From Parvibaculum sp. (lineage in GTDB: Bacteria > Pseudomonadota > Alphaproteobacteria > Parvibaculales > Parvibaculaceae), in NCBI GenBank assembly GCA_030645235.1, contig JAUSMV010000012.1, positions 558,001-622,000 of the forward strand: a stretch of DNA of 64,000 nt, read 5' to 3'. This document shows positions 1-64,000 of this stretch, in pieces (the first letter of the stretch is position 1; every line of letters starts with the position of its first letter). A model generated the notes under the pieces. It saw only the letters and a program-made list of their open reading frames with translations, did not search any database and had not been told where the DNA came from. The translations under genes were made by a program, and so were the position numbers.

Positions 1-1105
1 CAGTGTCGGCAAGACAGGCACGAAGGAAGCTCTGCGCGTGTTGCTCTCCGAGCAGGGCGCAACGCACGCGTCGGCATTGTCTTACAACAATCTCTGGGGC
101 GTGCCGCTCTCGCTTGCGCGCATGCCTGCCGCAACCGAGTACGGCATTCTCGAAATCGGCATGAACCACGCTGGCGAAATCACACCGCTGTCAAAGCTCG
201 TCGAGCCTTTCGTGACGCTCATCACCACGGTTGAAGCTGTGCATATGGCGCATTTCAATTCGATTGAAGATATCGCTGACGCCAAGGCTGAAATCTTTGA
301 CGGCATGCAGGCTGGCGGTATCGCCATTCTCAATCGTGACAATCCGCATTATGCGCGTCTTGCCAAACGGGCGAAAGCGGCCGGTGCCGGTCGTATTATT
401 TCTTTTGGTGAACATGCAGATGCCGACGCGCGTTTAGAAAAAGTTGCGCTCAAGGACACCTGCTCCTGCGTCTCAGCCTCCATTTGCGGCACGCCCGTCA
501 CCTACAAGCTCGGTGTGCCGGGCCGTCATATCGTGATGAACAGCCTTGCCATGCTCGCCTGTATCCATGCGCTTGATGCTGATCTCACTCAGGCCGCTCT
601 CGCGCTGGCGCATCTCGAAGCACCGACAGGTCGCGGCGAACGCCATCACATCGAAGCGATGGGTCGTCCCTTCACGCTGATTGATGAAAGCTACAATGCG
701 AACCCCGCGTCCATGCGCGTCTCGATTGAAACGCTTGGCCGTGTTGAGCCCGGTCCCAAGGGTCGCCGCATCGCTGTGCTCGGCGACATGCTGGAACTGG
801 GCGCGACCTCCGTTGCGCTGCATCGCGAACTCGCCGTGCCGCTGATGCGCGCCGATATTGATCTTGTTTATGCCTGCGGTCCCGATATGCGCGCGCTCTT
901 TGATGCGCTGCCTGCCGATCAGCAGGGTCTCTATGCCGAAAATTCAGACGGTCTCATCACGCCTTTGTCGGAAGCCATTCAAAGCGGCGATGTGGTGATG
1001 GTTAAAGGTTCCAATGGCTCGCGAATGAAGCCGGTCGTCGAGGCGCTGAAGGCGTTGGGCGAAGATGACAGTGCCAGTATTCGGCGAAACAGGGGAGAAG
1101 CCTGA
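1..1105 (+). CDS. murF: UDP-MurNAc-tripeptide--D-Ala-D-Ala ligase MurF, 5' end outside window
   Basis: MurF adds D-Ala-D-Ala to UDP-MurNAc-tripeptide in the cytoplasm, completing the pentapeptide precursor of peptidoglycan. The reading frame is open from base 2 and begins inside the ATP-binding loop ([11 protein letters not shown]), so about 100 N-terminal residues lie upstream of the window; 367 residues remain. The central Mur-ligase domain follows ([20 protein letters not shown]), then the C-terminal domain with [11 protein letters not shown] and VLGDMLELG, typical of MurF. The internal GTG at 38 is not the start, because the P-loop lies before it. The stop codon shares one base with the mraY start (TGATG), so the two are probably translationally coupled within the dcw operon. 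murE would be expected just upstream. Confidence 0.97.
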
Positions 1106-2193
1106 TGCTTTACGATCTCATTGCGGGCATGTCGAAAGATGTCAACGCGCTCAACGTGTTCCGCTATATCACGTTCCGCACCGGCGGTGCGACGATGACC
1201 GCGCTGCTGCTGACCTTCGTGTTCGGTCCGCGCGTCATTGCGATGCTCAAGGCGCGCCAGCGTTATGGCCAACCGATCCGCGAAGATGGTCCGCAATCGC
1301 ATATCATTATGAAGCAGGGCACGCCCACCATGGGCGGCTTTCTGATCCTGTTCGGTCTTGTACCTTCGGTGCTGCTTTGGGCCGATCTCACCAATCGCTA
1401 TGTCTGGATTGTGCTCTTCGTCACGCTCGGCTTTGGTGCCGTGGGGTTTGCCGACGATTATCTCAAAGTCTCGAAAATTTCGCCCAAAGGCGTGCCCGGT
1501 CGCGTCAAACTCTTCTTTGAATTTGTGATCGCGGTCATCGCCATGTGGGCATTGGTCTCAATTGCCAAAGAACCGCTTGCGACAGCACTCACCATTCCTT
1601 TCTTCAAAGGTGTGTTCCTTCAGTTGGGCGGTTTCTTTTTCCTCTTCGGCGCACTCGTTATTGTCGGCTCGTCCAATGCGGTCAATCTCACAGACGGGCT
1701 TGATGGTCTTGCCATCGTGCCGGTGATGATTGCGGCGGCGTCGCTCGGTCTCATCGTCTATCTCGTCGGCAACGTGGTCTTTGCCGAATATCTGCAAATT
1801 CATTTCGTGCCGGGCACGGGTGAGCTGGCTGTCTTTTGCGGGGCGCTGATCGGTGCCGGTCTCGGCTTCCTTTGGTACAACGCGCCGCCCGCGATGGTTT
1901 TCATGGGTGACACGGGCTCGCTCGCTCTCGGCGGGGCGCTTGGTGCGATTGCGGTGGCGGCCAAGCATGAGTTGGTGCTGGCGATTATCGGCGGCTTGTT
2001 CGTGCTCGAAGCGGTCTCCGTCATCGTGCAGGTCGCCTCGTTCAAGCTCACAGGCAAGCGCGTCTTCCGCATGGCGCCGCTGCATCACCATTTTGAACAG
2101 AAGGGTTGGGCTGAGCCCACCATTGTTGTTCGTTTCTGGATCATCGCTGTCGTGCTGGCGATGATCGGTCTTGCTACTCTGAAACTGAGGTAA
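1105..2193 (+). CDS. mraY: Phospho-N-acetylmuramoyl-pentapeptide transferase MraY
   Basis: MraY transfers phospho-MurNAc-pentapeptide from UDP to undecaprenyl phosphate, making lipid I at the inner membrane. The 362-residue polytopic protein has the family length of about 360. Family signatures are visible: the Mg-binding [15 protein letters not shown], the catalytic-loop [10 protein letters not shown] and the histidine-rich [11 protein letters not shown] near the C-terminus. About ten hydrophobic segments alternate with short loops. It starts at the ATG overlapping the murF stop and is followed after 4 bp by murD, as usual for dcw clusters. Confidence 0.98.
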
Positions 2194-2197
2194 TCGC

Positions 2198-3598
2198 GTG
2201 ATCCCTGCCACCAGCTTTAACAATCGTCTCGTCGCTGTGTTCGGACTGGGTAAGTCCGGCCTCTCGACCGTGCGCGCTTTGGAAGCCGGTGGCGCACGCG
2301 TTGTCGCGTGGGATGATGGCGAGGCGCGCCGCGCCGAAGCGGCCGCCGCCGGTGTTACACTTGAAGATCTCACCACGCGCGATTGGTCCGACATTGCCGC
2401 GCTCATTCTCAGTCCCGGCGTACCGCTGACCCATCCTGTGCCGCATCCCAGCGTCGTCTGCGCGCATAAAGCGGGCGTCGAAGTCATCGGTGACGTTGAG
2501 CTGTTCCACCGCGCTGTGCGTGCGCTCGCGCCGGACGTCAAAATCGTCGGCATCACCGGCACCAACGGCAAATCGACCACAACGGCGCTCATCGGTCATA
2601 TGGTTACGGCCTGCGGTGACAATGCGCAGGTCGGCGGCAATATCGGCAAGCCCGTGCTGGAGCTTGATCTGCCGACTGCGTCCACCGTCTATGTGGTTGA
2701 ACTGTCCTCTTATCAGATCGACCTCGCGCCGGGCTTCACGCCCGCCATCGGCATTCTCCTCAACGTGACACCCGACCATATCGACCGTCACGGCACGATT
2801 GAAAATTACGCCGCCATCAAAGCGCGTCTCTTTGCCCATCAGGGCAAGGGCGACACGGCGATTGTCGGTGTGGATGATGCGTACACAAGCGCCATTTGCG
2901 CGAAGCTCGAAGCGGGCAGAGCGCAGACAGTCATTTCCGTCTCTGTCGGTCGCTCGCTGCCGCGTGGTCTCTCCGTCATCAATGGCAAGCTCCAATCAGA
3001 CGGTGTTGTCGTCGGTGACTTCTCGGGCCTGCGCACGCTCGCCGGAGCGCATAACTGGCAAAACGCTGCCGTCGCCTTCGCCGCTGGTCGCGCGCTTGGT
3101 TATTCCGCCGACGCGATCCTCAAATCCTTCGCCACCTTCCCCGGCCTTGCCCATCGCATGGAGATCGTCGCGGAAGAAGCAGGCGTGCGCTATGTGAATG
3201 ACAGCAAGGCAACCAATGCCGATGCCGCATCGAAGGCGCTGGCGACCTACAACAACATCTACTGGATCATCGGCGGCAAATCCAAAGAGGGCGGCATTGA
3301 ATCGCTCGCCGAATATTTCCCGCGTCTCGCCCGCGCTTACCTCATCGGCGCTGCGGCAGATGAATTTGCCGCCACGCTTGAAGGCAAAGTCGGCTACGTC
3401 CAATGCGGGACGCTGGACCGCGCTGTTGAAGTCGCCATGCATGACGCACAGGCCGCGTCCGGCGATGCGCTGCGTGTTGTGCTTCTGTCGCCTGCCTGCG
3501 CGTCGTTCGACCAGTTCCCGAATTTTGAAGTGCGCGGCGAAATGTTCCGTGAGGCGGTTCTCAAGCGCCTCTCCGTGAAGGGGAGGGCCAGCGCATGA
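2198..3598 (+). CDS. murD: UDP-N-acetylmuramoylalanine--D-glutamate ligase MurD
   Basis: MurD adds D-glutamate to UDP-MurNAc-L-Ala in the cytoplasm. The 466-residue protein starts at GTG 4 bp after mraY. It has an N-terminal Rossmann-like domain (VFGLGKSGLSTVRAL), the Mur-ligase ATP loop GITGTNGKSTT near residue 120, and the central VVELSSYQID and NVTPDHIDRH segments. In the C-terminal domain, HRMEIV, NDSKATNADA and LLSPACASFDQF are diagnostic of MurD rather than other Mur ligases. The final codons overlap the ftsW start (ATGA). Confidence 0.98.
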   Translation: MIPATSFNNRLVAVFGLGKSGLSTVRALEAGGARVVAWDDGEARRAEAAAAGVTLEDLTTRDWSDIAALILSPGVPLTHPVPHPSVVCAHKAGVEVIGDVELFHRAVRALAPDVKIVGITGTNGKSTTTALIGHMVTACGDNAQVGGNIGKPVLELDLPTASTVYVVELSSYQIDLAPGFTPAIGILLNVTPDHIDRHGTIENYAAIKARLFAHQGKGDTAIVGVDDAYTSAICAKLEAGRAQTVISVSVGRSLPRGLSVINGKLQSDGVVVGDFSGLRTLAGAHNWQNAAVAFAAGRALGYSADAILKSFATFPGLAHRMEIVAEEAGVRYVNDSKATNADAASKALATYNNIYWIIGGKSKEGGIESLAEYFPRLARAYLIGAAADEFAATLEGKVGYVQCGTLDRAVEVAMHDAQAASGDALRVVLLSPACASFDQFPNFEVRGEMFREAVLKRLSVKGRASA

Positions 3599-4740
3599 TC
3601 CGTCTTGCCCGCACCAATCGCAGCCAAATTGCCCAATGGTGGTGGACCGTCGATAAGTGGACGCTCTTTGGTCTTTTCGCACTGATGCTGATCGGTGGTG
3701 TGCTCGCGCTCGCGGCCAGTCCGTCTGTGGCGATGCGAATCAATTTGCCGCCGTTCCATTTCGTGTACAGGCAGCTCTTTTTCTTCATGCCCGCGACGGC
3801 CGTGATCATCGGCGTATCGCTTTTGAATGTGCGTCAGGTGCGCCGTCTCGCGGCTGTGGTTTTCCTCGTTGCTTTCACGCTGATGGCGATGACGCTGGTG
3901 TTCGGACCGGAAGTCAAAGGCGCGCATCGCTGGCTCCAGATCGGGCCGCTGGCGATCCAGCCGTCCGAATTTGTGAAGCCGTCTTTCATCGTGCTTGCCG
4001 CCTGGATGTTTGCAGAAGCGCAGAGAATACAAGGGTTTCCGGGCACGATCATCGCCTTGGTGCTCTATGCCATGGTGGTGTCGGTGCTCGCTTTGCAGCC
4101 TGATTTCGGTCAGCTGATGCTTGTCACGCTGTCCTTCGGGGCGATCTTTTTCATGGCCGGACTGTCATGGCGCTGGATCGGTTCGCTCGCCGCGATTGCG
4201 CTTATCGGTGCCGTTGCGGCCTATAGTTTGAGCCCGCATGTGACGAGCCGCGTGGACCGTTTTCTCAATCCGGAATCAGGTGACACCTATCAGATTGACC
4301 GCGCGCTCGACGCGTTCCATACAGGTGGAATCTTGGGTCGCGGACCGGGTGAAGGCGAAGTCAAACGCATTCTTCCTGATGCCCATACAGACTTTATTTT
4401 TGCGGTGGCTGCCGAAGAATACGGCGTCATTTCGGGGCTCATCATCATCGGCATGTTCTCGTTTATCGTTTTGCGCACGTTGCGTCGTGCGATGGTTGAG
4501 CAAGATCTTTTTGTCCAGTTTGCCTCCTGCGGTCTCGCCTCGCTGTTCGGCTTGCAGGCGCTCATCAACATGGCCGTGAACGTCAATCTCATTCCGGCCA
4601 AAGGCATGACGCTGCCGTTTATTTCCTATGGCGGCTCGTCGCTGATTGCGCTCGGCTTCACCATGGGCATGTTGCTGGCGCTCACGCGTCGCCGCGTCGG
4701 CTCCGGCATGGCCCCCAACGGTAAAAGGAGGCCTGCATGA
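3595..4740 (+). CDS. ftsW: Septal peptidoglycan glycosyltransferase FtsW (SEDS family)
   Basis: FtsW is the SEDS-family membrane glycosyltransferase that polymerises lipid II at the septum together with the class B PBP FtsI. The 381-residue protein has about ten hydrophobic segments. SEDS motifs are present: EVKGAHRWLQIG followed by QPSEFVKP, the large extracellular loop with DAHTDFIFAVAAEE holding the conserved acidic residue, and PFISYGGSSL near the end. The position between murD and murG identifies it as FtsW rather than RodA. It starts at the ATG that overlaps the murD stop by 4 bp. Confidence 0.97.
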   Translation: MIRLARTNRSQIAQWWWTVDKWTLFGLFALMLIGGVLALAASPSVAMRINLPPFHFVYRQLFFFMPATAVIIGVSLLNVRQVRRLAAVVFLVAFTLMAMTLVFGPEVKGAHRWLQIGPLAIQPSEFVKPSFIVLAAWMFAEAQRIQGFPGTIIALVLYAMVVSVLALQPDFGQLMLVTLSFGAIFFMAGLSWRWIGSLAAIALIGAVAAYSLSPHVTSRVDRFLNPESGDTYQIDRALDAFHTGGILGRGPGEGEVKRILPDAHTDFIFAVAAEEYGVISGLIIIGMFSFIVLRTLRRAMVEQDLFVQFASCGLASLFGLQALINMAVNVNLIPAKGMTLPFISYGGSSLIALGFTMGMLLALTRRRVGSGMAPNGKRRPA

Positions 4741-5879
4741 GCCTTCGCCCGTCCGGTCCTGTTGTAATCGCTGCCGGTGGCACGGGGGGACATTTGTTCC
4801 CCGGTCAGGCGCTGGCGCAGGAATTGCGTCGGCGCGGTCGTCAGATCGTGCTGATCACGGACGAGCGCGTGCAGCGCTTCGATACACTTTTCCCCGGTGC
4901 TGATATTTTCCACGTGCCGTCGGCGACGCCCAATGATCGTGGCCTTGCCGGTCTCATCAAAGCCGCGCCGAAGATCATGTCGGGTATCGGTCATGCCTAT
5001 GGCATTTTGGGCCGTGTTGAGCCCTCCGTTGTCATCGGCTTTGGCGGCTATCCGACATTGCCGCCGATTGCCGCCGCGATCCTGCGCGGCATCCCGACTT
5101 GCGTGCATGAGCAGAACGCCGTGCTCGGTCGCGTCAATCGTCTGGTCGCGCCCTATATCCGCGCGATTGCCTCCACCTTTGCCGGTCCGAAATTCCTCCG
5201 CGCCAAAGATGCGGCCAAACTCGTTGTCACAGGCAATCCCGTGCGCGATGCCGTGACGGCTCATGCTGCGTCTCCTTATGTCGCGCCGACAGAGGCAGGT
5301 CGCATCGAACTTCTCGTTTTTGGCGGCAGTCAGGGTGCCCGCGTGATGAGCGACGTTGTGCCGGGTGCACTCGCGCGTCTGCCGCAAGCCATGCGTGCGC
5401 GGCTCCATGTGGTGCAGCAGGCCCGCCCCGAAGATATTGACCGTGTGCGGGCGCAATATGCCGCTGCAGGCATCGCCGCTGATCTTGAAAGTTTCTTTGA
5501 TGATATGCCTGCCCGTATCGCGACGGCGCATCTCATCATCGGCCGTTCCGGCGCATCAACGATTGCCGAACTCACCGTTATCGGTCGTCCGTCCATCCTC
5601 GTGCCGCTGCCTCATTCGCTCGACAATGACCAGAAGGCGAATGCTGAGAAGCTTCAGGCGGCGGGTGCCGGTCTGATGATCGAACAAAAGAATTTCACCG
5701 AAGACAGCCTCGCCGCGGAACTCACAAAGCTTCTCGCCGACGCCCCGCGTCTTCAGTCCGCAGCGAAAGCCGCGTTGGGGCAGGGCGCGCCGGATGCCGT
5801 GCGTCGTCTTGCTGATCTGGTCGAAAGCCTCGGTCGTGGCGATGTCGCCCCCCTTCAAATCGCGCAGGAGACACGCTGA
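4737..5879 (+). CDS. murG: UDP-GlcNAc:lipid I GlcNAc transferase MurG
   Basis: MurG is the GT28 glycosyltransferase that converts lipid I to lipid II on the cytoplasmic face of the inner membrane. The 380-residue protein has the N-terminal glycine-rich loop [37 protein letters not shown], the second glycine-rich loop GGSQGARV and the UDP-GlcNAc-binding stretch [11 protein letters not shown]. An ATGA overlap with ftsW, preceded by AAAGGAGG in the ftsW 3' end, supports the start. It shares one base with the murC start. Confidence 0.98.
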
Positions 5880-7366
5880 TGCGTCCCGCCCCCTTAGACA
5901 TCGGCACCATCCACTTTGTCGGCATCGGCGGCATCGGCATGAGCGGTATCGCCGAAGTGATGAAGAATCTCGGCTACAAAGTGCAGGGCAGTGACGTTAG
6001 CGACAGCGCGAATGTGAAGCGTCTGCGCGGGCTCAAGATCCCCGTGTCGGTCGGTCACACCGCCGACAATCTCGGCGACGCGCAGGTGCTCGTCGTTTCA
6101 ACCGCGATCAAAGCCGACAATCCAGAACTCGTCGAAGCGCGTGCGCGTTTTCTGCCGGTGGTGCGCCGCGCTGAAATGCTTGCCGAGTTGATGCGCCTCA
6201 AATCCTGCGTCGCCATTGGCGGCACGCATGGCAAGACGACAACGACCTCGCTCGTTGCCACGATCCTTGAAGCGGCCGCTTTTGATCCCACTGTCATCAA
6301 TGGTGGCATCATCAATGCCTATGGCACCAATGCGCGTCTCGGCGGTGGTGAATGGATGGTGGTGGAGGCCGACGAGTCTGACGGCACCTTCGTCAAGCTT
6401 CCTTCGACCATTGCCATTGTGACGAACATCGACCCTGAGCATCTCGATTATTACGGCACGTTCGATGCCGCGCGCGATGCCTTCCTCGCCTTTGTCGAGA
6501 ATGTGCCGTTCTATGGTTGCGCCGTCATGTGCATCGACCATCCCGAAGTGCAGTCGCTGATCGGGCGTGTGCGTGACCGTCGCATCGTGACCTATGGCAC
6601 CAGCCCGCAGGCCGATGTGCGCGCCACCAATCCGCGCATGGTCAAGGGCCAGAACACATTTGACGTCACCGTGTCCGATCGTAAGACCGGCAAAGTGACC
6701 GAGATGCTCGCCATGTCGCTGCCGATGCCCGGTCGTCACAATATGCTCAACAGCCTCGCCGCCATCGGTGTTGCCTGGCAGATGGGCATTAAAGAAAGCG
6801 TGATCCGCAAGGCACTCTTTGGCTTTGGCGGCGTCAAGCGCCGCTTCACGCATGTCGGCACATGGAACGATGTCAATTTCTACGACGATTACGGCCATCA
6901 TCCGGTTGAAATCGCCGCTGTGTTGCAGGCCGCGCGCTCAGCCACCGAGGGCCGCATCATCGCCGTGGTGCAGCCCCATCGCTATACGCGCCTGCACAAT
7001 CTGTTCGATGAATTTTCATCCTGTTTCAATGATGCCGACACGGTGATCGTGTCGGACGTTTACACAGCAGGCGAACAGCCTATCGAAGGCGCAACGCGCG
7101 ATGGTCTCGTGGCGGGCTTGCGTGATCGCGGCCATCGTCATGTGCTGGCGCTCGAAAATCCCGAAAGCCTTGCGCCGATGATTGCGGAACTCGCAAAGCC
7201 CGGCGATCTCGTTGTCTGCCTCGGTGCGGGGTCCATCACCAATTGGGCGAATGCGCTGCCTGCCGAGCTTGCAGCCCTTGGCAAGAAGCCTGCGAAGAAG
7301 GCCACAGCGAAAGCAAAACCCGCTCCGAAAAAGGGGTCAGAGTCCAAGAAGGGTAAAGGCAAATGA
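5879..7366 (+). CDS. murC: UDP-N-acetylmuramate--L-alanine ligase MurC with lysine-rich tail
   Basis: MurC adds L-alanine to UDP-MurNAc, the first peptide-stem step. The 495-residue protein has the N-terminal [14 protein letters not shown] Rossmann motif, the ATP loop [32 protein letters not shown] and the C-terminal [11 protein letters not shown]. About 30 residues at the C-terminus, after the normal end of the family near AELAAL, form a low-complexity tail of Lys, Ala, Pro and Ser ([18 protein letters not shown] and onward). The tail is reported separately as unusual. The stop overlaps the murB start. Confidence 0.97.
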
Positions 7367-8286
7367 TGGCCGCGCGCGTCGCATCCACCTCTTTGCTTGA
7401 ACGCTTGCCGCAAGTGCGCGGCGAGCTGATTGCTGACGCGCCGCTGGCCCCGCTCACATGGTTCCGTGTCGGCGGTCCGGCTGAAGTTTTGTTCCGTCCG
7501 GCTGATGCGGATGACCTCGCACATTTCCTTGCCAATACGCCGTTGGACATTCCCGTGATGGTTGTCGGTGTCGGTTCCAATCTTCTTGTGCGCGATGGTG
7601 GTGTCGCGGGCGTCGTGATCCGTCTCGGCAAGGCCTTCATGTTCTCGGAAGCACTCGATGGTTTCCGCGTGCGGGCAGGCGCTGCCGCGCTTGATGTGGC
7701 CGTTGCGCGAACGGCGCAAGAGGCTGGCATTGCAGGTCTTGAATTTTATCGCGGCATTCCGGGTTCCATCGGCGGCGCGTTGCGCATGAATGGCGGCGCT
7801 TATGAGCGCGAGACCAAAGATGTGCTCATCGAAGCCGTGGCGCTCGACCGTCAGGGCAAGCGTCATGTGCTGACGAACGCTGACATGCATTACACCTACC
7901 GTCATTGTGGCGCGTCGGAAGACTTGATCTTCATCGAAGCGACCTATCAAGGGCACGCAGGCGACAAGGCCGAAATTCTTGCCCGCATGGATGAAATCAC
8001 CGCTAAGCGCGAAGCGAGCCAGCCGATCCGCACGCGCACCGGCGGTTCGACATTTAAAAATCCGCAAGGCCATAAGTCATGGCAGCTCATTGACGCCGCC
8101 GGTGGTCGCGGCCTCCGTCATGGCGGCGCGCAGGTGTCCGAGCTTCATTGCAACTTCCTCATCAACTTGGGCGAGGCGAGCGCCGCCGATATTGAAGATC
8201 TCGGTGAGGACGTGCGCGCACGTGTGAAGGCCACAAGCGGCGTGATGCTTGAATGGGAAATCAAAAAAATAGGAGAACGCGCATGA
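7363..8286 (+). CDS. murB: UDP-N-acetylenolpyruvoylglucosamine reductase MurB
   Basis: MurB is the FAD-dependent reductase that converts UDP-GlcNAc-enolpyruvate to UDP-MurNAc with NADPH. Over 307 residues it shows the FAD-binding [17 protein letters not shown] and [17 protein letters not shown], then [17 protein letters not shown], and the C-terminal [10 protein letters not shown], whose serine is the proposed proton donor, and [15 protein letters not shown]. The length and the absence of an extra insertion suit the shorter (type II) class. Either ATG at 7363 or the adjacent one at 7366 could be used; both overlap the murC stop. Confidence 0.97.
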
Positions 8287-9209
8287 ACACGGCAAAGCAT
8301 GTGGCGGTTCTCAAAGGCGGCTGGTCGCCGGAGCGTGAAGTCAGCCTCTCGTCAGGTCGTGGTTGCGCCGATGCCCTGCGTCAGGGCGGCTACCGCGTCA
8401 CCGAGATTGATGCGGGCCGCGATCTCGCGGATCAGCTTTTAAAGGTGAAACCCGATGTGGTGTTCAACGCTTTGCATGGCCGTTGGGGTGAAGACGGTTG
8501 TGTGCAGGGTCTCCTTGAAATCCTGAACATTCCCTACACCCATTCAGGTGTTCTTGCCTCCTCGCTCGCGATGCATAAAGAGCGTGCGAAGTCGGTTTTC
8601 TCGGCGGCTGGCCTTCCCGTTGCCAATGGTGTTGTCGTGCCGCGTGCCGAGGCCGCGCAGGGTCATGTCATGGCCCCGCCTTATGTCATCAAGCCGGTGA
8701 ACCAGGGGTCGTCTGTCGGTGTCTTTATCATCCGGCCCGGCGACAATCGCCCGCCTGCGGAATTGACCTCACCCGATTGGAACCTCGGTGATGACGTCAT
8801 GGTCGAGCGTTATATTGCAGGCCGCGAGCTGAGCTGCGCCGTCATGGGCAATGCAGCCCTTGGTGTTGTCGATATTATCGCCAACACGGAATTTTATGAT
8901 TACGAAGCCAAATACGCGTCGGGTGGTTCGCGCCATGAAGTGCCCGCCAAAATCAGCGCCGAGGCCTATGCCGAAGTGCAGCGCGTCGCGCTTGTCGCCC
9001 ATCAGGTGCTTGGTTGCCGTGGTGTCAGCCGCGCCGACTTCCGTTTCGATGACACGCGCGACGGCAAGCCCGAACTCATCTTGCTTGAAGTCAATACACA
9101 GCCCGGCATGACTCCTACATCACTCGTGCCGGAACTCGCGAACCTGGCCGGCTACTCTTATGTCGATCTGGTGAGCTGGATGGTGGAGGACGCCTCATGC
9201 GATCGTTAA
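8283..9209 (+). CDS. ddl: D-alanine--D-alanine ligase
   Basis: This ATP-grasp enzyme makes D-Ala-D-Ala for MurF. I chose the ATG at 8283, which overlaps the murB stop as ATGA and puts [21 protein letters not shown] at the N-terminus as in other Ddl proteins. An in-frame start at 8253 would add ten unconserved residues. The 308-residue protein contains [18 protein letters not shown]-binding [16 protein letters not shown], a basic/acidic active-site segment SRADFRFDD, and [13 protein letters not shown] with metal-binding Glu and Asn. The final 13 bp overlap ftsQ. Confidence 0.97.
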
Positions 9210-10276
9210 AAGGAAAAAGCGGCAAGACAGCATCACGCACCGGCGTGCGCGCTGTCCCCTCCAAGGGCAAGAAAGCGCCCTCAACCAATATCGTGCCGGG
9301 TCGCCGTCGCAATCTTGCTGCTGACCGCACATTCGGTCGTCGCGCCACGCGTCCGGCCAATGCCGTCATGCGCTGGCTTGATGATGTGCGCGAAGGCGGC
9401 ATCGGCATGAAGCCGTTTTCCTTCGCGACGGTCGGATTGATTGTCGCTGTCGGTCTTTATGGCCTCTTTGTCGGCGGTCATGTGGCGACAGCAGGGAACG
9501 AGATTGCCAATCGTGCCAATAAGCTCATGGCGCTGGCCGGGTTCAGCATCGGCGAAGTCACCGTGTCGGGCCGGTCTCATGCGGACTCCAAAGCCTTGCT
9601 TGCAGCCCTTGGTATCCAGCGCGGCGATCCGATTTTCGGGTTCGACACCGAAGAAGCGCGTCAGAAGATCGAGAATGTTGATTGGGTGAAGTCTGCGACC
9701 GTCACGCGTCTGCTGCCCGATGCCATTCGTATCGACATTGTCGAACGCAAACCCTTTGCCATCTGGCAGCGCGGCGGTCAGCTTTCCGTGGTGGACGGCG
9801 ATGGTCACATCATCACCGACAATAATGTGCAGACCTATGCGACGCTTCCCTTCATCGTCGGCTTTGGCGGGGCGCGTGAGGCCGAAGACATCCTGCAGCT
9901 GATGCATGAGGCACAGCCGGAGTTTCTCTCGCGCGTGCGGGCCTTTGTGCGCGTCGGCGATCGCCGCTGGAATCTCCGTCTTGAAAACGGTGTGGACATC
10001 AAGCTGCCGGAAGTCGGCGTTGAGAAGGCATTGGCCGAGATTGTTGAGCTTGATGCGAAATACAAAATTCTGTCGCGCGATATTGAGTCCGTGGACCTGC
10101 GCTTGCCGGATCGTGTGTCCGTCGCGCTGACGCCGGAAGCGGTTGCGGGGCGCAACGGCGGTCTGGCGGCAAAAGTCAGCCTGCCGGGCGGCTTGAAAAC
10201 AAACACTGAAAAACAATTGAACGATGCAACTGAACCCGCAAGTGCCGGTTCAGCGCGTATTGGGGGCAATACATGA
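9197..10276 (+). CDS. ftsQ: Cell division protein FtsQ
   Basis: FtsQ is the bitopic divisome protein that, with FtsL and FtsB, links early and late division proteins. The 359-residue sequence has a basic cytoplasmic N-terminus of about 70 residues, one membrane span around 75-97 ([17 protein letters not shown]), then a POTRA-like region ([37 protein letters not shown]) and the FtsQ beta domain ending near [12 protein letters not shown]. Its place between ddl and ftsA is standard. The N-terminal arm is rich in Lys, Arg and Ser and longer than in E. coli, as in other alphaproteobacteria. It overlaps ddl by 13 bp and ftsA by 4 bp. Confidence 0.95.
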
Positions 10277-11583
10277 ATATGGTCAGTCTGGGTTCCAAGG
10301 GTTTTCAGGGTCGCCCCGTCGCGGTTGGCCGCTCAGGCATTGTGGCGGCCCTTGATATCGGCTCCAGCAAGATTTCCTGCTTCATCGCGCGTGTTGAACC
10401 GGGCCGCATGGCCAATGGTCATGCGCCGATGCGTGTCATCGGTATCGGCCATCAGGTCTCGCGCGGCATCCGTGCCGGCGCGGTCGTTGACATGGACGCG
10501 GCTGACGAGGCGATCCGCTTTGCGGTCGATGCCGCCGAGCGCATGGCCGGTGTCACGATCAAGGAAGTCGTTGTCGGCGTGTCGGGTTGCGACCCCAAGA
10601 GCCAGACGGTCGGTGTCAAAGCGGCGGTCACAGGTTCTCAGGTGACGGATGAAGACTGCGCCCGCCTCATCTCCTATGCGCAATCAAACTTCCAGCCTGA
10701 AGCGCGCGATGTGCTTCATGCGATCCCGACGAATTACAATATTGACGGCAGCCGTGGTGTGCATGATCCGCGTGGCATGTTCGGCGAACGCCTCGGCGTG
10801 GACGTCCATATGGTCAGCGGGTTGCGTGGGCCCTTGCGCAATCTCGAACTCTGCATCGAGCGTTGCCATTTGTCGGTCGCGGGCTTTGCCGTCACGCCTT
10901 ATGTGAGCGGTCTGGCCTCCCTTGTTGAGGACGAAATGGACCTCGGCGTCGCTGTCATCGACATGGGCGGCGGCACGACATCGTTCGCGGTCTTTTTTGA
11001 GGGCGCGATGGTCTATTGCGATTCCGTGTCTATTGGCGGGAATCACATTACTAATGATATTGCGAGGGGGCTTTCGACACCGTTGGCCCATGCGGAACGC
11101 ATGAAGACTTTGTACGGCAGCGCATTGGCGTCACCGTCCGACGAGAGAGAGATGATTGACGTGCCTCAGGTAGGCGAAAGTGATGCTGATTCGGCGAATC
11201 ACATTCCGCGGTCCATGTTGACCGGGATCATTCAGCCGCGGCTCGAAGAGACGTTTGAACTCGTGCGTGATCGCATGGAGGCGAGCGGCTATGGCCGTCT
11301 GGCCGGACGTCGCGTTGTGCTGACGGGCGGGGCGAGCCAGATGAACGGCGCGCGCGAGCTCGCAGGCCGTCTTCTCGACAGGCAGGTCCGTGTCGGTCAG
11401 CCGATCCGTCTCACAGGTCTTGCAGAAGCAACGGGCGGTCCGGCTTTCTCGGCCTGTGCCGGTTTGCTGACTTATTCCATGTTCTCGCCTGCCGAAGCCG
11501 CGGGCGCGGACAATGAAGCCGAAGGCGGCGCAGGCCGTGGCCCGATCGCCAAGGTCGGGCGTTGGCTCAGGGAGAATTTCTGA
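10273..11583 (+). CDS. ftsA: Cell division protein FtsA
   Basis: FtsA is the actin-like ATPase that anchors FtsZ to the membrane. The 436-residue protein has phosphate-binding motif 1 (VAALDIGSSKISCFIARVE, residues about 24-42), the 1C domain, phosphate 2 (VIDMGGGTTSFAVF) and the adenosine motif (VVLTGGASQMNGA). It ends in a short amphipathic helix, KVGRWLRENF, the expected membrane-targeting sequence. It starts at an ATG overlapping the ftsQ stop. Confidence 0.97.
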   Translation: MNMVSLGSKGFQGRPVAVGRSGIVAALDIGSSKISCFIARVEPGRMANGHAPMRVIGIGHQVSRGIRAGAVVDMDAADEAIRFAVDAAERMAGVTIKEVVVGVSGCDPKSQTVGVKAAVTGSQVTDEDCARLISYAQSNFQPEARDVLHAIPTNYNIDGSRGVHDPRGMFGERLGVDVHMVSGLRGPLRNLELCIERCHLSVAGFAVTPYVSGLASLVEDEMDLGVAVIDMGGGTTSFAVFFEGAMVYCDSVSIGGNHITNDIARGLSTPLAHAERMKTLYGSALASPSDEREMIDVPQVGESDADSANHIPRSMLTGIIQPRLEETFELVRDRMEASGYGRLAGRRVVLTGGASQMNGARELAGRLLDRQVRVGQPIRLTGLAEATGGPAFSACAGLLTYSMFSPAEAAGADNEAEGGAGRGPIAKVGRWLRENF

Positions 11584-11746
11584 TGGCGGGACAAAACATA
11601 AATTTTGCCCGTCGCACGAGGGGCGTGATTGAGGGGCATGAATGCCGGTGGCGGTTTGGGTGGCGAGCCGGGCCACCTGGTCTCAGTCGAGATCAGACGG
11701 CGACACAGGATCCCCACTTTTCAATACTGAATTCCAGGAGACCAAA

Positions 11747-13387
11747 ATGAGCATCAAATTGACAGTCCCGCAGGCCAAAGAACTGAAGCCCAGAATCACA
11801 GTGTTCGGCGTCGGTGGCGCCGGCGGCAATGCGGTCAACAACATGATCGAGGCAGGTCTCGACGGTGTTGAATTTGTCGTTGCCAACACAGACGCACAGG
11901 CGCTGGCTCTGTCCGCTGCTGATCGCCGCATCCAGCTTGGTGCCTCGATCACCGAAGGTCTCGGTGCCGGTTCGCGCCCCGAGGTTGGTTGTGCCGCTGC
12001 TGAAGAAGCGCTCGACGAAATCGCCGAGCACATCAATGGCGCTCACATGGTCTTCATCACCGCCGGTATGGGCGGTGGTACAGGCACAGGTGCGGCCCCC
12101 GTCATCGCGCGTGCGGCGCGCGAGCAGGGTGTGCTCACGGTCGGCGTTGTGACAAAGCCCTTCCAGTTTGAAGGCTCGCGCCGTATGCGTTTGGCGGAAG
12201 AAGGCATCCGTGATCTTCAGCAGTACGTTGATACGCTGATCATCATCCCGAACCAGAACCTCTTCCGCGTTGCGAATGAAAACACAACCTTCGCCGACGC
12301 GTTTGCGATGGCGGACCAGGTTCTTCATTCAGGCGTTGCGGGCATCACTGATCTGATGATGAAGCCCGGTCTCATCAATCTCGACTTTGCCGACGTTCGC
12401 ACCGTGATGAACGAAATGGGCAAAGCCATGATGGGCACAGGCGAAGCGTCTGGCGAAAAGCGCGCTGTCGAAGCCGCCGAAGCCGCGATCTCCAATCCGC
12501 TTCTTGATGAAGTCTCGATGAAGGGCGCACGCGGCGTTCTCATCAACATCACAGGCGGCATGGACCTCACGCTTTATGAAGTCGATGAAGCGGCCAACCG
12601 CATCCGTTCAGAAGTTGATCCGGACGCCAACATCATTGTCGGCTCGACCTTTGATCCCTCGCTCAATGGTTTCATGCGTGTGTCGGTTGTCGCCACAGGC
12701 ATCGACCATGAACTGAGCATGCAGCCCGCGCCGCTCGAAGTGACCAAGGTGACGAAAGTCATGGCGACCGACCGCACATTGCCGCCGCGTGCCGCCGCCA
12801 CCTTTGCCGCGCCCGCCTCGCGTCCTGCCGAAGTGGCCGCGCAAGCTGCGCCGGAAATGACCTATGCGACCGAGCCCAAGCAGTCGAGCTTTGAAGTCAA
12901 CGAACGTCCGGCTCTGCGGATGGGTGGTGATCTGCATGAGTTTGAAGCCGAAGTGATCATCCACAGGGCTGAACCCAAGCAATCGCCGGTTGCGCGTCGC
13001 GACGATCCCGTTGTGCCTGCCGGTGCCGTTTTGGCCGAGCCGAAGAACTCGCCTTACATTCCGGGCGATCTCGACAAAGTGCAGACCAATAAGGGTGATG
13101 GTTTTCATGCCGGTCGTGCACCCGTCGCTCAGCAGCGTGCGCCCAAGCGCGGGCCTTCCTTCTTTGAACGTCTGACCGGTGGTCGCCGTCGTTCCGAGGA
13201 AGAAGATGTGGCGGCTCCGGCTCCGCAGCGCCGCGAACCTGTGGCTGCCCAGCAGCGCCCTCAGACCGAACGTCCGGCCGCTCAGGCACCGAGCCTTGCG
13301 CCTTCAACCGAAGGCCGTCTCGTTCAGCCGTCCTTTGAAGAAGAACAGTTGGAGATCCCGACCTTCCTGCGTCGCCAGGCTAACTAA
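11747..13387 (+). CDS. ftsZ: Cell division protein FtsZ
   Basis: FtsZ is the tubulin-like GTPase that forms the Z ring. The ATG at 11747 has a good Shine-Dalgarno sequence (CCAGGAG) 6 bp upstream and gives [10 protein letters not shown] longer frame starting at 11642 lacks similarity and is unlikely. Of 546 residues, about 1-320 form the GTPase domain ([18 protein letters not shown]-binding [15 protein letters not shown]). Then comes a long Ala/Pro/Arg/Gln-rich linker of about 200 residues, typical of alphaproteobacteria, and the conserved C-terminal peptide [11 protein letters not shown] that binds FtsA and other partners. The 163 bp gap after ftsA leaves room for an ftsZ-specific promoter. 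Confidence 0.98.
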
Positions 13388-13413
13388 GCAAAGGTGGCGA
13401 ACTAACCGACCAT

Positions 13414-13435
13414 CGGGGCGCTTTGCCGCGCCCCG
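13414..13435 (+). other. GC-rich hairpin just after ftsZ
   Basis: A perfect 8-bp inverted repeat (CGGGGCGC / GCGCCCCG) with a 6-base loop sits 26 bp after the ftsZ stop. There is no T-run after it, so it is more likely an mRNA 3'-end stabiliser or accessory stem in front of the terminator at 13469 than a terminator itself. Confidence 0.5.
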
Positions 13436-13468
13436 CGATATGCGCCCTGCGGGGGGTGCGACTGCCAG

Positions 13469-13509
13469 CCCTGCCTCCTCGGCCCGTGTGCCGAAGGGGC
13501 AGGGTTTTT
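13469..13509 (+). terminator. Rho-independent terminator of the dcw operon
   Basis: A 15-bp stem (CCCTGCCTCCTCGGC with its near-complement GCCGAAGGGGCAGGG, two wobble or mismatch positions), a 6-base loop and TTTTT follow ftsZ. It separates the dcw operon from lpxC. Confidence 0.85.
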
Positions 13510-13658
13510 CTTTTGTTAATCAATGAGTTAACGGGTTCGCTGCACTGTAATAAACTGAAAGAAACCGTGTTTTGTAGAAGACAGAAGGCACTGTTACTTA
13601 TCAGCCTAAGGAATTGGGGCAATTTCAATTTCATCCACGAATTCGAGAGGGCTGATCA

Positions 13659-14654
13659 GTGCGCCGGACAGAATTAGACACAGTTATGCTGGACGAAGCG
13701 CGGGCTCAACGCCGCGAGCGTGCTGGTCGTGCTGTGGCTTGTCCGCAGATGACATTGAACGCCCCCGTTGTGCTTGAAGGCGTCGGCCTGCACACGGGCC
13801 GGATGATCCGTATGGATCTCCATCCCGCAGGCGCCGGTTTCGGCATTGTTTTCCGTCGTACCGATCTGGGCGATGTGCCTGCCAGTGTCTCTGACATCAC
13901 GGCGCGTTACGACCATGTCGGTGACACGATGCTCTCGACTGTCATCTGCAACGAATCCGGCACGAGCGTCGGCACAGTTGAACATTTGATGGCGGCTCTT
14001 TCCGGTCTTGGTATCGACAATGTGTTTGTCGAAATCAATGGTCCCGAAGTGCCGATCATGGACGGCAGCAGCCAGGTTTTCGTTGAAACGATTGACGCCA
14101 TTGGCCTCAAGCCGCTTCATGCCTCGCGTCGCGCCGTTCGTATTCTGAAGCCGGTTGTGGTGCAGGATGGCCTTAAGCGTGCGGCGCTCTTGCCGGGCGA
14201 AGGTTTCAAACTCGCGTTTGAAATTGAGTTCGACAATGCCGTCATCGGTCGTCAGTTCATTGAAGCCGACTTCATGTCACCCACGTTTCGCGACGAGATT
14301 CTGACGGCGCGCACCTTCGGCATGCTCAAGGATGTTGAAGCCATGTGGGCGGCGGGTCTTGGCCTTGGCGGTTCGCTCGAAAACACGATCGTTGTCGATG
14401 GCGATCATGTCGTGAACGAAGACGGTCTGCGTTTTGACGATGAGTTTGTGCGTCATAAGGTGCTTGATGCTGTGGGCGATCTGGCTCTTGCCGGTGCGCC
14501 GCTTATCGGTCGCTATGAAGGCACACGCGCCGGTCATGCCATGAACAATCGCGTCTTGCGGGCTTTGTTTGCGGATCGTTCGGCGTGGGAAATCGTCGAA
14601 TTGGGTGCCGATGGCGAGGAAGTTTCGCGTCCTGTTGCCATTCCTGCCGAGTAA
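13659..14654 (+). CDS. lpxC: UDP-3-O-acyl-N-acetylglucosamine deacetylase LpxC
   Basis: LpxC is the zinc hydrolase catalysing the committed step of lipid A synthesis. The 331-residue protein has the two-repeat LpxC fold with zinc ligands in VEHLMAALSGLGIDN (His) and HKVLDAVGDLAL (His and Asp), and the catalytic-histidine segment RAGHAMNNRV. The frame begins at GTG 13659; an ATG at 13686 (ten codons in) is an alternative, and the first family-like sequence (NAPVVLEGVGLHTG) lies about 30 residues in, so the start is uncertain by a few codons. It is transcribed separately from ftsZ, being preceded by the dcw terminator and a TTAA-rich region. Confidence 0.97.
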   Translation: MRRTELDTVMLDEARAQRRERAGRAVACPQMTLNAPVVLEGVGLHTGRMIRMDLHPAGAGFGIVFRRTDLGDVPASVSDITARYDHVGDTMLSTVICNESGTSVGTVEHLMAALSGLGIDNVFVEINGPEVPIMDGSSQVFVETIDAIGLKPLHASRRAVRILKPVVVQDGLKRAALLPGEGFKLAFEIEFDNAVIGRQFIEADFMSPTFRDEILTARTFGMLKDVEAMWAAGLGLGGSLENTIVVDGDHVVNEDGLRFDDEFVRHKVLDAVGDLALAGAPLIGRYEGTRAGHAMNNRVLRALFADRSAWEIVELGADGEEVSRPVAIPAE

Positions 14655-14698
14655 ACCTGCTCCTGATCCATCCTGAATTATCGGACTTTGACACTATT

Positions 14699-14735
14699 CA
14701 CCCCAAGGGTTCTGGAAACAGCCCTTGGGGTGTTT
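14699..14735 (+). terminator. Rho-independent terminator after lpxC
   Basis: A perfect 11-bp stem (CACCCCAAGGG / CCCTTGGGGTG) with a 12-base loop is followed by TTT, 44 bp after the lpxC stop. The 200 bp between it and bamD hold no recognisable gene; a bamD promoter is expected there but I cannot place it confidently. Confidence 0.85.
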
Positions 14736-14935
14736 CGTCATTTGAGGCATTCCCTCGTTGTTTTGTCCCTTCTTTGTCTCTTGGCGCTATGGTTTCTTGT
14801 GCCGGATTGGGCTAGAAAAGGGCCACTGGCGGGGGGAGCTGGCTGATCGTGCCTGAGCCTTGTCACGCCCCCGGAATCGCATTGAAATGGCCTCGTTCCG
14901 TCGGTTGGAACTGTCCTGCCGGGTGATCGTTTGAA

Positions 14936-15805
14936 ATGGACTTTGCCGGCATGAGTGAGGCCAAGCTGCTTTTCCCGAAATTCCGAAATATGCGGATCCG
15001 CTCCGCATTCGTGGGTGCGATGGCCGTGGCGTCGCTTGCTTTTGTTGGTGCGTGTTCGTCCGACGCAGAGCTGCCGTATGACGAACGCCCCGTCGAGCAG
15101 ATTTACAATTCGGCCATGGATATGTTGGCTGATAAAAATTATATAAAGGCCGCGCAGGAGTTCGATGAAGTCGAGCGCCAGCATCCCTATTCAATCTGGG
15201 CACGCCGCGCGACGTTGATGTCGGCCTATTCCAACTACAAGGTCAATAATTACGACGAAGCGATTTTGGGCGCGCAGCGTTACATGTCGCTGCATCCCGG
15301 CAGCAAAGAAGTGGCTTATGCCTACTATCTCGTCGCCCTTTGCTATTACGAACAGATTTCCGACGTCGGCCGCGACCAGAAGATGACCGAAGAAGCGCAG
15401 CTCTCGCTCTCCGCGCTCATTCAGCGTTTCCCGCAAAGTGAGTATGCGCGCGATGCCCGTCTCAAGTTCGACCTGACGCGCGACCATCTCGCCGGCAAGG
15501 AAATGGAAATCGGTCGCTACTATCTTAAGAGCCATGATTACATTGCTGCGATCAACCGCTTCCGTGTTGTGCTGACGAATTTCCAGACCACCACGCACAC
15601 GCCCGAAGCGCTGCATCGTCTGGTCGAAGCCTATCTGATGCTCGGCATCAAAACCGAAGCACAGACGGCAGCCGCTGTTCTGGGTTACAACTTCCCCGGC
15701 AGCGATTGGTATCAGGACAGTTACGCGCTTCTTGCCTCGCAGGGTTTGAAGCCTGAAGAGAATAAAGACTCCTGGATCAGCAGGACCTGGAACTCCGTCT
15801 TCTGA
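14936..15805 (+). CDS. bamD: Outer membrane assembly lipoprotein BamD
   Basis: BamD is the essential TPR lipoprotein of the BAM complex that inserts beta-barrel proteins into the outer membrane. A signal peptide with lipobox FVGAC puts the lipidated Cys near residue 41 of the longest frame. Five TPR-like repeats follow (YNSAMDMLADKNYIKAAQEF; MSLHPGSKEVAYAYYLVAL; RFPQSEYARDARLK). Three starts are possible: 14936, 14951 and 14990. The last gives the most normal lipoprotein signal (MRIRSAFVGAMAVASLAFVG) but has no clear Shine-Dalgarno, so I list the longest. recN follows after 12 bp. Confidence 0.93.
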   Translation: MDFAGMSEAKLLFPKFRNMRIRSAFVGAMAVASLAFVGACSSDAELPYDERPVEQIYNSAMDMLADKNYIKAAQEFDEVERQHPYSIWARRATLMSAYSNYKVNNYDEAILGAQRYMSLHPGSKEVAYAYYLVALCYYEQISDVGRDQKMTEEAQLSLSALIQRFPQSEYARDARLKFDLTRDHLAGKEMEIGRYYLKSHDYIAAINRFRVVLTNFQTTTHTPEALHRLVEAYLMLGIKTEAQTAAAVLGYNFPGSDWYQDSYALLASQGLKPEENKDSWISRTWNSVF

Positions 15806-15817
15806 TAGCGTGTTCAC

Positions 15818-19608
<3,791 letters not shown>

Positions 19609-19610
19609 GA

Positions 19611-19647
19611 GTCCTCTCCCTCTGGGAGAGGGTTGGGTGAGGGTCTT
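19611..19647 (+). repeat. 37-bp hairpin repeat R1, copy 1
   Basis: An exact copy of an element found twice more, inverted, at 45870-45906 and 47050-47086. It holds a hairpin (CCTCTCCC TCT GGGAGAGG) followed by GTTGGGTGAGGGTCTT. This copy lies right after the ligA stop, between convergent ligA and the aminopeptidase gene, where the stem could also act in termination. It resembles the short palindromic REP-like repeats scattered in many proteobacterial genomes. Confidence 0.85.
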
Positions 19648-19881
19648 ACTTTTTTCTTCACCTCGCGCGGAGGCGCGAAGAGAAGAACGGGAGGGAGCCA
19701 TAAAGTGGGAAAAAAAGCCCTATCCCCATCTGATTATTTCTCTCACCGCACACCCTCGAACGTGAGCTACGAAAAACCTACGATCTCTGCATGGAAACAC
19801 TCGATCTCTTGCAAGAAATGAAGTGAATTTCGAGGTCGCTGCGAGCCTCAGAAGCGCGCTATCCCCGCTTTTCCGGGACCC
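19648..19881. other. Intergenic region between convergent genes
   Basis: Apart from repeat R1 at its left edge and the R2 copy at 19779-19820, this stretch holds only a small palindrome (TCGCGC GGAG GCGCGA, near 19660) and no supportable gene. Confidence 0.5.
19779..19820 (+). repeat. Dispersed 42-bp repeat R2, copy A
   Basis: Core ATGGAAACACTCGATCTC followed by TTGCAAGAAATG. It is 39/42 identical to the inverted copy at 43380-43421 and similar to the copy at 63091-63132. In the frame of its ATG it reads METLDLLQEMK and stop. Flanking CTCGA and TTTCGAG form an imperfect inverted repeat. Confidence 0.75.
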
Positions 19882-21687
19882 TCAAATCGCCCGAGTCGCG
19901 CCCTTGAGCCACGCCAATGTCTCCACATCCATGCCGTCCGACACGGCATCATAGACGCGCAGATGATAGGCATTGAGCCAGTTTTTTTCCTCCGCTGTGA
20001 GGAGTTCCGGCTCCACACAATTGAGATCAATCGGCGCAAGTGTCAGCGTTTCAAAACCAAGCATCGGACGTTCACCGCCTGCAATCATCGCCGCTTCCGT
20101 GACGACCAAAAGGTTCTCAATGCGGATGCCGTAGGCTCCGGTTTTATAATAGCCCGGCTCATTGGAAATGATCATGCCGGGTTTCAGCGGCACCGATCCG
20201 AGCTTTGAAATCCGCTGCGGTCCTTCGTGTACGGAGAGATAGGAACCGACGCCGTGGCCCGTGCCGTGATCGTAGTCGAGACCGGCTTTCCACAGTGCCA
20301 TACGCGCCAGCGCATCAAGCTGCGAGCCGGATGTGCCGCTCGGAAAACGCGATGTGGCAATGCCGATATGGCCTTTAAGCACCAGCGTAAAACGGTTGCG
20401 CTGTTCAGCGCTCGGTGTGCCGATGGCGACCGTGCGCGTTACGTCCGTTGTGCCGTCGAGATATTGCGCGCCGCTATCGACGAGAAAAAGATCGCCGGAG
20501 ATGAGCGGTTGGTTTGTGCCTTCGGTGACGCGGTAATGAACGATAGCGCCGTTCGGACCCGCGCCGGAAATCGTGTCGAAACTCACATCGCGGAGTTCGC
20601 CTGTTTCCGCGCGGAAGGCTTCAAGTTTCTTTGCGGCGGTGATTTCGTCAAGCCCGTCTTTGGAGGCTTTTTCAAGCCAGGCGAGAAACTTCGTCAGCGC
20701 TTTGCCGTCGCGCAAATGTGCGGCGCGTGTGCCGTTGACTTCCGCTTCGTTCTTGCAGGCCTTGGGCAATTCACACGGGTCCGTGCCGCGTTTGACCGTT
20801 GCGCCAGAAGCACTCAAGCGATCATTGATCCATGAGGCGCAAGTCGCCGGATCAACCAGCACTGTCTTTTTGCTGGCACCCAATGCATCAAGTGCGGCGC
20901 CCAATTCGTCGCGCTCGCGCAGTGTCACGATATTGCCGAGATGCGCGCGTGCTTTGTCATCGACCTTGGCGGAGTTGATGAAAAGTTCGGCGTGACCGTC
21001 CGCATGAATGAGTGCGAATGAAAGCGGCAGCGGTGTGTGGCCGACATCATTCCCGCGAATGTTAAAGGCCCATGCAATTGAGTCCGGCATGGTCAGCATC
21101 GCCGCATCCGCGCCATCAAGTGAAGCGGAGACACGCTTCAATTTGTCGGCAGCCGGTTCGCCCGCATATTTCAGATCATGCGGCGCGATGGGTGCGACAG
21201 GCGGCGGCGGTTGATCGGACCAGACCGCATCAAGCGGATTGCTGTCAACGGTGACAAGTGTGCCGCCCGCTTTTTCTGCCGCGGCTTTCAATCGTGCGAC
21301 AGCGTCAATCGTGTGAAGCCACGGATCGTAGGCGAGCTTCGCGCCCTTGGGGAGGTTCGCTTCCACCCATGTGCTCGGCGGCTCTTCGATCAAATGCTTT
21401 GGTTCAAACACCGCGATGTCGGTCTGCCCGCGCACCTGCAATGTGTAGCGCCCGTCAATGAAGATCGCGGCTTTGTCGAGGAGCACAATTGCAAGTCCGG
21501 CAGAACCGGAAAAGCCCGTCAGCCAGCGCAGGCGTTCGGCATGCGGCGGCACATACTCGCCCTGATGTTCGTCGGCGCGGGGGATGAGGAAACCGTCAAG
21601 CCCGCGCGCGCGCAATTCATCGCGCAGGCGTTTGGCACGTTCGGCCCCAAGGGCGGGATTGGCTGTGTCGTCATAGGTCTGAAACAT
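19882..21687 (-). CDS. Xaa-Pro aminopeptidase, M24 family (aminopeptidase P type)
   Basis: This metallopeptidase would remove an N-terminal residue preceding proline. The protein of about 601 residues has two creatinase-like N-terminal domains and a C-terminal pita-bread domain whose five metal ligands are in place: LVDSGAQYLDGTTDVTRTV (two Asp), GHGVGSYLSVHEGPQ (His), SNEPGYY (Glu) and RIENLLVV (Glu). The length of about 600 matches the long, eukaryote-like aminopeptidase P subclass rather than the 440-residue E. coli PepP. The frame extends nine codons upstream to a TTG at 21714; ATG at 21687 is the better start. It is the last gene of the uvrD-prmA-GNAT operon. Confidence 0.93.
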   Translation of the reverse strand: MFQTYDDTANPALGAERAKRLRDELRARGLDGFLIPRADEHQGEYVPPHAERLRWLTGFSGSAGLAIVLLDKAAIFIDGRYTLQVRGQTDIAVFEPKHLIEEPPSTWVEANLPKGAKLAYDPWLHTIDAVARLKAAAEKAGGTLVTVDSNPLDAVWSDQPPPPVAPIAPHDLKYAGEPAADKLKRVSASLDGADAAMLTMPDSIAWAFNIRGNDVGHTPLPLSFALIHADGHAELFINSAKVDDKARAHLGNIVTLRERDELGAALDALGASKKTVLVDPATCASWINDRLSASGATVKRGTDPCELPKACKNEAEVNGTRAAHLRDGKALTKFLAWLEKASKDGLDEITAAKKLEAFRAETGELRDVSFDTISGAGPNGAIVHYRVTEGTNQPLISGDLFLVDSGAQYLDGTTDVTRTVAIGTPSAEQRNRFTLVLKGHIGIATSRFPSGTSGSQLDALARMALWKAGLDYDHGTGHGVGSYLSVHEGPQRISKLGSVPLKPGMIISNEPGYYKTGAYGIRIENLLVVTEAAMIAGGERPMLGFETLTLAPIDLNCVEPELLTAEEKNWLNAYHLRVYDAVSDGMDVETLAWLKGATRAI

Positions 21688-21735
21688 CGGATAAATGTAA
21701 GGGCTGCGCGTCAAAGCGGCAACCGATCAATTGGC

Positions 21736-22203
21736 CTATAAGGCGTTCGTCCACCATGTTGAAGCGATCGTTGCGCCTGCCTTTGAAAGCATATTTTTCT
21801 TTGCGGCCAGCTCGTTGGGGCACACGACAACATATTGCGTGGCGCCTTTTGTCTTGGCAGTTGCGCGGGCTGTTTCGAACAGCGCTAGTCCGGAGGTTTC
21901 CCAAAGGCCATCATCGCTCACCACAAAATCATCGATGAGACAGGTCTTTCCGCCGGGATTATAGACTGGCGGCGCGTCCTGCAACATGGCGATGAGAAAG
22001 CCGTTTACCGCTCCGCCATCTTCGCTGACCAACGTGATAATGTCTGCGTTAGAAGCGAGATAAGAAAACCAACCGCTGGATTTTTCTGCGCTGTCGTCGG
22101 CCTTCCTCCAGAATTGCGGTTGCCATGTTTCAAGCCTCAGTCGTTCTTTTTCGATGAGAGCAACCATCGCTGGCACATCATCGGCAATAGCATCACGGAT
22201 CAT
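21736..22203 (-). CDS. GNAT-family N-acetyltransferase
   Basis: A 155-residue protein with a GNAT-like pattern: N-terminal MIRDAIADDVPAMVALIEKER (first strand and helix), a central strand pair around VNGFLIAMLQDAPPVYNPGG, then IDDFVVSDDGLWETSGLALFETA at the acetyl-CoA-binding helix, and a final VVVCPNELAAKKNMLSKAG. The canonical pyrophosphate loop (Q/R-x-x-G-x-G/A) is degenerate, so the assignment rests on the overall pattern and the substrate cannot be guessed. It starts 4 bp after the prmA stop. Confidence 0.75.
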   Translation of the reverse strand: MIRDAIADDVPAMVALIEKERLRLETWQPQFWRKADDSAEKSSGWFSYLASNADIITLVSEDGGAVNGFLIAMLQDAPPVYNPGGKTCLIDDFVVSDDGLWETSGLALFETARATAKTKGATQYVVVCPNELAAKKNMLSKAGATIASTWWTNAL

Positions 22204-22207
22204 GTTT

Positions 22208-23137
22208 TCATCCCCGAATACGTAAAGTCACCCAATCGCCCTTTGGCTTTCTGTCGACAAGATAAAGCCCTTGCAAACGCAACGCGCCCGTCACCATCGT
22301 CTCTTGCGAGCGCAGAATGCCTGACAGGATCAGCGTGCCACCCGGCACCAGATGCGCGCGGAACGCCGTTGCCAATGACACAAGCGGACGCGCGAGAATG
22401 TTGGCGATGATGAGATCATAAGGCGCTTGTGCGGCGAGGGCAGGGTGGCTGAAGCCCTTGGCGGTGCGTGCTTTGATGAAAGGCGCGACGCCGTTCTTCT
22501 TTGCATTATCGATGGTGACTCTGACGGCGACGGGATCAATGTCGCTGGCGAGTACGGAGGCGTGCATGAGTTTGGCGAGCGCAATGGCGAGCACGCCGGT
22601 GCCCGTGCCGATGTCGAGCGCGTTAAGTTTCATGCCGGGTCGCACGAGGTCTGAAATGAACTCAAGGCATCCCGTCGTTGTCGCGTGATGGCCGGTGCCG
22701 AAGGCCTGCCCCGCATCGACAAGCAACGGGATCAATCCCGATGGCACCTTGTCAGCGTCGTGACTGCCATAAACAAAGAAGCGACCGGCGCGCACGGGGT
22801 CGAGACCTTCGAGCGAGCGCGTCACCCAATCTATGTCTTCAACAGGCGCAATCGTGATGGCGCTTAGTGTGTGTGATGTTTCTTCTTCCGTTGTCTTCAA
22901 CAGCGCGCGCAATGTGGCTTCGTCCGGCGCGTCTTCGTAAAGCGCTTCGACGGTCCAAAGCCCGTGCGACTCCACTTCGTTCCAGTCGGAAGCGGTCTGA
23001 TGCAGCGGTGCTTTATTGTCCGGCACTTCGCTGGTTGAAACGGCAAGCGCCTCAGGTGCAAAAGCGTCCTGCAAGGCAGTTGAGAAAAAATCCGCGACCT
23101 CATAAGGCACAGTGAAAGACGCTTTCCACAAGGCCAT
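22208..23137 (-). CDS. prmA: Ribosomal protein L11 methyltransferase PrmA
   Basis: PrmA trimethylates ribosomal protein L11. The 309-residue protein has an N-terminal substrate-binding region (WKASFTVPYEVADFFSTAL) and a SAM-dependent methyltransferase domain with AFGTGHHATTTGCLEF, motif I LDIGTGTGVLAIALAKL, DIDPVAV and the NPPY-equivalent IIANILARPLVSLA, all typical of PrmA. It begins 3 bp after the uvrD stop. Confidence 0.96.
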   Translation of the reverse strand: MALWKASFTVPYEVADFFSTALQDAFAPEALAVSTSEVPDNKAPLHQTASDWNEVESHGLWTVEALYEDAPDEATLRALLKTTEEETSHTLSAITIAPVEDIDWVTRSLEGLDPVRAGRFFVYGSHDADKVPSGLIPLLVDAGQAFGTGHHATTTGCLEFISDLVRPGMKLNALDIGTGTGVLAIALAKLMHASVLASDIDPVAVRVTIDNAKKNGVAPFIKARTAKGFSHPALAAQAPYDLIIANILARPLVSLATAFRAHLVPGGTLILSGILRSQETMVTGALRLQGLYLVDRKPKGDWVTLRIRG

Positions 23138-23140
23138 GGT

Positions 23141-25468
23141 TCAGGTCCGCTCAACGAAACTGTCGATGACTTTTTTGCGGCCCGCTTTGTCGAAATCAAC
23201 CGTCAGTTTGTTGCCGTCTGCTTCATAGACATGGCCGTAACCAAACTTCTGATGGAACACGCGCTCGCCGCGACCATAGCTTGAGGCGGCAGGGTCGCTT
23301 GTTGCCACGAGATCGCTATGCACCTCATGGCGTGGCGGGCGCACATTGGCAGTCGCGGCGGCGTTCGCCTGCGCGCGTTTCCATCCCGGACTTGAATAGG
23401 AACTTCCTTGCGCGAAGTCCTGTGCAAAGCGGCTCGGCGCATAGCTTTGATAAGAGCCTGCATCCATCGCGCTCGCGGTGACTTCCACATGCTCCTTCGG
23501 AATTTCGTCGATGAAGCGCGATGGCAGTGCGCTTTGCCACAGGGCATGGATGCGACGGTTGGCGGCGAATGAAATATAGGCTTGCTTGCGCGCGCGCGTG
23601 AGGCCGACATAGGCGAGGCGGCGTTCTTCTTCGAGGCCTGCAATGCCGCTCTGATCGAGCGAGCGCTGATGCGGGAACAATCCTTCTTCCCAACCGGGAA
23701 GAAACACGTTGTCAAACTCAAGCCCCTTGGCGCTGTGCAGCGTCATCAGGTTCAGCTCATCGCCACCTTCTTTGGCTGTCACATCCATGACGAGCGAGAC
23801 GTGCTCGAGATAAGCGCCGAGGTTTTCGTATTCGTCCATTGAGCGGACAAGTTCTTTCAAGTTGTCGAGCTTACCCGGCGCGTCGGCGGATTTGTCGTTC
23901 TGCCACATTTCCGTGTAGCCGCTTTCATCGAGAATGATCTCGGCGAGTTCGGTATGCGGCATGCCGGGCACCAATGCGCGCCAGCGGTTGACCATTTCGA
24001 CAAAGCCCGCAAGTGCGCGGCGCGCAGCGGGTTTTAATTCTTCGGTCGTGATGATTTCACCGGCGGAGCGCATCAGCGATATGCCGCGCGCGCGGGCATG
24101 CGTGTGCAGTGTTTGAATGGCAACATCGCCCAGGCCACGGCGCGGTTTATTGACGATGCGCTCAAAGGCGAGGTCGTCGTCGGATTGCGCGACAAGGCGC
24201 AGATAGGCATTGGCATCGCGGATTTCGGCGCGCTCATAGAAACGGGGGCCGCCGACAACGCGGTAGGGGATGCCGAGATTGAGGAAGCGGTCTTCAAATT
24301 CACGCATCTGCGCCGACGCGCGCACCAGAATAGAAATCTGATGCAGCTTCTCGCCGCGTCGCTGGATTTGTTCGACTTCTTCGGCAATGGCGCGCGCCTC
24401 TTCTTCGCCGTCCCAATAGGAGGCGATTTTGACTTTCTCGCCTTCGTTCATATCGGTCCAGAGCGTCTTGCCGAGACGTTGTTCGTTGGCCGCGATCAGG
24501 CCCGATGCCGCGCCGAGAATATGCGGCGTCGAGCGGTAGTTGCGTTCGAGCTTGACGATCTTTGCGCCGGGAAAATCCTTTTCAAAGCGCAGGATGTTAT
24601 CGACCTCCGCGCCGCGCCAGCCATAGATCGACTGATCATCGTCGCCGACGCAACAAATGTTTTTGCGTTTCTGTGCGAGGAGACGCAGCCAGAGATATTG
24701 CGCGACATTGGTGTCCTGATATTCGTCCACCAGCATATATTTGAAACGCTCCTGATAGTCGGCGAGCACTTCAGGATTTTCCTGAAAGATGCGTAGCGTC
24801 TCAAGCAGTAAGTCGCCGAAGTCGGCAGCGTTCAGGATTTTCAACCGCGCCTGATAGGCGGCGTAAAGTTCAGCCCCTTTGCCATTGGCAAAAGCGTGTG
24901 CCTCACCGGCGGGCACTTTGTCGGGTGTGAGACCTCTGTTTTTCCAGCCGTCAATGTCGTTCGCCAGTTGGCGGGCGGGCCAGCGTTTCTCATCTATGTT
25001 TTCAGCAGCAATCAGTTGCTTCAGCAAACGTATCTGATCGTCTGTGTCGAGGATGGTGAAATCAGAACGAAGCCCCGCAAGCTCGGCATGACGACGCAGC
25101 ATTTTCGCGCCGATGGCGTGGAACGTGCCGAGCCATTGCATGCCTTCAACCACACCGCCGATGAGACGGCCGATGCGGTCTTTCATTTCGCGCGCGGCTT
25201 TGTTGGTGAAGGTTACGGCGAGAATTTCGCTCGGCCAGGCGCGGCGTGTGGCGAGCAGATGCGCAAGTCGCGTGGTCAGCACGCGCGTTTTGCCGGTGCC
25301 AGCGCCCGCGAGCACGAGGACGGGACCGTCGAGCGCCTCAACAGCCTCGCGCTGCGCTTCGTTCAGTCCTTCGAGATAAGGCACACGCATGCCCGCGACG
25401 GCAGCGGCGCTTGTCGTGCGCGCTGTCTCTTGTTCGGGAATGGCACCAAGGTCGAAAGGATCGGACAT
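23141..25468 (-). CDS. uvrD: ATP-dependent DNA helicase UvrD/PcrA (SF1A)
   Basis: A 3'-5' DNA helicase of nucleotide-excision and mismatch repair. In 775 residues all SF1A motifs are visible: Q motif LNEAQREAV, Walker A AGAGTGKTRVL, Ia TFTNKAAREM, II VDEYQDTN, III GDDDQSIYGWRGA, IV LERNYRST, V TLHSAKGLEFDNVF and VI RRLAYVGLTRARK. The C-terminal 60 residues (FHQKFGYGHVYEADGNKLTV) form the Tudor-like domain seen in PcrA/UvrD that can contact RNA polymerase. It is first in the minus-strand operon with prmA. Confidence 0.97.
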   Translation of the reverse strand: MSDPFDLGAIPEQETARTTSAAAVAGMRVPYLEGLNEAQREAVEALDGPVLVLAGAGTGKTRVLTTRLAHLLATRRAWPSEILAVTFTNKAAREMKDRIGRLIGGVVEGMQWLGTFHAIGAKMLRRHAELAGLRSDFTILDTDDQIRLLKQLIAAENIDEKRWPARQLANDIDGWKNRGLTPDKVPAGEAHAFANGKGAELYAAYQARLKILNAADFGDLLLETLRIFQENPEVLADYQERFKYMLVDEYQDTNVAQYLWLRLLAQKRKNICCVGDDDQSIYGWRGAEVDNILRFEKDFPGAKIVKLERNYRSTPHILGAASGLIAANEQRLGKTLWTDMNEGEKVKIASYWDGEEEARAIAEEVEQIQRRGEKLHQISILVRASAQMREFEDRFLNLGIPYRVVGGPRFYERAEIRDANAYLRLVAQSDDDLAFERIVNKPRRGLGDVAIQTLHTHARARGISLMRSAGEIITTEELKPAARRALAGFVEMVNRWRALVPGMPHTELAEIILDESGYTEMWQNDKSADAPGKLDNLKELVRSMDEYENLGAYLEHVSLVMDVTAKEGGDELNLMTLHSAKGLEFDNVFLPGWEEGLFPHQRSLDQSGIAGLEEERRLAYVGLTRARKQAYISFAANRRIHALWQSALPSRFIDEIPKEHVEVTASAMDAGSYQSYAPSRFAQDFAQGSSYSSPGWKRAQANAAATANVRPPRHEVHSDLVATSDPAASSYGRGERVFHQKFGYGHVYEADGNKLTVDFDKAGRKKVIDSFVERT

Positions 25469-25536
25469 GCGGGGGACTATAGCTCTGAAAATGGAAAATC
25501 CTGATTCCGAGCATTATAGCACGTTGTGCAAGACCC

Positions 25537-26022
25537 TTATTTTTTCCGCTTTATCCCGATCACGCGACCTGCCTGTTCGGGGCGGGGGAGGTCCTTGTGC
25601 GCCTCCATCATGGCGGCGATCTTCACCTGTACATCGTCGGGAAACGCTGAGGCGCGGCGCGATGCCATGTCCACATGGATGCACATTTGCTCGGATGTGG
25701 CGGCGAGTGCGCCCGTTTCGGCGTGATACATATGGCCGAAAATGTGGATGCGTTTGGCGTCCCAATCGAGCAATTGATAGGTGATGCGCAGCGGCGCTGC
25801 TTCCTTCACTTCATCGATATAGCAGACGTGAACTTCCGCCGTGAAGCACGAGCCGACGCCCTTCTGCGTGTAGTCCCAGCCGATGCCGAGACCTGAAAAA
25901 GCGACGTCGAGCGATTCATCGAAAACGAGATGATAGTAGGCCATGTTCATATGGCCGTTGAGATCGACCCAGGCTTTTTCGACCTTGCGCGGCGGACATT
26001 CCAATGGCTCATTTTTCTTCAT
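25537..26022 (-). CDS. Hotdog-fold acyl-CoA thioesterase family protein
   Basis: A 161-residue single hotdog domain with a motif like the 4-hydroxybenzoyl-CoA thioesterase group: WVDLNGHMNMAYYHLVFDESLDVAF, where Asp-x-Asn-Gly-His-Met precedes the long central helix. Strands such as GSCFTAEVHVCYIDEVK and RIHIFGHMYHAETGALAATSE follow. Acyl-CoA hydrolysis is the likely reaction; the substrate is unknown. A frame running up to 26277 adds 85 residues with no domain character, and the ATG at 26022 is the natural start. It is divergent from the FAD-linked dehydrogenase, with a 90 bp shared upstream region. Confidence 0.85.
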   Translation of the reverse strand: MKKNEPLECPPRKVEKAWVDLNGHMNMAYYHLVFDESLDVAFSGLGIGWDYTQKGVGSCFTAEVHVCYIDEVKEAAPLRITYQLLDWDAKRIHIFGHMYHAETGALAATSEQMCIHVDMASRRASAFPDDVQVKIAAMMEAHKDLPRPEQAGRVIGIKRKK

Positions 26023-26112
26023 AGTTGCGTCGCGCTCCCTTGTGGCGTCGTTATCATTCTTTGTATCCCATGCTAGGGTAGTGCGGACGATCAGAAAAGG
26101 GCGGACAAAGCC

Positions 26113-27507
26113 ATGAGTGAGTTGCGGACACGAAAAACAGGATTGAGCGACGCTTTGCGCGAGATGTCGGCGCTGCTCGGTGATCGCCTCACGACGTCCA
26201 TGCCCGTCCGCGAGGCCCATGGCCGCGATGAAAGCTGGCATCCGGTGATGGCACCCGATGCGGTGGCCTTCGCGCAATCGACGGATGAGGTTGCCGCCAT
26301 TGTCCGCATTTGTTCAGCGTATGGTCTTCCCGTTATTCCGTTTGGCACGGGCACATCATTGGAAGGTCACATCTCGGCACCGCATGGCGGCTTGTCGCTT
26401 GATCTCAGTCAGATGAACCGCATCCTCAAAGTGAATGCCGAAGATTTGGATGTGCATCTGGAGGCGGGCGTCACGCGCAAGGCGCTCAATGTGCATCTGC
26501 GCGATGTCGGTTTATTTTTCCCGATTGATCCGGGTGCCGACGCGAGCCTTGGCGGCATGGCGGCGACGCGCGCGTCCGGCACCAATGCCGTGCGTTACGG
26601 TACGATGCGCGAGAATGTGCTGAACATTACCGCCGTCATGGCTGATGGTTCTGTCGTTCATACGGCGCGTCGTGCGCGCAAGTCTTCGGCGGGCTATGAT
26701 CTCACGCGGCTTCTCGTCGGCTCTGAAGGCACGCTTGGCATTATTACGGAACTCACATTGCGTCTTTACGGCATTCCCGAGGCCATATCATCAGGCGTTG
26801 TGTCCTTCACGAAATTTGAAAATGCGATTGATGCCGTGATCGAGACGATCCAGTCCGGTATCCCCATGGCGCGTATTGAGTTTCTCGACGAAGTGCAGGT
26901 CGCGGCCTGCAACCGCTATTCAAAATTGACTTTACCCGAGACACCGCTGCTGCTTGTCGAGTTTCACGGCAGCGAAGCGTCAGTTGCAGAGCAAGCAACG
27001 CGCTTCGGCGAGATTACCTCGGCGCATGGCGGCGGTGCGTTTCAATGGGCGACGAAGGCGGAAGACCGCACCAAGCTCTGGGAAGCGCGGCACAATGCGC
27101 TTTATGCCTCATTGGCGCTCAAACCCGGCAAGCAGGGGTTGATTACTGATGTCTGCGTGCCGATTTCAAATCTAGCGGAAGCCATCAAAGGCACGAAAGC
27201 CGATCTCGCCAAGTCCGCCATTGTTGCGCCGATGGTAGGGCATGTCGGTGACGGCAATTTTCATTTGATTATGCTCATCGATCCCGACAATGCGGCGGAG
27301 GTGGCCGAGGCTCAAAGCATCCATGACCGCATGGTCTTGCGGGCGCTGGCGCTTGATGGCACCTGTACGGGTGAGCACGGCATCGGTGAAGGCAAGATGC
27401 AGTTTCTTGTGGCTGAGCACGGGTCGGGCGTCGCGGTGATGCGCGCGATCAAGAAGGCGCTTGATCCGCAAAACATTCTCAATCCCGGCAAGATGTTTAC
27501 GCTCTAG
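26113..27507 (+). CDS. FAD-linked D-2-hydroxyacid dehydrogenase (D-lactate dehydrogenase, cytochrome type)
   Basis: A 464-residue flavoprotein of the PCMH-type FAD-binding (GlcD/LDHD) family. The N-terminal FAD domain has PVIPFGTGTSLEGHISAP, FFPIDPGADASLGGMAATRA, RYGTMRENVL and VGSEGTLGIITELTLRL. The C-terminal cap/substrate domain has MVGHVGDGNFH (metal-binding His residues) and GTCTGEHGIGEGK. The long SLEGH and CTGEHGIG motifs point to D-lactate or D-2-hydroxyglutarate type oxidation, feeding electrons to the respiratory chain. The exact substrate is not determined by sequence. Confidence 0.9.
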   Translation: MSELRTRKTGLSDALREMSALLGDRLTTSMPVREAHGRDESWHPVMAPDAVAFAQSTDEVAAIVRICSAYGLPVIPFGTGTSLEGHISAPHGGLSLDLSQMNRILKVNAEDLDVHLEAGVTRKALNVHLRDVGLFFPIDPGADASLGGMAATRASGTNAVRYGTMRENVLNITAVMADGSVVHTARRARKSSAGYDLTRLLVGSEGTLGIITELTLRLYGIPEAISSGVVSFTKFENAIDAVIETIQSGIPMARIEFLDEVQVAACNRYSKLTLPETPLLLVEFHGSEASVAEQATRFGEITSAHGGGAFQWATKAEDRTKLWEARHNALYASLALKPGKQGLITDVCVPISNLAEAIKGTKADLAKSAIVAPMVGHVGDGNFHLIMLIDPDNAAEVAEAQSIHDRMVLRALALDGTCTGEHGIGEGKMQFLVAEHGSGVAVMRAIKKALDPQNILNPGKMFTL

Positions 27508-28130
27508 CTATTCACAGCGACATTGACCGCGAGTGCCAGCAGAACTGTATTGTAAAAGAAAGAGATGACGCTGTGGGCGAGTGTCACTTTTCGCATCCCG
27601 GCGCTTGTCGCCTGCACATCAGAAACTTGCGCTGTCATGCCGACAACGAATGAATAATAGAGAAAATCCCAGGAGCTTGGTTCTTTCGTGTTGGGAAAGT
27701 CCAGACCTCCGGCATCAGTGTGTTTTTCAATGTCGTCGCCGGACAGGTAATAGAGATGGGCGTAGTGAAATGCCATGACTGTGTGAAATGTGAACCAGCC
27801 GAGCGGAACGCCGATCAGGGCGAATGCCACGAGCAAGGGTGATGTTTCACCCTTGTTGTTCAGTATTTCAAAGATGGCGCCAAAACTGAGCGAGACGGCG
27901 GCGAGTGTCATCAGCGCAATGATAAGAATGCCCTCATCTTCATATTGGGAGCGTGCGCGCATCCGTTCAGGCGTCAGTCGCGTCAGGAAAAATCCGGTGA
28001 TCGTCAGATAGACGATGAAGAATCCGTCACCTGCAATGAGCAGGCGAAGCGGCTGGGTGACTTCATCCTGCAATCCAAACCAGATGAGCATGCCGATGGT
28101 CGCAGCGCTGTAAAAGCGTCTGTGATGCAA
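27504..28130 (-). CDS. DUF1345 membrane protein
   Basis: A protein of about 208 residues with five hydrophobic segments and the DUF1345 pattern: DDIEKHTDAGGLDFPNTKEPSSWDFLYYSFVVGMTAQVSDV, followed by RKVTLAHSVISFFYNTVLLALAVNV. Function unknown. The listed frame begins at TTG; the open frame continues upstream to about 28187 without an ATG, GTG or TTG, so the true start is uncertain. It follows the efflux ABC genes on the same strand with little space and convergently overlaps the dehydrogenase gene by 4 bp. Confidence 0.85.
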   Translation of the reverse strand: MHHRRFYSAATIGMLIWFGLQDEVTQPLRLLIAGDGFFIVYLTITGFFLTRLTPERMRARSQYEDEGILIIALMTLAAVSLSFGAIFEILNNKGETSPLLVAFALIGVPLGWFTFHTVMAFHYAHLYYLSGDDIEKHTDAGGLDFPNTKEPSSWDFLYYSFVVGMTAQVSDVQATSAGMRKVTLAHSVISFFYNTVLLALAVNVAVNS

Positions 28131-28183
28131 AACATGTTTGGGTGAAGGGATCAGGATGCGTTCTCCGTCAATCAGGTGCCGCC

Positions 28184-29323
28184 TTAGTCAAGGGTCTGGC
28201 GGTAGCGGTTCATGGCAATGATCGTAGCACCCGTGAAGAAAAGCGCCATGGCGCCGACATCCATCAGAATATCCCCGGTCGTATTGCCTTTGAGCAATAT
28301 GCCACGCACGATGCGCAGGAAATGTGTGAGCGGCAAAACTTCGCCGATCCATTGCGCCCAGACCGGCATGCCACGGAAGGGGAACATGAAGCCCGAGAGC
28401 AATATAGATGGCAGGAAAAAGAAAATGGCCATTTGCACTGCTTGCAATTGATTGCGGGCAAGTGTCGAGAAGGTAAAACCCACAGCGAGATTGGCGGCGA
28501 CGAAAAGCAGAAGTACAGCGGAGAGAAGCGTCAGGCTGCCGATCATCGGCACGTCAAACAGCCAGCGCGCGGCGGCTAGAATGAGAGCCGTCTGGATATA
28601 GCCGACCGCGATATAGGGAAAGATTTTTCCCATCATGACTTCAAAAGGGCGGGCCGGCGTGGTGAGTAAATTTTCCATCGTGCCGCGTTCGATTTCACGC
28701 GTGACGGCGAGTGCAGTGAACATGACCATAGTGAGCGTCAGAATCACGCCGAGAATGCCGGGCACAATATTGTATTGTGTATGGCCTTCCGGATTGTAGC
28801 GCGGATGCGTAATGAGCCTGAAGGGCGGTGGCGAGGCGCGCAGGCTGGCAAGTGGTCCGGTGAGGTCGCGGTTTAGTGCATCACGGGCTAAAATGTTGAC
28901 GGCGGCAATGGCATTGCCCGTCGCGGCGGGGTCGGTCGCGTCGGCATCGAGCAGCAGCGCGGGACGCTCACCCCGCACAAGGTCGCGCGAAAAATGCGGA
29001 GGGATCTCGATGATGAACTGCACCTTGCCACGCGCGAGTAGATGTTCTGCTTCTTCTGCCGTTTCAGGTTGGGCTATGATTTTGAAGTAATCGCTGTTTT
29101 CCAGTGACGTTAGAAATGTACGCGAGAATTCCGAATGATCCTGAATGTGAACGGCGGTGGCCAAATTTTTCGGATCGGCGTTGATCGCATAGCCGAAAAG
29201 CAGTAGTTGCATCACCGGCACGCCGAGCATCATGGCGAAGGTCAGCCGGTCGCGCCGCATCTGGATGAACTCTTTGAGCATCAATGCTTTGAGGCGTGCA
29301 AAATTGAAGCGATCGCCCATCAT
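28184..29323 (-). CDS. ABC-2 type transporter permease
   Basis: A 379-residue ABC-2 permease: one N-terminal membrane segment (LTFAMMLGVPVMQLLLFGYAI), a periplasmic domain of about 150 residues (IQDHSEFSRTFLTSLENSDYF), then five membrane spans including VILTLTMVMFTALAVTREIERGT, the conserved ERGTMENLLTTPARPFEVMMGK loop, and PSILLSGFMFPFRGMP. This matches the YbhS/YbhR/YhhJ class of drug-efflux permeases. The start overlaps the ATPase stop (ATGA). Confidence 0.93.
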   Translation of the reverse strand: MMGDRFNFARLKALMLKEFIQMRRDRLTFAMMLGVPVMQLLLFGYAINADPKNLATAVHIQDHSEFSRTFLTSLENSDYFKIIAQPETAEEAEHLLARGKVQFIIEIPPHFSRDLVRGERPALLLDADATDPAATGNAIAAVNILARDALNRDLTGPLASLRASPPPFRLITHPRYNPEGHTQYNIVPGILGVILTLTMVMFTALAVTREIERGTMENLLTTPARPFEVMMGKIFPYIAVGYIQTALILAAARWLFDVPMIGSLTLLSAVLLLFVAANLAVGFTFSTLARNQLQAVQMAIFFFLPSILLSGFMFPFRGMPVWAQWIGEVLPLTHFLRIVRGILLKGNTTGDILMDVGAMALFFTGATIIAMNRYRQTLD

Positions 29324-30255
29324 TGGAAGTTGTCCGCGCTTTGCTTCATCATCAGGATGAACACATCTTCAAGTGTCGGCTGATCTTCTGCCCATGTGAG
29401 ACCTGCATCATTGCGATAAGGCGTGATGGCGCGGTTCAGCGCATTGGTGTCGGTGCCACTTACATGCAGTGTGGTGCCGAAGGGTGCCACGATGTCCACG
29501 CCTGCTCGACCGTTCAGATCACGGGCAAGGCGATGGATTTGCTTTTGCGATGTTGCTGTGACGGTCCATGTGCGCAGATGGGAAGCGTTGATCACTTCAT
29601 TTGCCGTACCGCGCGCGAGAAGCTGGCCGTAAGCGAGATAGCAGATTTTGTGACAGCGTTCTGCTTCATCCATGTAATGGGTGCTGACGAGAACAGTGAG
29701 GCCGTCGTCGGCAAGCTCGTGGATTTCATCCCAGAATTCGCGTCGCGCTTTGGGGTCAACGCCAGCGGTCGGTTCATCAAGCAATAGAAGTTTTGGCTTA
29801 TGCATGATGCAAGAAGCGAGGGCCAGGCGTTGTTTCCAGCCACCTGAGAGCGTGCCCGCGAGTTGATCGGCCCTTGCTTTGAGATTGAGTTTCTCAATCG
29901 ACGCTTCGACTGCGTCGCGGCGATCGGGCAGTTGATAGATGCGGGCGATGAAGTCGAGATTTTCGCGGATGCTCAGGTCTTCGTAGAGACTGAACTTCTG
30001 CGTCATATAGCCGACTTCGAGTTTGATCTTCGGGCTTTCCGTCAGAATGTCATAGCCGAGGCAGGTGCCTGTTCCTGCGTCGGGTGTCAGAAGCCCGCAG
30101 AGAAGGCGGATCGTTGTTGTTTTGCCGCTACCATTGGGACCGAGAAAACCATAAATCTCGCCACGCGCCACTTGCATATCGACATTGTCAACAACCTTGC
30201 GGGCACCAAACAATTTGGTGAGGCCTTTGACGTCGATGACGAGATCGTTCTGCAT
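29320..30255 (-). CDS. ABC transporter ATP-binding protein (efflux)
   Basis: A 311-residue ATPase of the DrrA/YbhF class: Walker A GPNGSGKTTTIRLL, Q-loop YMTQKFSLYEDLSIREN, signature LSGGWKQRLALA, Walker B LLLLDEPTAGVDPKARREFW and switch His in VSTHYMDEAERC. A C-terminal extension of about 90 residues (TWTVTATSQKQIHRLARDL; EDQPTLEDVFILMM) is typical of ATPases paired with ABC-2 permeases. It is encoded between the HlyD adaptor and the permease. Confidence 0.95.
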   Translation of the reverse strand: MQNDLVIDVKGLTKLFGARKVVDNVDMQVARGEIYGFLGPNGSGKTTTIRLLCGLLTPDAGTGTCLGYDILTESPKIKLEVGYMTQKFSLYEDLSIRENLDFIARIYQLPDRRDAVEASIEKLNLKARADQLAGTLSGGWKQRLALASCIMHKPKLLLLDEPTAGVDPKARREFWDEIHELADDGLTVLVSTHYMDEAERCHKICYLAYGQLLARGTANEVINASHLRTWTVTATSQKQIHRLARDLNGRAGVDIVAPFGTTLHVSGTDTNALNRAITPYRNDAGLTWAEDQPTLEDVFILMMKQSADNFQ

Positions 30256-30256
30256 T

Positions 30257-31213
30257 TTACTTGTCCGCGAGCGTCACGCGCACGGGCTGGCCGGGATGGA
30301 AGGTTTCCGGTGCTGTGTCGGGCGTTGCCTCTGCCATATAGACGAGTTTTGATTTGGCGTTTTCGCTATAGATCACGGGCGGTGTGTATTCGGCTTGAGT
30401 TGAAATAAAGCGCACGGTGCCGGCGAGAATTTCGGCGCAGCCATCGCAGGCGAGCATCACTTTATCTCCGACATGCATTTGCGAGAGTGAGGGCTCGGCT
30501 ATGAAGAAACGCAGTTTGATATTCTGAGGCGGCAGGACCGAGACAACGGGTTGTCCGGGTGCCGCGGTTTCACCGACGCGGAAATAGACGTCCTCCACCA
30601 TGCCGCCATCGGGCGCGTAGCCTGCGCGTTGGTTGAGGCGCCATTGGGCTTGCGCGACGGCGGCCTCCGCGGCTTTCACCTGTGCTTCGGCAGCGGCGAT
30701 CTGATCGCTGCGGGCGGCAAGTTGTCCGGTGGCGAGGCGTGCATCGAGCTCGCGAAGGGCGGCGCTCGCGGCATCCTTATTGGCGGTGGCGGCGTCGAGT
30801 GCGGCTTTGGAGATGTGCCCGCCGGTAAAGAGTTGTTTGGCACGGGCGAGGTCGGCATCGGCGCGTGTCGCGGTTGCGGCGGCGCTGGCGCGGGCGGCTT
30901 TGATGGCGTCAAGTTCGGTCGGGCGCAGGCCTTTGCTGACATCTGCAAATTGCGCGCGCGCCTGTTCGAGTTGTGCCGAGGCCTGATTGAAGCCGGCTGT
31001 TTCCGCCGTCATGTCGAGCTGAAAGAGGAGTGCACCGTCACCCACTTTGTCGCCGCGCTGTACGGGGATCGCCGCAATCGTGCCGCCTTCGAGCGTCGCG
31101 ACGCGAACATATTCCCCCTCGGCATAGCCTTGATAGGTTGTCGTGTCCGTGTTGTCGCAGGCGGTCAGAAGGGACGCGGCCACGCATGCAAGCAGGAGGG
31201 AGTGGAGGCGCAT
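30257..31213 (-). CDS. HlyD-family membrane fusion lipoprotein (efflux adaptor)
   Basis: A protein of about 318 residues starting at the ATG at 31213. The N-terminus is a lipoprotein signal (LLACVAASLLTACDN) with lipobox LTAC. It contains a lipoyl-like half (EGGTIAAIPVQRGDKVGDGALLFQLD), an Ala/Gln-rich alpha-hairpin coiled coil (residues about 70-190), the second lipoyl half and a beta-barrel domain (QPVVSVLPPQNIKLRFFIAE). It would connect the inner-membrane ABC transporter with an outer-membrane channel, whose gene is not in this locus. It starts 2 bp after the tetR stop; a longer frame to 31378 overlaps tetR and is rejected. Confidence 0.93.
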   Translation of the reverse strand: MRLHSLLLACVAASLLTACDNTDTTTYQGYAEGEYVRVATLEGGTIAAIPVQRGDKVGDGALLFQLDMTAETAGFNQASAQLEQARAQFADVSKGLRPTELDAIKAARASAAATATRADADLARAKQLFTGGHISKAALDAATANKDAASAALRELDARLATGQLAARSDQIAAAEAQVKAAEAAVAQAQWRLNQRAGYAPDGGMVEDVYFRVGETAAPGQPVVSVLPPQNIKLRFFIAEPSLSQMHVGDKVMLACDGCAEILAGTVRFISTQAEYTPPVIYSENAKSKLVYMAEATPDTAPETFHPGQPVRVTLADK

Positions 31214-31215
31214 GA

Positions 31216-31842
31216 TCAGGCCTCCCTGTTTGCAGCGAGGCCGCGAAGGATGAAATCGAGATGGCTTGGAAAAAATCTGTTCGTGGCAAATTGAGGTTTG
31301 GGCCCGAAGACTTCGGTGGCCAGCGCATTCATCAGCAGCGGGAAGATCACGCTTTGCGCGGTTGCCTCCGCATCGCAAGGGCGGAATTCGCCACGCGTGA
31401 TGCCGCGTTCGATGAGTTGTGCCAGATTGCCAAGACCGCGCGAGGCAATTTCGTTCCAGTAGAAATCAACAATGTCGGGGAAGTTGCCTGCTTCCGTGAC
31501 GATGAGTTTGAGGATGGACCGCACGTCGGACGAGCTCACAATCATGCTGACGCGGGCATAGATCATGCGCAGCAGGTCCGTTGTAGGTCCGTCATAGGCG
31601 CTGATGAGAGCCTCAAGCTCGCCGACCTTGGGGCCGACGATCTGACGCACAATTGCTTTGAAGAGATCTGCTTTGCTGTCGAAATAAAGATAGATCGTTG
31701 CTTTGCTGATCTCGGCGGCCTCGGCCACATCTTCGAGCCGCGTCGCTGCAAAGCCGCGCTCCGAAAAAATCTTGAGGCCTGCCGCCATGATTTCAGCGGG
31801 ACGTTTTTCTTTGCGTCGTTGACGTTTGGGGATAGCGGACAT
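31216..31842 (-). CDS. TetR/AcrR-family transcriptional regulator
   Basis: A 208-residue repressor with an N-terminal helix-turn-helix: RPAEIMAAGLKIFSERGFAA, then TRLEDVAEAAEISKATIYLYF and DSKADLFKAIVRQ. The C-terminal ligand domain resembles the TetR_C group found with HlyD-ABC efflux operons (VTEAGNFPDIVDFYWNEI). It is second in the operon, between the methyltransferase-like gene and the HlyD gene. The palindrome at 32361-32374, upstream of the operon, is the likely binding site, making this an autoregulated efflux operon. Confidence 0.93.
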   Translation of the reverse strand: MSAIPKRQRRKEKRPAEIMAAGLKIFSERGFAATRLEDVAEAAEISKATIYLYFDSKADLFKAIVRQIVGPKVGELEALISAYDGPTTDLLRMIYARVSMIVSSSDVRSILKLIVTEAGNFPDIVDFYWNEIASRGLGNLAQLIERGITRGEFRPCDAEATAQSVIFPLLMNALATEVFGPKPQFATNRFFPSHLDFILRGLAANREA

Positions 31843-31844
31843 GT

Positions 31845-32345
31845 TCAGGATTTCCAGGGGCTGAGGCGGGGCAGCCAGCGCGGTACATTTGCAAAATAAG
31901 ATTCGTAGTCGTGGGGATAGCTGCGACGCAGCGTCGGTTCTTCGTAGATGAGGATGAATGTGTGGAAAGCGAAAAAGATCAGCGTGCCATAGGCGATGAT
32001 CAGCATGTTTCCGAAGATGAGCGCCTGTCCGAAAATGAGTGCGAGCACAGCGACATACATCGGGTTGCGGACATGGCGATAGAAACTGTTGACGATGAGA
32101 CGTTGTGTGGGGAAGGGCGGCGCAGGCGTGCCCTCACCCTGAAGAGCAAAGCGCGCAAAAGAGTCGAGAAGGATGAGGAGCCCGCCTGCGAGCAGAAGCC
32201 AGCCCATGAAAGACAGAAAGCCGAGGCCGAAAAGCGGAGGTCCGGCGGTCCAATGGCTGATGGCATAAGGCGCAAGTCCGGCGACGGTTCCCGGCGCGAG
32301 AGCCAGAAACACGAGAGATCCCAGAATTGGCTTTAACCTGCTCAT
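31845..32345 (-). CDS. Isoprenylcysteine carboxyl methyltransferase-like (ICMT/PEMT) membrane protein
   Basis: A 166-residue protein with four hydrophobic segments. The conserved C-terminal methyltransferase motif of this family is present: RHVRNPMYVAVLALIFGQAL, then EEPTLRRSYPHDYESYFANVPRW. The motif fits SAM-dependent phospholipid or isoprenylcysteine methyltransferases; bacterial members are mostly uncharacterised. It is first in the tetR-hlyD-ABC operon, 2 bp before tetR, so a membrane-lipid or substrate-modifying role linked to efflux is possible but is inference. Confidence 0.85.
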   Translation of the reverse strand: MSRLKPILGSLVFLALAPGTVAGLAPYAISHWTAGPPLFGLGFLSFMGWLLLAGGLLILLDSFARFALQGEGTPAPPFPTQRLIVNSFYRHVRNPMYVAVLALIFGQALIFGNMLIIAYGTLIFFAFHTFILIYEEPTLRRSYPHDYESYFANVPRWLPRLSPWKS

Positions 32346-32360
32346 TGACGCACCTTAATA

Positions 32361-32374
32361 ACTGACTGGTCAGT
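32361..32374. promoter_or_regulatory. Putative TetR operator upstream of the efflux operon
   Basis: A perfect inverted repeat ACTGAC TG GTCAGT, extended by A/T-rich flanks, begins 16 bp before the first ATG of the operon. The GACTGGTC core resembles operators of several TetR efflux repressors, and the operon carries a tetR gene. Confidence 0.75.
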
Positions 32375-32440
32375 AATTTAGTGATAAAAAGGCAGGCTTG
32401 CAAGGGGGGCGGTGCAGAAATTTTTCGGGCAACGGGAGGG

Positions 32441-32719
32441 TTAGTCTTTCGGCTCGTCCGGTTTGATCGAGCGGAGCGGGGGTGCAGGCCGGAGCGGGGT
32501 CAAGTCGGGCGAGACTTCGCGGCGTAGCCCGTCATGCGCTTTGGCGGCTTTATCTTTTAGTGCGCGATCTCGTTTTTTCTCGGCCCCTGTCCGGCCAAAG
32601 CGCACTCGATTTGCAGCCGCTTGCGCTTCTTTTTCTCTCCGCGTGCGTTCTTTTTTGTCATCGCGCGCAATTTTTCGGAATTGGGCGATTTTTATTACTT
32701 TTTCGTCTTCAGAAACCAT
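32441..32719 (-). CDS. DUF4169 family protein
   Basis: A 92-residue very basic protein. The segment VIKIAQFRKIARDDKKERT, then REKEAQAAANRVRFGRTGAE and KKRDRALKDKAAKAHDGLRR, matches the small alphaproteobacterial DUF4169 family (VNLRRFRK, AEANRARFGR, LDGHR). It is probably a helical nucleic-acid-associated or cytosolic protein of unknown function. The ATG at 32719 is preferred to the frame extending to 32854, whose extra residues are not family-like. In many alphaproteobacteria it neighbours fumC and sspB; here an asmA gene lies between. Confidence 0.85.
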   Translation of the reverse strand: MVSEDEKVIKIAQFRKIARDDKKERTRREKEAQAAANRVRFGRTGAEKKRDRALKDKAAKAHDGLRREVSPDLTPLRPAPPLRSIKPDEPKD

Positions 32720-32907
32720 AATTTGCCCGCAAATCAGCGCCAGCTTGCCGCAAGATGCATTTGCGTTTCGGCCAGCTCCAAATCCTGCGATCAGATTAGG
32801 GCAAAGGGGCGGGATGCGAAACAGGCAGCGTGTCTGCAGCGTTGACTTACTCATCGGGTGGCCCGAGCTTCACGGGTGCCGCCTTTACGGACGGGCGGAG
32901 TGTTTTT

Positions 32908-35900
32908 TTGAATACGTTTCTTTCTTTTCTGGCAGGCTTTATCGCACTGGTTCTGGTGGTCGCATTGGCGGGGCCGACCTTTGTGGACTGGAACCAGTTT
33001 CGCGGCGAGTTTGAAGCGCAAGCCAAGAAGGTCACCGGACGCGATGTGACGATCGGCGGGGACATTAGCTTTGTTGTTTTGCCTGCACCGCATCTCACGC
33101 TCAACAATGTTTCGGTCGCCAATGTGGCGGGTGGCGAAAATCTGGACTTCCTGCGCGTTGGTCTTGTTGATGTTGAAGTGGCGCTGGCGCCTTTGCTGAG
33201 CGGCGAGATCCGCGCGACGAGCGTCAAGATCGCGCGGCCGCAGCTTCGCCTCGAAGTCAGCGATCGGGGCAATAACAATTGGAGTGATCTCATTTCGCTT
33301 GATCTGCTGCGTGAGAGTGGCTATTTCGCGCCCGCCTCGGTCAGTCTCGCTAAGGTGAGTTTTGAAGAAGGTACCATCACATTCCATGATCGCGGTGATG
33401 ACCGGCACTGGAAGGTCGAACATCTCAATGGTGATGTGACCGCGACCTCGCTTCTCGGACCGATGCGCGCTGAAATGTCATTGTCGGTTGATGGTATTCC
33501 GCTTGTCTTGCGTACCAATGTCGGGGACTTCTCCGGCGACCGGACGTTTAAGATCGTTACAGAAATTCAAACGCTCAATATGCCCGCCAAGATTTTGTTC
33601 TCCGGCATATCGACGAGCTTCTCGGCCGATGCGCGCATTGACGGTACGGCAAGCCTTGAGCTTGGCAGTATCAAAGTCGTGGAAGGCGAAACGCCGCGCG
33701 CGCCGCTGCGCATCGAAGCGCAGATTGTTTCCAGCGGCGATACCGCCACGATGCGTGATGTGATGGTGGCTATGGCGGGCACAACACTTAAAGGCACAGC
33801 GGAAGTCAGTTGGCGCAATCGTCCTAATTTCAAAATGCAACTGGCCGGAGAGGCGCTGACACTTGATCCGGTGCTTGATCGCTTTGCCGAATGGACCAAG
33901 GGCGATGGCGTGCCGCTGAACGGATTGGTCAACATGCCGCTGCCGAGTTGGATCGATGGCAGCGCAAGTATCAAAGTTGACGGGCTTTTATCGCGTGATG
34001 TGCTCATCAAAGATGCCAAGCTTGATCTTGCTTTGAAAGACGGCACCTTGTCGGTCAATCGTGCGCGCGGCGACATTGCGGGCGGCACGCGCGTTGAGTT
34101 GAGCGGCGCATTGGCGCAATCGCCTGTGCCGGAGTTCAAAGGCAGGCTTGCCGCGTCGAGCGACAATATTTCCGCTTTGGCTTTGTGGCTTCAGTCCTTG
34201 CGCTCTGAGCCTGTTGCCGCGCCTGCGTCGAAGGATGAAGCGGCTGCAAAAGATGCAAAGCCAAACGCCGTGACGCTGAAGCTTCCGCCGGTTAAAGCAG
34301 AATTGCCGAAGTCCGCCGGCGTCGCGCGCGCCTTCGCAGTTGCCGCCAATGTGTCTCTGAAGTCCGATGTGCTGGCCTTCAATGACATTCGTGCAGCCTA
34401 TGCCAAGAGCGCCGATCCGGCGCAGTTGAGCGGGGCGGTTGTACTTTCGACGGTTGCTGACAATCCACGTGTGAAGATTGATGCTGATCTCAAAGCGCAA
34501 AGCTTTGATGCAGACCCGATCCGTGCGCTTTGGGCGAAAGATGCGCGTCCCGACGCATTTCTCAAGGCGCATGACTTTGTACTTAAAGCAGAAGCCGGAC
34601 GTCTGACGATTGCGGGTGAAAATATTGCGGGTCTCATCGTTGATGCACAGATGACAGATGGCAAACTTACCCTTACCCGATTTGATGCAGCGTCCCTTGC
34701 AGGCGCCACTCTGAGCTTTACCGGTAATCTTGATGGCGTTACGGAAATGAAGCCCGATAAGCTGACAGGTTCGGTGAATGGCAGCATAAGCGCTGAGAAG
34801 GCGGGTAAGTTTTTCTCGATGGTTGGTTTTTCTGCCGCCGGTCTTGATGGTCCGGCTGATATCGGCGTTGCCTTCTCGTCCGGCCATGCTGATGACAGCG
34901 AAGACGCTGTCGATACTCTGACGCTCAAGGGCACGCTCAGTGAAAGCCGCGTGGACGCTGTGCTTAAGCGTCTTATCGGTAAGGGCGGTGATTCCGGTGC
35001 TATCAACCTGATTGCGAACGCTAATAATGCCGACGCGCGGGTGTTGCTCAGTCAATTGGGATTTCAGTCCGGTGAAAAATTGACGGGTGCGGGCAGCGTG
35101 TCATTGCAAATGAGCGGACCACTGGGCAAACCTTATGACGTGTCGATGCGCGTCAATGTTAATGAAGCCACATTAACGACCAAGGGCACGCTCAATGAGC
35201 CATTCGGCGCGCGCGATTTTGTCGGGCAGATCGAAGCTTCGGCATCGGGTGTGGATACTGTGATCGCGGCGCTTGGCATACCCGATTATCTCGGCGATTT
35301 TGTGAGGGCGCAGACGGCGGGTCCGGGTTTCGTCGGGTCTTCGAAAGTGACGCTTAATGCGGACGCGTTGAGTTTCAACGGGTTTGAAGTGGTGGCGGGC
35401 AATCTGCATCTTGCTGGTGATACGATTTTTGCCGACGCCAGAGACGGGCAGTTGCCGATGTTGACAGGCAAGATCGAAAGCAATCTGCTTGATCTCACGC
35501 CGCTCTTTGGAAAAGGTGCGAAAGATGGTTCGTCCTGGTCAGCGGCAGCGCTTGATATGTCGGACATGTCGCGCTTTGGTGGTAATCTCGATTTGAAAAT
35601 CGCTCGGCTCCAGATAGGCACGTTACGATTGGACGAGGCCAATATGCATGTGGCGCTGGCAGATGACGTGCTGTCTGTGACGCCGATGACAGCGAGGATG
35701 GCTGATGGAGCAGCGTCTTTCACCGTGCGGGTCGAAGGCGGCAAGAGCGGCGAGCCGGGGATCGGTCTCACCTATAAGGTGGACAATGCCGATTTTGCCA
35801 AGCTCAGTGCGCAGATTGCGGGTGCAGGTTTTGCTGCGGGTCGCGTCAGCGCAGAGATGCAGGCGGAAGCGCAAGGGCGCAGTTGGCTCGGCCTTGTCTC

Positions 35901-36459
35901 ATCAATCAATGGTGTCGGCAAGATCACAACCAAGGACGCGCGTCTCGCGCCGCTCAATGTGGCGGGTTACAGCAAGGCGCTTGAGGGCGCGACGTCGGTT
36001 GAGCAACTCGCGGCGCTGACGGATGATGTGCTGGCCAAGGGCGAAACAAAAGTGAGCGGGCTTGACGGCGACATATCCATGAAGGACGGGCTTGGTCACT
36101 TTACGCGAAGCGAACTTAAGCTCGACGGAGGTCAGGGAAACCTGACGGCGATGCTTGATGTGCCGCGTCTCTCTGTTGATAGCGAAATGCGCATTGGTCT
36201 TTCGTCACCCGCCGACGCGCCGGGCTTTTCGAATGTGGCATCGGGCAAGATCGGCGCGATCACGCGGCGTATTGATACGGCAGCGTTGCAGCAAAGTGCT
36301 TCCCGGCGGATCATTGCCAAGAGCATTGAGGATGCGGGACTGAAAGATATTCCTGATGTGCTGAGTGACCTCATCGGTGGCGGTGAAACCAAAGGTCCGT
36401 CACTGGCGGGAATTCCGGTGCCGTTGCAACGCCCGCAAGGACATAGCGCCGTTCAATAA
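32908..36459 (+). CDS. AsmA family protein
   Basis: A large protein of about 1183 residues with one N-terminal membrane anchor (FLSFLAGFIALVLVVALAG) followed directly by the AsmA hallmark FVDWNQFRGEFE. The rest is a long beta-rich periplasmic region with AsmA repeats such as LRLEVSDRGNNNWSDLI, and a C-terminal AsmA_2-type region (INGVGKITTKDARLAPLNVA). AsmA-like proteins are proposed to bridge inner and outer membranes and move phospholipid. TTG at 32908, with GGAG 7 bp upstream, puts the anchor at the N-terminus; the frame also extends to GTG 32830. It lies opposite to its neighbours and meets the RHH gene stop to stop with no gap. Confidence 0.92.
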   Translation: MNTFLSFLAGFIALVLVVALAGPTFVDWNQFRGEFEAQAKKVTGRDVTIGGDISFVVLPAPHLTLNNVSVANVAGGENLDFLRVGLVDVEVALAPLLSGEIRATSVKIARPQLRLEVSDRGNNNWSDLISLDLLRESGYFAPASVSLAKVSFEEGTITFHDRGDDRHWKVEHLNGDVTATSLLGPMRAEMSLSVDGIPLVLRTNVGDFSGDRTFKIVTEIQTLNMPAKILFSGISTSFSADARIDGTASLELGSIKVVEGETPRAPLRIEAQIVSSGDTATMRDVMVAMAGTTLKGTAEVSWRNRPNFKMQLAGEALTLDPVLDRFAEWTKGDGVPLNGLVNMPLPSWIDGSASIKVDGLLSRDVLIKDAKLDLALKDGTLSVNRARGDIAGGTRVELSGALAQSPVPEFKGRLAASSDNISALALWLQSLRSEPVAAPASKDEAAAKDAKPNAVTLKLPPVKAELPKSAGVARAFAVAANVSLKSDVLAFNDIRAAYAKSADPAQLSGAVVLSTVADNPRVKIDADLKAQSFDADPIRALWAKDARPDAFLKAHDFVLKAEAGRLTIAGENIAGLIVDAQMTDGKLTLTRFDAASLAGATLSFTGNLDGVTEMKPDKLTGSVNGSISAEKAGKFFSMVGFSAAGLDGPADIGVAFSSGHADDSEDAVDTLTLKGTLSESRVDAVLKRLIGKGGDSGAINLIANANNADARVLLSQLGFQSGEKLTGAGSVSLQMSGPLGKPYDVSMRVNVNEATLTTKGTLNEPFGARDFVGQIEASASGVDTVIAALGIPDYLGDFVRAQTAGPGFVGSSKVTLNADALSFNGFEVVAGNLHLAGDTIFADARDGQLPMLTGKIESNLLDLTPLFGKGAKDGSSWSAAALDMSDMSRFGGNLDLKIARLQIGTLRLDEANMHVALADDVLSVTPMTARMADGAASFTVRVEGGKSGEPGIGLTYKVDNADFAKLSAQIAGAGFAAGRVSAEMQAEAQGRSWLGLVSSINGVGKITTKDARLAPLNVAGYSKALEGATSVEQLAALTDDVLAKGETKVSGLDGDISMKDGLGHFTRSELKLDGGQGNLTAMLDVPRLSVDSEMRIGLSSPADAPGFSNVASGKIGAITRRIDTAALQQSASRRIIAKSIEDAGLKDIPDVLSDLIGGGETKGPSLAGIPVPLQRPQGHSAVQ

Positions 36460-36690
36460 TCAGGTGCAGACGGCTGATTTGTTTTTGAAATGGGCGAGCA
36501 CGAAGATGCGCACCGCGCCTGAAAGATTGCCGTCGGTGTCGCGCGTCTCGTCGATCTGACGCACGAGTTCGTTCACCGACACGTCGAGCGAGCACGCGAC
36601 TTCTTTCAGCGCGTCCCAAAAAGGTTGCTCCAGCGAAATGCTGGTGCGGTGGCCGGATATGCTGACGGATCGTTTGATCTCGGCGGGCAT
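36460..36690 (-). CDS. Ribbon-helix-helix domain protein
   Basis: A 76-residue protein of the RHH_4 type: KRSVSISGHRTSISLEQPFW (beta strand and turn), DALKEVACSLDVSVNELVRQ (helices), then NLSGAVRIFVLAHFKN. This is a predicted small DNA-binding or Arc-like dimeric protein; the target is unknown. It sits 4 bp after the fumC start side, oriented as the next gene downstream of fumC. Confidence 0.9.
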   Translation of the reverse strand: MPAEIKRSVSISGHRTSISLEQPFWDALKEVACSLDVSVNELVRQIDETRDTDGNLSGAVRIFVLAHFKNKSAVCT

Positions 36691-36694
36691 GGAT

Positions 36695-38086
36695 CTATTC
36701 CGGTGCGATCATCTTTTCGGGGCGGACGACGGCGTCGAATTCTTCGTTGGTGACATAACCACCGCCGACGGCTTCTTCGCGCAGTGTCGTGCCGTTTTTA
36801 TGCGCTGTCTTGGCGATCTTGGCGGCGTTGTCGTAGCCGATCTTCGGAGCCAAAGCTGTGACGAGCATCAGCGAGCGTTCGAGCGCGGCTTTGATATTGT
36901 CCTCGCGGGCCTCAATCCCCACCACGCAATTTTCGGTGAAGCTCACAGCGGCGTCGGCCATGAGGCGGACACTTTGCAGGAAGTTATAGGCCATGACGGG
37001 ATTGTAGACGTTCAACTCGAAGTGACCCTGCGAGCCCGCAAAGGTGAGCGCGGCGTTGTTGCCGAAAATCTGGATGCAGACCTGCGTCATGGCTTCGCAT
37101 TGGGTGGGGTTCACTTTGCCCGGCATGATGGAAGAGCCGGGTTCGTTTTCGGGCAGCGACAGTTCGCCAAGGCCCGAGCGCGGGCCCGAACCGAGCAGGC
37201 GGATGTCGTTGGCAATTTTGAAGAGCGAGGCGGCAACCGTGTTGATGGCGCCGTGGCTGAAGACCATCGCATCATGGGCGGCGAGTGCTTCAAACTTGTT
37301 GGGTGCCGTGGTGAAGGGGAGCTTGGTGATTGCCGCGATGCGTTCCGCTACCATTTCGGCAAAACCGATAGGTGCATTGAGACCTGTGCCGACGGCGGTG
37401 CCGCCCTGTGCGAGCTGCATCAAGGCGGGGAGTGTGAGTTCAATGCGGGCGATGCCGTTTTCGACCTGCTTGGTGTAGCCGGAAAATTCCTGACCGAGTG
37501 TCAGTGGCGTCGCGTCCTGCGTATGGGTGCGACCGATCTTGATGATCTTGGCCCATTGGTTCGCCTTGTCGTTCAGCGCGTTGCGAAGCATCTGGAGCGC
37601 GGGGAGGAGGCGGTGATGGATTTCCTCGGCGCAGGCGATGTGCATGGCAGTCGGGTAGGTGTCGTTCGACGACTGGCTCATGTTGACGTGATCGTTCGGG
37701 TGGACGGGTTTTTTGGAACCCATCTCGCCGCCGAGCATTTCGATGGCGCGGTTCGAAATCACTTCATTGGCGTTCATATTCGACTGCGTGCCCGAACCCG
37801 TCTGCCAGACGACGAGCGGGAAATGGGCATCAAGCTTGCCTTCGATGACTTCCTGCGCGGCTTTGACGATGGTGTCGGCAATGCCTTGGTCGAGGCGCCC
37901 CAGAGCGGCGTTGGTTTCAGCCGCGGCACGCTTCACGATGCCCAAAGCACGGACAACGGGGGCAGGCTGCTTTTCCCAGCCGATCTTGAAATTGCCGAGT
38001 GAGCGCTGCGCCTGAGCACCCCAATATTTGTCCGCATCGACTTCAATCGGGCCGAATGTATCGGTTTCTGTGCGGGTTTTGGTCAT
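36695..38086 (-). CDS. fumC: Class II fumarate hydratase FumC
   Basis: Fumarase of the TCA cycle (fumarate to L-malate), iron-independent tetrameric class. The 463-residue protein has [20 protein letters not shown] at the N-terminus, [14 protein letters not shown], the [11 protein letters not shown] segment, [20 protein letters not shown], and the superfamily signature [16 protein letters not shown] with the catalytic serine. It lies between sspB and the RHH gene on the same strand. Confidence 0.98.
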
Positions 38087-38160
38087 GGGGCGGCGCTCCG
38101 TGCTGGCAATGGTGTTGCGCGGTCATTTAGCACGGGGGAGGGATCGGGGGAAGGCTTTGG

Positions 38161-38625
38161 CTATTTCTTGCGGAAAGCGTCGAGGCTGACGACGGCGCCG
38201 TCGGGTTTGGGTTCTGTGTCGGTTGACGCCGCGGACGCGGCAACAGGAGCGATCACGGGGGTGTCAGGCTTTTTGACCTCGAACTGGAGACCGAACTGGA
38301 CAGAGGGATCGAAAAAGGCATGGACGGCGGAATAGGGCACGACCAGCGTTTCAGGGATTTTGTTGAAGGTGAGATCGACCGAGAAGCCATCTTCGCGCAC
38401 GTCGAGGTTCCAGAATTGGTGCTGTAAAACGATGGTCATTTCTTCAGGATACTGGCTGCGCAATTTTTCGGAGACGCTGACGCCGGGGGCACCTGTGCGG
38501 AATGAAATGTAGAAGTGATGCTCGCCCGGCAGCCCTTTGGTTTTGGCGACTTCTAGCGCTTTGCGGATCACGCCGCGAAGCGCTTCCTGCGCCATTTCAT
38601 CGTAATGCATCTGGTCTTCGGCCAC
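38161..38625 (-). CDS. sspB: ClpXP adaptor protein SspB
   Basis: A 154-residue alphaproteobacterial SspB, which delivers ssrA-tagged and other substrates to ClpXP. It has the substrate-binding domain (MAQEALRGVIRKALEVAKTK; HHFYISFRTGAPGVSVSEKL; TIVLQHQFWNLDVREDGFSV) and, after a flexible Ala/Pro linker, the C-terminal ClpX-binding motif VVSLDAFRKK. The GTG start at 38625 is supported by AGGAG nine bases upstream. ssrA itself is about 1 kb away. Confidence 0.95.
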   Translation of the reverse strand: MAEDQMHYDEMAQEALRGVIRKALEVAKTKGLPGEHHFYISFRTGAPGVSVSEKLRSQYPEEMTIVLQHQFWNLDVREDGFSVDLTFNKIPETLVVPYSAVHAFFDPSVQFGLQFEVKKPDTPVIAPVAASAASTDTEPKPDGAVVSLDAFRKK

Positions 38626-38717
38626 GGCGTCTCACTCCTACGGATTGTCATTTATTTGGTGGGATTCAACCAGCCTTTGACGTCCGGGTCCATATTTCGT
38701 TGAAGACCCGAAGGTTG

Positions 38718-39419
38718 TCACACCGCCGCGCCCACCATAGCACCGATGCCGGCGGTGATCGCCATGGCAAGAGCGCCCCAGAAGGTCACGCGGGCTGTGG
38801 CTTTCCAGATATTGGCACCGCCCGCTTGGGCGCCGATGGCGCCAAGCAGGGCGAGAAAGGCCAGTGAAGCAGCCGCAACGACGATTACCAGATCGCTGCG
38901 CGGTGAAATCAGAACCATCGCGAGCGGCATGGCCGCCCCGACGGAGAAGGTGGCCGCAGAGGTCAGCGCCGCCTGAATGGGGCGGGCGGTTGAGATTTCG
39001 GAAATGCCAAGCTCATCATGTGCATGGGCGCCCAGCGCGTCCTTTGCCATCAATTGATCGGCGACCTGATGGGCAAGGTTGAGTTCGAGGCCGCGTTTGA
39101 CGTAAATCTGTGCCAATTCTTCGCGTTCCAGTGCGGGCTGGTTTGCCAATTCGTCCCGCTCGCGATTGAGGTCCGCCTGTTCGGTGTCCGATTGAGAGCT
39201 GACCGAGACATATTCACCCGCCGCCATGGACATGGCACCGGCCACCAACCCGGCCACGCCGGTGAGCAGGATATTGCCGGTCGTGGCGGAAGCGGCGGCG
39301 ACGCCGAGTATCAGACTCGCCGTTGAAACGATGCCGTCATTGGCACCAAGCACCGCGGCCCGCAACCAGCCGACGCGTGAAACAAGATGTCTTTCGGTAT
39401 GGACACGCAGACGGCTCAT
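38718..39419 (-). CDS. VIT1/CCC1-family iron/manganese transporter
   Basis: A 233-residue membrane protein of the vacuolar iron transporter family: an N-terminal cytosolic helix, GWLRAAVLGANDGIVSTASL, LVAGAMSMAAGEYVSVSSQSD (metal-binding helices), a cytosolic metal-binding loop rich in Glu (REELAQIYVKRGLELNLAHQ), then three more membrane spans. It would move Fe(II) or Mn(II) across the inner membrane. It starts about 40 bp downstream of ssrA on the same strand and is close to the ferric ABC genes, so an iron-homeostasis link is plausible. Confidence 0.92.
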   Translation of the reverse strand: MSRLRVHTERHLVSRVGWLRAAVLGANDGIVSTASLILGVAAASATTGNILLTGVAGLVAGAMSMAAGEYVSVSSQSDTEQADLNRERDELANQPALEREELAQIYVKRGLELNLAHQVADQLMAKDALGAHAHDELGISEISTARPIQAALTSAATFSVGAAMPLAMVLISPRSDLVIVVAAASLAFLALLGAIGAQAGGANIWKATARVTFWGALAMAITAGIGAMVGAAV

Positions 39420-39464
39420 GATATCGCCACGATCGCAAATCCCTCAATTCTGACGGGAAAATAA

Positions 39465-39780
39465 GTGGAGGTTTCTGTTGCCAGGTACCTCCGAACCCCG
39501 CCTTACCCTGCAAAGGGCAAGGACTTCAAGTGAAGCGCTAGCGCTGCTTACGCGGCGATCGCAACTTCTGCATAGTTGTCATTGGCAACTATCAAACGGC
39601 CCGCTAACGGCGGAACCATACCGGGCAAAAGAAAAGCTTTTACACCCTCGTCGATCCTAGTTCGCCCCCATTTGGATCTGCCATGACAGATGGAAAATGG
39701 TGGAGGCGCCGGGTACCGCCCCCGGGTCCGAATGGCTTATTCTGCAGTCCGTTTATCGCCATAGTCAGCCGAAGCTGACA
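39465..39780 (-). ncRNA. ssrA: tmRNA (ssrA), circularly permuted two-piece form
   Basis: Read on the minus strand, the acceptor piece comes first, with a T-arm-like segment and a 3' end CGCCTCCACCA (CCA ending at 39698). A 28-base intervening segment follows, then the coding piece starting GGGGGCGAACTAGGATCGAC at 39669. GGGGGC can pair with GCCTCC of the acceptor end. The tag reading frame at 39586-39548 encodes ANDNYAEVAIAA and a TAA stop. A hairpin (CTTGCCC / GGGTAAG) and a final GGAGGT / ACCTCC pair lie downstream. The permuted order with internal CCA is diagnostic of alphaproteobacterial tmRNA. Outer ends are approximate. It rescues stalled ribosomes, and tagged proteins go to ClpXP with SspB. 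Confidence 0.95.
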
Positions 39781-39785
39781 CCCTC

Positions 39786-39813
39786 TATATAGGCGGTCGG
39801 GCGCGGGAATCAA
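39786..39813 (-). promoter_or_regulatory. Likely ssrA promoter
   Basis: On the minus strand, TTGATT (39813-39808) and TATATA (39791-39786) are 16 bp apart, ending a few bases before the acceptor-RNA region. This spacing and position suit a housekeeping sigma promoter for ssrA. Confidence 0.6.
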
Positions 39814-39842
39814 AGGGCTGTGAGACCGTCACAAATCTATTT

Positions 39843-39857
39843 TGATAATCATTCTCA
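39843..39857 (+). promoter_or_regulatory. Fur-box-like site upstream of ferric ABC genes
   Basis: TGATAAT C ATTCTCA matches the 7-1-7 Fur consensus TGATAATnATTATCA at all but one of 14 defined positions. It is 62 bp before the ATG of the iron-binding protein gene, consistent with repression by a Fur-family regulator under iron sufficiency. No regulator gene is in the window. Confidence 0.7.
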
Positions 39858-39904
39858 TAATTGATAGGGTGCAGGCCCCACCACAAATGAGGACGTTTGC
39901 CCCC

Positions 39905-40939
39905 ATGTCGTTTTCCGGATTTTTCACCAGATCCCGCTTTTCAGTCGTGCTGATTGTCGGCGGGTTGTTTGCCGCGCCCGCTTATGCCGCCGATGAAATC
40001 AATATTTATACGACGCGCGAGCCCGGGCTGATTGAGCCTCTGATTGCGGCGTATAAAGACAAAACCGGCGTCGAGGTCAAAACCATTTTTATGAAAGACG
40101 GATTGTCTGAGCGCGTTCTGGCGGAAGGCAAAAATTCACCGGCTGATATTCTGATGGCGGTTGATTTCGGTGCGCTGGTGGATATGCGCGAGAAGGGCGT
40201 GACGCAAGCGGTTGCCTCTCCCGCCATCGAGGCGGCTGTGCCAAAGAATCTGCGTGACGACGCAGGCAACTGGTTCGGTCTTTCGATGCGTGCGCGTATT
40301 CTTTATGCGGCGAAGGACGAAGCTATTGAGAGCTTCACCTATGAAGCACTGGCGGATGAAAAGTACAAAGGTAAGGTCTGCATCCGCTCCGGCCAGCATC
40401 CCTATAACACCGCGCTTGTTGCGGCTTACATCGCGCATCACGGCGAAGCGAAAACAGAAAACTGGCTCAGGGGTGTTAAAGCCAATCTTGCCCGCACACC
40501 GGCAGGCGGCGACCGCGATGTCGCGCGCGACATTCTCGGCGGTATCTGCGACATCGGTATTGGCAATTCCTATTATGTCGGTCTGATGCGAAGCGGCAAA
40601 GGCAAGCCGGAACAGAAGGCGTGGGGCGAGGCGATCAACACGGTGTTGCCAACATTTGAAGGCGGCGGCACGCATGTGAACATTTCCGGCGCGGCAATTG
40701 CCAAACACGCACCGAATAAAGATGCGGCCGTTAAATTTCTCGAGTTTCTGGTCTCGGATGAAGGCCAGCTTCTCTATGCGCAAGAAAATTATGAGTATCC
40801 TGTGAAAGTGGGTGCGCATACCTCACCGCTTATTGAAGCCTTGGGGAAACTCACCGTTGATCCGCTGACGCTTGACGAGATTGCAACGCATCGCAAGCAG
40901 GCGAGCGAACTTATCGACAAAGTCGGATTTGACAGCTAA
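39905..40939 (+). CDS. Ferric iron ABC transporter, periplasmic binding protein (FbpA/FutA type)
   Basis: A protein of about 344 residues with a signal peptide (SRFSVVLIVGGLFAAPAYAAD) and an iron-binding-protein pattern: DEINIYTTREPGLIEPLIAAY, DGLSERVLAEGKNSPADILM, RARILYAAKDE and NSYYVGLMRSG with the iron-ligand tyrosines typical of this family. It binds Fe(III) in the periplasm for the permease encoded next. The start at 39905 is chosen from the signal peptide; an ATG at 39887 is possible. A Fur-like box precedes it and a strong terminator-like hairpin follows, which would make binding protein exceed permease. Confidence 0.92.
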   Translation: MSFSGFFTRSRFSVVLIVGGLFAAPAYAADEINIYTTREPGLIEPLIAAYKDKTGVEVKTIFMKDGLSERVLAEGKNSPADILMAVDFGALVDMREKGVTQAVASPAIEAAVPKNLRDDAGNWFGLSMRARILYAAKDEAIESFTYEALADEKYKGKVCIRSGQHPYNTALVAAYIAHHGEAKTENWLRGVKANLARTPAGGDRDVARDILGGICDIGIGNSYYVGLMRSGKGKPEQKAWGEAINTVLPTFEGGGTHVNISGAAIAKHAPNKDAAVKFLEFLVSDEGQLLYAQENYEYPVKVGAHTSPLIEALGKLTVDPLTLDEIATHRKQASELIDKVGFDS

Positions 40940-40943
40940 GGAC

Positions 40944-40978
40944 AGATGAGGCGCAGCGTAATCTGCGCCTCATCTTTT
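40944..40978 (+). terminator. Strong hairpin terminator/attenuator between binding protein and permease
   Basis: A perfect 13-bp inverted repeat (AGATGAGGCGCAG / CTGCGCCTCATCT) with a 6-base loop (CGTAAT) is followed by T residues. It lies between the two iron-transport genes and probably lowers permease expression or ends the binding-protein transcript. Confidence 0.85.
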
Positions 40979-41012
40979 GTGCCATCGGACGACACTTGAA
41001 ACACCGGAAAAA

Positions 41013-42716
41013 ATGCTGAAACGTCTGCATGGCAGGATTTTCTCTGTAAGTCATGCGTGGCTTGTTGTGTCCGGCTTGCTGGCGTTTCTCGCCGTCGCGC
41101 CGCTCGTCGTGCTGGTTGGTATTGCGGCGGAAGGATCGGGTGCGCTTTGGCCGCATCTGATGGCGTATGTGCTGCCGACGGCGATTGTGCAAACAGGCAT
41201 TCTGCTTTTCGGTGTCGGCGCCTTCGTGCTCATTGTCGGGGTCGGCGCGGCATGGGCCGTGACGGCTTATGACTTTACCGGACGCCGTATCATCGAATGG
41301 GCGCTGCTCCTGCCGCTTGCTGTTCCGACTTATGTTGTGGCCTTTGCCTATCTCGATATTCTGCACCCGCTTGGTCCGGTGCAAAGCCTGCTGCGCGACC
41401 TGCTCGGCATCGTGAACCCAGGTGATCTGAAATTGCCGGATATACGTTCGATGGCGGGTTGTATATTGCTTCTCGGTTTTGTGCTTTATCCTTATGTCTA
41501 TCTCTCCTCGCGCGCGATGTTTCTGCTGCAACCTGCAAGTCTGATGGAGAGCGCCCGCACGCTTGGTGCAGGCCCCATCGCAATCTTTTGGCATGTGGCG
41601 TTGCCCGCTGCGCGGCCGGGCATTGCGGTGGGCGGCAGTCTCGCGCTGATGGAGGCGCTGAACGACATTGGCGCGGCGCAATTTCTCGGCGTGCAGACTT
41701 TGACGGTGTCGATCTATTCAACATGGGTTAATCGGTCGAGTCTTTCGGGAGCGGCGCAAATTGCACTTTTGATGCTGGCGATTGTGCTCGTGCTTATTCT
41801 GCTGGAGCGCTGGGGGCGGCGGCATCGCGATGATGCGGTCGGATCAGACATTGCTGAAAGCATGGTGCCCAAGCCTCTTACCGGATTTGCGAACTATGCC
41901 CTGATGTCATTTCTTGTTTTGCCGATTTTTCTTGGTTTTGTCGCGCCTGCGCTTTTTCTGGTGGTTGAAGCGATCGCACGTATTGATGAAGCCGGACTTT
42001 CGCAAGCGATCATCGCTGAAACCGGAAATACGATCTTCATTGCAGCGGCGGCAACGATTATCATTGTCGTGACAGGTTTTTGTATGGCCTATGCTGTGCG
42101 TTTGGTGCCCGGAAAGCTCACCGGACTATTTTTGCGCGCCGGTGCTTTGGGCTATGCGATACCCGGCACGGTGCTGGCCATCAGCTTGCTCGTGCCGCTG
42201 GCGGCATTTGATAATGCGGTCGATGCGCTTGCGCAAAGCTGGTTCGGCATATCAACGGGATTGCTGCTGTCCGGTTCCGGTGCGGCGCTTATCTACGCCT
42301 ATGCCGCGCGGTTTATGGTCATCGCATCAGGCGGCATCGAAGCGGGGCTTAATAAAATCTCTCTCTCGATTGATGAGACGGCGGCGACGCTGGGGGCGGG
42401 ACGTCGCGCTATAACGGGCTTGTTGCATTTGCCATTGTTGCGACCGGCGCTTGCAAGTGCGGCGTTGCTTGTCTTTGTGGATTGTATCAAGGAGCTTCCG
42501 GCGACTTTGCTGTTGCGGCCTTTTGATTTTGAAACTCTGGCGACGCATCTTTATGCCGAAGCGTCACGCGGTACGTATGAGGATGGTTCTATTGCTGCTG
42601 TGCTCATCATCATGGCGGGACTGGCGCCGATCATTCTTCTGTCGCGCCTGTCGCTGCCGGTGAAAGCAAATGACGCAGAGGTGCCGGAATTGAAACTTAA
42701 TTCAGCCGCGATTTGA
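41013..42716 (+). CDS. Ferric iron ABC transporter permease (FbpB type, fused double permease)
   Basis: A permease of about 567 residues with roughly twelve membrane spans in two homologous halves, each with a BPD_transp_1 region. The EAA loops are visible as MESARTLGAGPIAIFWHVALP in the first half and DETAATLGAGRRAITGLLHLP in the second. The tandem arrangement is typical of FbpB/SfuB iron permeases. It starts at the ATG at 41013. No ATP-binding subunit is encoded beside it, unlike the common fbpABC order. Confidence 0.93.
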   Translation: MLKRLHGRIFSVSHAWLVVSGLLAFLAVAPLVVLVGIAAEGSGALWPHLMAYVLPTAIVQTGILLFGVGAFVLIVGVGAAWAVTAYDFTGRRIIEWALLLPLAVPTYVVAFAYLDILHPLGPVQSLLRDLLGIVNPGDLKLPDIRSMAGCILLLGFVLYPYVYLSSRAMFLLQPASLMESARTLGAGPIAIFWHVALPAARPGIAVGGSLALMEALNDIGAAQFLGVQTLTVSIYSTWVNRSSLSGAAQIALLMLAIVLVLILLERWGRRHRDDAVGSDIAESMVPKPLTGFANYALMSFLVLPIFLGFVAPALFLVVEAIARIDEAGLSQAIIAETGNTIFIAAAATIIIVVTGFCMAYAVRLVPGKLTGLFLRAGALGYAIPGTVLAISLLVPLAAFDNAVDALAQSWFGISTGLLLSGSGAALIYAYAARFMVIASGGIEAGLNKISLSIDETAATLGAGRRAITGLLHLPLLRPALASAALLVFVDCIKELPATLLLRPFDFETLATHLYAEASRGTYEDGSIAAVLIIMAGLAPIILLSRLSLPVKANDAEVPELKLNSAAI

Positions 42717-42753
42717 AATTTATATATGGCGGGGCGGGCCAAATGAGGGTCCC

Positions 42754-43371
42754 ATGCTGTCACGCCGGAATTTTCTTGTCAGTGTCGCCGCATTGCCTGT
42801 GGCTTGTTCTACAACCGCTTATTCCTGTGCCTTGCCGCCGCATTCTGATTTGCCGGTGAGCGCCCGAAAACTTATTGAGGCGGCTGAAAATCAAATTGGT
42901 GTGACGGTCACTTATGACAGTGCCTATACCAAAATTTCTTATCCCAACGGCGATGTGCCACGTAACATCGGGGTGTGTACGGATGTTGTGATCCGTGCCT
43001 ATCGTGATGCGCTGAATGTCGATTTGCAACGCCTTGTGCATGAAGATATGGCAGCGCATTTTTCGGCCTATCCGAAGAATTGGGGGCTTGCCGGAACCGA
43101 CCGGAACATTGATCACCGGCGCGTGCCGAACCTGATGACCTTCTTCAAAAGGCAGGGTGCGGCGCTGCCCAAGGGGACTGAAATGCTGCCCGGTGATCTC
43201 GTCACGCAAGCGGTTTCGGGGCATCTGCCGCATATTGTTATCGTGGCCGGACAGCGGGTGCCGAGGGGCGAGAGACACAAAGTTATCCACAATATCGGTG
43301 GAGGAACCCAGTTTGCTGATACCCTGACGGTCTATCCCGTGACGGGTCATTATCGCTTCCGGATGGCTTGA
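42754..43371 (+). CDS. DUF1287 domain secreted protein
   Basis: A 205-residue protein with a signal-like N-terminus (RRNFLVSVAALPVACSTTAYS) and the DUF1287 pattern: VTYDSAYTKISYPNGDVPRN, IGVCTDVVIRAYRDAL, DRNIDHRRVPNLMTFFKRQG, LPGDLVTQAVSGHLPHIVIV and HNIGGGTQFADTL. The Cys and His residues in CTDVVIRA and LPHIVIV suggest an NlpC/P60-like hydrolase fold, but the activity is unproven. It is likely periplasmic. Repeat copy R2-B follows 9 bp after the stop. Confidence 0.85.
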   Translation: MLSRRNFLVSVAALPVACSTTAYSCALPPHSDLPVSARKLIEAAENQIGVTVTYDSAYTKISYPNGDVPRNIGVCTDVVIRAYRDALNVDLQRLVHEDMAAHFSAYPKNWGLAGTDRNIDHRRVPNLMTFFKRQGAALPKGTEMLPGDLVTQAVSGHLPHIVIVAGQRVPRGERHKVIHNIGGGTQFADTLTVYPVTGHYRFRMA

Positions 43372-43379
43372 TCACCTCG

Positions 43380-43421
43380 CATTTCTTGCAAGAGATCGAG
43401 TGTTTCCATGTCGAGATTGTA
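43380..43421 (-). repeat. Dispersed 42-bp repeat R2, copy B (inverted)
   Basis: The reverse complement contains ATGGAAACACTCGATCTC then TTGCAAGAAATG and is 39/42 identical to the 19779 copy. Read in that frame it gives TYNLDMETLDLLQEM with further open codons. It lies between DUF1287 and thyA. Confidence 0.75.
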
Positions 43422-43549
43422 AGTCGGGTCGATGAGGCTCCATGTGACCGGTCTTAAAGGTTATCCCCAAGAGGGGATTGATGCCGATTGATCGTGCGCG
43501 AGGGCTTCGGGCGGGGTAAAATGTCCCCGAATCCCAGAGGCGAAAACTT

Positions 43550-44344
43550 ATGCAGCAATATCTCGATCTGCTGGCGCATGTGCGTCACCACGGCACCAAA
43601 AAGACGGACCGGACGGGCACCGGCACGCTCTCCACGTTCGGTTGGCAATCGCGATATAATCTGGCCGACGGTTTTCCGATGGTCACGACGAAAAAGCTGC
43701 ATCTGAAATCCATCGTGCATGAGCTTTTGTGGTTCCTCGCGGGCGACACAAATATTGCTTATCTTAAAGCCAATGGTGTGCGCATCTGGGATGAGTGGGC
43801 CGACGAGAAGGGCGAGCTTGGACCTGTCTATGGTCATCAGTGGCGCTCATGGCCGACACCGGATGGGGGCAAGATCGACCAGATCAAAAACCTTATCGAG
43901 ATGATCCGCAAGTCACCGGACTCGCGCCGTCTCATTGTGTCGGCCTGGAATGTCGCCGACATTGACGGCATGGCGTTGCCGCCCTGTCATTGCCTGTTTC
44001 AGTTCTATGTGGCGGAGGGGAAGCTCTCCTGCCAACTCTATCAGCGCTCGGCGGATATCTTCCTCGGTGTGCCGTTCAACATCGCGTCCTATGCGCTACT
44101 CACCATGATGGTGGCGCAGGTGGCGGGGCTGCAAGCGGGTGAGTTCATCCATACGTTCGGCGACGCGCATCTTTATTCCAATCATCTGGAACAGGCCGAT
44201 AAGCAACTGGCGCGCAAACCCTTTGCGCTGCCGAAGATGCATATCAATCCGGACGTCACCTCGATTTTCGATTTCACCTATGACGACTTCCGCCTCGAAG
44301 GCTATGAGGCACATCCCCATATCGCTGCGCCTGTTGCGGTGTGA
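43550..44344 (+). CDS. thyA: Thymidylate synthase ThyA
   Basis: ThyA makes dTMP from dUMP using methylene-tetrahydrofolate, producing dihydrofolate. The 264-residue protein has the same length as E. coli ThyA; its active-site cysteine is Cys146 in [12 protein letters not shown]. Other conserved parts are [45 protein letters not shown] and [17 protein letters not shown] lies upstream of the ATG. The stop shares one base with the ATG of a small membrane ORF at 44344, and folA follows, pairing DHF production with its reduction. Confidence 0.98.
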
Positions 44345-44475
44345 TGCGTCGGCGCATCGTGGTGGTGATGCTGACGCTTCTCGTGGGGGTGCTCGCGGTC
44401 TCGGCGATGGGGCTTATTCTTCTTCATATGCGACCGATCTCAGCCGATAAGATCGAAACGCAAAATCTCCAGTGA
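44344..44475 (+). CDS. Small single-span membrane peptide (43 residues) between thyA and folA
   Basis: A 43-residue ORF from an ATG that shares its A with the thyA TGA stop (TGATG), ending in a TGA that overlaps the GTG of folA (GTGA). The peptide has a basic N-terminus (MRRR), one hydrophobic span (IVVVMLTLLVGVLAVSAMGL) and a short polar tail (HMRPISADKIETQNLQ), typical of a small inner-membrane protein with the N-terminus inside. I recognise no family. The double stop/start overlap argues that it is translated as part of the operon. Confidence 0.65.
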   Translation: MRRRIVVVMLTLLVGVLAVSAMGLILLHMRPISADKIETQNLQ

Positions 44476-44981
44476 ACTTCATGCATCTGTCGCTCTTCAT
44501 TGCTATTGCCGATAACGGCGTCATCGGGCGCGACAATGGCTTGCCGTGGCGGCTTTCGGGCGACATGGCTTATCTGAAGCGCATGACGATGGGCAAGCCG
44601 ATCATCATGGGGCGCAAGACATGGGAGAGTTTTCCGAAGCGGCCATTGCCCGGTCGGCCCAATCTCGTGATTACGCGGGACAAGGGCTATGATGCTCCGG
44701 GAGCGGAGGTTTTCGGGAGCGCTGAGGCGGCGGTGGCACGGGCGGAAATTTTGGCGCGGGAACTCGGCGTCGATGAGGCGATGGTGCTGGGCGGGGCGCA
44801 GATTTATTCGGTGCTGCTCGATAAGGCGACGCGGATTTATCTGACGGAAGTGCATGCGGCACCGGAAGGCGACACGCGGTTTGAGTTTGCGCGAGACGGC
44901 TGGCGCGAGGTGTCACGTGAACGCCATGCAGCAGGCGAGAAGGACACGAGCGATTATTCGTTTGTGGTGCTGGAGCGGTGA
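44472..44981 (+). CDS. folA: Dihydrofolate reductase FolA
   Basis: FolA reduces dihydrofolate to tetrahydrofolate with NADPH. The 169-residue protein has the standard elements: LFIAIADNGVIGRDNGLPW, the active-site Asp in RLSGDMAYLKRMTMGKP, IIMGRKTWESF, PGRPNLVITRD and MVLGGAQIYSVLLD. The GTG at 44472 overlaps the small-ORF stop; ATG 44481, three codons later, is the alternative start. It works with ThyA encoded just upstream. Confidence 0.96.
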   Translation: MNFMHLSLFIAIADNGVIGRDNGLPWRLSGDMAYLKRMTMGKPIIMGRKTWESFPKRPLPGRPNLVITRDKGYDAPGAEVFGSAEAAVARAEILARELGVDEAMVLGGAQIYSVLLDKATRIYLTEVHAAPEGDTRFEFARDGWREVSRERHAAGEKDTSDYSFVVLER

Positions 44982-45051
44982 GCGTTTTATAAAAACGGAA
45001 TGAGTTGCTCTGCATCACCTGCAATGACGACGAAAAAGAATGAGAAAATAA

Positions 45052-45852
45052 ATGACCACCGAAGAACTGAAGATGCCGGTATCATTGCATTATGTGGCCT
45101 TTCCGTCGCTGCATGAGGTGCCGCTGACGATTGCCGGGCGGTTGCGGGTGCCGTCAGGCGAGGGCAAGAAGCCAGCGGTGTTGCTATTGCACGGGACGGC
45201 GGGGCCGTCGGCGCGCGAGGGCGGATATGCCGACGGGCTCAATGCGGCGGGATTTGTGACGCTGGAGCTTGATCAATGGGCGGCGCGCGGCTCGACCGGC
45301 GGTGTGGCGGGGCGGCCCAAGACGGTGCTGGAAACGCTGCCGGATGTTTATGGCGCGCGGGCCTATCTGGCGGCGCATGCGGCGGTTGATGCGAGCCGCA
45401 TCGGTGTCATGGGATTTTCATTCGGCGGGATCGCCTCGATGCTCGCCGCCACGCATTTGCGCAATGATGTGTTTTTGAAGGGCGATCATTTCAAGGCGCA
45501 TATGCCGTTTTATCCGATCGGCTGGGCCTATAATAAAGTGCCGGGTTTTGAATTCGGTGATCTCGTTGATGCGCCGGTGATGATTGTCACGGGTGCGCTC
45601 GATCAATATGACAATGACCCGCATGTGATGGAAAAGCTCGTGGCCACGCTCGACGCGCGCGATGCGGCGAAGATCACGCTGAAGGTGATGGACAACTCAC
45701 ATCACTGTTTTGATATGCCGGGTGCAGATGTGGTGGTCAATGATCCGTTCTCACATCAGGGCAAGGGCGGCGAGGTGACCATGCGCTGCAATGAAGCGGC
45801 GATGGCGGATGCGCATCAGCTGGTGGTGAAGTTTTTTTCGGATGTGATGTGA
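45052..45852 (+). CDS. Dienelactone hydrolase-like alpha/beta hydrolase
   Basis: A 266-residue alpha/beta hydrolase: oxyanion region AVLLLHGTAGPSAREGGYAD, nucleophile elbow IGVMGFSFGGIASM (Gly-Phe-Ser-Phe-Gly), acidic residue in TGALDQYDNDPHVMEKL and catalytic His in MDNSHHCFDMPGAD. The general fold resembles dienelactone hydrolases, but the nucleophile is Ser rather than Cys. Probably cytoplasmic (no signal peptide); substrate unknown. It is followed by R1 copy 2. Confidence 0.85.
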   Translation: MTTEELKMPVSLHYVAFPSLHEVPLTIAGRLRVPSGEGKKPAVLLLHGTAGPSAREGGYADGLNAAGFVTLELDQWAARGSTGGVAGRPKTVLETLPDVYGARAYLAAHAAVDASRIGVMGFSFGGIASMLAATHLRNDVFLKGDHFKAHMPFYPIGWAYNKVPGFEFGDLVDAPVMIVTGALDQYDNDPHVMEKLVATLDARDAAKITLKVMDNSHHCFDMPGADVVVNDPFSHQGKGGEVTMRCNEAAMADAHQLVVKFFSDVM

Positions 45853-45869
45853 AGTTTAGGTGAGGAAGT

Positions 45870-45906
45870 AAGACCCTCACCCAACCCTCTCCCAGAGGGA
45901 GAGGAC
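45870..45906 (-). repeat. 37-bp hairpin repeat R1, copy 2 (inverted)
   Basis: Exactly the reverse complement of 19611-19647. It stands 21 bp upstream of the frmA start, in the same orientation as copy 3 on the other side of frmA. Confidence 0.85.
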
Positions 45907-45927
45907 TTAAAAGTTTAGGAGAGATTG

Positions 45928-47037
45928 ATGGACGTGCGCGCTGCTGTGGCTTTTGAAAAAGGGAAGCCTCTTGAGATTGAGACGGTGCAGCTTGAGGGGC
46001 CGCGCGACGGGGAAGTGCTTGTCGAGATTAAAGCAACGGGCATTTGCCACACGGATGCGTTCACACTGTCGGGTGATGATCCCGAAGGTATGTTCCCGGC
46101 GATCCTCGGCCATGAAGGGGCGGGCGTTGTTGTCGAAGTCGGTAAAGGCGTGAAGTCACTCGCTGTGGGCGATCATGTGATCCCGCTTTACACGCCGGAA
46201 TGCCGCGAGTGCAAAAGCTGCACGAGCCATAAGACAAATCTTTGCACATCCATTCGCGCGACGCAGGGTAAGGGCTTGATGCCGGACGGCACGAGCCGCT
46301 TTTCCTATAAGGGCAAACCCGTCTTGCATTACATGGGCTGTTCGACATTCGCCAATTACACTGTGCTGCCGGAAATCGCGCTGGCGAAAATCCGCAAGGA
46401 TGCGCCCTTCGATAAGGTTTGTTATATCGGCTGTGGTGTCACAACCGGCATCGGCGCTGTGATCTTCACTGCGAAGGTGGAAGCGGGTGCCAATGTTGTG
46501 GTCTTCGGACTAGGCGGCATTGGTCTCAATGTCATTCAGGGCGCGAAGATGGTCGGCGCCAATATGATTGTCGGTGTGGACATCAACCCTGAGCGGCAGG
46601 CGATGGCGCGGGCTTTCGGCATGACGCATTTTGTGAATCCGAAAGAGATCAAGGGCGATATTGTCGCGCATATTGTGGAGCTCACGGGCGGTGGCGCGGA
46701 TTATAGTTTTGAGTGCATCGGCAATATCCACACGATGCGTCAGGCGCTGGAATGCTGCCATCGCGGTTGGGGCGTTTCGACCGTCATCGGTGTGGCCGGT
46801 GCGGGGCAGGAAATTTCAACACGGCCGTTTCAGCTTGTGACGGGGCGCGTGTGGAAGGGTTCGGCCTTTGGCGGCGCGCGCGGGCGGACGGATGTGCCGC
46901 GCATTGTCGATTGGTATATGGACGGCAAGATCAATATCGACGATCTCATCACGCATGTGATGCCGCTTGAGGACATCAATAAAGGCTTTGACCTGATGCA
47001 TGAGGGCAAGTCGATCCGGTCTGTCGTCACGTTTTAG
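45928..47037 (+). CDS. frmA: S-(hydroxymethyl)glutathione dehydrogenase (class III alcohol dehydrogenase)
   Basis: This NAD-dependent enzyme oxidises S-hydroxymethylglutathione, detoxifying formaldehyde, and also acts as an S-nitrosoglutathione reductase. The 369-residue zinc MDR protein has the catalytic-zinc Cys in [17 protein letters not shown], His in [13 protein letters not shown], four structural-zinc cysteines in [17 protein letters not shown], the NAD fold [17 protein letters not shown] and the [11 protein letters not shown] segment. AGGAGAG lies just before the ATG at 45928. It is bracketed by direct copies of R1. Confidence 0.97.
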
Positions 47038-47049
47038 GGTAGGGGAAGA

Positions 47050-47086
47050 AAGACCCTCACCCAACCCTCTCCCAGAGGGAGAGGAC
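47050..47086 (-). repeat. 37-bp hairpin repeat R1, copy 3 (inverted)
   Basis: Identical to copy 2 and in the same orientation, starting 12 bp after the frmA stop. The upstream flanks of copies 2 and 3 (GTGAGGAAGTAAGACCC and GTAGGGGAAGAAAGACCC) are also related, so the full unit is longer than 37 bp. Confidence 0.85.
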
Positions 47087-47174
47087 TATTGCTCTGCGGC
47101 TCGCCTCTCGCCACAATGTCTCATCGAAAATCGGATGTGGGGGCACACCCGCACCAATGACAGGGGAGAGAGAC

Positions 47175-48092
47175 ATGGGCGCGCCAAAGCTGATTGCCGA
47201 CGGATTGCATTTTCCGGAAGGCCCGATTGCCATGCCGGATGGCAGCATCATTCTTGTGGAAATCAAAAGCGGTGATCTGACCCGCGTGACGATGGACGGT
47301 AAGAAAGAGGTCATTGCACATCTGGGCGGCGGGCCGAACGGCGCGGCCATTGGCCCTGATGGCGCGTGCTATGTCTGCAATGACGGCGGCTTTGAATTTC
47401 ACGAGGTGAACGGTCTCGTTATTCCGGGCGGCAAACCGCATGATTATTCCGGCGGTCGCATTGAGCGCGTTGATCTCAAGACCGGTGCGGTAAAAGTTCT
47501 GTACACGGAATGTGGCGGTAATCCGCTGATCGGGCCCAATGATATTGTGTTCGACAAAGAAGGCGGCTTCTGGTTCACCGATCACGGAAAAACGGACGGG
47601 CGCATTCAATATCGCGGCGGTCTCTATTACGCCAAGATCGACGGTTCCTCGATCAAGGAAGTGGCCTTTCCGATTCTGTCGGCCAATGGCGTCGGCCTGT
47701 CGCCGGATGAAAAGACGGTCTATGTGGCTGACACGTTTTCGGCACGTCTGTTGGCCTTCGACATTGTGTCGCCCGGCGTGATTGCACCGGATGCGGGGCT
47801 TGGCGGGGCGGGGCGCTATGTCGGCGCGGCACCGGGGCACACTTATTTTGACAGTCTGGCGATTGACGCGAAGGGCAACATTTGCGTCGCCACGATCCTC
47901 AATGGTGGAATCACGATTTTTGCGCCGGACGGCTCGAATAAGCATGTGCCGATTGACGATATTCTCGTCACCAATATCTGCTTTGGCGGCAAGGATCTGA
48001 AGACGGCTTATATCACCGCCTCGTCCACGGGCCGGTTGCTGCAAATGGAATGGGAGACGCCCGGTCTGCCGCTTAATTTCCTGAATAAATAA
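47175..48092 (+). CDS. SMP-30/gluconolactonase/LRE family protein
   Basis: A 305-residue six-bladed propeller of the SMP-30 family: GLHFPEGPIAMPDGSIILVE (first metal-ligand Glu), GGPNGAAIGPDGACYVCND, NDIVFDKEGGFWFTDHGK with the metal-binding Asn and Asp, ILSANGVGLSPDEKTVYVAD, and DSLAIDAKGNICVATILNGG. It probably hydrolyses a sugar or other lactone with a divalent cation. GGGGAGAG lies upstream of the ATG at 47175, which I chose over the frame start at 47157. No signal peptide. Confidence 0.88.
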   Translation: MGAPKLIADGLHFPEGPIAMPDGSIILVEIKSGDLTRVTMDGKKEVIAHLGGGPNGAAIGPDGACYVCNDGGFEFHEVNGLVIPGGKPHDYSGGRIERVDLKTGAVKVLYTECGGNPLIGPNDIVFDKEGGFWFTDHGKTDGRIQYRGGLYYAKIDGSSIKEVAFPILSANGVGLSPDEKTVYVADTFSARLLAFDIVSPGVIAPDAGLGGAGRYVGAAPGHTYFDSLAIDAKGNICVATILNGGITIFAPDGSNKHVPIDDILVTNICFGGKDLKTAYITASSTGRLLQMEWETPGLPLNFLNK

Positions 48093-48119
48093 GCAATAAA
48101 CCGTTCATCGAGCGTTCAG

Positions 48120-48151
48120 GTCCGCAGTCAGATAGTGGTCCGGCTGCGGAC
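48120..48151 (+). other. Inverted repeat after the SMP-30 gene
   Basis: Eight-base perfect arms (GTCCGCAG / CTGCGGAC) separated by 16 bases, with no T-run. It could be a 3'-end stem or a protein-binding site before the tandem secreted genes. Confidence 0.4.
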
Positions 48152-48246
48152 ATTCTGGACTTCAAATTATGGTTAATGCGTGCCAGACTGCCGCCACTTG
48201 AAACGGCTTTGAGGAAACAAAAGCCGTAAACCCCGGGAGGACTAAA

Positions 48247-48609
48247 ATGCGTCTTTTCTACAGTGCCCTTGTTGTTGCGTCTGTTGCTTTTGCCGGTGCG
48301 GCCTCTGCCGCTGGTATGAATGAAAATCTTTTTGGCAACACGGTTGTGATCACGTCGGCGAATGGCGTGACCAAAGCGAAGGTCAATGCCGACAAGACCT
48401 ATGAGACGCATCTTGCCGATGGCTCGGTTGTCAAAGGCACATGGGCGGAAGATGGCGCCAATACCTGCTACACGCAGGTTGAGCCGGCTCCGGCTGCCGA
48501 TGCAAAACCCTTCTGCACACCCAATGAAGCGCGCGCCGTGGGCGACAAATGGGAAAACAAGGGTCCCGATGGCACAGTTGTGACGTTTGAGCTGGTGGCG
48601 GGCCACTGA
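48247..48609 (+). CDS. Small secreted protein, first of two tandem paralogues
   Basis: A 120-residue protein with a clear signal peptide (FYSALVVASVAFAGAASAAG). The mature part of about 100 residues has strand-like segments (NTVVITSANGVTKAKVNADK; LADGSVVKGTWAEDGANTC) and two cysteines (GANTCYTQ and AKPFCTPN) likely to form a disulfide. I do not recognise a named family. GGGAGG lies before the ATG. It has its own terminator and is followed by a paralogue. Confidence 0.8.
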   Translation: MRLFYSALVVASVAFAGAASAAGMNENLFGNTVVITSANGVTKAKVNADKTYETHLADGSVVKGTWAEDGANTCYTQVEPAPAADAKPFCTPNEARAVGDKWENKGPDGTVVTFELVAGH

Positions 48610-48635
48610 TCCGCTAACGGATGAATTAGAGTGAG

Positions 48636-48673
48636 TGGCCGGTTTTCGTGTGTTCGGGAACCGGCCATTTTTT
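48636..48673 (+). terminator. Terminator after the first tandem paralogue
   Basis: A perfect 9-bp stem TGGCCGGTT / AACCGGCCA with a 14-base loop, followed by six Ts. Confidence 0.88.
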
Positions 48674-48705
48674 GTTTGAAGCAGAAAATCAAAAGGGAGA
48701 ATGCT

Positions 48706-49056
48706 ATGCGTAAAGCTTTTGGTGTGCTCGTTGCGTCTGTTTTGTTGTCTTCGGTTGCTTTTGCGGGCGACGACCCGTTTGCAAATTACTATGACAATAC
48801 TGTCACCGTGACGAATGCGACGGGTGCGCGCGCTGTCCTGATCAACAAGGATGGCAGCTATACGCAGAAACTCGCCGACGGCACGACGGCGACAGGCACA
48901 TGGAAGATTGACGGGGCCAATGGCTGCTTCATGTCGGGTGAGCCTGATGCGAAACCTTATTGCGTGCCTGCGGAGACCCATGCAGTCGGTGACACATGGG
49001 ACCTGACGGCGCCGGACGGGACCGCAGAAAAGGCGACGCTGACAGCGGGTCGCTGA
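48706..49056 (+). CDS. Small secreted protein, second of two tandem paralogues
   Basis: A 116-residue secreted protein with signal FGVLVASVLLSSVAFAGD. It shares with its upstream neighbour the order NTVTVTNATGARAVLINKDG, LADGTTATGTWKIDGANGC, DAKPYC, AVGDTWDLTAPDGTA and a final gly/arg-containing strand, including both cysteines. The two genes are therefore ancient duplicates, diverged in sequence but not architecture. AAGGGAGA precedes the ATG at 48706. Function unknown; periplasmic or surface location is expected. Confidence 0.8.
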   Translation: MRKAFGVLVASVLLSSVAFAGDDPFANYYDNTVTVTNATGARAVLINKDGSYTQKLADGTTATGTWKIDGANGCFMSGEPDAKPYCVPAETHAVGDTWDLTAPDGTAEKATLTAGR

Positions 49057-49074
49057 GTTTTTTGCCGAGATGAG

Positions 49075-49105
49075 AATGGCCGGTGCGAAAGTACCGGCCA
49101 TTTTT
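49075..49105 (+). terminator. Terminator after the second tandem paralogue
   Basis: A perfect 10-bp stem AATGGCCGGT / ACCGGCCATT with an 8-base loop, then Ts. Its stem sequence nearly repeats the terminator at 48636, consistent with duplication of the gene plus terminator. It also serves the converging mrp gene region. Confidence 0.85.
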
Positions 49106-49114
49106 CGTTTGAGG

Positions 49115-50260
49115 TCAGTCTTCCACCACGATCGTGGGGGCTTTACGGGCGCGGGTGCCTTTGGTGGCAGCGATATGCTCTGCGACTTTGCGGGCGATGC
49201 CAATATAGATTTTTGCTTCATCGCTGTCGGGTGCTGAGGCGACAACGGGCGTGCCTGCGTCGGATGTTTCGCGCACCGACATGTGGAGCGGCACTTCGCC
49301 GAGGAAATCGCAGCCGAGTTTTTCCGCCATGCGCCGCGCGCCGCCTTCGCCGAAGATGTAGCTTTTCTCTTTCGTTTGCGGGCTCACAAAATAGGCCATG
49401 TTTTCGATAATGCCGAAGACAGGGACATGGGTTTTTTCAAACATCGAATAGGCTTTGCGCGCGTCGATGAGTGCGATGTCCTGCGGTGTTGAGACGATGA
49501 CGGCACCGGCCATGGGCACGCGCTGGACCATGGTGAGTTGCGCATCGCCTGTGCCGGGCGGGAAATCGACGATGAGCACATCAAGCTCGCCCCAGGCGAC
49601 GTCCATCATCATTTGCGTCAGCGCGGACTGGACCATGGGGCCGCGCCAGATCATGGCGGTTTCTTCATCCACCAGAAAACCGATCGACATGCATTTGATG
49701 CCGTAATTTTCCATCGGTTTCAGTTTTTTACCGTCAAGCTCCGGCTTGCCTTTGAGGCCCAGCATGCGCGGGATGGACGGTCCGTAAATGTCAGCGTCGA
49801 GGAGACCGACGCGCAAGCCCAGATGTGACAGTCCCAATGCGAGATTGACCGCCGTTGTTGATTTGCCCACGCCGCCTTTGCCGCTGGCGACCGCGACGAT
49901 GGAGGCAACGCCGGGGATTTGTAAGGGACCTGCGGGGCGCGGGGCCGCTTTCGGTTCGCCGTGGGAATGATCGTGGCCCTTGTGGTCGTGGCCTTTGGGC
50001 TTTGGCCCTTCGCTATGGGCGGTTAAAACGGCGGTGACGCTGAGAACGCCTTTGAGCGCACGCACGGCCTCTTCGCATTGGCGGCGCAGGGGCTCGGAGG
50101 AGGGGCCGCGCGCGGGGGGCACTTCAACGGAAAAGCCGACATGGCCTTCGCGGAGCACGAGGCCTTGAATGAGACCCGATGAGACTACATCTCTATGTGT
50201 TGTCGGGTCGATGATACCGGACAAGGCCTTGATGATGTCTTCTTTGGTGGCGCGGTCCAT
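49115..50260 (-). CDS. mrp: Iron-sulfur cluster carrier protein Mrp/ApbC
   Basis: A 381-residue P-loop NTPase of the Mrp/NBP35 family, thought to carry or help transfer Fe-S clusters. An N-terminal MIP18-like domain (IIKALSGIIDPTTHRDVVSS) is followed by a His/Asp-rich linker (KGHDHKGHDHSHGE), the deviant Walker A GKGGVGKSTTAVNLAL, DADIYGPSIPRMLGL, and VDFPPGTGDAQLTM. The segment where E. coli Mrp has CxxC reads IENMAYFVSPQTKEK, so that cysteine pair is missing. ATG 50260 is preferred over GTG 50269. Confidence 0.93.
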   Translation of the reverse strand: MDRATKEDIIKALSGIIDPTTHRDVVSSGLIQGLVLREGHVGFSVEVPPARGPSSEPLRRQCEEAVRALKGVLSVTAVLTAHSEGPKPKGHDHKGHDHSHGEPKAAPRPAGPLQIPGVASIVAVASGKGGVGKSTTAVNLALGLSHLGLRVGLLDADIYGPSIPRMLGLKGKPELDGKKLKPMENYGIKCMSIGFLVDEETAMIWRGPMVQSALTQMMMDVAWGELDVLIVDFPPGTGDAQLTMVQRVPMAGAVIVSTPQDIALIDARKAYSMFEKTHVPVFGIIENMAYFVSPQTKEKSYIFGEGGARRMAEKLGCDFLGEVPLHMSVRETSDAGTPVVASAPDSDEAKIYIGIARKVAEHIAATKGTRARKAPTIVVED

Positions 50261-50317
50261 TGGTCTCACTTAAAGTTCTGAATGTTGCAGTGCGGTTGTC
50301 AAAAGGGGTGCGTTTCG

Positions 50318-50346
50318 TTGCACCTTGAGAATGACTGTCTTATAAC
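50318..50346 (+). promoter_or_regulatory. Possible promoter of hflK
   Basis: TATAAC at 50341-50346, with TTGCAC 17 bp upstream, lies in the 149 bp between divergent mrp and hflK. Spacing and the -10 element are good but the -35 is weak. Confidence 0.4.
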
Positions 50347-50409
50347 CGCCTTGGACGCGAATCCACCGAGATCATTTTTGTTTTTCACACTTCGATCAAA
50401 GGATGTTTG

Positions 50410-51594
50410 ATGCCCTGGAGCAATAATAGTGGCGGCGGCAGCGGTGGCGGTGGCTGGCAGGGCGGAGGCGGCAACAATCGCGGTCCGTGGGGAAATGGTC
50501 CCTCAGGCGGTGGCAATCAGCCGCCGGATCTTGATGATCTGATCCGCCGCGGTCAGGAAAAGCTCCGCGAAATCATGCCGGGCGGTGGCAACGCGGGGCC
50601 GGGCACCTTCGGGCTGATTTTTCTGGCGATTATTCTCATTTTCTTTGCGTCGAGCTCTATCTATCGCGTTGATACCGACCAGCAGGGCGTTGTGCTTCGC
50701 TTTGGCAAGTTTGTCCGCGCGGAAGCGCCGGGCCTGCATGTGAAGCTGCCCTATCCCATTGAGACGCTTTACAAGCCGACAGTGACGCGCATCAACCGTA
50801 TTGACATCGGTATGCGTGAGACCGGCTCCAACACGATCAACAATATTGCCGAAGAAAGCCTGATGCTGACGGGCGATGAAAATATCGTCGATATCAGCTT
50901 CACAGTGCGCTGGCGCATCAAGATTGACGGCGCGACCGACTATCTCTTTGAAGTCGAAGACCCTGAAGGCACAGTGCGCGCGATTGCTGAAAGCGCGATG
51001 CGCGAAGTGGTGGGCCAATCCAACATTCAGGCTTTGCTGACAACGGGCCGTTCCGATGTGCAGACGCGCGTCAAAGGTCTGATGCAGACGGCGCTCGACA
51101 CTTATTCGTCCGGCGTTGAAGTGACGGAAGTGCAGTTGCAGAACTCCAATCCGCCTGCAGCCGTCATCGATGCCTTCCGCGACGTGCAGGCAGCGCAGGC
51201 TGACCAGGAGCGCTCGCAGTTTGAGGCCAATACCTACGCCAACCAGGTCGTGCCGAAAGCGCGCGGTACGGCGGCACAGATCACGCAGGCTGCCGAAGCC
51301 TATCGTGAGCAGACAGTCGCCGCTGCCGAAGGTGAAGCCAAACGCTTCCTCTCGATTTACAACGAATATAAGGATGCAAAAGACGTCACGCGCCGCCGCA
51401 TCTATCTCGAAACGATGCAGGACGTTTATAGCAAGATGAATAAGGTGATGGTTGATCAGGACAGTGGGGGCAAGGGCGTGTTGCCTTATCTGCCGCTGAC
51501 GGGTCTGCGCACAATCGCGCCTGCCCCTGCCGGACAGACGGGTGCTGCGGCGCCTGATGCCCCGACATCGACGACCAGCACAGGGAGCCGCTGA
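50410..51594 (+). CDS. hflK: FtsH modulator HflK (SPFH domain)
   Basis: HflK with HflC forms the membrane complex that controls the FtsH protease. The 394-residue protein has a Gly/Asn-rich cytoplasmic N-terminus (residues 1-45), one membrane span (FGLIFLAIILIFFASSSIY), then the SPFH/band-7 domain (VDTDQQGVVLRFGKFVRAEA) and a coiled-coil segment rich in Ala/Gln/Glu (FRDVQAAQADQERSQFEAN; QTVAAAEGEAKRFLSIYNEY). AAAGGA precedes the ATG at 50410. hflC starts 1 bp after the stop. Confidence 0.95.
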   Translation: MPWSNNSGGGSGGGGWQGGGGNNRGPWGNGPSGGGNQPPDLDDLIRRGQEKLREIMPGGGNAGPGTFGLIFLAIILIFFASSSIYRVDTDQQGVVLRFGKFVRAEAPGLHVKLPYPIETLYKPTVTRINRIDIGMRETGSNTINNIAEESLMLTGDENIVDISFTVRWRIKIDGATDYLFEVEDPEGTVRAIAESAMREVVGQSNIQALLTTGRSDVQTRVKGLMQTALDTYSSGVEVTEVQLQNSNPPAAVIDAFRDVQAAQADQERSQFEANTYANQVVPKARGTAAQITQAAEAYREQTVAAAEGEAKRFLSIYNEYKDAKDVTRRRIYLETMQDVYSKMNKVMVDQDSGGKGVLPYLPLTGLRTIAPAPAGQTGAAAPDAPTSTTSTGSR

Positions 51595-51595
51595 T

Positions 51596-52477
51596 ATGAA
51601 CAGGACTTATTCAATTGCCGGTGGCATTGCTCTCGCGGTCATCGCGGTGCTGATTTATTCCTCCGCCTTTACGGTCAACATGATGCAGCAAGCGATTGTG
51701 CTGCAATTCGGTTCGCCGCAGGGTGGGGTTATCAGCAAGCCGGGCCTCTACTGGAAGTTGCCTTACATTCAGAATGTGGTGTTCATCGACAAGCGTTTGC
51801 TTTCGCTTGAAGCCCCAGCCGAAGAAGTCACGACATCGGATCAGAAGCGTCTCGTGGTTGATGCTTTTGCGCGTTTCAAGATTGTTGATGCGCTCAAATT
51901 CTATCAGACCGTGCGCGATCCGCGTCTGACAGAACAGCGCTTGCAGCCGACATTTGCCTCGGCGCTGCGTAACACACTGGGCGACAATTCGCTCGAAACG
52001 CTGGTGCGCGGTGATCGTAGCGGCCTGATGAAGAAGATTTTGAAGACGTTTAACGAGACGTCATCTGATCTGGGCATCGTCATTATCGACGTGCGCATCA
52101 AACGCGCCGACCTGCCTGTTGCCAATAGTCAGGCGATCTATCGCCGGATGCAGACGGAGCGCGAACGCGAAGCCGCTGTCATTCGTGCGCGTGGTCAGGA
52201 AGAGGCCCAACGTCTGCGCTCGCGCGCTGACCGTGATGTGACGGTGCTTCTCGCTGACGCGGAACGTGACGGACAGATTGCACGAGGTCAGGGCGACGCG
52301 ACACGCGCCAAGATTTTCGCCAATGCGTTCAATCAGGACCCTGAATTCTTCGCGTTCTATCGTTCGATGCAAGCCTATAAAGCGAGCCTTTCAGGCGATA
52401 CGACGACGATGGTGATTTCGCCCGATAGCGAATTCTTCCGCTATTTGAACAGTGAAAACGGCGGAGCCAGACGCTGA
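51596..52477 (+). CDS. hflC: FtsH modulator HflC (SPFH domain)
   Basis: The partner of HflK. The 293-residue protein has an N-terminal anchor (SIAGGIALAVIAVLIYSSAF), the SPFH domain (QAIVLQFGSPQGGVISKPG; VDAFARFKIVDALKFYQTV; SSDLGIVIIDVRIKRADLPV) and a charged coiled coil (RRMQTEREREAAVIRARGQE) as in other HflC. The frame extends upstream to 51542 but would run through the hflK end; ATG 51596 directly after the hflK stop is the start. Confidence 0.95.
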   Translation: MNRTYSIAGGIALAVIAVLIYSSAFTVNMMQQAIVLQFGSPQGGVISKPGLYWKLPYIQNVVFIDKRLLSLEAPAEEVTTSDQKRLVVDAFARFKIVDALKFYQTVRDPRLTEQRLQPTFASALRNTLGDNSLETLVRGDRSGLMKKILKTFNETSSDLGIVIIDVRIKRADLPVANSQAIYRRMQTEREREAAVIRARGQEEAQRLRSRADRDVTVLLADAERDGQIARGQGDATRAKIFANAFNQDPEFFAFYRSMQAYKASLSGDTTTMVISPDSEFFRYLNSENGGARR

Positions 52478-52495
52478 GACAGGCGACAGGGCGGG

Positions 52496-53914
52496 ATGAA
52501 GGGTTGGCGTATGCGGGGTGGTAGGGTTTTGAGTTTTGCAGCGGCGTTGATTGTTATGATCAGCGCGGCAGTGACACTTCCTGCCTTTGCACGCGCACCA
52601 TCACCTGAACTCGCCGACCTTGCCGTGCGGCTGTCACCGGCCGTCGTCAATATCTCAACGACCTATATGGAGTCAGCAGGCGAGGCCCAACCGGCCTCGC
52701 CTTTTGATTTGCCAGGCGATGTGCCTGATGAACCTGACCCGCAGGAAAAAGCGCAGTCGCTGGGATCGGGCTTTGTCATTGACCCCAAAGGCGTCATCGT
52801 CACGAATAATCATGTGATCGACAAGGCCGACAAGATCGATGTTGTGTTCACGGATGGCACTGTGTTGACGGCAAAAGTTTTGGGCCGTGACGAAAAAACC
52901 GACATTGCCGTTTTGAAAGTCGAGCCCAAAGCGCCGTTGGCCCATGTGGCGCTCGGCGACAGCAATCATTTGCGCGTCGGCGACTGGGTGGTTGCTATCG
53001 GCAATCCGTTCGGGCTTGGCGGCACCGTGACGGTCGGCATTGTCTCGGCGCTCAACCGCGATATTCACGCGGGCAATTATGATGATTTCATTCAGACGGA
53101 CGCTGCGATTAATCGCGGCAATTCGGGCGGGCCGCTGTTTAATCTCGACGGCGAAGTTGTCGGTATGAATACGGCGATCATCTCGCCATCGGGCGAAAGT
53201 GTCGGCATCGGCTTTGCGACACCGGCGAGCACGCTGAAGTCCATTGTTGGTCAGATATTGAAAGACGGCACGATTAGACGCGGCTGGATCGGTGTGCGTA
53301 TTCAGTCGGTGACGCCGGACCTTGCGGCCTCAATGGGCCTTAAAGATTTGCACGGGGCGTTGATCGCCGGTGTAACCGAGAAGGGACCGGCGAGTGAGGC
53401 GGGCATGGAAACGGGCGATCTCGTCACCGGCTTTGACGGGCGACCTGTGCGCGAGATGCGTGATCTGCCGCGCATTGTGGCGGAGACAACAATCGGTCGT
53501 TCGGTGAGTGTTGATGTGATCCGCAAAGGACGTCCGCGTCAGTTGACGGTCAAGGTTGGTTTGCTTGATGAGAGCGAAAAGGTCGTGGCAGAGAAGCCGC
53601 AGCCCCTGCAGGTGTTGACGATCAAGACGCTGGGGCTAGATTTGTTGGCGCTGGATGAAGAAATGCGCGAGCGGTTTCAGCTTGATGAAGAGGCAACGGG
53701 CGCGCTGGTGAGCGATGTTGCGCCGAGAAGTGCGGCGGCAGACAAGGGTGTGAAGCCCGGCGATCTCATTGTGCGCGTGGGGCAATATGAGGTGGCGTCA
53801 CCGCAGGACGTTTCCGACCGCGTGAATGCCGAGCGCAAAGCGGGCGCGACATCGGTGTTGCTGCGCGTGATTACGGGCGGTGTGGCGAGATTTGTGGCGC
53901 TGCCGCTTGAGTGA
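52496..53914 (+). CDS. DegP/HtrA-type periplasmic serine protease
   Basis: A 472-residue trypsin-like protease with a signal peptide (LSFAAALIVMISAAVTLPAFA), the catalytic triad His (VTNNHVIDKAD), Asp (EKTDIAVLKVEP) and Ser (AAINRGNSGGPLFNLDGE), and two PDZ domains (GWIGVRIQSVTPDLAASMGL; TGALVSDVAPRSAAADKGV). It degrades or chaperones misfolded envelope proteins. It is 18 bp downstream of hflC, linking it to the HflKC-FtsH membrane quality-control system. Confidence 0.94.
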   Translation: MKGWRMRGGRVLSFAAALIVMISAAVTLPAFARAPSPELADLAVRLSPAVVNISTTYMESAGEAQPASPFDLPGDVPDEPDPQEKAQSLGSGFVIDPKGVIVTNNHVIDKADKIDVVFTDGTVLTAKVLGRDEKTDIAVLKVEPKAPLAHVALGDSNHLRVGDWVVAIGNPFGLGGTVTVGIVSALNRDIHAGNYDDFIQTDAAINRGNSGGPLFNLDGEVVGMNTAIISPSGESVGIGFATPASTLKSIVGQILKDGTIRRGWIGVRIQSVTPDLAASMGLKDLHGALIAGVTEKGPASEAGMETGDLVTGFDGRPVREMRDLPRIVAETTIGRSVSVDVIRKGRPRQLTVKVGLLDESEKVVAEKPQPLQVLTIKTLGLDLLALDEEMRERFQLDEEATGALVSDVAPRSAAADKGVKPGDLIVRVGQYEVASPQDVSDRVNAERKAGATSVLLRVITGGVARFVALPLE

Positions 53915-53917
53915 GGC

Positions 53918-54799
53918 TTACGCGAACTCACTCATCTTATAGCCCTGCAAATACAACAGTGATGTGAGGTCGCCGTGGTCGATGCGGGCGTCCGCTGCTT
54001 CGGCGACGATGGGTTTGGCGTGGAGCGCCACACCAAGTCCCGCTTCCTCAATCATGCCGAGATCATTGGCACCGTCGCCGACCGCGAGCGTTGCGTGGTG
54101 CGGGAGTTTGCGGGCGTCGCGGAGTTCGACAAGCGTGTCGATCTTGGCTTGCTTGCCGAGGATCGGTTCTCTGACCTCACCGGAAAGTTTTCCGTCCGTG
54201 AATAAAAGTGTGTTGGCGCGGTTGGTGTCGAAGCCGACCGAAGTGGCGACGCGCTCGGTGAAAAACGTAAAGCCGCCGGAGACGAGCGCGCAATAGGCGC
54301 CGTGTTTGCGCATGGTGGCGGTCAGTGTGCGGCCACCCGGCATTTCGGTGATGCGGTTTTTGTAAACGCTTTCGAGCGAGGCGAGCGGCAGACCTTTCAG
54401 GAGACCGACGCGTTCGCGCAGTGCAGGTTCAAAGGCGATTTCGCCGCGCATGGCGCGGGCTGTGATGTCGGAGATTTTGTCTTTGAGGCCAAGCTCGGCG
54501 GCCAGTTCGTCGATACATTCCTGCTCGATAATGGTTGAATCCATGTCGGCGACGAGGAGGAGCTTGCGGCGGTTGTCGGACGGCTGGATGGCGATGTCGA
54601 TTTTGACGTTGGCGAATTTGGTTCGCAGCGCCGCTTCGGTCGCTTTGGTCTCGTCGGCCTCGAAAGTGACATCGCAGGCAATGCCCTGATTGAGCCAGTC
54701 GGGGGCGGATGAATTGGGCAGCGTGCCCCCCGCGCCCGCGACAAGTTCATCTGTCAGACGGGTTGTGCTGTTGCCGATCAGGGTGAGGGTGTATTTCAT
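53918..54799 (-). CDS. serB: Phosphoserine phosphatase SerB
   Basis: SerB makes L-serine from O-phosphoserine. The 293-residue protein has an N-terminal ACT-like region and a HAD phosphatase domain with motif I VADMDSTIIEQECIDELA, the cap-domain segment RAMRGEIAFEPALRERVGLL, motif II ALVSGGFTFF, motif III lysine in GKQAKIDTL, and motif IV AVGDGANDLGMIEEAGLGVA. The frame stays open upstream to 55519 opposite miaA; ATG 54799 gives the normal size. It converges with the protease gene, 3 bp between stops. Confidence 0.96.
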   Translation of the reverse strand: MKYTLTLIGNSTTRLTDELVAGAGGTLPNSSAPDWLNQGIACDVTFEADETKATEAALRTKFANVKIDIAIQPSDNRRKLLLVADMDSTIIEQECIDELAAELGLKDKISDITARAMRGEIAFEPALRERVGLLKGLPLASLESVYKNRITEMPGGRTLTATMRKHGAYCALVSGGFTFFTERVATSVGFDTNRANTLLFTDGKLSGEVREPILGKQAKIDTLVELRDARKLPHHATLAVGDGANDLGMIEEAGLGVALHAKPIVAEAADARIDHGDLTSLLYLQGYKMSEFA

Positions 54800-54832
54800 G
54801 GCGACCGAGATTTTTTGACGAGTGGAGTGGGT

Positions 54833-55783
54833 TTGACCGAGCCGCATCATACAAAGGGCGCGATCCTTATTGCAGGGCCGACGGCGAGCGGCAAGTCGGC
54901 TTTGGCGCTGGCCGTGGCGGAACGCTATGGCGGCGAGATTGTGAACGCCGATTCCATGCAGATTTATGCCGATATGCGGGTGCTGACGGCGCGGCCTTCG
55001 GCTGAGGACGAGGCCCGTATGCCGCATCATCTTTATGGTGTTTTGGGGGCGGGCGAGCATTGCTCGGCGGGCAAGTGGTCGCGGCTGGCTTTGGAGATCA
55101 TTCGCGGCATTGAAGCACGCGGCAGGGTGCCGGTCGTGGTCGGTGGCACGGGGCTTTATTTCAGGACTTTGGTTGAAGGCCTGTCGCCTATTCCGGCGGT
55201 GCCTGAGGAAGTGCGCGCTGCCGTGCGGGCCGACGTGGCGGCGGCGGGCGAGGGCGCTCATGCGCTTCTTGTGGCTGCTGACCCCGTGCTCGCCGAAGTC
55301 ATCCGGCCCAGCGATAAGCAACGGATTGCGCGCGGCATCGAAGTGGCGCGGGGGACGGCGAAACCCTTGAGCCAATGGCATCTGGAGCCGCCGCGGCCGC
55401 TCCTCACGGGGCGTTTGGGCAAATTTGTGCTGGCACCGGAGCGGGACTGGCTCCGCGCGCGCTGCGATTTGCGGTTTGATCTGATGGTCGGGGACGGGGC
55501 GCTTGATGAGGCGCGGCATATGGCTTTACAGGCGCTCGACCCCGCTTTGCCGTCGATGAAGGCTTTGGGTTTGCGGCCATTGATCGACTATGTGGCTGGA
55601 AAGATTGAGCTTTCTGAGGCGTCTGAGAAGGGTAAAGCGGAGACGCGGGCCTATGCGAAACGGCAGGAGACCTGGTTCCGGACTCAGATGATTGCGTGGA
55701 ATAGGCTTTCTACGCAAGATTCGGAAAGGTTAAAGGCATTAATCTTTGCATTTATTGACGAATGGGGGTTGACCACCCGTTGA
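54833..55783 (+). CDS. miaA: tRNA dimethylallyltransferase MiaA
   Basis: MiaA adds the dimethylallyl group to A37 of tRNAs reading UNN codons. The protein of about 316 residues has Walker A AGPTASGKSALALAVAE, NADSMQIYADMRVLTARPS, HHLYGVLG, GGTGLYFRTLVEGLSPIP and KQRIARGIEVARGT. The start is TTG 54833, five bases after GTGGAG; GTG 54827 and TTG 54815 are also in frame. Downstream, a stem with a T-run near 55828 may terminate it before ilvB. Confidence 0.95.
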   Translation: MTEPHHTKGAILIAGPTASGKSALALAVAERYGGEIVNADSMQIYADMRVLTARPSAEDEARMPHHLYGVLGAGEHCSAGKWSRLALEIIRGIEARGRVPVVVGGTGLYFRTLVEGLSPIPAVPEEVRAAVRADVAAAGEGAHALLVAADPVLAEVIRPSDKQRIARGIEVARGTAKPLSQWHLEPPRPLLTGRLGKFVLAPERDWLRARCDLRFDLMVGDGALDEARHMALQALDPALPSMKALGLRPLIDYVAGKIELSEASEKGKAETRAYAKRQETWFRTQMIAWNRLSTQDSERLKALIFAFIDEWGLTTR

Positions 55784-55827
55784 GGCGCGGTTAGGTTGCC
55801 CGAAATTAGCGATGCCTTTTTGCGTAT

Positions 55828-55858
55828 TGCTCCGGCTTGTTCGGGGCATTTGCTTTTT
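55828..55858 (+). terminator. Possible terminator/attenuator between miaA and ilvB
   Basis: TGCTCCG and CGGGGCA form a 7-bp stem (one wobble) around a 7-base loop, followed by TTTGCTTTTT. It lies 25 bp before the ilvB start and could terminate miaA transcripts or attenuate ilvB. Confidence 0.5.
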
Positions 55859-55882
55859 AAGGTGAAGAAGAGAGACAGGGCT

Positions 55883-57640
55883 ATGGCTGCGACAGAAATG
55901 ACGGGTGCGGAGATCATCGTGAAGGCGCTGACGGATCAGGGCGTCGATACGATTTTTGGCTATCCGGGCGGTGCGGTGCTGCCGATCTATGACGCGCTGT
56001 TCCAGCAAAACCAGATCCGTCACATTCTCGTCCGCCATGAGCAGGGCGCGGTTCACGCCGCTGAAGGCTATGCCCGCTCGACGGGCAAGCCCGGCGTTGT
56101 GCTTGTCACGTCCGGTCCGGGCGCCACGAACGCCGTCACGGGTCTCACCGATGCGCTGATGGATTCCATCCCGATCATTTGTCTCACAGGTCAGGTGCCG
56201 ACGCATCTGATCGGCACGGACGCGTTTCAGGAATGCGACACGGTCGGCATCACGCGGCCCTGCACCAAGCACAATTGGCTCGTCAATTCGGCCAAGGAAC
56301 TGACGCGCGTGATGCATGAGGCGTTCTATGTCGCGACCAATGGCCGTCCGGGTCCCGTCGTCATCGACATTCCGAAAGACGTGCAGTTCCAGAAGGCCGA
56401 ATATGTCGGTCCGCAGAACATCGTCCACAAAACCTATCGCCCGAAAATCAAAGGCGACATCGACAAGATCAGGCAGGCGATTGAGCTCATTGCCCATGCC
56501 AAGAAGCCGCTTTTCTATACCGGCGGCGGCATCATTAATTCAGGCCCGCTCGCCTCGCAGCTGATGCGCGACTTTGTGAAGATGACGGGTTTCCCGATCA
56601 CCTCGACGCTGATGGGGCTTGGCGCGTTTCCCGCGTCCGATCCGCAATGGCTCGGCATGGTCGGCATGCACGGTACCTATGAAGCCAATCACGCCATGCA
56701 TGATTGCGACGTGATGATCAATCTCGGCGCGCGGTTTGACGACCGTGTGACGGGCCGCGTTGATGCGTTTGCGCCGAACTCAAAGAAAATCCACGTCGAT
56801 ATTGATGCCTCCTCCATCAACAAGATCGTGCATGTCGATGTCGGCATTGTCGGCGATGCCGCGCATGTGCTTGAAGACATGATCCGCATCTGGAAGGCGA
56901 AAGCCATTCAGCTCGACAAGCCTGCCATGGCCGCATGGTGGAAGCAGGTTGAGAGCTGGCGCGCGAAGAAATCGCTCAACTACACCCACTCAGACGAAGT
57001 CATCAAACCGCAATATGCGGTCGAGCGCCTCTATCAGCTCACGAAAGATCGCGACACTTACATCACGACCGAGGTCGGTCAGCATCAGATGTGGGCGGCG
57101 CAGCACTATCATTTTGAAAAGCCGAACCATTGGATGACATCCGGCGGCCTCGGCACGATGGGCTACGGCCTGCCTGCCGCTGTCGGCGTGCAGATCGCGC
57201 ATCCCGATGCGCTGGTCATCGACATTGCCGGCGAAGCGTCGATCCAGATGTGCATGCAGGAAATTTCAACCGCCGTGCAGTTCATGCTGCCGGTGAAAAT
57301 TTTCATTCTGAACAATGAATATATGGGCATGGTGCGCCAGTGGCAGCAGCTCCTGCATGGCGGTCGCTATTCGCACTCTTATTCGGATGCGTTGCCGGAC
57401 TTTGTGAAGCTTGCCGAGGCCTATGGCGCGGTCGGTATCCGCGCTGAAAAGCCCTCGGAACTTGATGAGAAGATCAAACAGATGATCGACGTCAAAGCGC
57501 CGGTGATCTTTGATTGCCGCGTCGATCAGATGGAAAATGTCTATCCGATGATCCCGTCAGGGGCGGCTCACAATGAGATGATCCTGAGCGACAGCAAGGA
57601 CGAGCCGGCTGTGTCGGAAGAGGGCAAGATGCTGGTTTGA
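55883..57640 (+). CDS. ilvB: Acetolactate synthase, large (catalytic) subunit
   Basis: The first common enzyme of Val/Leu/Ile synthesis, thiamine-diphosphate dependent. The 585-residue protein has the catalytic Glu in RHEQGAVHAAEGYARSTGKP, TSGPGATNAVTGLTDALMDS, FQECDTVGITRPCTKHNW, and the ThDP/Mg motif AGEASIQMCMQEISTA, where alphaproteobacterial enzymes have GEAS in place of GDGS, then ILNNEYMGMVRQWQQLLHGG. ATG 55883 follows an AGGG Shine-Dalgarno; the 5' extended frame is not family-like. The regulatory subunit gene follows after a hairpin-containing spacer. Confidence 0.97.
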   Translation: MAATEMTGAEIIVKALTDQGVDTIFGYPGGAVLPIYDALFQQNQIRHILVRHEQGAVHAAEGYARSTGKPGVVLVTSGPGATNAVTGLTDALMDSIPIICLTGQVPTHLIGTDAFQECDTVGITRPCTKHNWLVNSAKELTRVMHEAFYVATNGRPGPVVIDIPKDVQFQKAEYVGPQNIVHKTYRPKIKGDIDKIRQAIELIAHAKKPLFYTGGGIINSGPLASQLMRDFVKMTGFPITSTLMGLGAFPASDPQWLGMVGMHGTYEANHAMHDCDVMINLGARFDDRVTGRVDAFAPNSKKIHVDIDASSINKIVHVDVGIVGDAAHVLEDMIRIWKAKAIQLDKPAMAAWWKQVESWRAKKSLNYTHSDEVIKPQYAVERLYQLTKDRDTYITTEVGQHQMWAAQHYHFEKPNHWMTSGGLGTMGYGLPAAVGVQIAHPDALVIDIAGEASIQMCMQEISTAVQFMLPVKIFILNNEYMGMVRQWQQLLHGGRYSHSYSDALPDFVKLAEAYGAVGIRAEKPSELDEKIKQMIDVKAPVIFDCRVDQMENVYPMIPSGAAHNEMILSDSKDEPAVSEEGKMLV

Positions 57641-57649
57641 TTGGGTTTT

Positions 57650-57687
57650 TTGCAGGAAGCCCGGCTTTGCGGCCGGGGAGCCTGCAA
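57650..57687 (+). other. Long hairpin between ilvB and ilvN
   Basis: TTGCAGG pairs with CCTGCAA, and inside these CCCGGC pairs with part of GGCCGGGG. It begins 10 bp after the ilvB stop and lacks a downstream T-run. It may stabilise or process the ilvB transcript or set the ilvB:ilvN ratio. Confidence 0.55.
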
Positions 57688-57751
57688 TTATGCCCGCCAG
57701 CGACACCGAAAACCCTTCACATCCACCCTTAATCCCAATACAGAGACGCGC

Positions 57752-58264
57752 ATGAGCACCGAGAGTAAAATTGAGCGGCACACGATCGCTGTCCTTGTTG
57801 ATAACGAGGCGGGGGTTCTGGCGCGCGTTGTCGGGCTGTTCTCAGGCCGTGGCTATAATATCGAAAGCCTGACCGTGGCCGAGGTTGACAAGGCGGGTCA
57901 CACCTCGCGCATCACCATTGTCACCTCGGGCACGCCCATGGTCATCGAGCAGATCAAAGCGCAGCTTGAGCGCCTCGTGCCGGTTCACAAAGTGGTGGAC
58001 CTGACGGTGGAAGCACCGGGCATCGAGCGCGAAATGGCGCTGGTGAAGGTTGCGGGAACCGGTGAGCGCCGCGTCGAAGCGTTGCGCCTGTCGGACGCCT
58101 TCCGTGCGCGCGTGATCGACACGACGCATTCGTCTTTCATTTTTGAAGTGACGGGCGCGCCGGACAAGATCGATGCTTTTGTAGGATTGATGAGACCTCT
58201 GGGTCTTGTGGATGTGTCGCGGACCGGGGTTGTCGCCATCGCGCGCGGCCCGGATGCGATGTGA
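57752..58264 (+). CDS. ilvN: Acetolactate synthase, small (regulatory) subunit
   Basis: A 170-residue regulatory subunit giving valine feedback control. It has an N-terminal ACT domain (HTIAVLVDNEAGVLARVVGL, FSGRGYNIESLTVAEVDKAG) and the C-terminal ALS_ss_C domain (MALVKVAGTGERRVEALRLS; SFIFEVTGAPDKIDAFVGLM). ATG 57752 is supported by the ACT domain beginning soon after; the open frame from 57641 has no similarity. Same orientation as ilvB and ilvC. Confidence 0.97.
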   Translation: MSTESKIERHTIAVLVDNEAGVLARVVGLFSGRGYNIESLTVAEVDKAGHTSRITIVTSGTPMVIEQIKAQLERLVPVHKVVDLTVEAPGIEREMALVKVAGTGERRVEALRLSDAFRARVIDTTHSSFIFEVTGAPDKIDAFVGLMRPLGLVDVSRTGVVAIARGPDAM

Positions 58265-59335
<1,071 letters not shown>

Positions 59336-59367
59336 CGCATTGTCGCGCTAGCCTCACGATTTAGTAA

Positions 59368-59400
59368 GGGCCCTCTGCGATAGTCGCAGGGGGCCTTTTT
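59368..59400 (+). terminator. Terminator after ilvC
   Basis: GGCCCTCTGCGA and TCGCAGGGGGCC form a 12-bp stem (one wobble) with a 3-base loop, then TTTTT, about 30 bp after the stop. Confidence 0.92.
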
Positions 59401-59446
59401 ATTGACTGATTTGGGGTCGAGGGTTGTTGAAGATGCTTTCTGCTCT

Positions 59447-59570
59447 GGCTCTCCCCACTTGAGGGGGGAGGGTTGGGTGGGCGTGAAGCTTCAGGTAGGT
59501 GTTTTACGAGGATGCCCTCCCGCCGGGATCGTGAGTACGATCCGACCTCCCCTTCAGGTGGGGAGGAGAT
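59447..59570. repeat. Composite palindromic element between ilvC and the racemase-like gene
   Basis: A left hairpin CTCCCC / GGGGAG (59451-59470) is followed by GGTTGGGTGGGC. After a spacer come GCCCTCCC, a perfect inner palindrome GGATCGT GAGT ACGATCC (59526-59543) and a right hairpin CCTCCCC / GGGGAGG (59546-59566). The architecture resembles the element at 61494-61652 and the tail GGTTGGGTG resembles repeat R1. No ORF is supported inside. Confidence 0.7.
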
Positions 59571-59596
59571 TTAGATACGAGTGACTGGAATAAGCT

Positions 59597-60265
59597 ATGA
59601 CTTCAACACGGGCAGATATCGCTTTTTTGCACACAGCTTCGGTGCATGTGGGAACGTTTAATGCGTTGGCAGCCGAGCTTGCGCCGCAGCTCACGCTCAC
59701 CCATTCCGTGCGCGAGGATCTGTTGAGTGCGGCCGAGAAGGCCGGTCTCGTCACACCAGCGATTGATCTGATGACACAGGAGGCGCTCCTCGCGCTTGCT
59801 GAAAATGCGCGTGTCGTTGTGTGCACCTGCTCGACGCTGGGCGCGAGTGCGGAAGCGCTTGATGATGAAACCTCTGTGCCTGTGCTGCGCATTGACCGCG
59901 CGATGGCAGACCTTGCCGTGAAAACGGGACGCCGCATTGGTGTTGCTGCCTGTGCCCCGACAACGGTGCCCAATACACAAACGCTGATCCGCTCGTCTGC
60001 CGCGCGCGCCAAACGCGAAATCGCCATTCGCACGTTTGTGTTTGACGATGTGTGGAATCTTTTTCGTGAAGGTCGCCTGACTGATTATTACGAAGGCATC
60101 GCCACGCGGCTCGTGGACGCCGCGCGCAATGTCGATGTGATCGTGCTGGCACAGGCCTCGATGGCCCCTGCGGCGTTGATGTGCGGTGATTTGAAAATTC
60201 CGGTTCTGTCGAGCCCGCGTATCGGCTTTGAAGCGGCGGTGCAGGCGCTCGCCGTCGCGGAGTAG
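59597..60265 (+). CDS. Aspartate/glutamate racemase superfamily protein
   Basis: A 222-residue protein of the Asp/Glu/hydantoin racemase fold: ADIAFLHTASVHVGTFNALA, VVVCTCSTLGASAEALDDET holding the first catalytic-type cysteine, RRIGVAACAPTTVPNTQTL and the second-half motif VDVIVLAQASMAPAALMCGD. The position where racemases have the second cysteine (LGCxxM) reads LAQASM, so two-base racemisation is doubtful. The substrate is unknown. Confidence 0.8.
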   Translation: MTSTRADIAFLHTASVHVGTFNALAAELAPQLTLTHSVREDLLSAAEKAGLVTPAIDLMTQEALLALAENARVVVCTCSTLGASAEALDDETSVPVLRIDRAMADLAVKTGRRIGVAACAPTTVPNTQTLIRSSAARAKREIAIRTFVFDDVWNLFREGRLTDYYEGIATRLVDAARNVDVIVLAQASMAPAALMCGDLKIPVLSSPRIGFEAAVQALAVAE

Positions 60266-60344
60266 CGACAGTTTGGCAATTGACAGTTTTTGCGAATAAT
60301 TATCGAATCCGTGTCCTAATCACGACCAGCAGTGAGTGAACTCA

Positions 60345-60686
60345 ATGAAACGTATGATTTTGGTGACGGCGGGTGTTTTGGCGCTCTTTGCATCGGGCAT
60401 GAGCGTGGCATCGGCGGACGATGTGCCGACATTTGAAATCACGATCAAGGATCACAAGTTTGATCCTGAGAAATTTGACGTGCCCGCTGGCAAAGACTTC
60501 AAGCTGATCGTCAAAAATCTCGATGCGACGCCCGAAGAATTTGAGAGCTTCGATTTTCCGGTTGAGAAAATCATCGCGGGCGGCGGTGAGGGCGTATTCA
60601 ATGTCGAGGCGCTGGATGCCGGAGACTATAAATTTTTCGGCGAGTTCAATATGGACACTGCCAATGGCGTGATCACCGCTAAATAA
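60345..60686 (+). CDS. Secreted cupredoxin-like protein
   Basis: A 113-residue protein with a signal peptide (ILVTAGVLALFASGMSVASA) and a cupredoxin-like beta domain: PTFEITIKDHKFDPEKFDVP, AGKDFKLIVKNLDATPEEFE, then GDYKFFGEFNMDTANGVITA. In copper-binding members the C-terminal loop carries Cys and His; here the corresponding stretch reads FFGEFNMDTANG without them. It is probably periplasmic and not a classical blue-copper protein. ATG 60345 is preferred; GTG 60336 adds three residues. Confidence 0.82.
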   Translation: MKRMILVTAGVLALFASGMSVASADDVPTFEITIKDHKFDPEKFDVPAGKDFKLIVKNLDATPEEFESFDFPVEKIIAGGGEGVFNVEALDAGDYKFFGEFNMDTANGVITAK

Positions 60687-60692
60687 TTTCGC

Positions 60693-61412
60693 TCAGGCGT
60701 AGAGATAAGAGGCAAGGCCGGTGCGCTCGAAAGGGTGCCACTGGCCTTCTTTTTGCGCGAGGCGGTCCGCAATGGCCCAAAGCACCATGGCGTTGACGCC
60801 CATGCCGATATGGCTCGACGTGACTTCGATATTATCCGTCATCGGCGTTTCCTGTTCCAGACAGGCTTCCCACGGCACGACGCCGTCGCTTTTGGAATAG
60901 ATGGCGGTGCAGGGCACAGGCGGCGGCGGACGCAGACGCGCGGCAAGCGCCGGATCAGGTTCGCCTTCGATGCGGTAGCCTGCGCCGAAGGGCGAACCCA
61001 ATGTGATGACCTGACGCGTCAGCGGGGGAAATTGCCGCGCGAGTTCGCGCGCATAGATGCCGCCGAGCGACCAGCCGACAATGGAAACCTTGCGCTGATA
61101 GCGGTCAGATAATTCTTTGAAGCGGGTGCGGATACCGTCGCGGATCTCGGTGCTCGGTCCCCAGTTGCGGCCAAGCTTCCACGGATGAACCTGATAGTCG
61201 AGCGCCTGCAGATAGCGGCGCAGCACGAAAGTGGACGCATCATCGCCGAACATGCCGGGCAGCACGAGAACAGGATGCCCGTCACCGCGCGGCGCTTGCA
61301 GCAGGATCGGCAGCGCAGGGCCGAGCGTCGCCAGCTCAACGAAGATACCGAGTTCGCCGAGACGGTCGAAGATACCGCGGTCATCTTGCAGTTCAGGGCG
61401 TTTGGGAGGCAT
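60693..61412 (-). CDS. Lipase/esterase-like alpha/beta hydrolase
   Basis: A 239-residue cytoplasmic-looking hydrolase: HPVLVLPGMFGDDASTFVLR (oxyanion region), nucleophile elbow SIVGWSLGGIYAREL with Ser in Gly-Trp-Ser-Leu-Gly, VITLGSPFGAGYRI, acidic residue in AIYSKSDGVVPWEAC and the His in VTSSHIGMGVNAMVL. The pattern SPFG plus SDGVVPW resembles triacylglycerol lipase or PGAP1-like hydrolases; substrate unknown. It faces away from its neighbours across the palindromic element. Confidence 0.82.
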   Translation of the reverse strand: MPPKRPELQDDRGIFDRLGELGIFVELATLGPALPILLQAPRGDGHPVLVLPGMFGDDASTFVLRRYLQALDYQVHPWKLGRNWGPSTEIRDGIRTRFKELSDRYQRKVSIVGWSLGGIYARELARQFPPLTRQVITLGSPFGAGYRIEGEPDPALAARLRPPPPVPCTAIYSKSDGVVPWEACLEQETPMTDNIEVTSSHIGMGVNAMVLWAIADRLAQKEGQWHPFERTGLASYLYA

Positions 61413-61493
61413 TCAGGACTTTCGGTTCGGCGGATGTTGTTGGCGTTAGGGTCGCACGGGCGGGGAGGGATTGCGAGAGTGCACAGTAAAGTT

Positions 61494-61652
61494 TCCACCT
61501 CCCCCTTGTGGGGAGGTCAAAATATTTGTCTTCAAATATTTTGGGTGGGGGTATTGATGCTCAATATAGATTCCGTGTTCAACGAGGGGTCGTGTCCCCC
61601 ACCCAAAAAATCTGGAGTAGATTTTTTGACCTCCCCACAAGGGGGAGGTGGA
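61494..61652. repeat. Nested inverted-repeat element (about 159 bp)
   Basis: Two arms in inverted orientation, 61494-61551 and 61596-61652. Each starts outside with TCCACCTCCCCCTTGTGGGG, itself a hairpin, then AGGTC, an inner AT-rich palindrome and GGGTGGGGG. Inner palindromes differ: AAAATATTTG / CAAATATTTT in the left arm and AAAAAATCT / AGATTTTTT in the right arm (read inverted). The 44-bp centre has no ORF. It lies between the CDF exporter stop and the lipase gene. Confidence 0.85.
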
Positions 61653-61660
61653 GTTTATTG

Positions 61661-62563
61661 CTAATGCCCGTGCTTCTCATCGGGGCAATCGCCCTGCTCA
61701 ATCTGCACCGTCGCATGTGCAATCCCGAACTTTGAGGTGAGGCGCGCGTTGATGTCGCGCAGCGCCGTCTCGGCATTGGTGTCGGGCTTTAATCTTGCGT
61801 GCAGCGTGGCGACTGGGCGGGCGGAACCCAATGACCAGGCGTGAACATGATGGATGTCAGCGACGCCTGCGACGTGGCCGAGCAGGTCGCTCGTGATCGT
61901 TGCTGGGTCGAGGCCTTCCGGCGTGCCTTCCATCAGGATATGGGCGGCATCGCGCGTGACGTTCCAAGCGCTGCGCAGGATCAGCACGGCGACGAGGACG
62001 GAGAGGATCGGGTCAATCGGCATCCAGCCTGTTTGCAGAATGATGATGGCCGCCGCAATCGCCGCCACAGACCCCAGCATATCGCCGAGCACATGGAGTG
62101 CCGCGCCGCGCGTATTGAGGCTTTCGCCTGCGCCGTGAAGCAATACGTATGAGGCGACATTGATGCCGAGGCCGCAGATCGCGACGATGAGCATGGGCGT
62201 GGCGAGAACATCCGTTGGCTGACTAATGCGCAAAGCGGCTTCAACGACAATCCAGATAGAAAGCGCGATCATGGTGGCGCCGTTGAGGAAGGCCGCTAGG
62301 ATTTCGGCGCGGTGATAGCCGTATGAGTGCGCACCGTCGGCAGGGCGGCGGGCAAAGCGCACGGCGAGCCATGCCAGCGCCAGCGCGCCTGTATCTGTGA
62401 GCATGTGACCTGCGTCAGCGATCAGCGCGAGTGAACCTGACCACCAGCCGCCGATGGCTTCTATAACCATGAACCCGCCGGTGATCCACATGGCCAGCGC
62501 GACGCGGCGCTCCGATGTGGCGCCGTGGCTGTGGCCGTGATGATCGTGGGAATGAGCGCTCAT
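61661..62563 (-). CDS. CDF-family cation (zinc-type) efflux transporter
   Basis: A 300-residue CzcD/ZitB-like exporter. The N-terminus is His-rich (HSHDHHGHSHG). Transmembrane metal-site residues are in LALIADAGHMLTDTGALALA (His/Asp) and in HVLGDMLGSVAAIAAAIIIL (His/Asp). Six spans precede a C-terminal cytosolic domain (IHHVHAWSLGSARPVATLHA) with His residues. It would export Zn(II), Cd(II) or Co(II) by proton exchange. The ATG overlaps the ArsR stop. Confidence 0.94.
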   Translation of the reverse strand: MSAHSHDHHGHSHGATSERRVALAMWITGGFMVIEAIGGWWSGSLALIADAGHMLTDTGALALAWLAVRFARRPADGAHSYGYHRAEILAAFLNGATMIALSIWIVVEAALRISQPTDVLATPMLIVAICGLGINVASYVLLHGAGESLNTRGAALHVLGDMLGSVAAIAAAIIILQTGWMPIDPILSVLVAVLILRSAWNVTRDAAHILMEGTPEGLDPATITSDLLGHVAGVADIHHVHAWSLGSARPVATLHARLKPDTNAETALRDINARLTSKFGIAHATVQIEQGDCPDEKHGH

Positions 62564-62907
62564 GCTTCGGTCTCGTCGTGCTGGTCTTCGTTCACATGCG
62601 CTACCATGTCGGCAAGGAGATGCGCGATATGCGCATCGTGGAGGCGGTAGAAGATGTGTTTGCCGCGCCGTTCAGGACTGACGAGGCGCGCGGCGCGGAG
62701 CAGACGCAAATGGTGGCTGACGAGCGAGGGCGAGAGGCTGAGGCTTGTCGCGATGTCGCCGACGGCGCGCGGCGCGTTCAGTGTTTCGATCAGGATGCGC
62801 AGGCGCGAGGGGTCGCCCAGCAGTTTGAACGTCTCGGCGAGGACATGGGCTTTGTCATCGGTGAGGGACGTGGCGGTTGGGAGGCTATGGAGCGCGGGTT
62901 GGGGCAT
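62560..62907 (-). CDS. ArsR/SmtB-family metal-responsive repressor
   Basis: A winged-helix repressor of about 115 residues: LLGDPSRLRILIETLNAPRA, VGDIATSLSLSPSLVSHHLRLLRAARL (recognition helix) and the wing RGKHIFYRL. The last helix, DAHIAHLLADMVAHVNE, places Asp, His, His and Glu at the spacing (2, 11, 3) of the alpha-5 zinc site of CzrA-like sensors. A Zn sensor controlling the overlapping CDF gene is therefore likely. The frame also has an ATG at 62937, but this lies inside the operator palindrome, so I prefer ATG 62907. Confidence 0.9.
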   Translation of the reverse strand: MPQPALHSLPTATSLTDDKAHVLAETFKLLGDPSRLRILIETLNAPRAVGDIATSLSLSPSLVSHHLRLLRAARLVSPERRGKHIFYRLHDAHIAHLLADMVAHVNEDQHDETEA

Positions 62908-62920
62908 GGGGACAATTTCA

Positions 62921-62938
62921 TATGAACAGGTGTTCATA
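62921..62938. promoter_or_regulatory. ArsR/SmtB-type operator
   Basis: A perfect palindrome TATGAACA GG TGTTCATA, like the 12-2-12 operators of Zn/Co-sensing ArsR proteins. On the minus strand TTGACT and CATAAC, 16 bp apart, lie just upstream (about 62941-62968), so the operator would cover the transcription start of the arsR-CDF pair. Confidence 0.8.
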
Positions 62939-63025
62939 CGTTATGAATGTGTGGGGGAGTAAGTCAATCAAATTTTTTCTTATTCCCGTCTTGTCAGTGC
63001 CCGCGAAGTGCCGCGAGGGGAGGGG

Positions 63026-63057
63026 AAATCCCAATCCCCACCCGGGGATTGGGATTT
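63026..63057. other. Perfect 14-bp hairpin before purT
   Basis: AAATCCCAATCCCC / GGGGATTGGGATTT around a 4-base loop ACCC. Its AT-ends give a T-tract on both strands, so it could terminate transcription either way between arsR (minus) and purT (plus), but neither gene ends here. It sits 34 bp before repeat R2 copy C. Confidence 0.6.
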
Positions 63058-63090
63058 TCGGGACGCGCGACGAGGCTCGACGAACTGACC

Positions 63091-63132
63091 TATGATCTCT
63101 ACATGGAAACCTCGAATCTCTTGCAAGAAATG
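63091..63132 (+). repeat. Dispersed 42-bp repeat R2, copy C
   Basis: It contains ATGGAAAC, then CTCGAATCTC and TTGCAAGAAATG. In the frame of its ATG it reads METSNLLQEML and stop, preceded by LDELTYDLY. Downstream ATTCGAG pairs with CTCGAAT inside the unit, giving a 7-bp inverted repeat around TTGCAAG. Confidence 0.7.
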
Positions 63133-63230
63133 CTATGAAATTCGAGCCTGTTTCGAGCCCGCCTTGTTCTTATCCTCCCCTTCAAGAGGCGCCTGTGCTA
63201 CATCGCGGGACCACATTCAGGGGATAAAAT

Positions 63231-64000
63231 ATGCGTATCGGTACGCCGCTTTCACCCAACGCCACCCGCGTCATGCTGCTCGGTTCAGGCGAGCTTGGCA
63301 AAGAAGTGGCGATTGAATTGCAGCGCTACGGCGCGGAAGTGATTGCGGTGGACCGCTATCCCAATGCACCGGCGCATCAGGTGGCGCATCGCTCTCACGT
63401 GATTGCGATGACGGACAGCGCAGCGCTCAGGGCGCTCATCGAGAAAGAGCGCCCGCATCTGATCGTGCCGGAGATTGAAGCGATTGCAACGGATGTGTTG
63501 GCGGCGATTGAAGCGGAAGGTCTGGCCGAAGTGATCCCGACCGCGCGCGCCGCGCAATTGACGATGAACCGCGAAGGCATTCGTCGTTTGGCGGCGGAAG
63601 AATTGAAGCTGCCGACATCGCCTTATGCCTTTGCCGCAAGCGGCGCGGAACTCGCCGCGGGCGCTCTGCGCGTTGGCTTTCCGTGCTTCGTAAAGCCCGT
63701 TATGTCGTCGTCTGGCAAGGGTCAATCCTATGTGGAGAGTGCGGCTGATGTGCAGGCGGCATGGGACTATGCGATGGCGGCGGGACGTGTCGAGCGTCAG
63801 TTGGTGATCGTCGAAGGCCGGATTGATTTCGATTATGAGATCACGTTGCTCACCGTGCGCGCGAAGGGTGCGAGCGGCGACGTTGAGACATCGTTCTGCG
63901 CCCCCGTTGGTCATCGTCAGGTGAAGGGCGACTATGTTGAGAGCTGGCAGCCGCAGGCGATGACTGCGCTGGCGCTTGAACGTTCGCGCGACATTGCGGC
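63231..64000 (+). CDS. purT: Formate-dependent phosphoribosylglycinamide formyltransferase PurT, 3' end outside window
   Basis: PurT makes formyl-GAR from GAR, formate and ATP in purine synthesis. The frame from ATG 63231 is open to the end of the window (256 codons). It begins [20 protein letters not shown], then [23 protein letters not shown], followed by [29 protein letters not shown], and the ATP-grasp segment [20 protein letters not shown] with [17 protein letters not shown]. These match PurT rather than the related PurK. AGGGG lies upstream of the ATG. About 135 C-terminal residues are missing. Confidence 0.95.

Follow-up and report, generated by a model that had tools for sequence, protein, structure and literature searches.

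A triplex-type palindromic repeat of Parvibaculum linked to DUF559 nuclease genes, probably a gene-less derivative of a small mobile element

The 159-bp palindromic element at positions 61494 to 61652 of the window (the 64,000-nt stretch of Parvibaculum sp. DNA analyzed here) is best explained as a gene-less, non-autonomous mobile repeat derived from a DUF559 element that the encoded nuclease may mobilise, a reading to which we assign a probability of about 0.6. Its two ends are different versions of one structured unit: after a pyrimidine/purine hairpin come a loop that is itself a hairpin of variable sequence and then a third strand of purines, able to fold back as an intrastrand DNA triplex. 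Repeats of this triplex type have so far had neither a mobility gene nor a spreading route, as far as the accessible text of PMC4666352 goes, and DUF559 is a nuclease family of unknown function. The presence of DUF559 between the repeats in many lineages supplies a candidate enzyme for the repeats and a candidate substrate for the enzyme.

The element is built from two inverted units of 55-56 nt that face each other. Its arms at 61494-61525 and 61621-61652 are 97% complementary over 32 nt, and together with a second complementary pair (61530-61551 with 61596-61617) they bear out the two inverted arms of the original prediction. The left unit runs ACCTCCCC-CTTGT-GGGGAGGT, C, AAAATATTTG-TCTT-CAAATATTTT, GGGTGGGGG, and the right unit, on the minus strand, runs ACCTCCCC-CTTGT-GGGGAGGT, C, AAAAAATCT-ACTCC-AGATTTTTT, GGGTGGGGG. 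By their letters the outer hairpins are identical, as had been claimed, and the inner hairpins differ in sequence, each being self-complementary (AAAATATTTG with CAAATATTTT on the left, AAAAAATCT with AGATTTTTT on the right). The features are as follows.

61494-61652, no strand: whole two-arm element with inverted arms; the same layout is found in other copies of the genome
61495-61550, plus: left unit, inner stem of AAAATATTTG type; match to model R1, 74.6 bits
61497-61517, plus: left outer hairpin, with pyrimidine arm ACCTCCCC, loop CTTGT and purine arm GGGGAGGT; from the letters
61519-61542, plus: left inner hairpin, the second loop of the triplex layout; from the letters, DNA fold and covariation across copies
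61543-61551, plus: left third strand GGGTGGGGG, running antiparallel along the purine arm with T opposite A; 7/7 triads, shuffle chance 0.00135
61552-61595, no strand: 44-nt spacer separating the units; from the letters
61596-61604, minus: right third strand; 7/7 triads, shuffle chance 0.00105
61597-61651, minus: right unit, inner stem of AAAAAATCT type; match to model R1, 76.7 bits
61605-61627, minus: right inner hairpin AAAAAATCT-ACTCC-AGATTTTTT; from the letters and covariation
61629-61649, minus: right outer hairpin; from the letters

Folded as RNA, the element reaches -107.1 kcal/mol against a shuffle mean of -50.95 (sd 3.96, n = 200; z -14.2), and none of the shuffles is as low. Its neighbours are two minus-strand ORFs: one at 61661-62563, which adjoins it with its 3' end and which by eye we take to be a cation-efflux-like gene, and one at 60693-61412, whose start faces it and which is presumably hydrolase-like, likewise named by eye. 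The claim that the element contains no ORF has to be narrowed: ORFs of at least 60 aa do cross it, and none is supported as a gene. Inverted terminal repeats, shortness and the lack of a gene give it the features of a MITE; no target-site duplication was established in the flanks, which were read by eye and whose counterparts in congeners are too diverged. No Rfam family matches over the element at its gathering score, and mir-2545 (39.4 bits against a cut-off of 94) was dismissed as a long-hairpin coincidence. Elsewhere in the window, two weaker unit-like hairpins between two ORFs at 59448-59569 are perhaps a divergent second copy (R1 scores of 23.0 bits at 59518-59569, minus strand, and 11.8 bits at 59448-59477, plus strand), and an alphaproteobacterial (permuted) tmRNA lies at 39464-39818 on the minus strand.

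The repeat is dispersed through its host genome (3.83 Mb, 86 contigs). The proposed search for other copies returned 71 blastn rows, both strands counted, and 125 matches at E ≤ 0.001 to a covariance model of the unit (R1), the weakest being short-loop relatives or the hairpin only. From the blastn matches we took 38 stretches, of which 36 yielded 61 units by pattern; L037 and L042 hold only a solo or broken piece. Among unit pairs lying within 1 kb of each other by position, 47 face inward, 5 outward and 5 along the same strand, and the spacing is at most 130 bp in 46 of the 47 inward pairs. With the inner stem varying while its pairing is kept, these matches corroborate the predicted MITE/REP-like structured repeat.

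The original prediction had read covariation from two unlike stems within one copy, which is insufficient; the same idea holds when tested across aligned copies. The alignment comprised 59 of the 61 units (one false match and one odd unit omitted), and the test used 56 distinct rows, all related sequences, with 17 pairs and 500 shuffles. Paired cells amount to 93.1% against 83.7% in the shuffles, 11 of the 17 pairs change on both sides (6.9 in shuffles), 106 cells are changed on both sides (34.4), and the covariation score is 0.294 (0.138); for each of these measures 0 of 500 shuffles came as high. The fifth measure, which counts further pair types, stays at the level of the shuffles (22 observed, 21.1 shuffled; 186/500). 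The measured pairing is lowered because one stem type is misaligned by one column, and sliding the partners by 1-3 columns drops it to 36-67%. Parsed unit by unit (60 units), the inner pairs comprise 506 Watson-Crick, 5 G.T, 1 A.C and 4 other combinations; over the first six inner pairs the Watson-Crick fraction is 0.978, compared with a mean of 0.754 and a maximum of 0.811 in 1000 half-swaps between copies. As a means of telling RNA from DNA, the five G.T and one A.C are too few.

The suggestion that the inner stem is a variable module is upheld by all 20 parsed two-arm copies, in each of which the two arms carry unlike inner stems. In 19 of them an arm of AAAAAATC/AAAAAAGC type is combined with one of AAAATATT, AAACGGCG or another type; in the remaining copy GAAACGCT is paired with AAAATATT. 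A near-perfect palindrome of 159 bp would be hard to replicate, and unlike ends may lessen the difficulty. A further palindromic repeat, with a GGTCCGGTGGACC core, is joined to a unit half at L186 (1135-1229), and has relatives in the host genome at C58:130555, C58:871630 and C55:246775.

Although the original prediction could not name the type of element, the hairpin with its GGGTGGGG tail is arranged as in an intrastrand triplex motif whose second loop is a hairpin, and its linked gene is DUF559. The pyrimidine arm is followed by the purine arm and then by the purine third strand GGGTGGGG in register, with the variable inner hairpin as second loop. Read from the sequence and set beside the accessible text of Holder et al. 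(PMC4666352), this layout is that of their class II motifs. Laid antiparallel on the purine arm with T opposite A, the tail forms 7/7 triads in both window units. In subfamily 2, the arm GGGAGGG gives 7/7 triads with a GGGAGGG tail (shuffle chance 0.027) or 6/7 with GGGCGGG (0.044), the latter lowered because of the C opposite A in the third strand. Across the host genome the third strand is in register in 40 of 62 hairpins, where 1.3 would be expected. The second loop here, 24-25 nt long and itself a hairpin, lies outside the 1-6 nt loop range of the ITxF search; near DUF559 in other lineages it measures at most 6 nt in 89 of 118 in-register hairpins. The repeat is a variant form of the intrastrand triplex repeats (TM_ECO or PIT repeats), which the accessible text of Holder et al. 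(2015, PMC4666352) reports from E. coli and from over 260 prokaryotes. The same text states that footprinting gave no support for a stable triplex in cells, a point against the reading favoured here.

The link to DUF559 emerged from genomes in which a unit pair encloses one small ORF. In all three such genomes the ORF is DUF559, with a PF04480 match of E 6.4e-43 for the one enclosed ORF tested. The host genome has three DUF559 genes. That at C58:780257 is flanked by the two inner-stem types that the window element also combines, although the left outer hairpin there is replaced by another palindrome, and those at C58:417658 and C58:1287392 lie among subfamily 2 units and among short-loop units, respectively. 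The sole inward unit pair of this genome with a wider gap (1 of 47) encloses DUF559.

Beyond the host genome the association is strong. PF04480 occurs in 18 of 27 genomes of the genus, and 49 of 56 sides of the genus loci have a perfect stem of at least 8 bp no more than 130 bp away, against 10 of 390 distant windows (28 of 31 loci, omitting three near contig ends). The corresponding counts are 33/50 sides against 6/343 distant windows in the class (25 of 29 loci scanned) and 110/158 against 33/887 at 80 named DUF559 loci from many phyla, which are the best-scoring ones and include several MAGs whose phylum labels may be wrong. A pyrimidine 5' arm is found in 101 of these 110 stems. When the third strand is also required, 61 of the 80 named loci have the motif within 200 bp and 6 of 80 beyond 500 bp, and the third strand is in register in 118 of 132 pyrimidine/purine hairpins near DUF559, against 7.1 expected from shuffled flanks. 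Outside the class the triplex motif occurs within 200 bp at 18 of 20 DUF559 loci (20 of 23 listed) and beyond 500 bp at 1 of 20. The unit-type triplex test succeeded at 24 of 27 best-scoring phylum loci, 22 of 28 class loci and 20 of 31 genus loci, several of the genus misses arising because the gene is off its assumed place or the tail contains a C. In a matched control restricted to the 162 of 187 loci that were long enough, a pyrimidine/purine hairpin lies within 220 bp at 151 of 162 DUF559 loci, compared with 23 of 486 pairs of distant windows. These locus samples are best-scoring ones that share ancestry, and the sets partly overlap (L280 and L348 are the same stretch).

The same association is seen between genomes. 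In the class sample R1 matches occur in at least 68 of 385 genomes, a lower bound because at most 14 candidates were scored per genome, and PF04480 in 125 of 385; DUF559 is present in 56 of the 68 unit-positive and 69 of the 317 unit-negative genomes (odds ratio 16.8, p 5e-21, kinship ignored). The 12 unit-positive genomes with no DUF559 match count against mobilisation by DUF559, as does the congener G003, which has many copies (41 blastn rows) yet no DUF559 match. Co-evolution of nuclease and hairpin is weak (Mantel r 0.127, reached by 1 of 1000 permutations). In 72 of 177 cases the 7-nt arm is identical to that of the nearest DUF559 protein, compared with a fraction of 0.081 in random pairs; common descent could account for this. 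At L169, L170, L174 and L178, four DUF559 genes from different genomes lie at one possible recurrent insertion place, beside what we take by eye to be the start of carB. In the literature searched, which lacks most subscription papers, we did not find the link between DUF559 and triplex repeats: the papers found on DUF559 and on intrastrand triplexes had none in common, a search for Vsr endonuclease as mobile with repetitive extragenic palindromic sequences found nothing, and one for DUF559 with palindromic returned only unrelated papers.

Modeling indicates that DUF559 (≈115 aa) is a small nuclease of the Vsr/I-Bth0305I fold. An AlphaFold2 model from 26 proteins (pLDDT 89.7) has its best structure match in 3hrl of Neisseria gonorrhoeae (Z 16.9), and also matches the I-Bth0305I homing endonuclease domain 3r3p (Z 12.9, rmsd 2.6 over 94 residues) and Vsr 1cw0 (Z 11.0, rmsd 2.2 over 99 residues). 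The DUF559 gene of E. coli is ycjD; the NCBIfam match to the YcjD family is below its cut-off. In E. coli K-12 (NC_000913.3) this gene lies 166 bp from the triplex-type motif CCCCTCACCCTAACCCTCTCCCCAGAGGGGCGAGGGG (3908-4261 and 3705-3741 of L414, respectively), which the perfect-stem scan missed because of one mismatch. Compared by description with the accessible text of Holder et al., CCCCTCACCCTAACCCTCTCCCCAGAGGGGCGAGGGG fits their type A, with second loop TTA and the one mismatch. One place covers at least 80% of the ycjD block in 3362 of 5426 E. coli genomes, and the region differs between strains. Strains SMS-3-5 and 19AR1321, which lack ycjD, were considered as an empty site and rejected, since in them fabI is followed by other genes, one for a regulator and one for efflux.

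Congeners differ in the presence of the repeat. Four of them (G004, G015, G020 and G006) lack the element in the interval between the syntenic gene pair, as judged by gap length and letters, and R1 at E ≤ 0.01 finds no match in the window-site loci of these four or of G003. In six others (G005, G010, G016, G022, G023 and G024) units lie instead beyond the efflux-like gene, on its far side, as placed by coordinates. G003, the nearest congener of those compared, retains only a 5-bp remnant at the window site, so a solo hairpin there was rejected; at a second, orthologous site (site 1 of the cluster) it has a clean solo outer hairpin, ACCTCCCC-TCAAG-GGGGAGGT, at a third it shares the full element, and at a fourth the element is absent. 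The DUF559 block at C58:780257 is absent from G004 and G015. Of 33 within-genome DUF559 pairs compared, three (in G115, G035 and G143) align over 467-503 bp at 66-70%; these alignments start and end at the outer hairpins, outside which the flanks are unrelated and nothing matches. Diverged unit-DUF559-unit elements of ≈450-500 bp thus stand at unrelated sites in three genomes; no movement was seen. Element-free sites in congeners (L242, L221 and L219) often hold another palindromic repeat, of the GTCATCCCGGG... or GTCACCCCGG... type, as if such sites collect repeats.

The presence of units around DUF559 genes in many bacteria suggests that DUF559 spreads the repeats, and on the likeliest reading the units would fold in the cell, DUF559 would cut them and the element would move. 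The autonomous form would be an element of ≈450-500 bp with like ends around one DUF559 gene of ≈115 aa. A unit made single-stranded by replication or cruciform extrusion would fold, and its third strand could fold back to give an intrastrand DNA triplex. The DUF559 nuclease would recognise the folded end and nick or cut there, and repair would then copy or insert the element elsewhere, with gene-less copies moved in trans. Slippage across the near-palindrome may sometimes delete the inside and leave one outer hairpin; against mobilisation, the solo hairpins are equally compatible with plain deletion.

That clean solo hairpin in G003 also speaks for a different account, in which the units, as unstable repeats, owe both their spread and their shrinkage to replication slippage and recombination, and DUF559 either rides along as a passenger or acts in repair as a nuclease trimming such structures, without moving them. 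The persistence of copies in G003 without DUF559 is in keeping with it, as are, in their accessible text, the attribution of variation at the E. coli motifs to slippage and repair (PMC4666352) and the proposal that a Caulobacter DUF559 protein, VsrA, is a mismatch-repair nuclease (PMC12907096). Linkage to DUF559 at tens of bases across many lineages argues against it, as does the scarcity of stems beside other ORFs of the same 80-locus set (13 of 116 windows, against the 110 of 158 DUF559 flanks), and slippage alone does not explain a gene with both its ends at unrelated sites. We regard this account as rather unlikely.

Two further readings seem less probable. Movement of a MITE or REP by an ordinary transposase (RAYT/Y1 or DDE), missing from the genome or not found, would suit the inverted ends, the length below 200 bp and the many copies. 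The RAYT/TnpA-REP check proposed in the original prediction came back empty, however: PF01797, which the transposase search covered, has no match in the host genome, whereas 5 of 14 control genomes searched in the same way do have one, and the gene inside the wider-spaced elements examined is DUF559. We consider such a transposase improbable. Action of the units as RNA, as terminators, 3'-end stabilisers or small RNAs, appears very doubtful to us. The RNA family whalefall-1 (RF01762), filed as a small RNA and known only from a metagenome in the accessible text of PMC2864571, matches the window arms at 27.7 and 24.2 bits, below its cut-off of 37. In 20 loci searched, one related unit exceeds this cut-off (L106 1499-1553, 46.5 bits) and nine fall below it (26.6-34.6 bits), and the units are close to gene ends. 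On the other side, earlier tests of the E. coli motif gave no promoter or terminator activity, as cited in the accessible text of PMC4666352, the third strand obeys DNA triplex rules, and an RNA role leaves the inverted pairs (47 inward, 5 outward) and DUF559 unexplained. The matches of RF01762 to these units suggest that it describes the same sort of unit and that its small-RNA tag may be wrong; the third strand of its consensus gives 6/6 triads, although with a shuffle chance of 0.067.

Returning to mobilisation by DUF559, we judge the chances evenly balanced that these repeats belong to a previously undescribed kind of mobile element, with heterotypic intrastrand-triplex hairpin ends, a Vsr-like DUF559 gene of ≈115 aa as its sole gene and a length of ≈450-500 bp. 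Its gene-less derivatives of 100-160 bp would then be the triplex repeats of many bacteria, including the E. coli TM motifs beside ycjD. If so, few autonomous mobile elements would be smaller, it would work without a DDE, HUH or recombinase enzyme, and whalefall-1 would need a second look. The reading is directly testable, including in E. coli K-12.

The repeat shares features with several known systems. Like whalefall-1, the unit has two tandem hairpins and a GGGUG tail, but the window units score below the curated cut-off of that family. Free-standing homing endonucleases of the Vsr-like I-Bth0305I type resemble DUF559 in nuclease fold and as mobile nuclease genes; they differ in that structured inverted ends and gene-less derivatives occur here, with no fixed insertion site shown. 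MITEs are likewise short and gene-less with inverted ends and an apparent longer relative with like ends, although the longer relative here has a nuclease and not a transposase, and a target-site duplication is not established. REP/BIME repeats with RAYT also combine palindromic units, inverted pairs, many copies and a proposed partner enzyme; the partner here is instead a Vsr-like nuclease, with no Y1 transposase in the genome, and none of the 61 listed units has, by eye, a GTAG-type tag at the palindrome foot. The closest likeness in layout is to the TM/PIT repeats, for which the accessible text of PMC4666352 describes the same three-strand order, intergenic sites, inverted pairs and deletions that leave a hairpin, and in which all five E. 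coli inverted pairs combine two different second-loop types, as do the 20 of 20 copies here. The Parvibaculum repeat departs from them in its second loop, a hairpin of 24-25 nt in place of 1-6 nt, and, whereas that text reports no mobility genes close to such motifs, in its linkage to DUF559.
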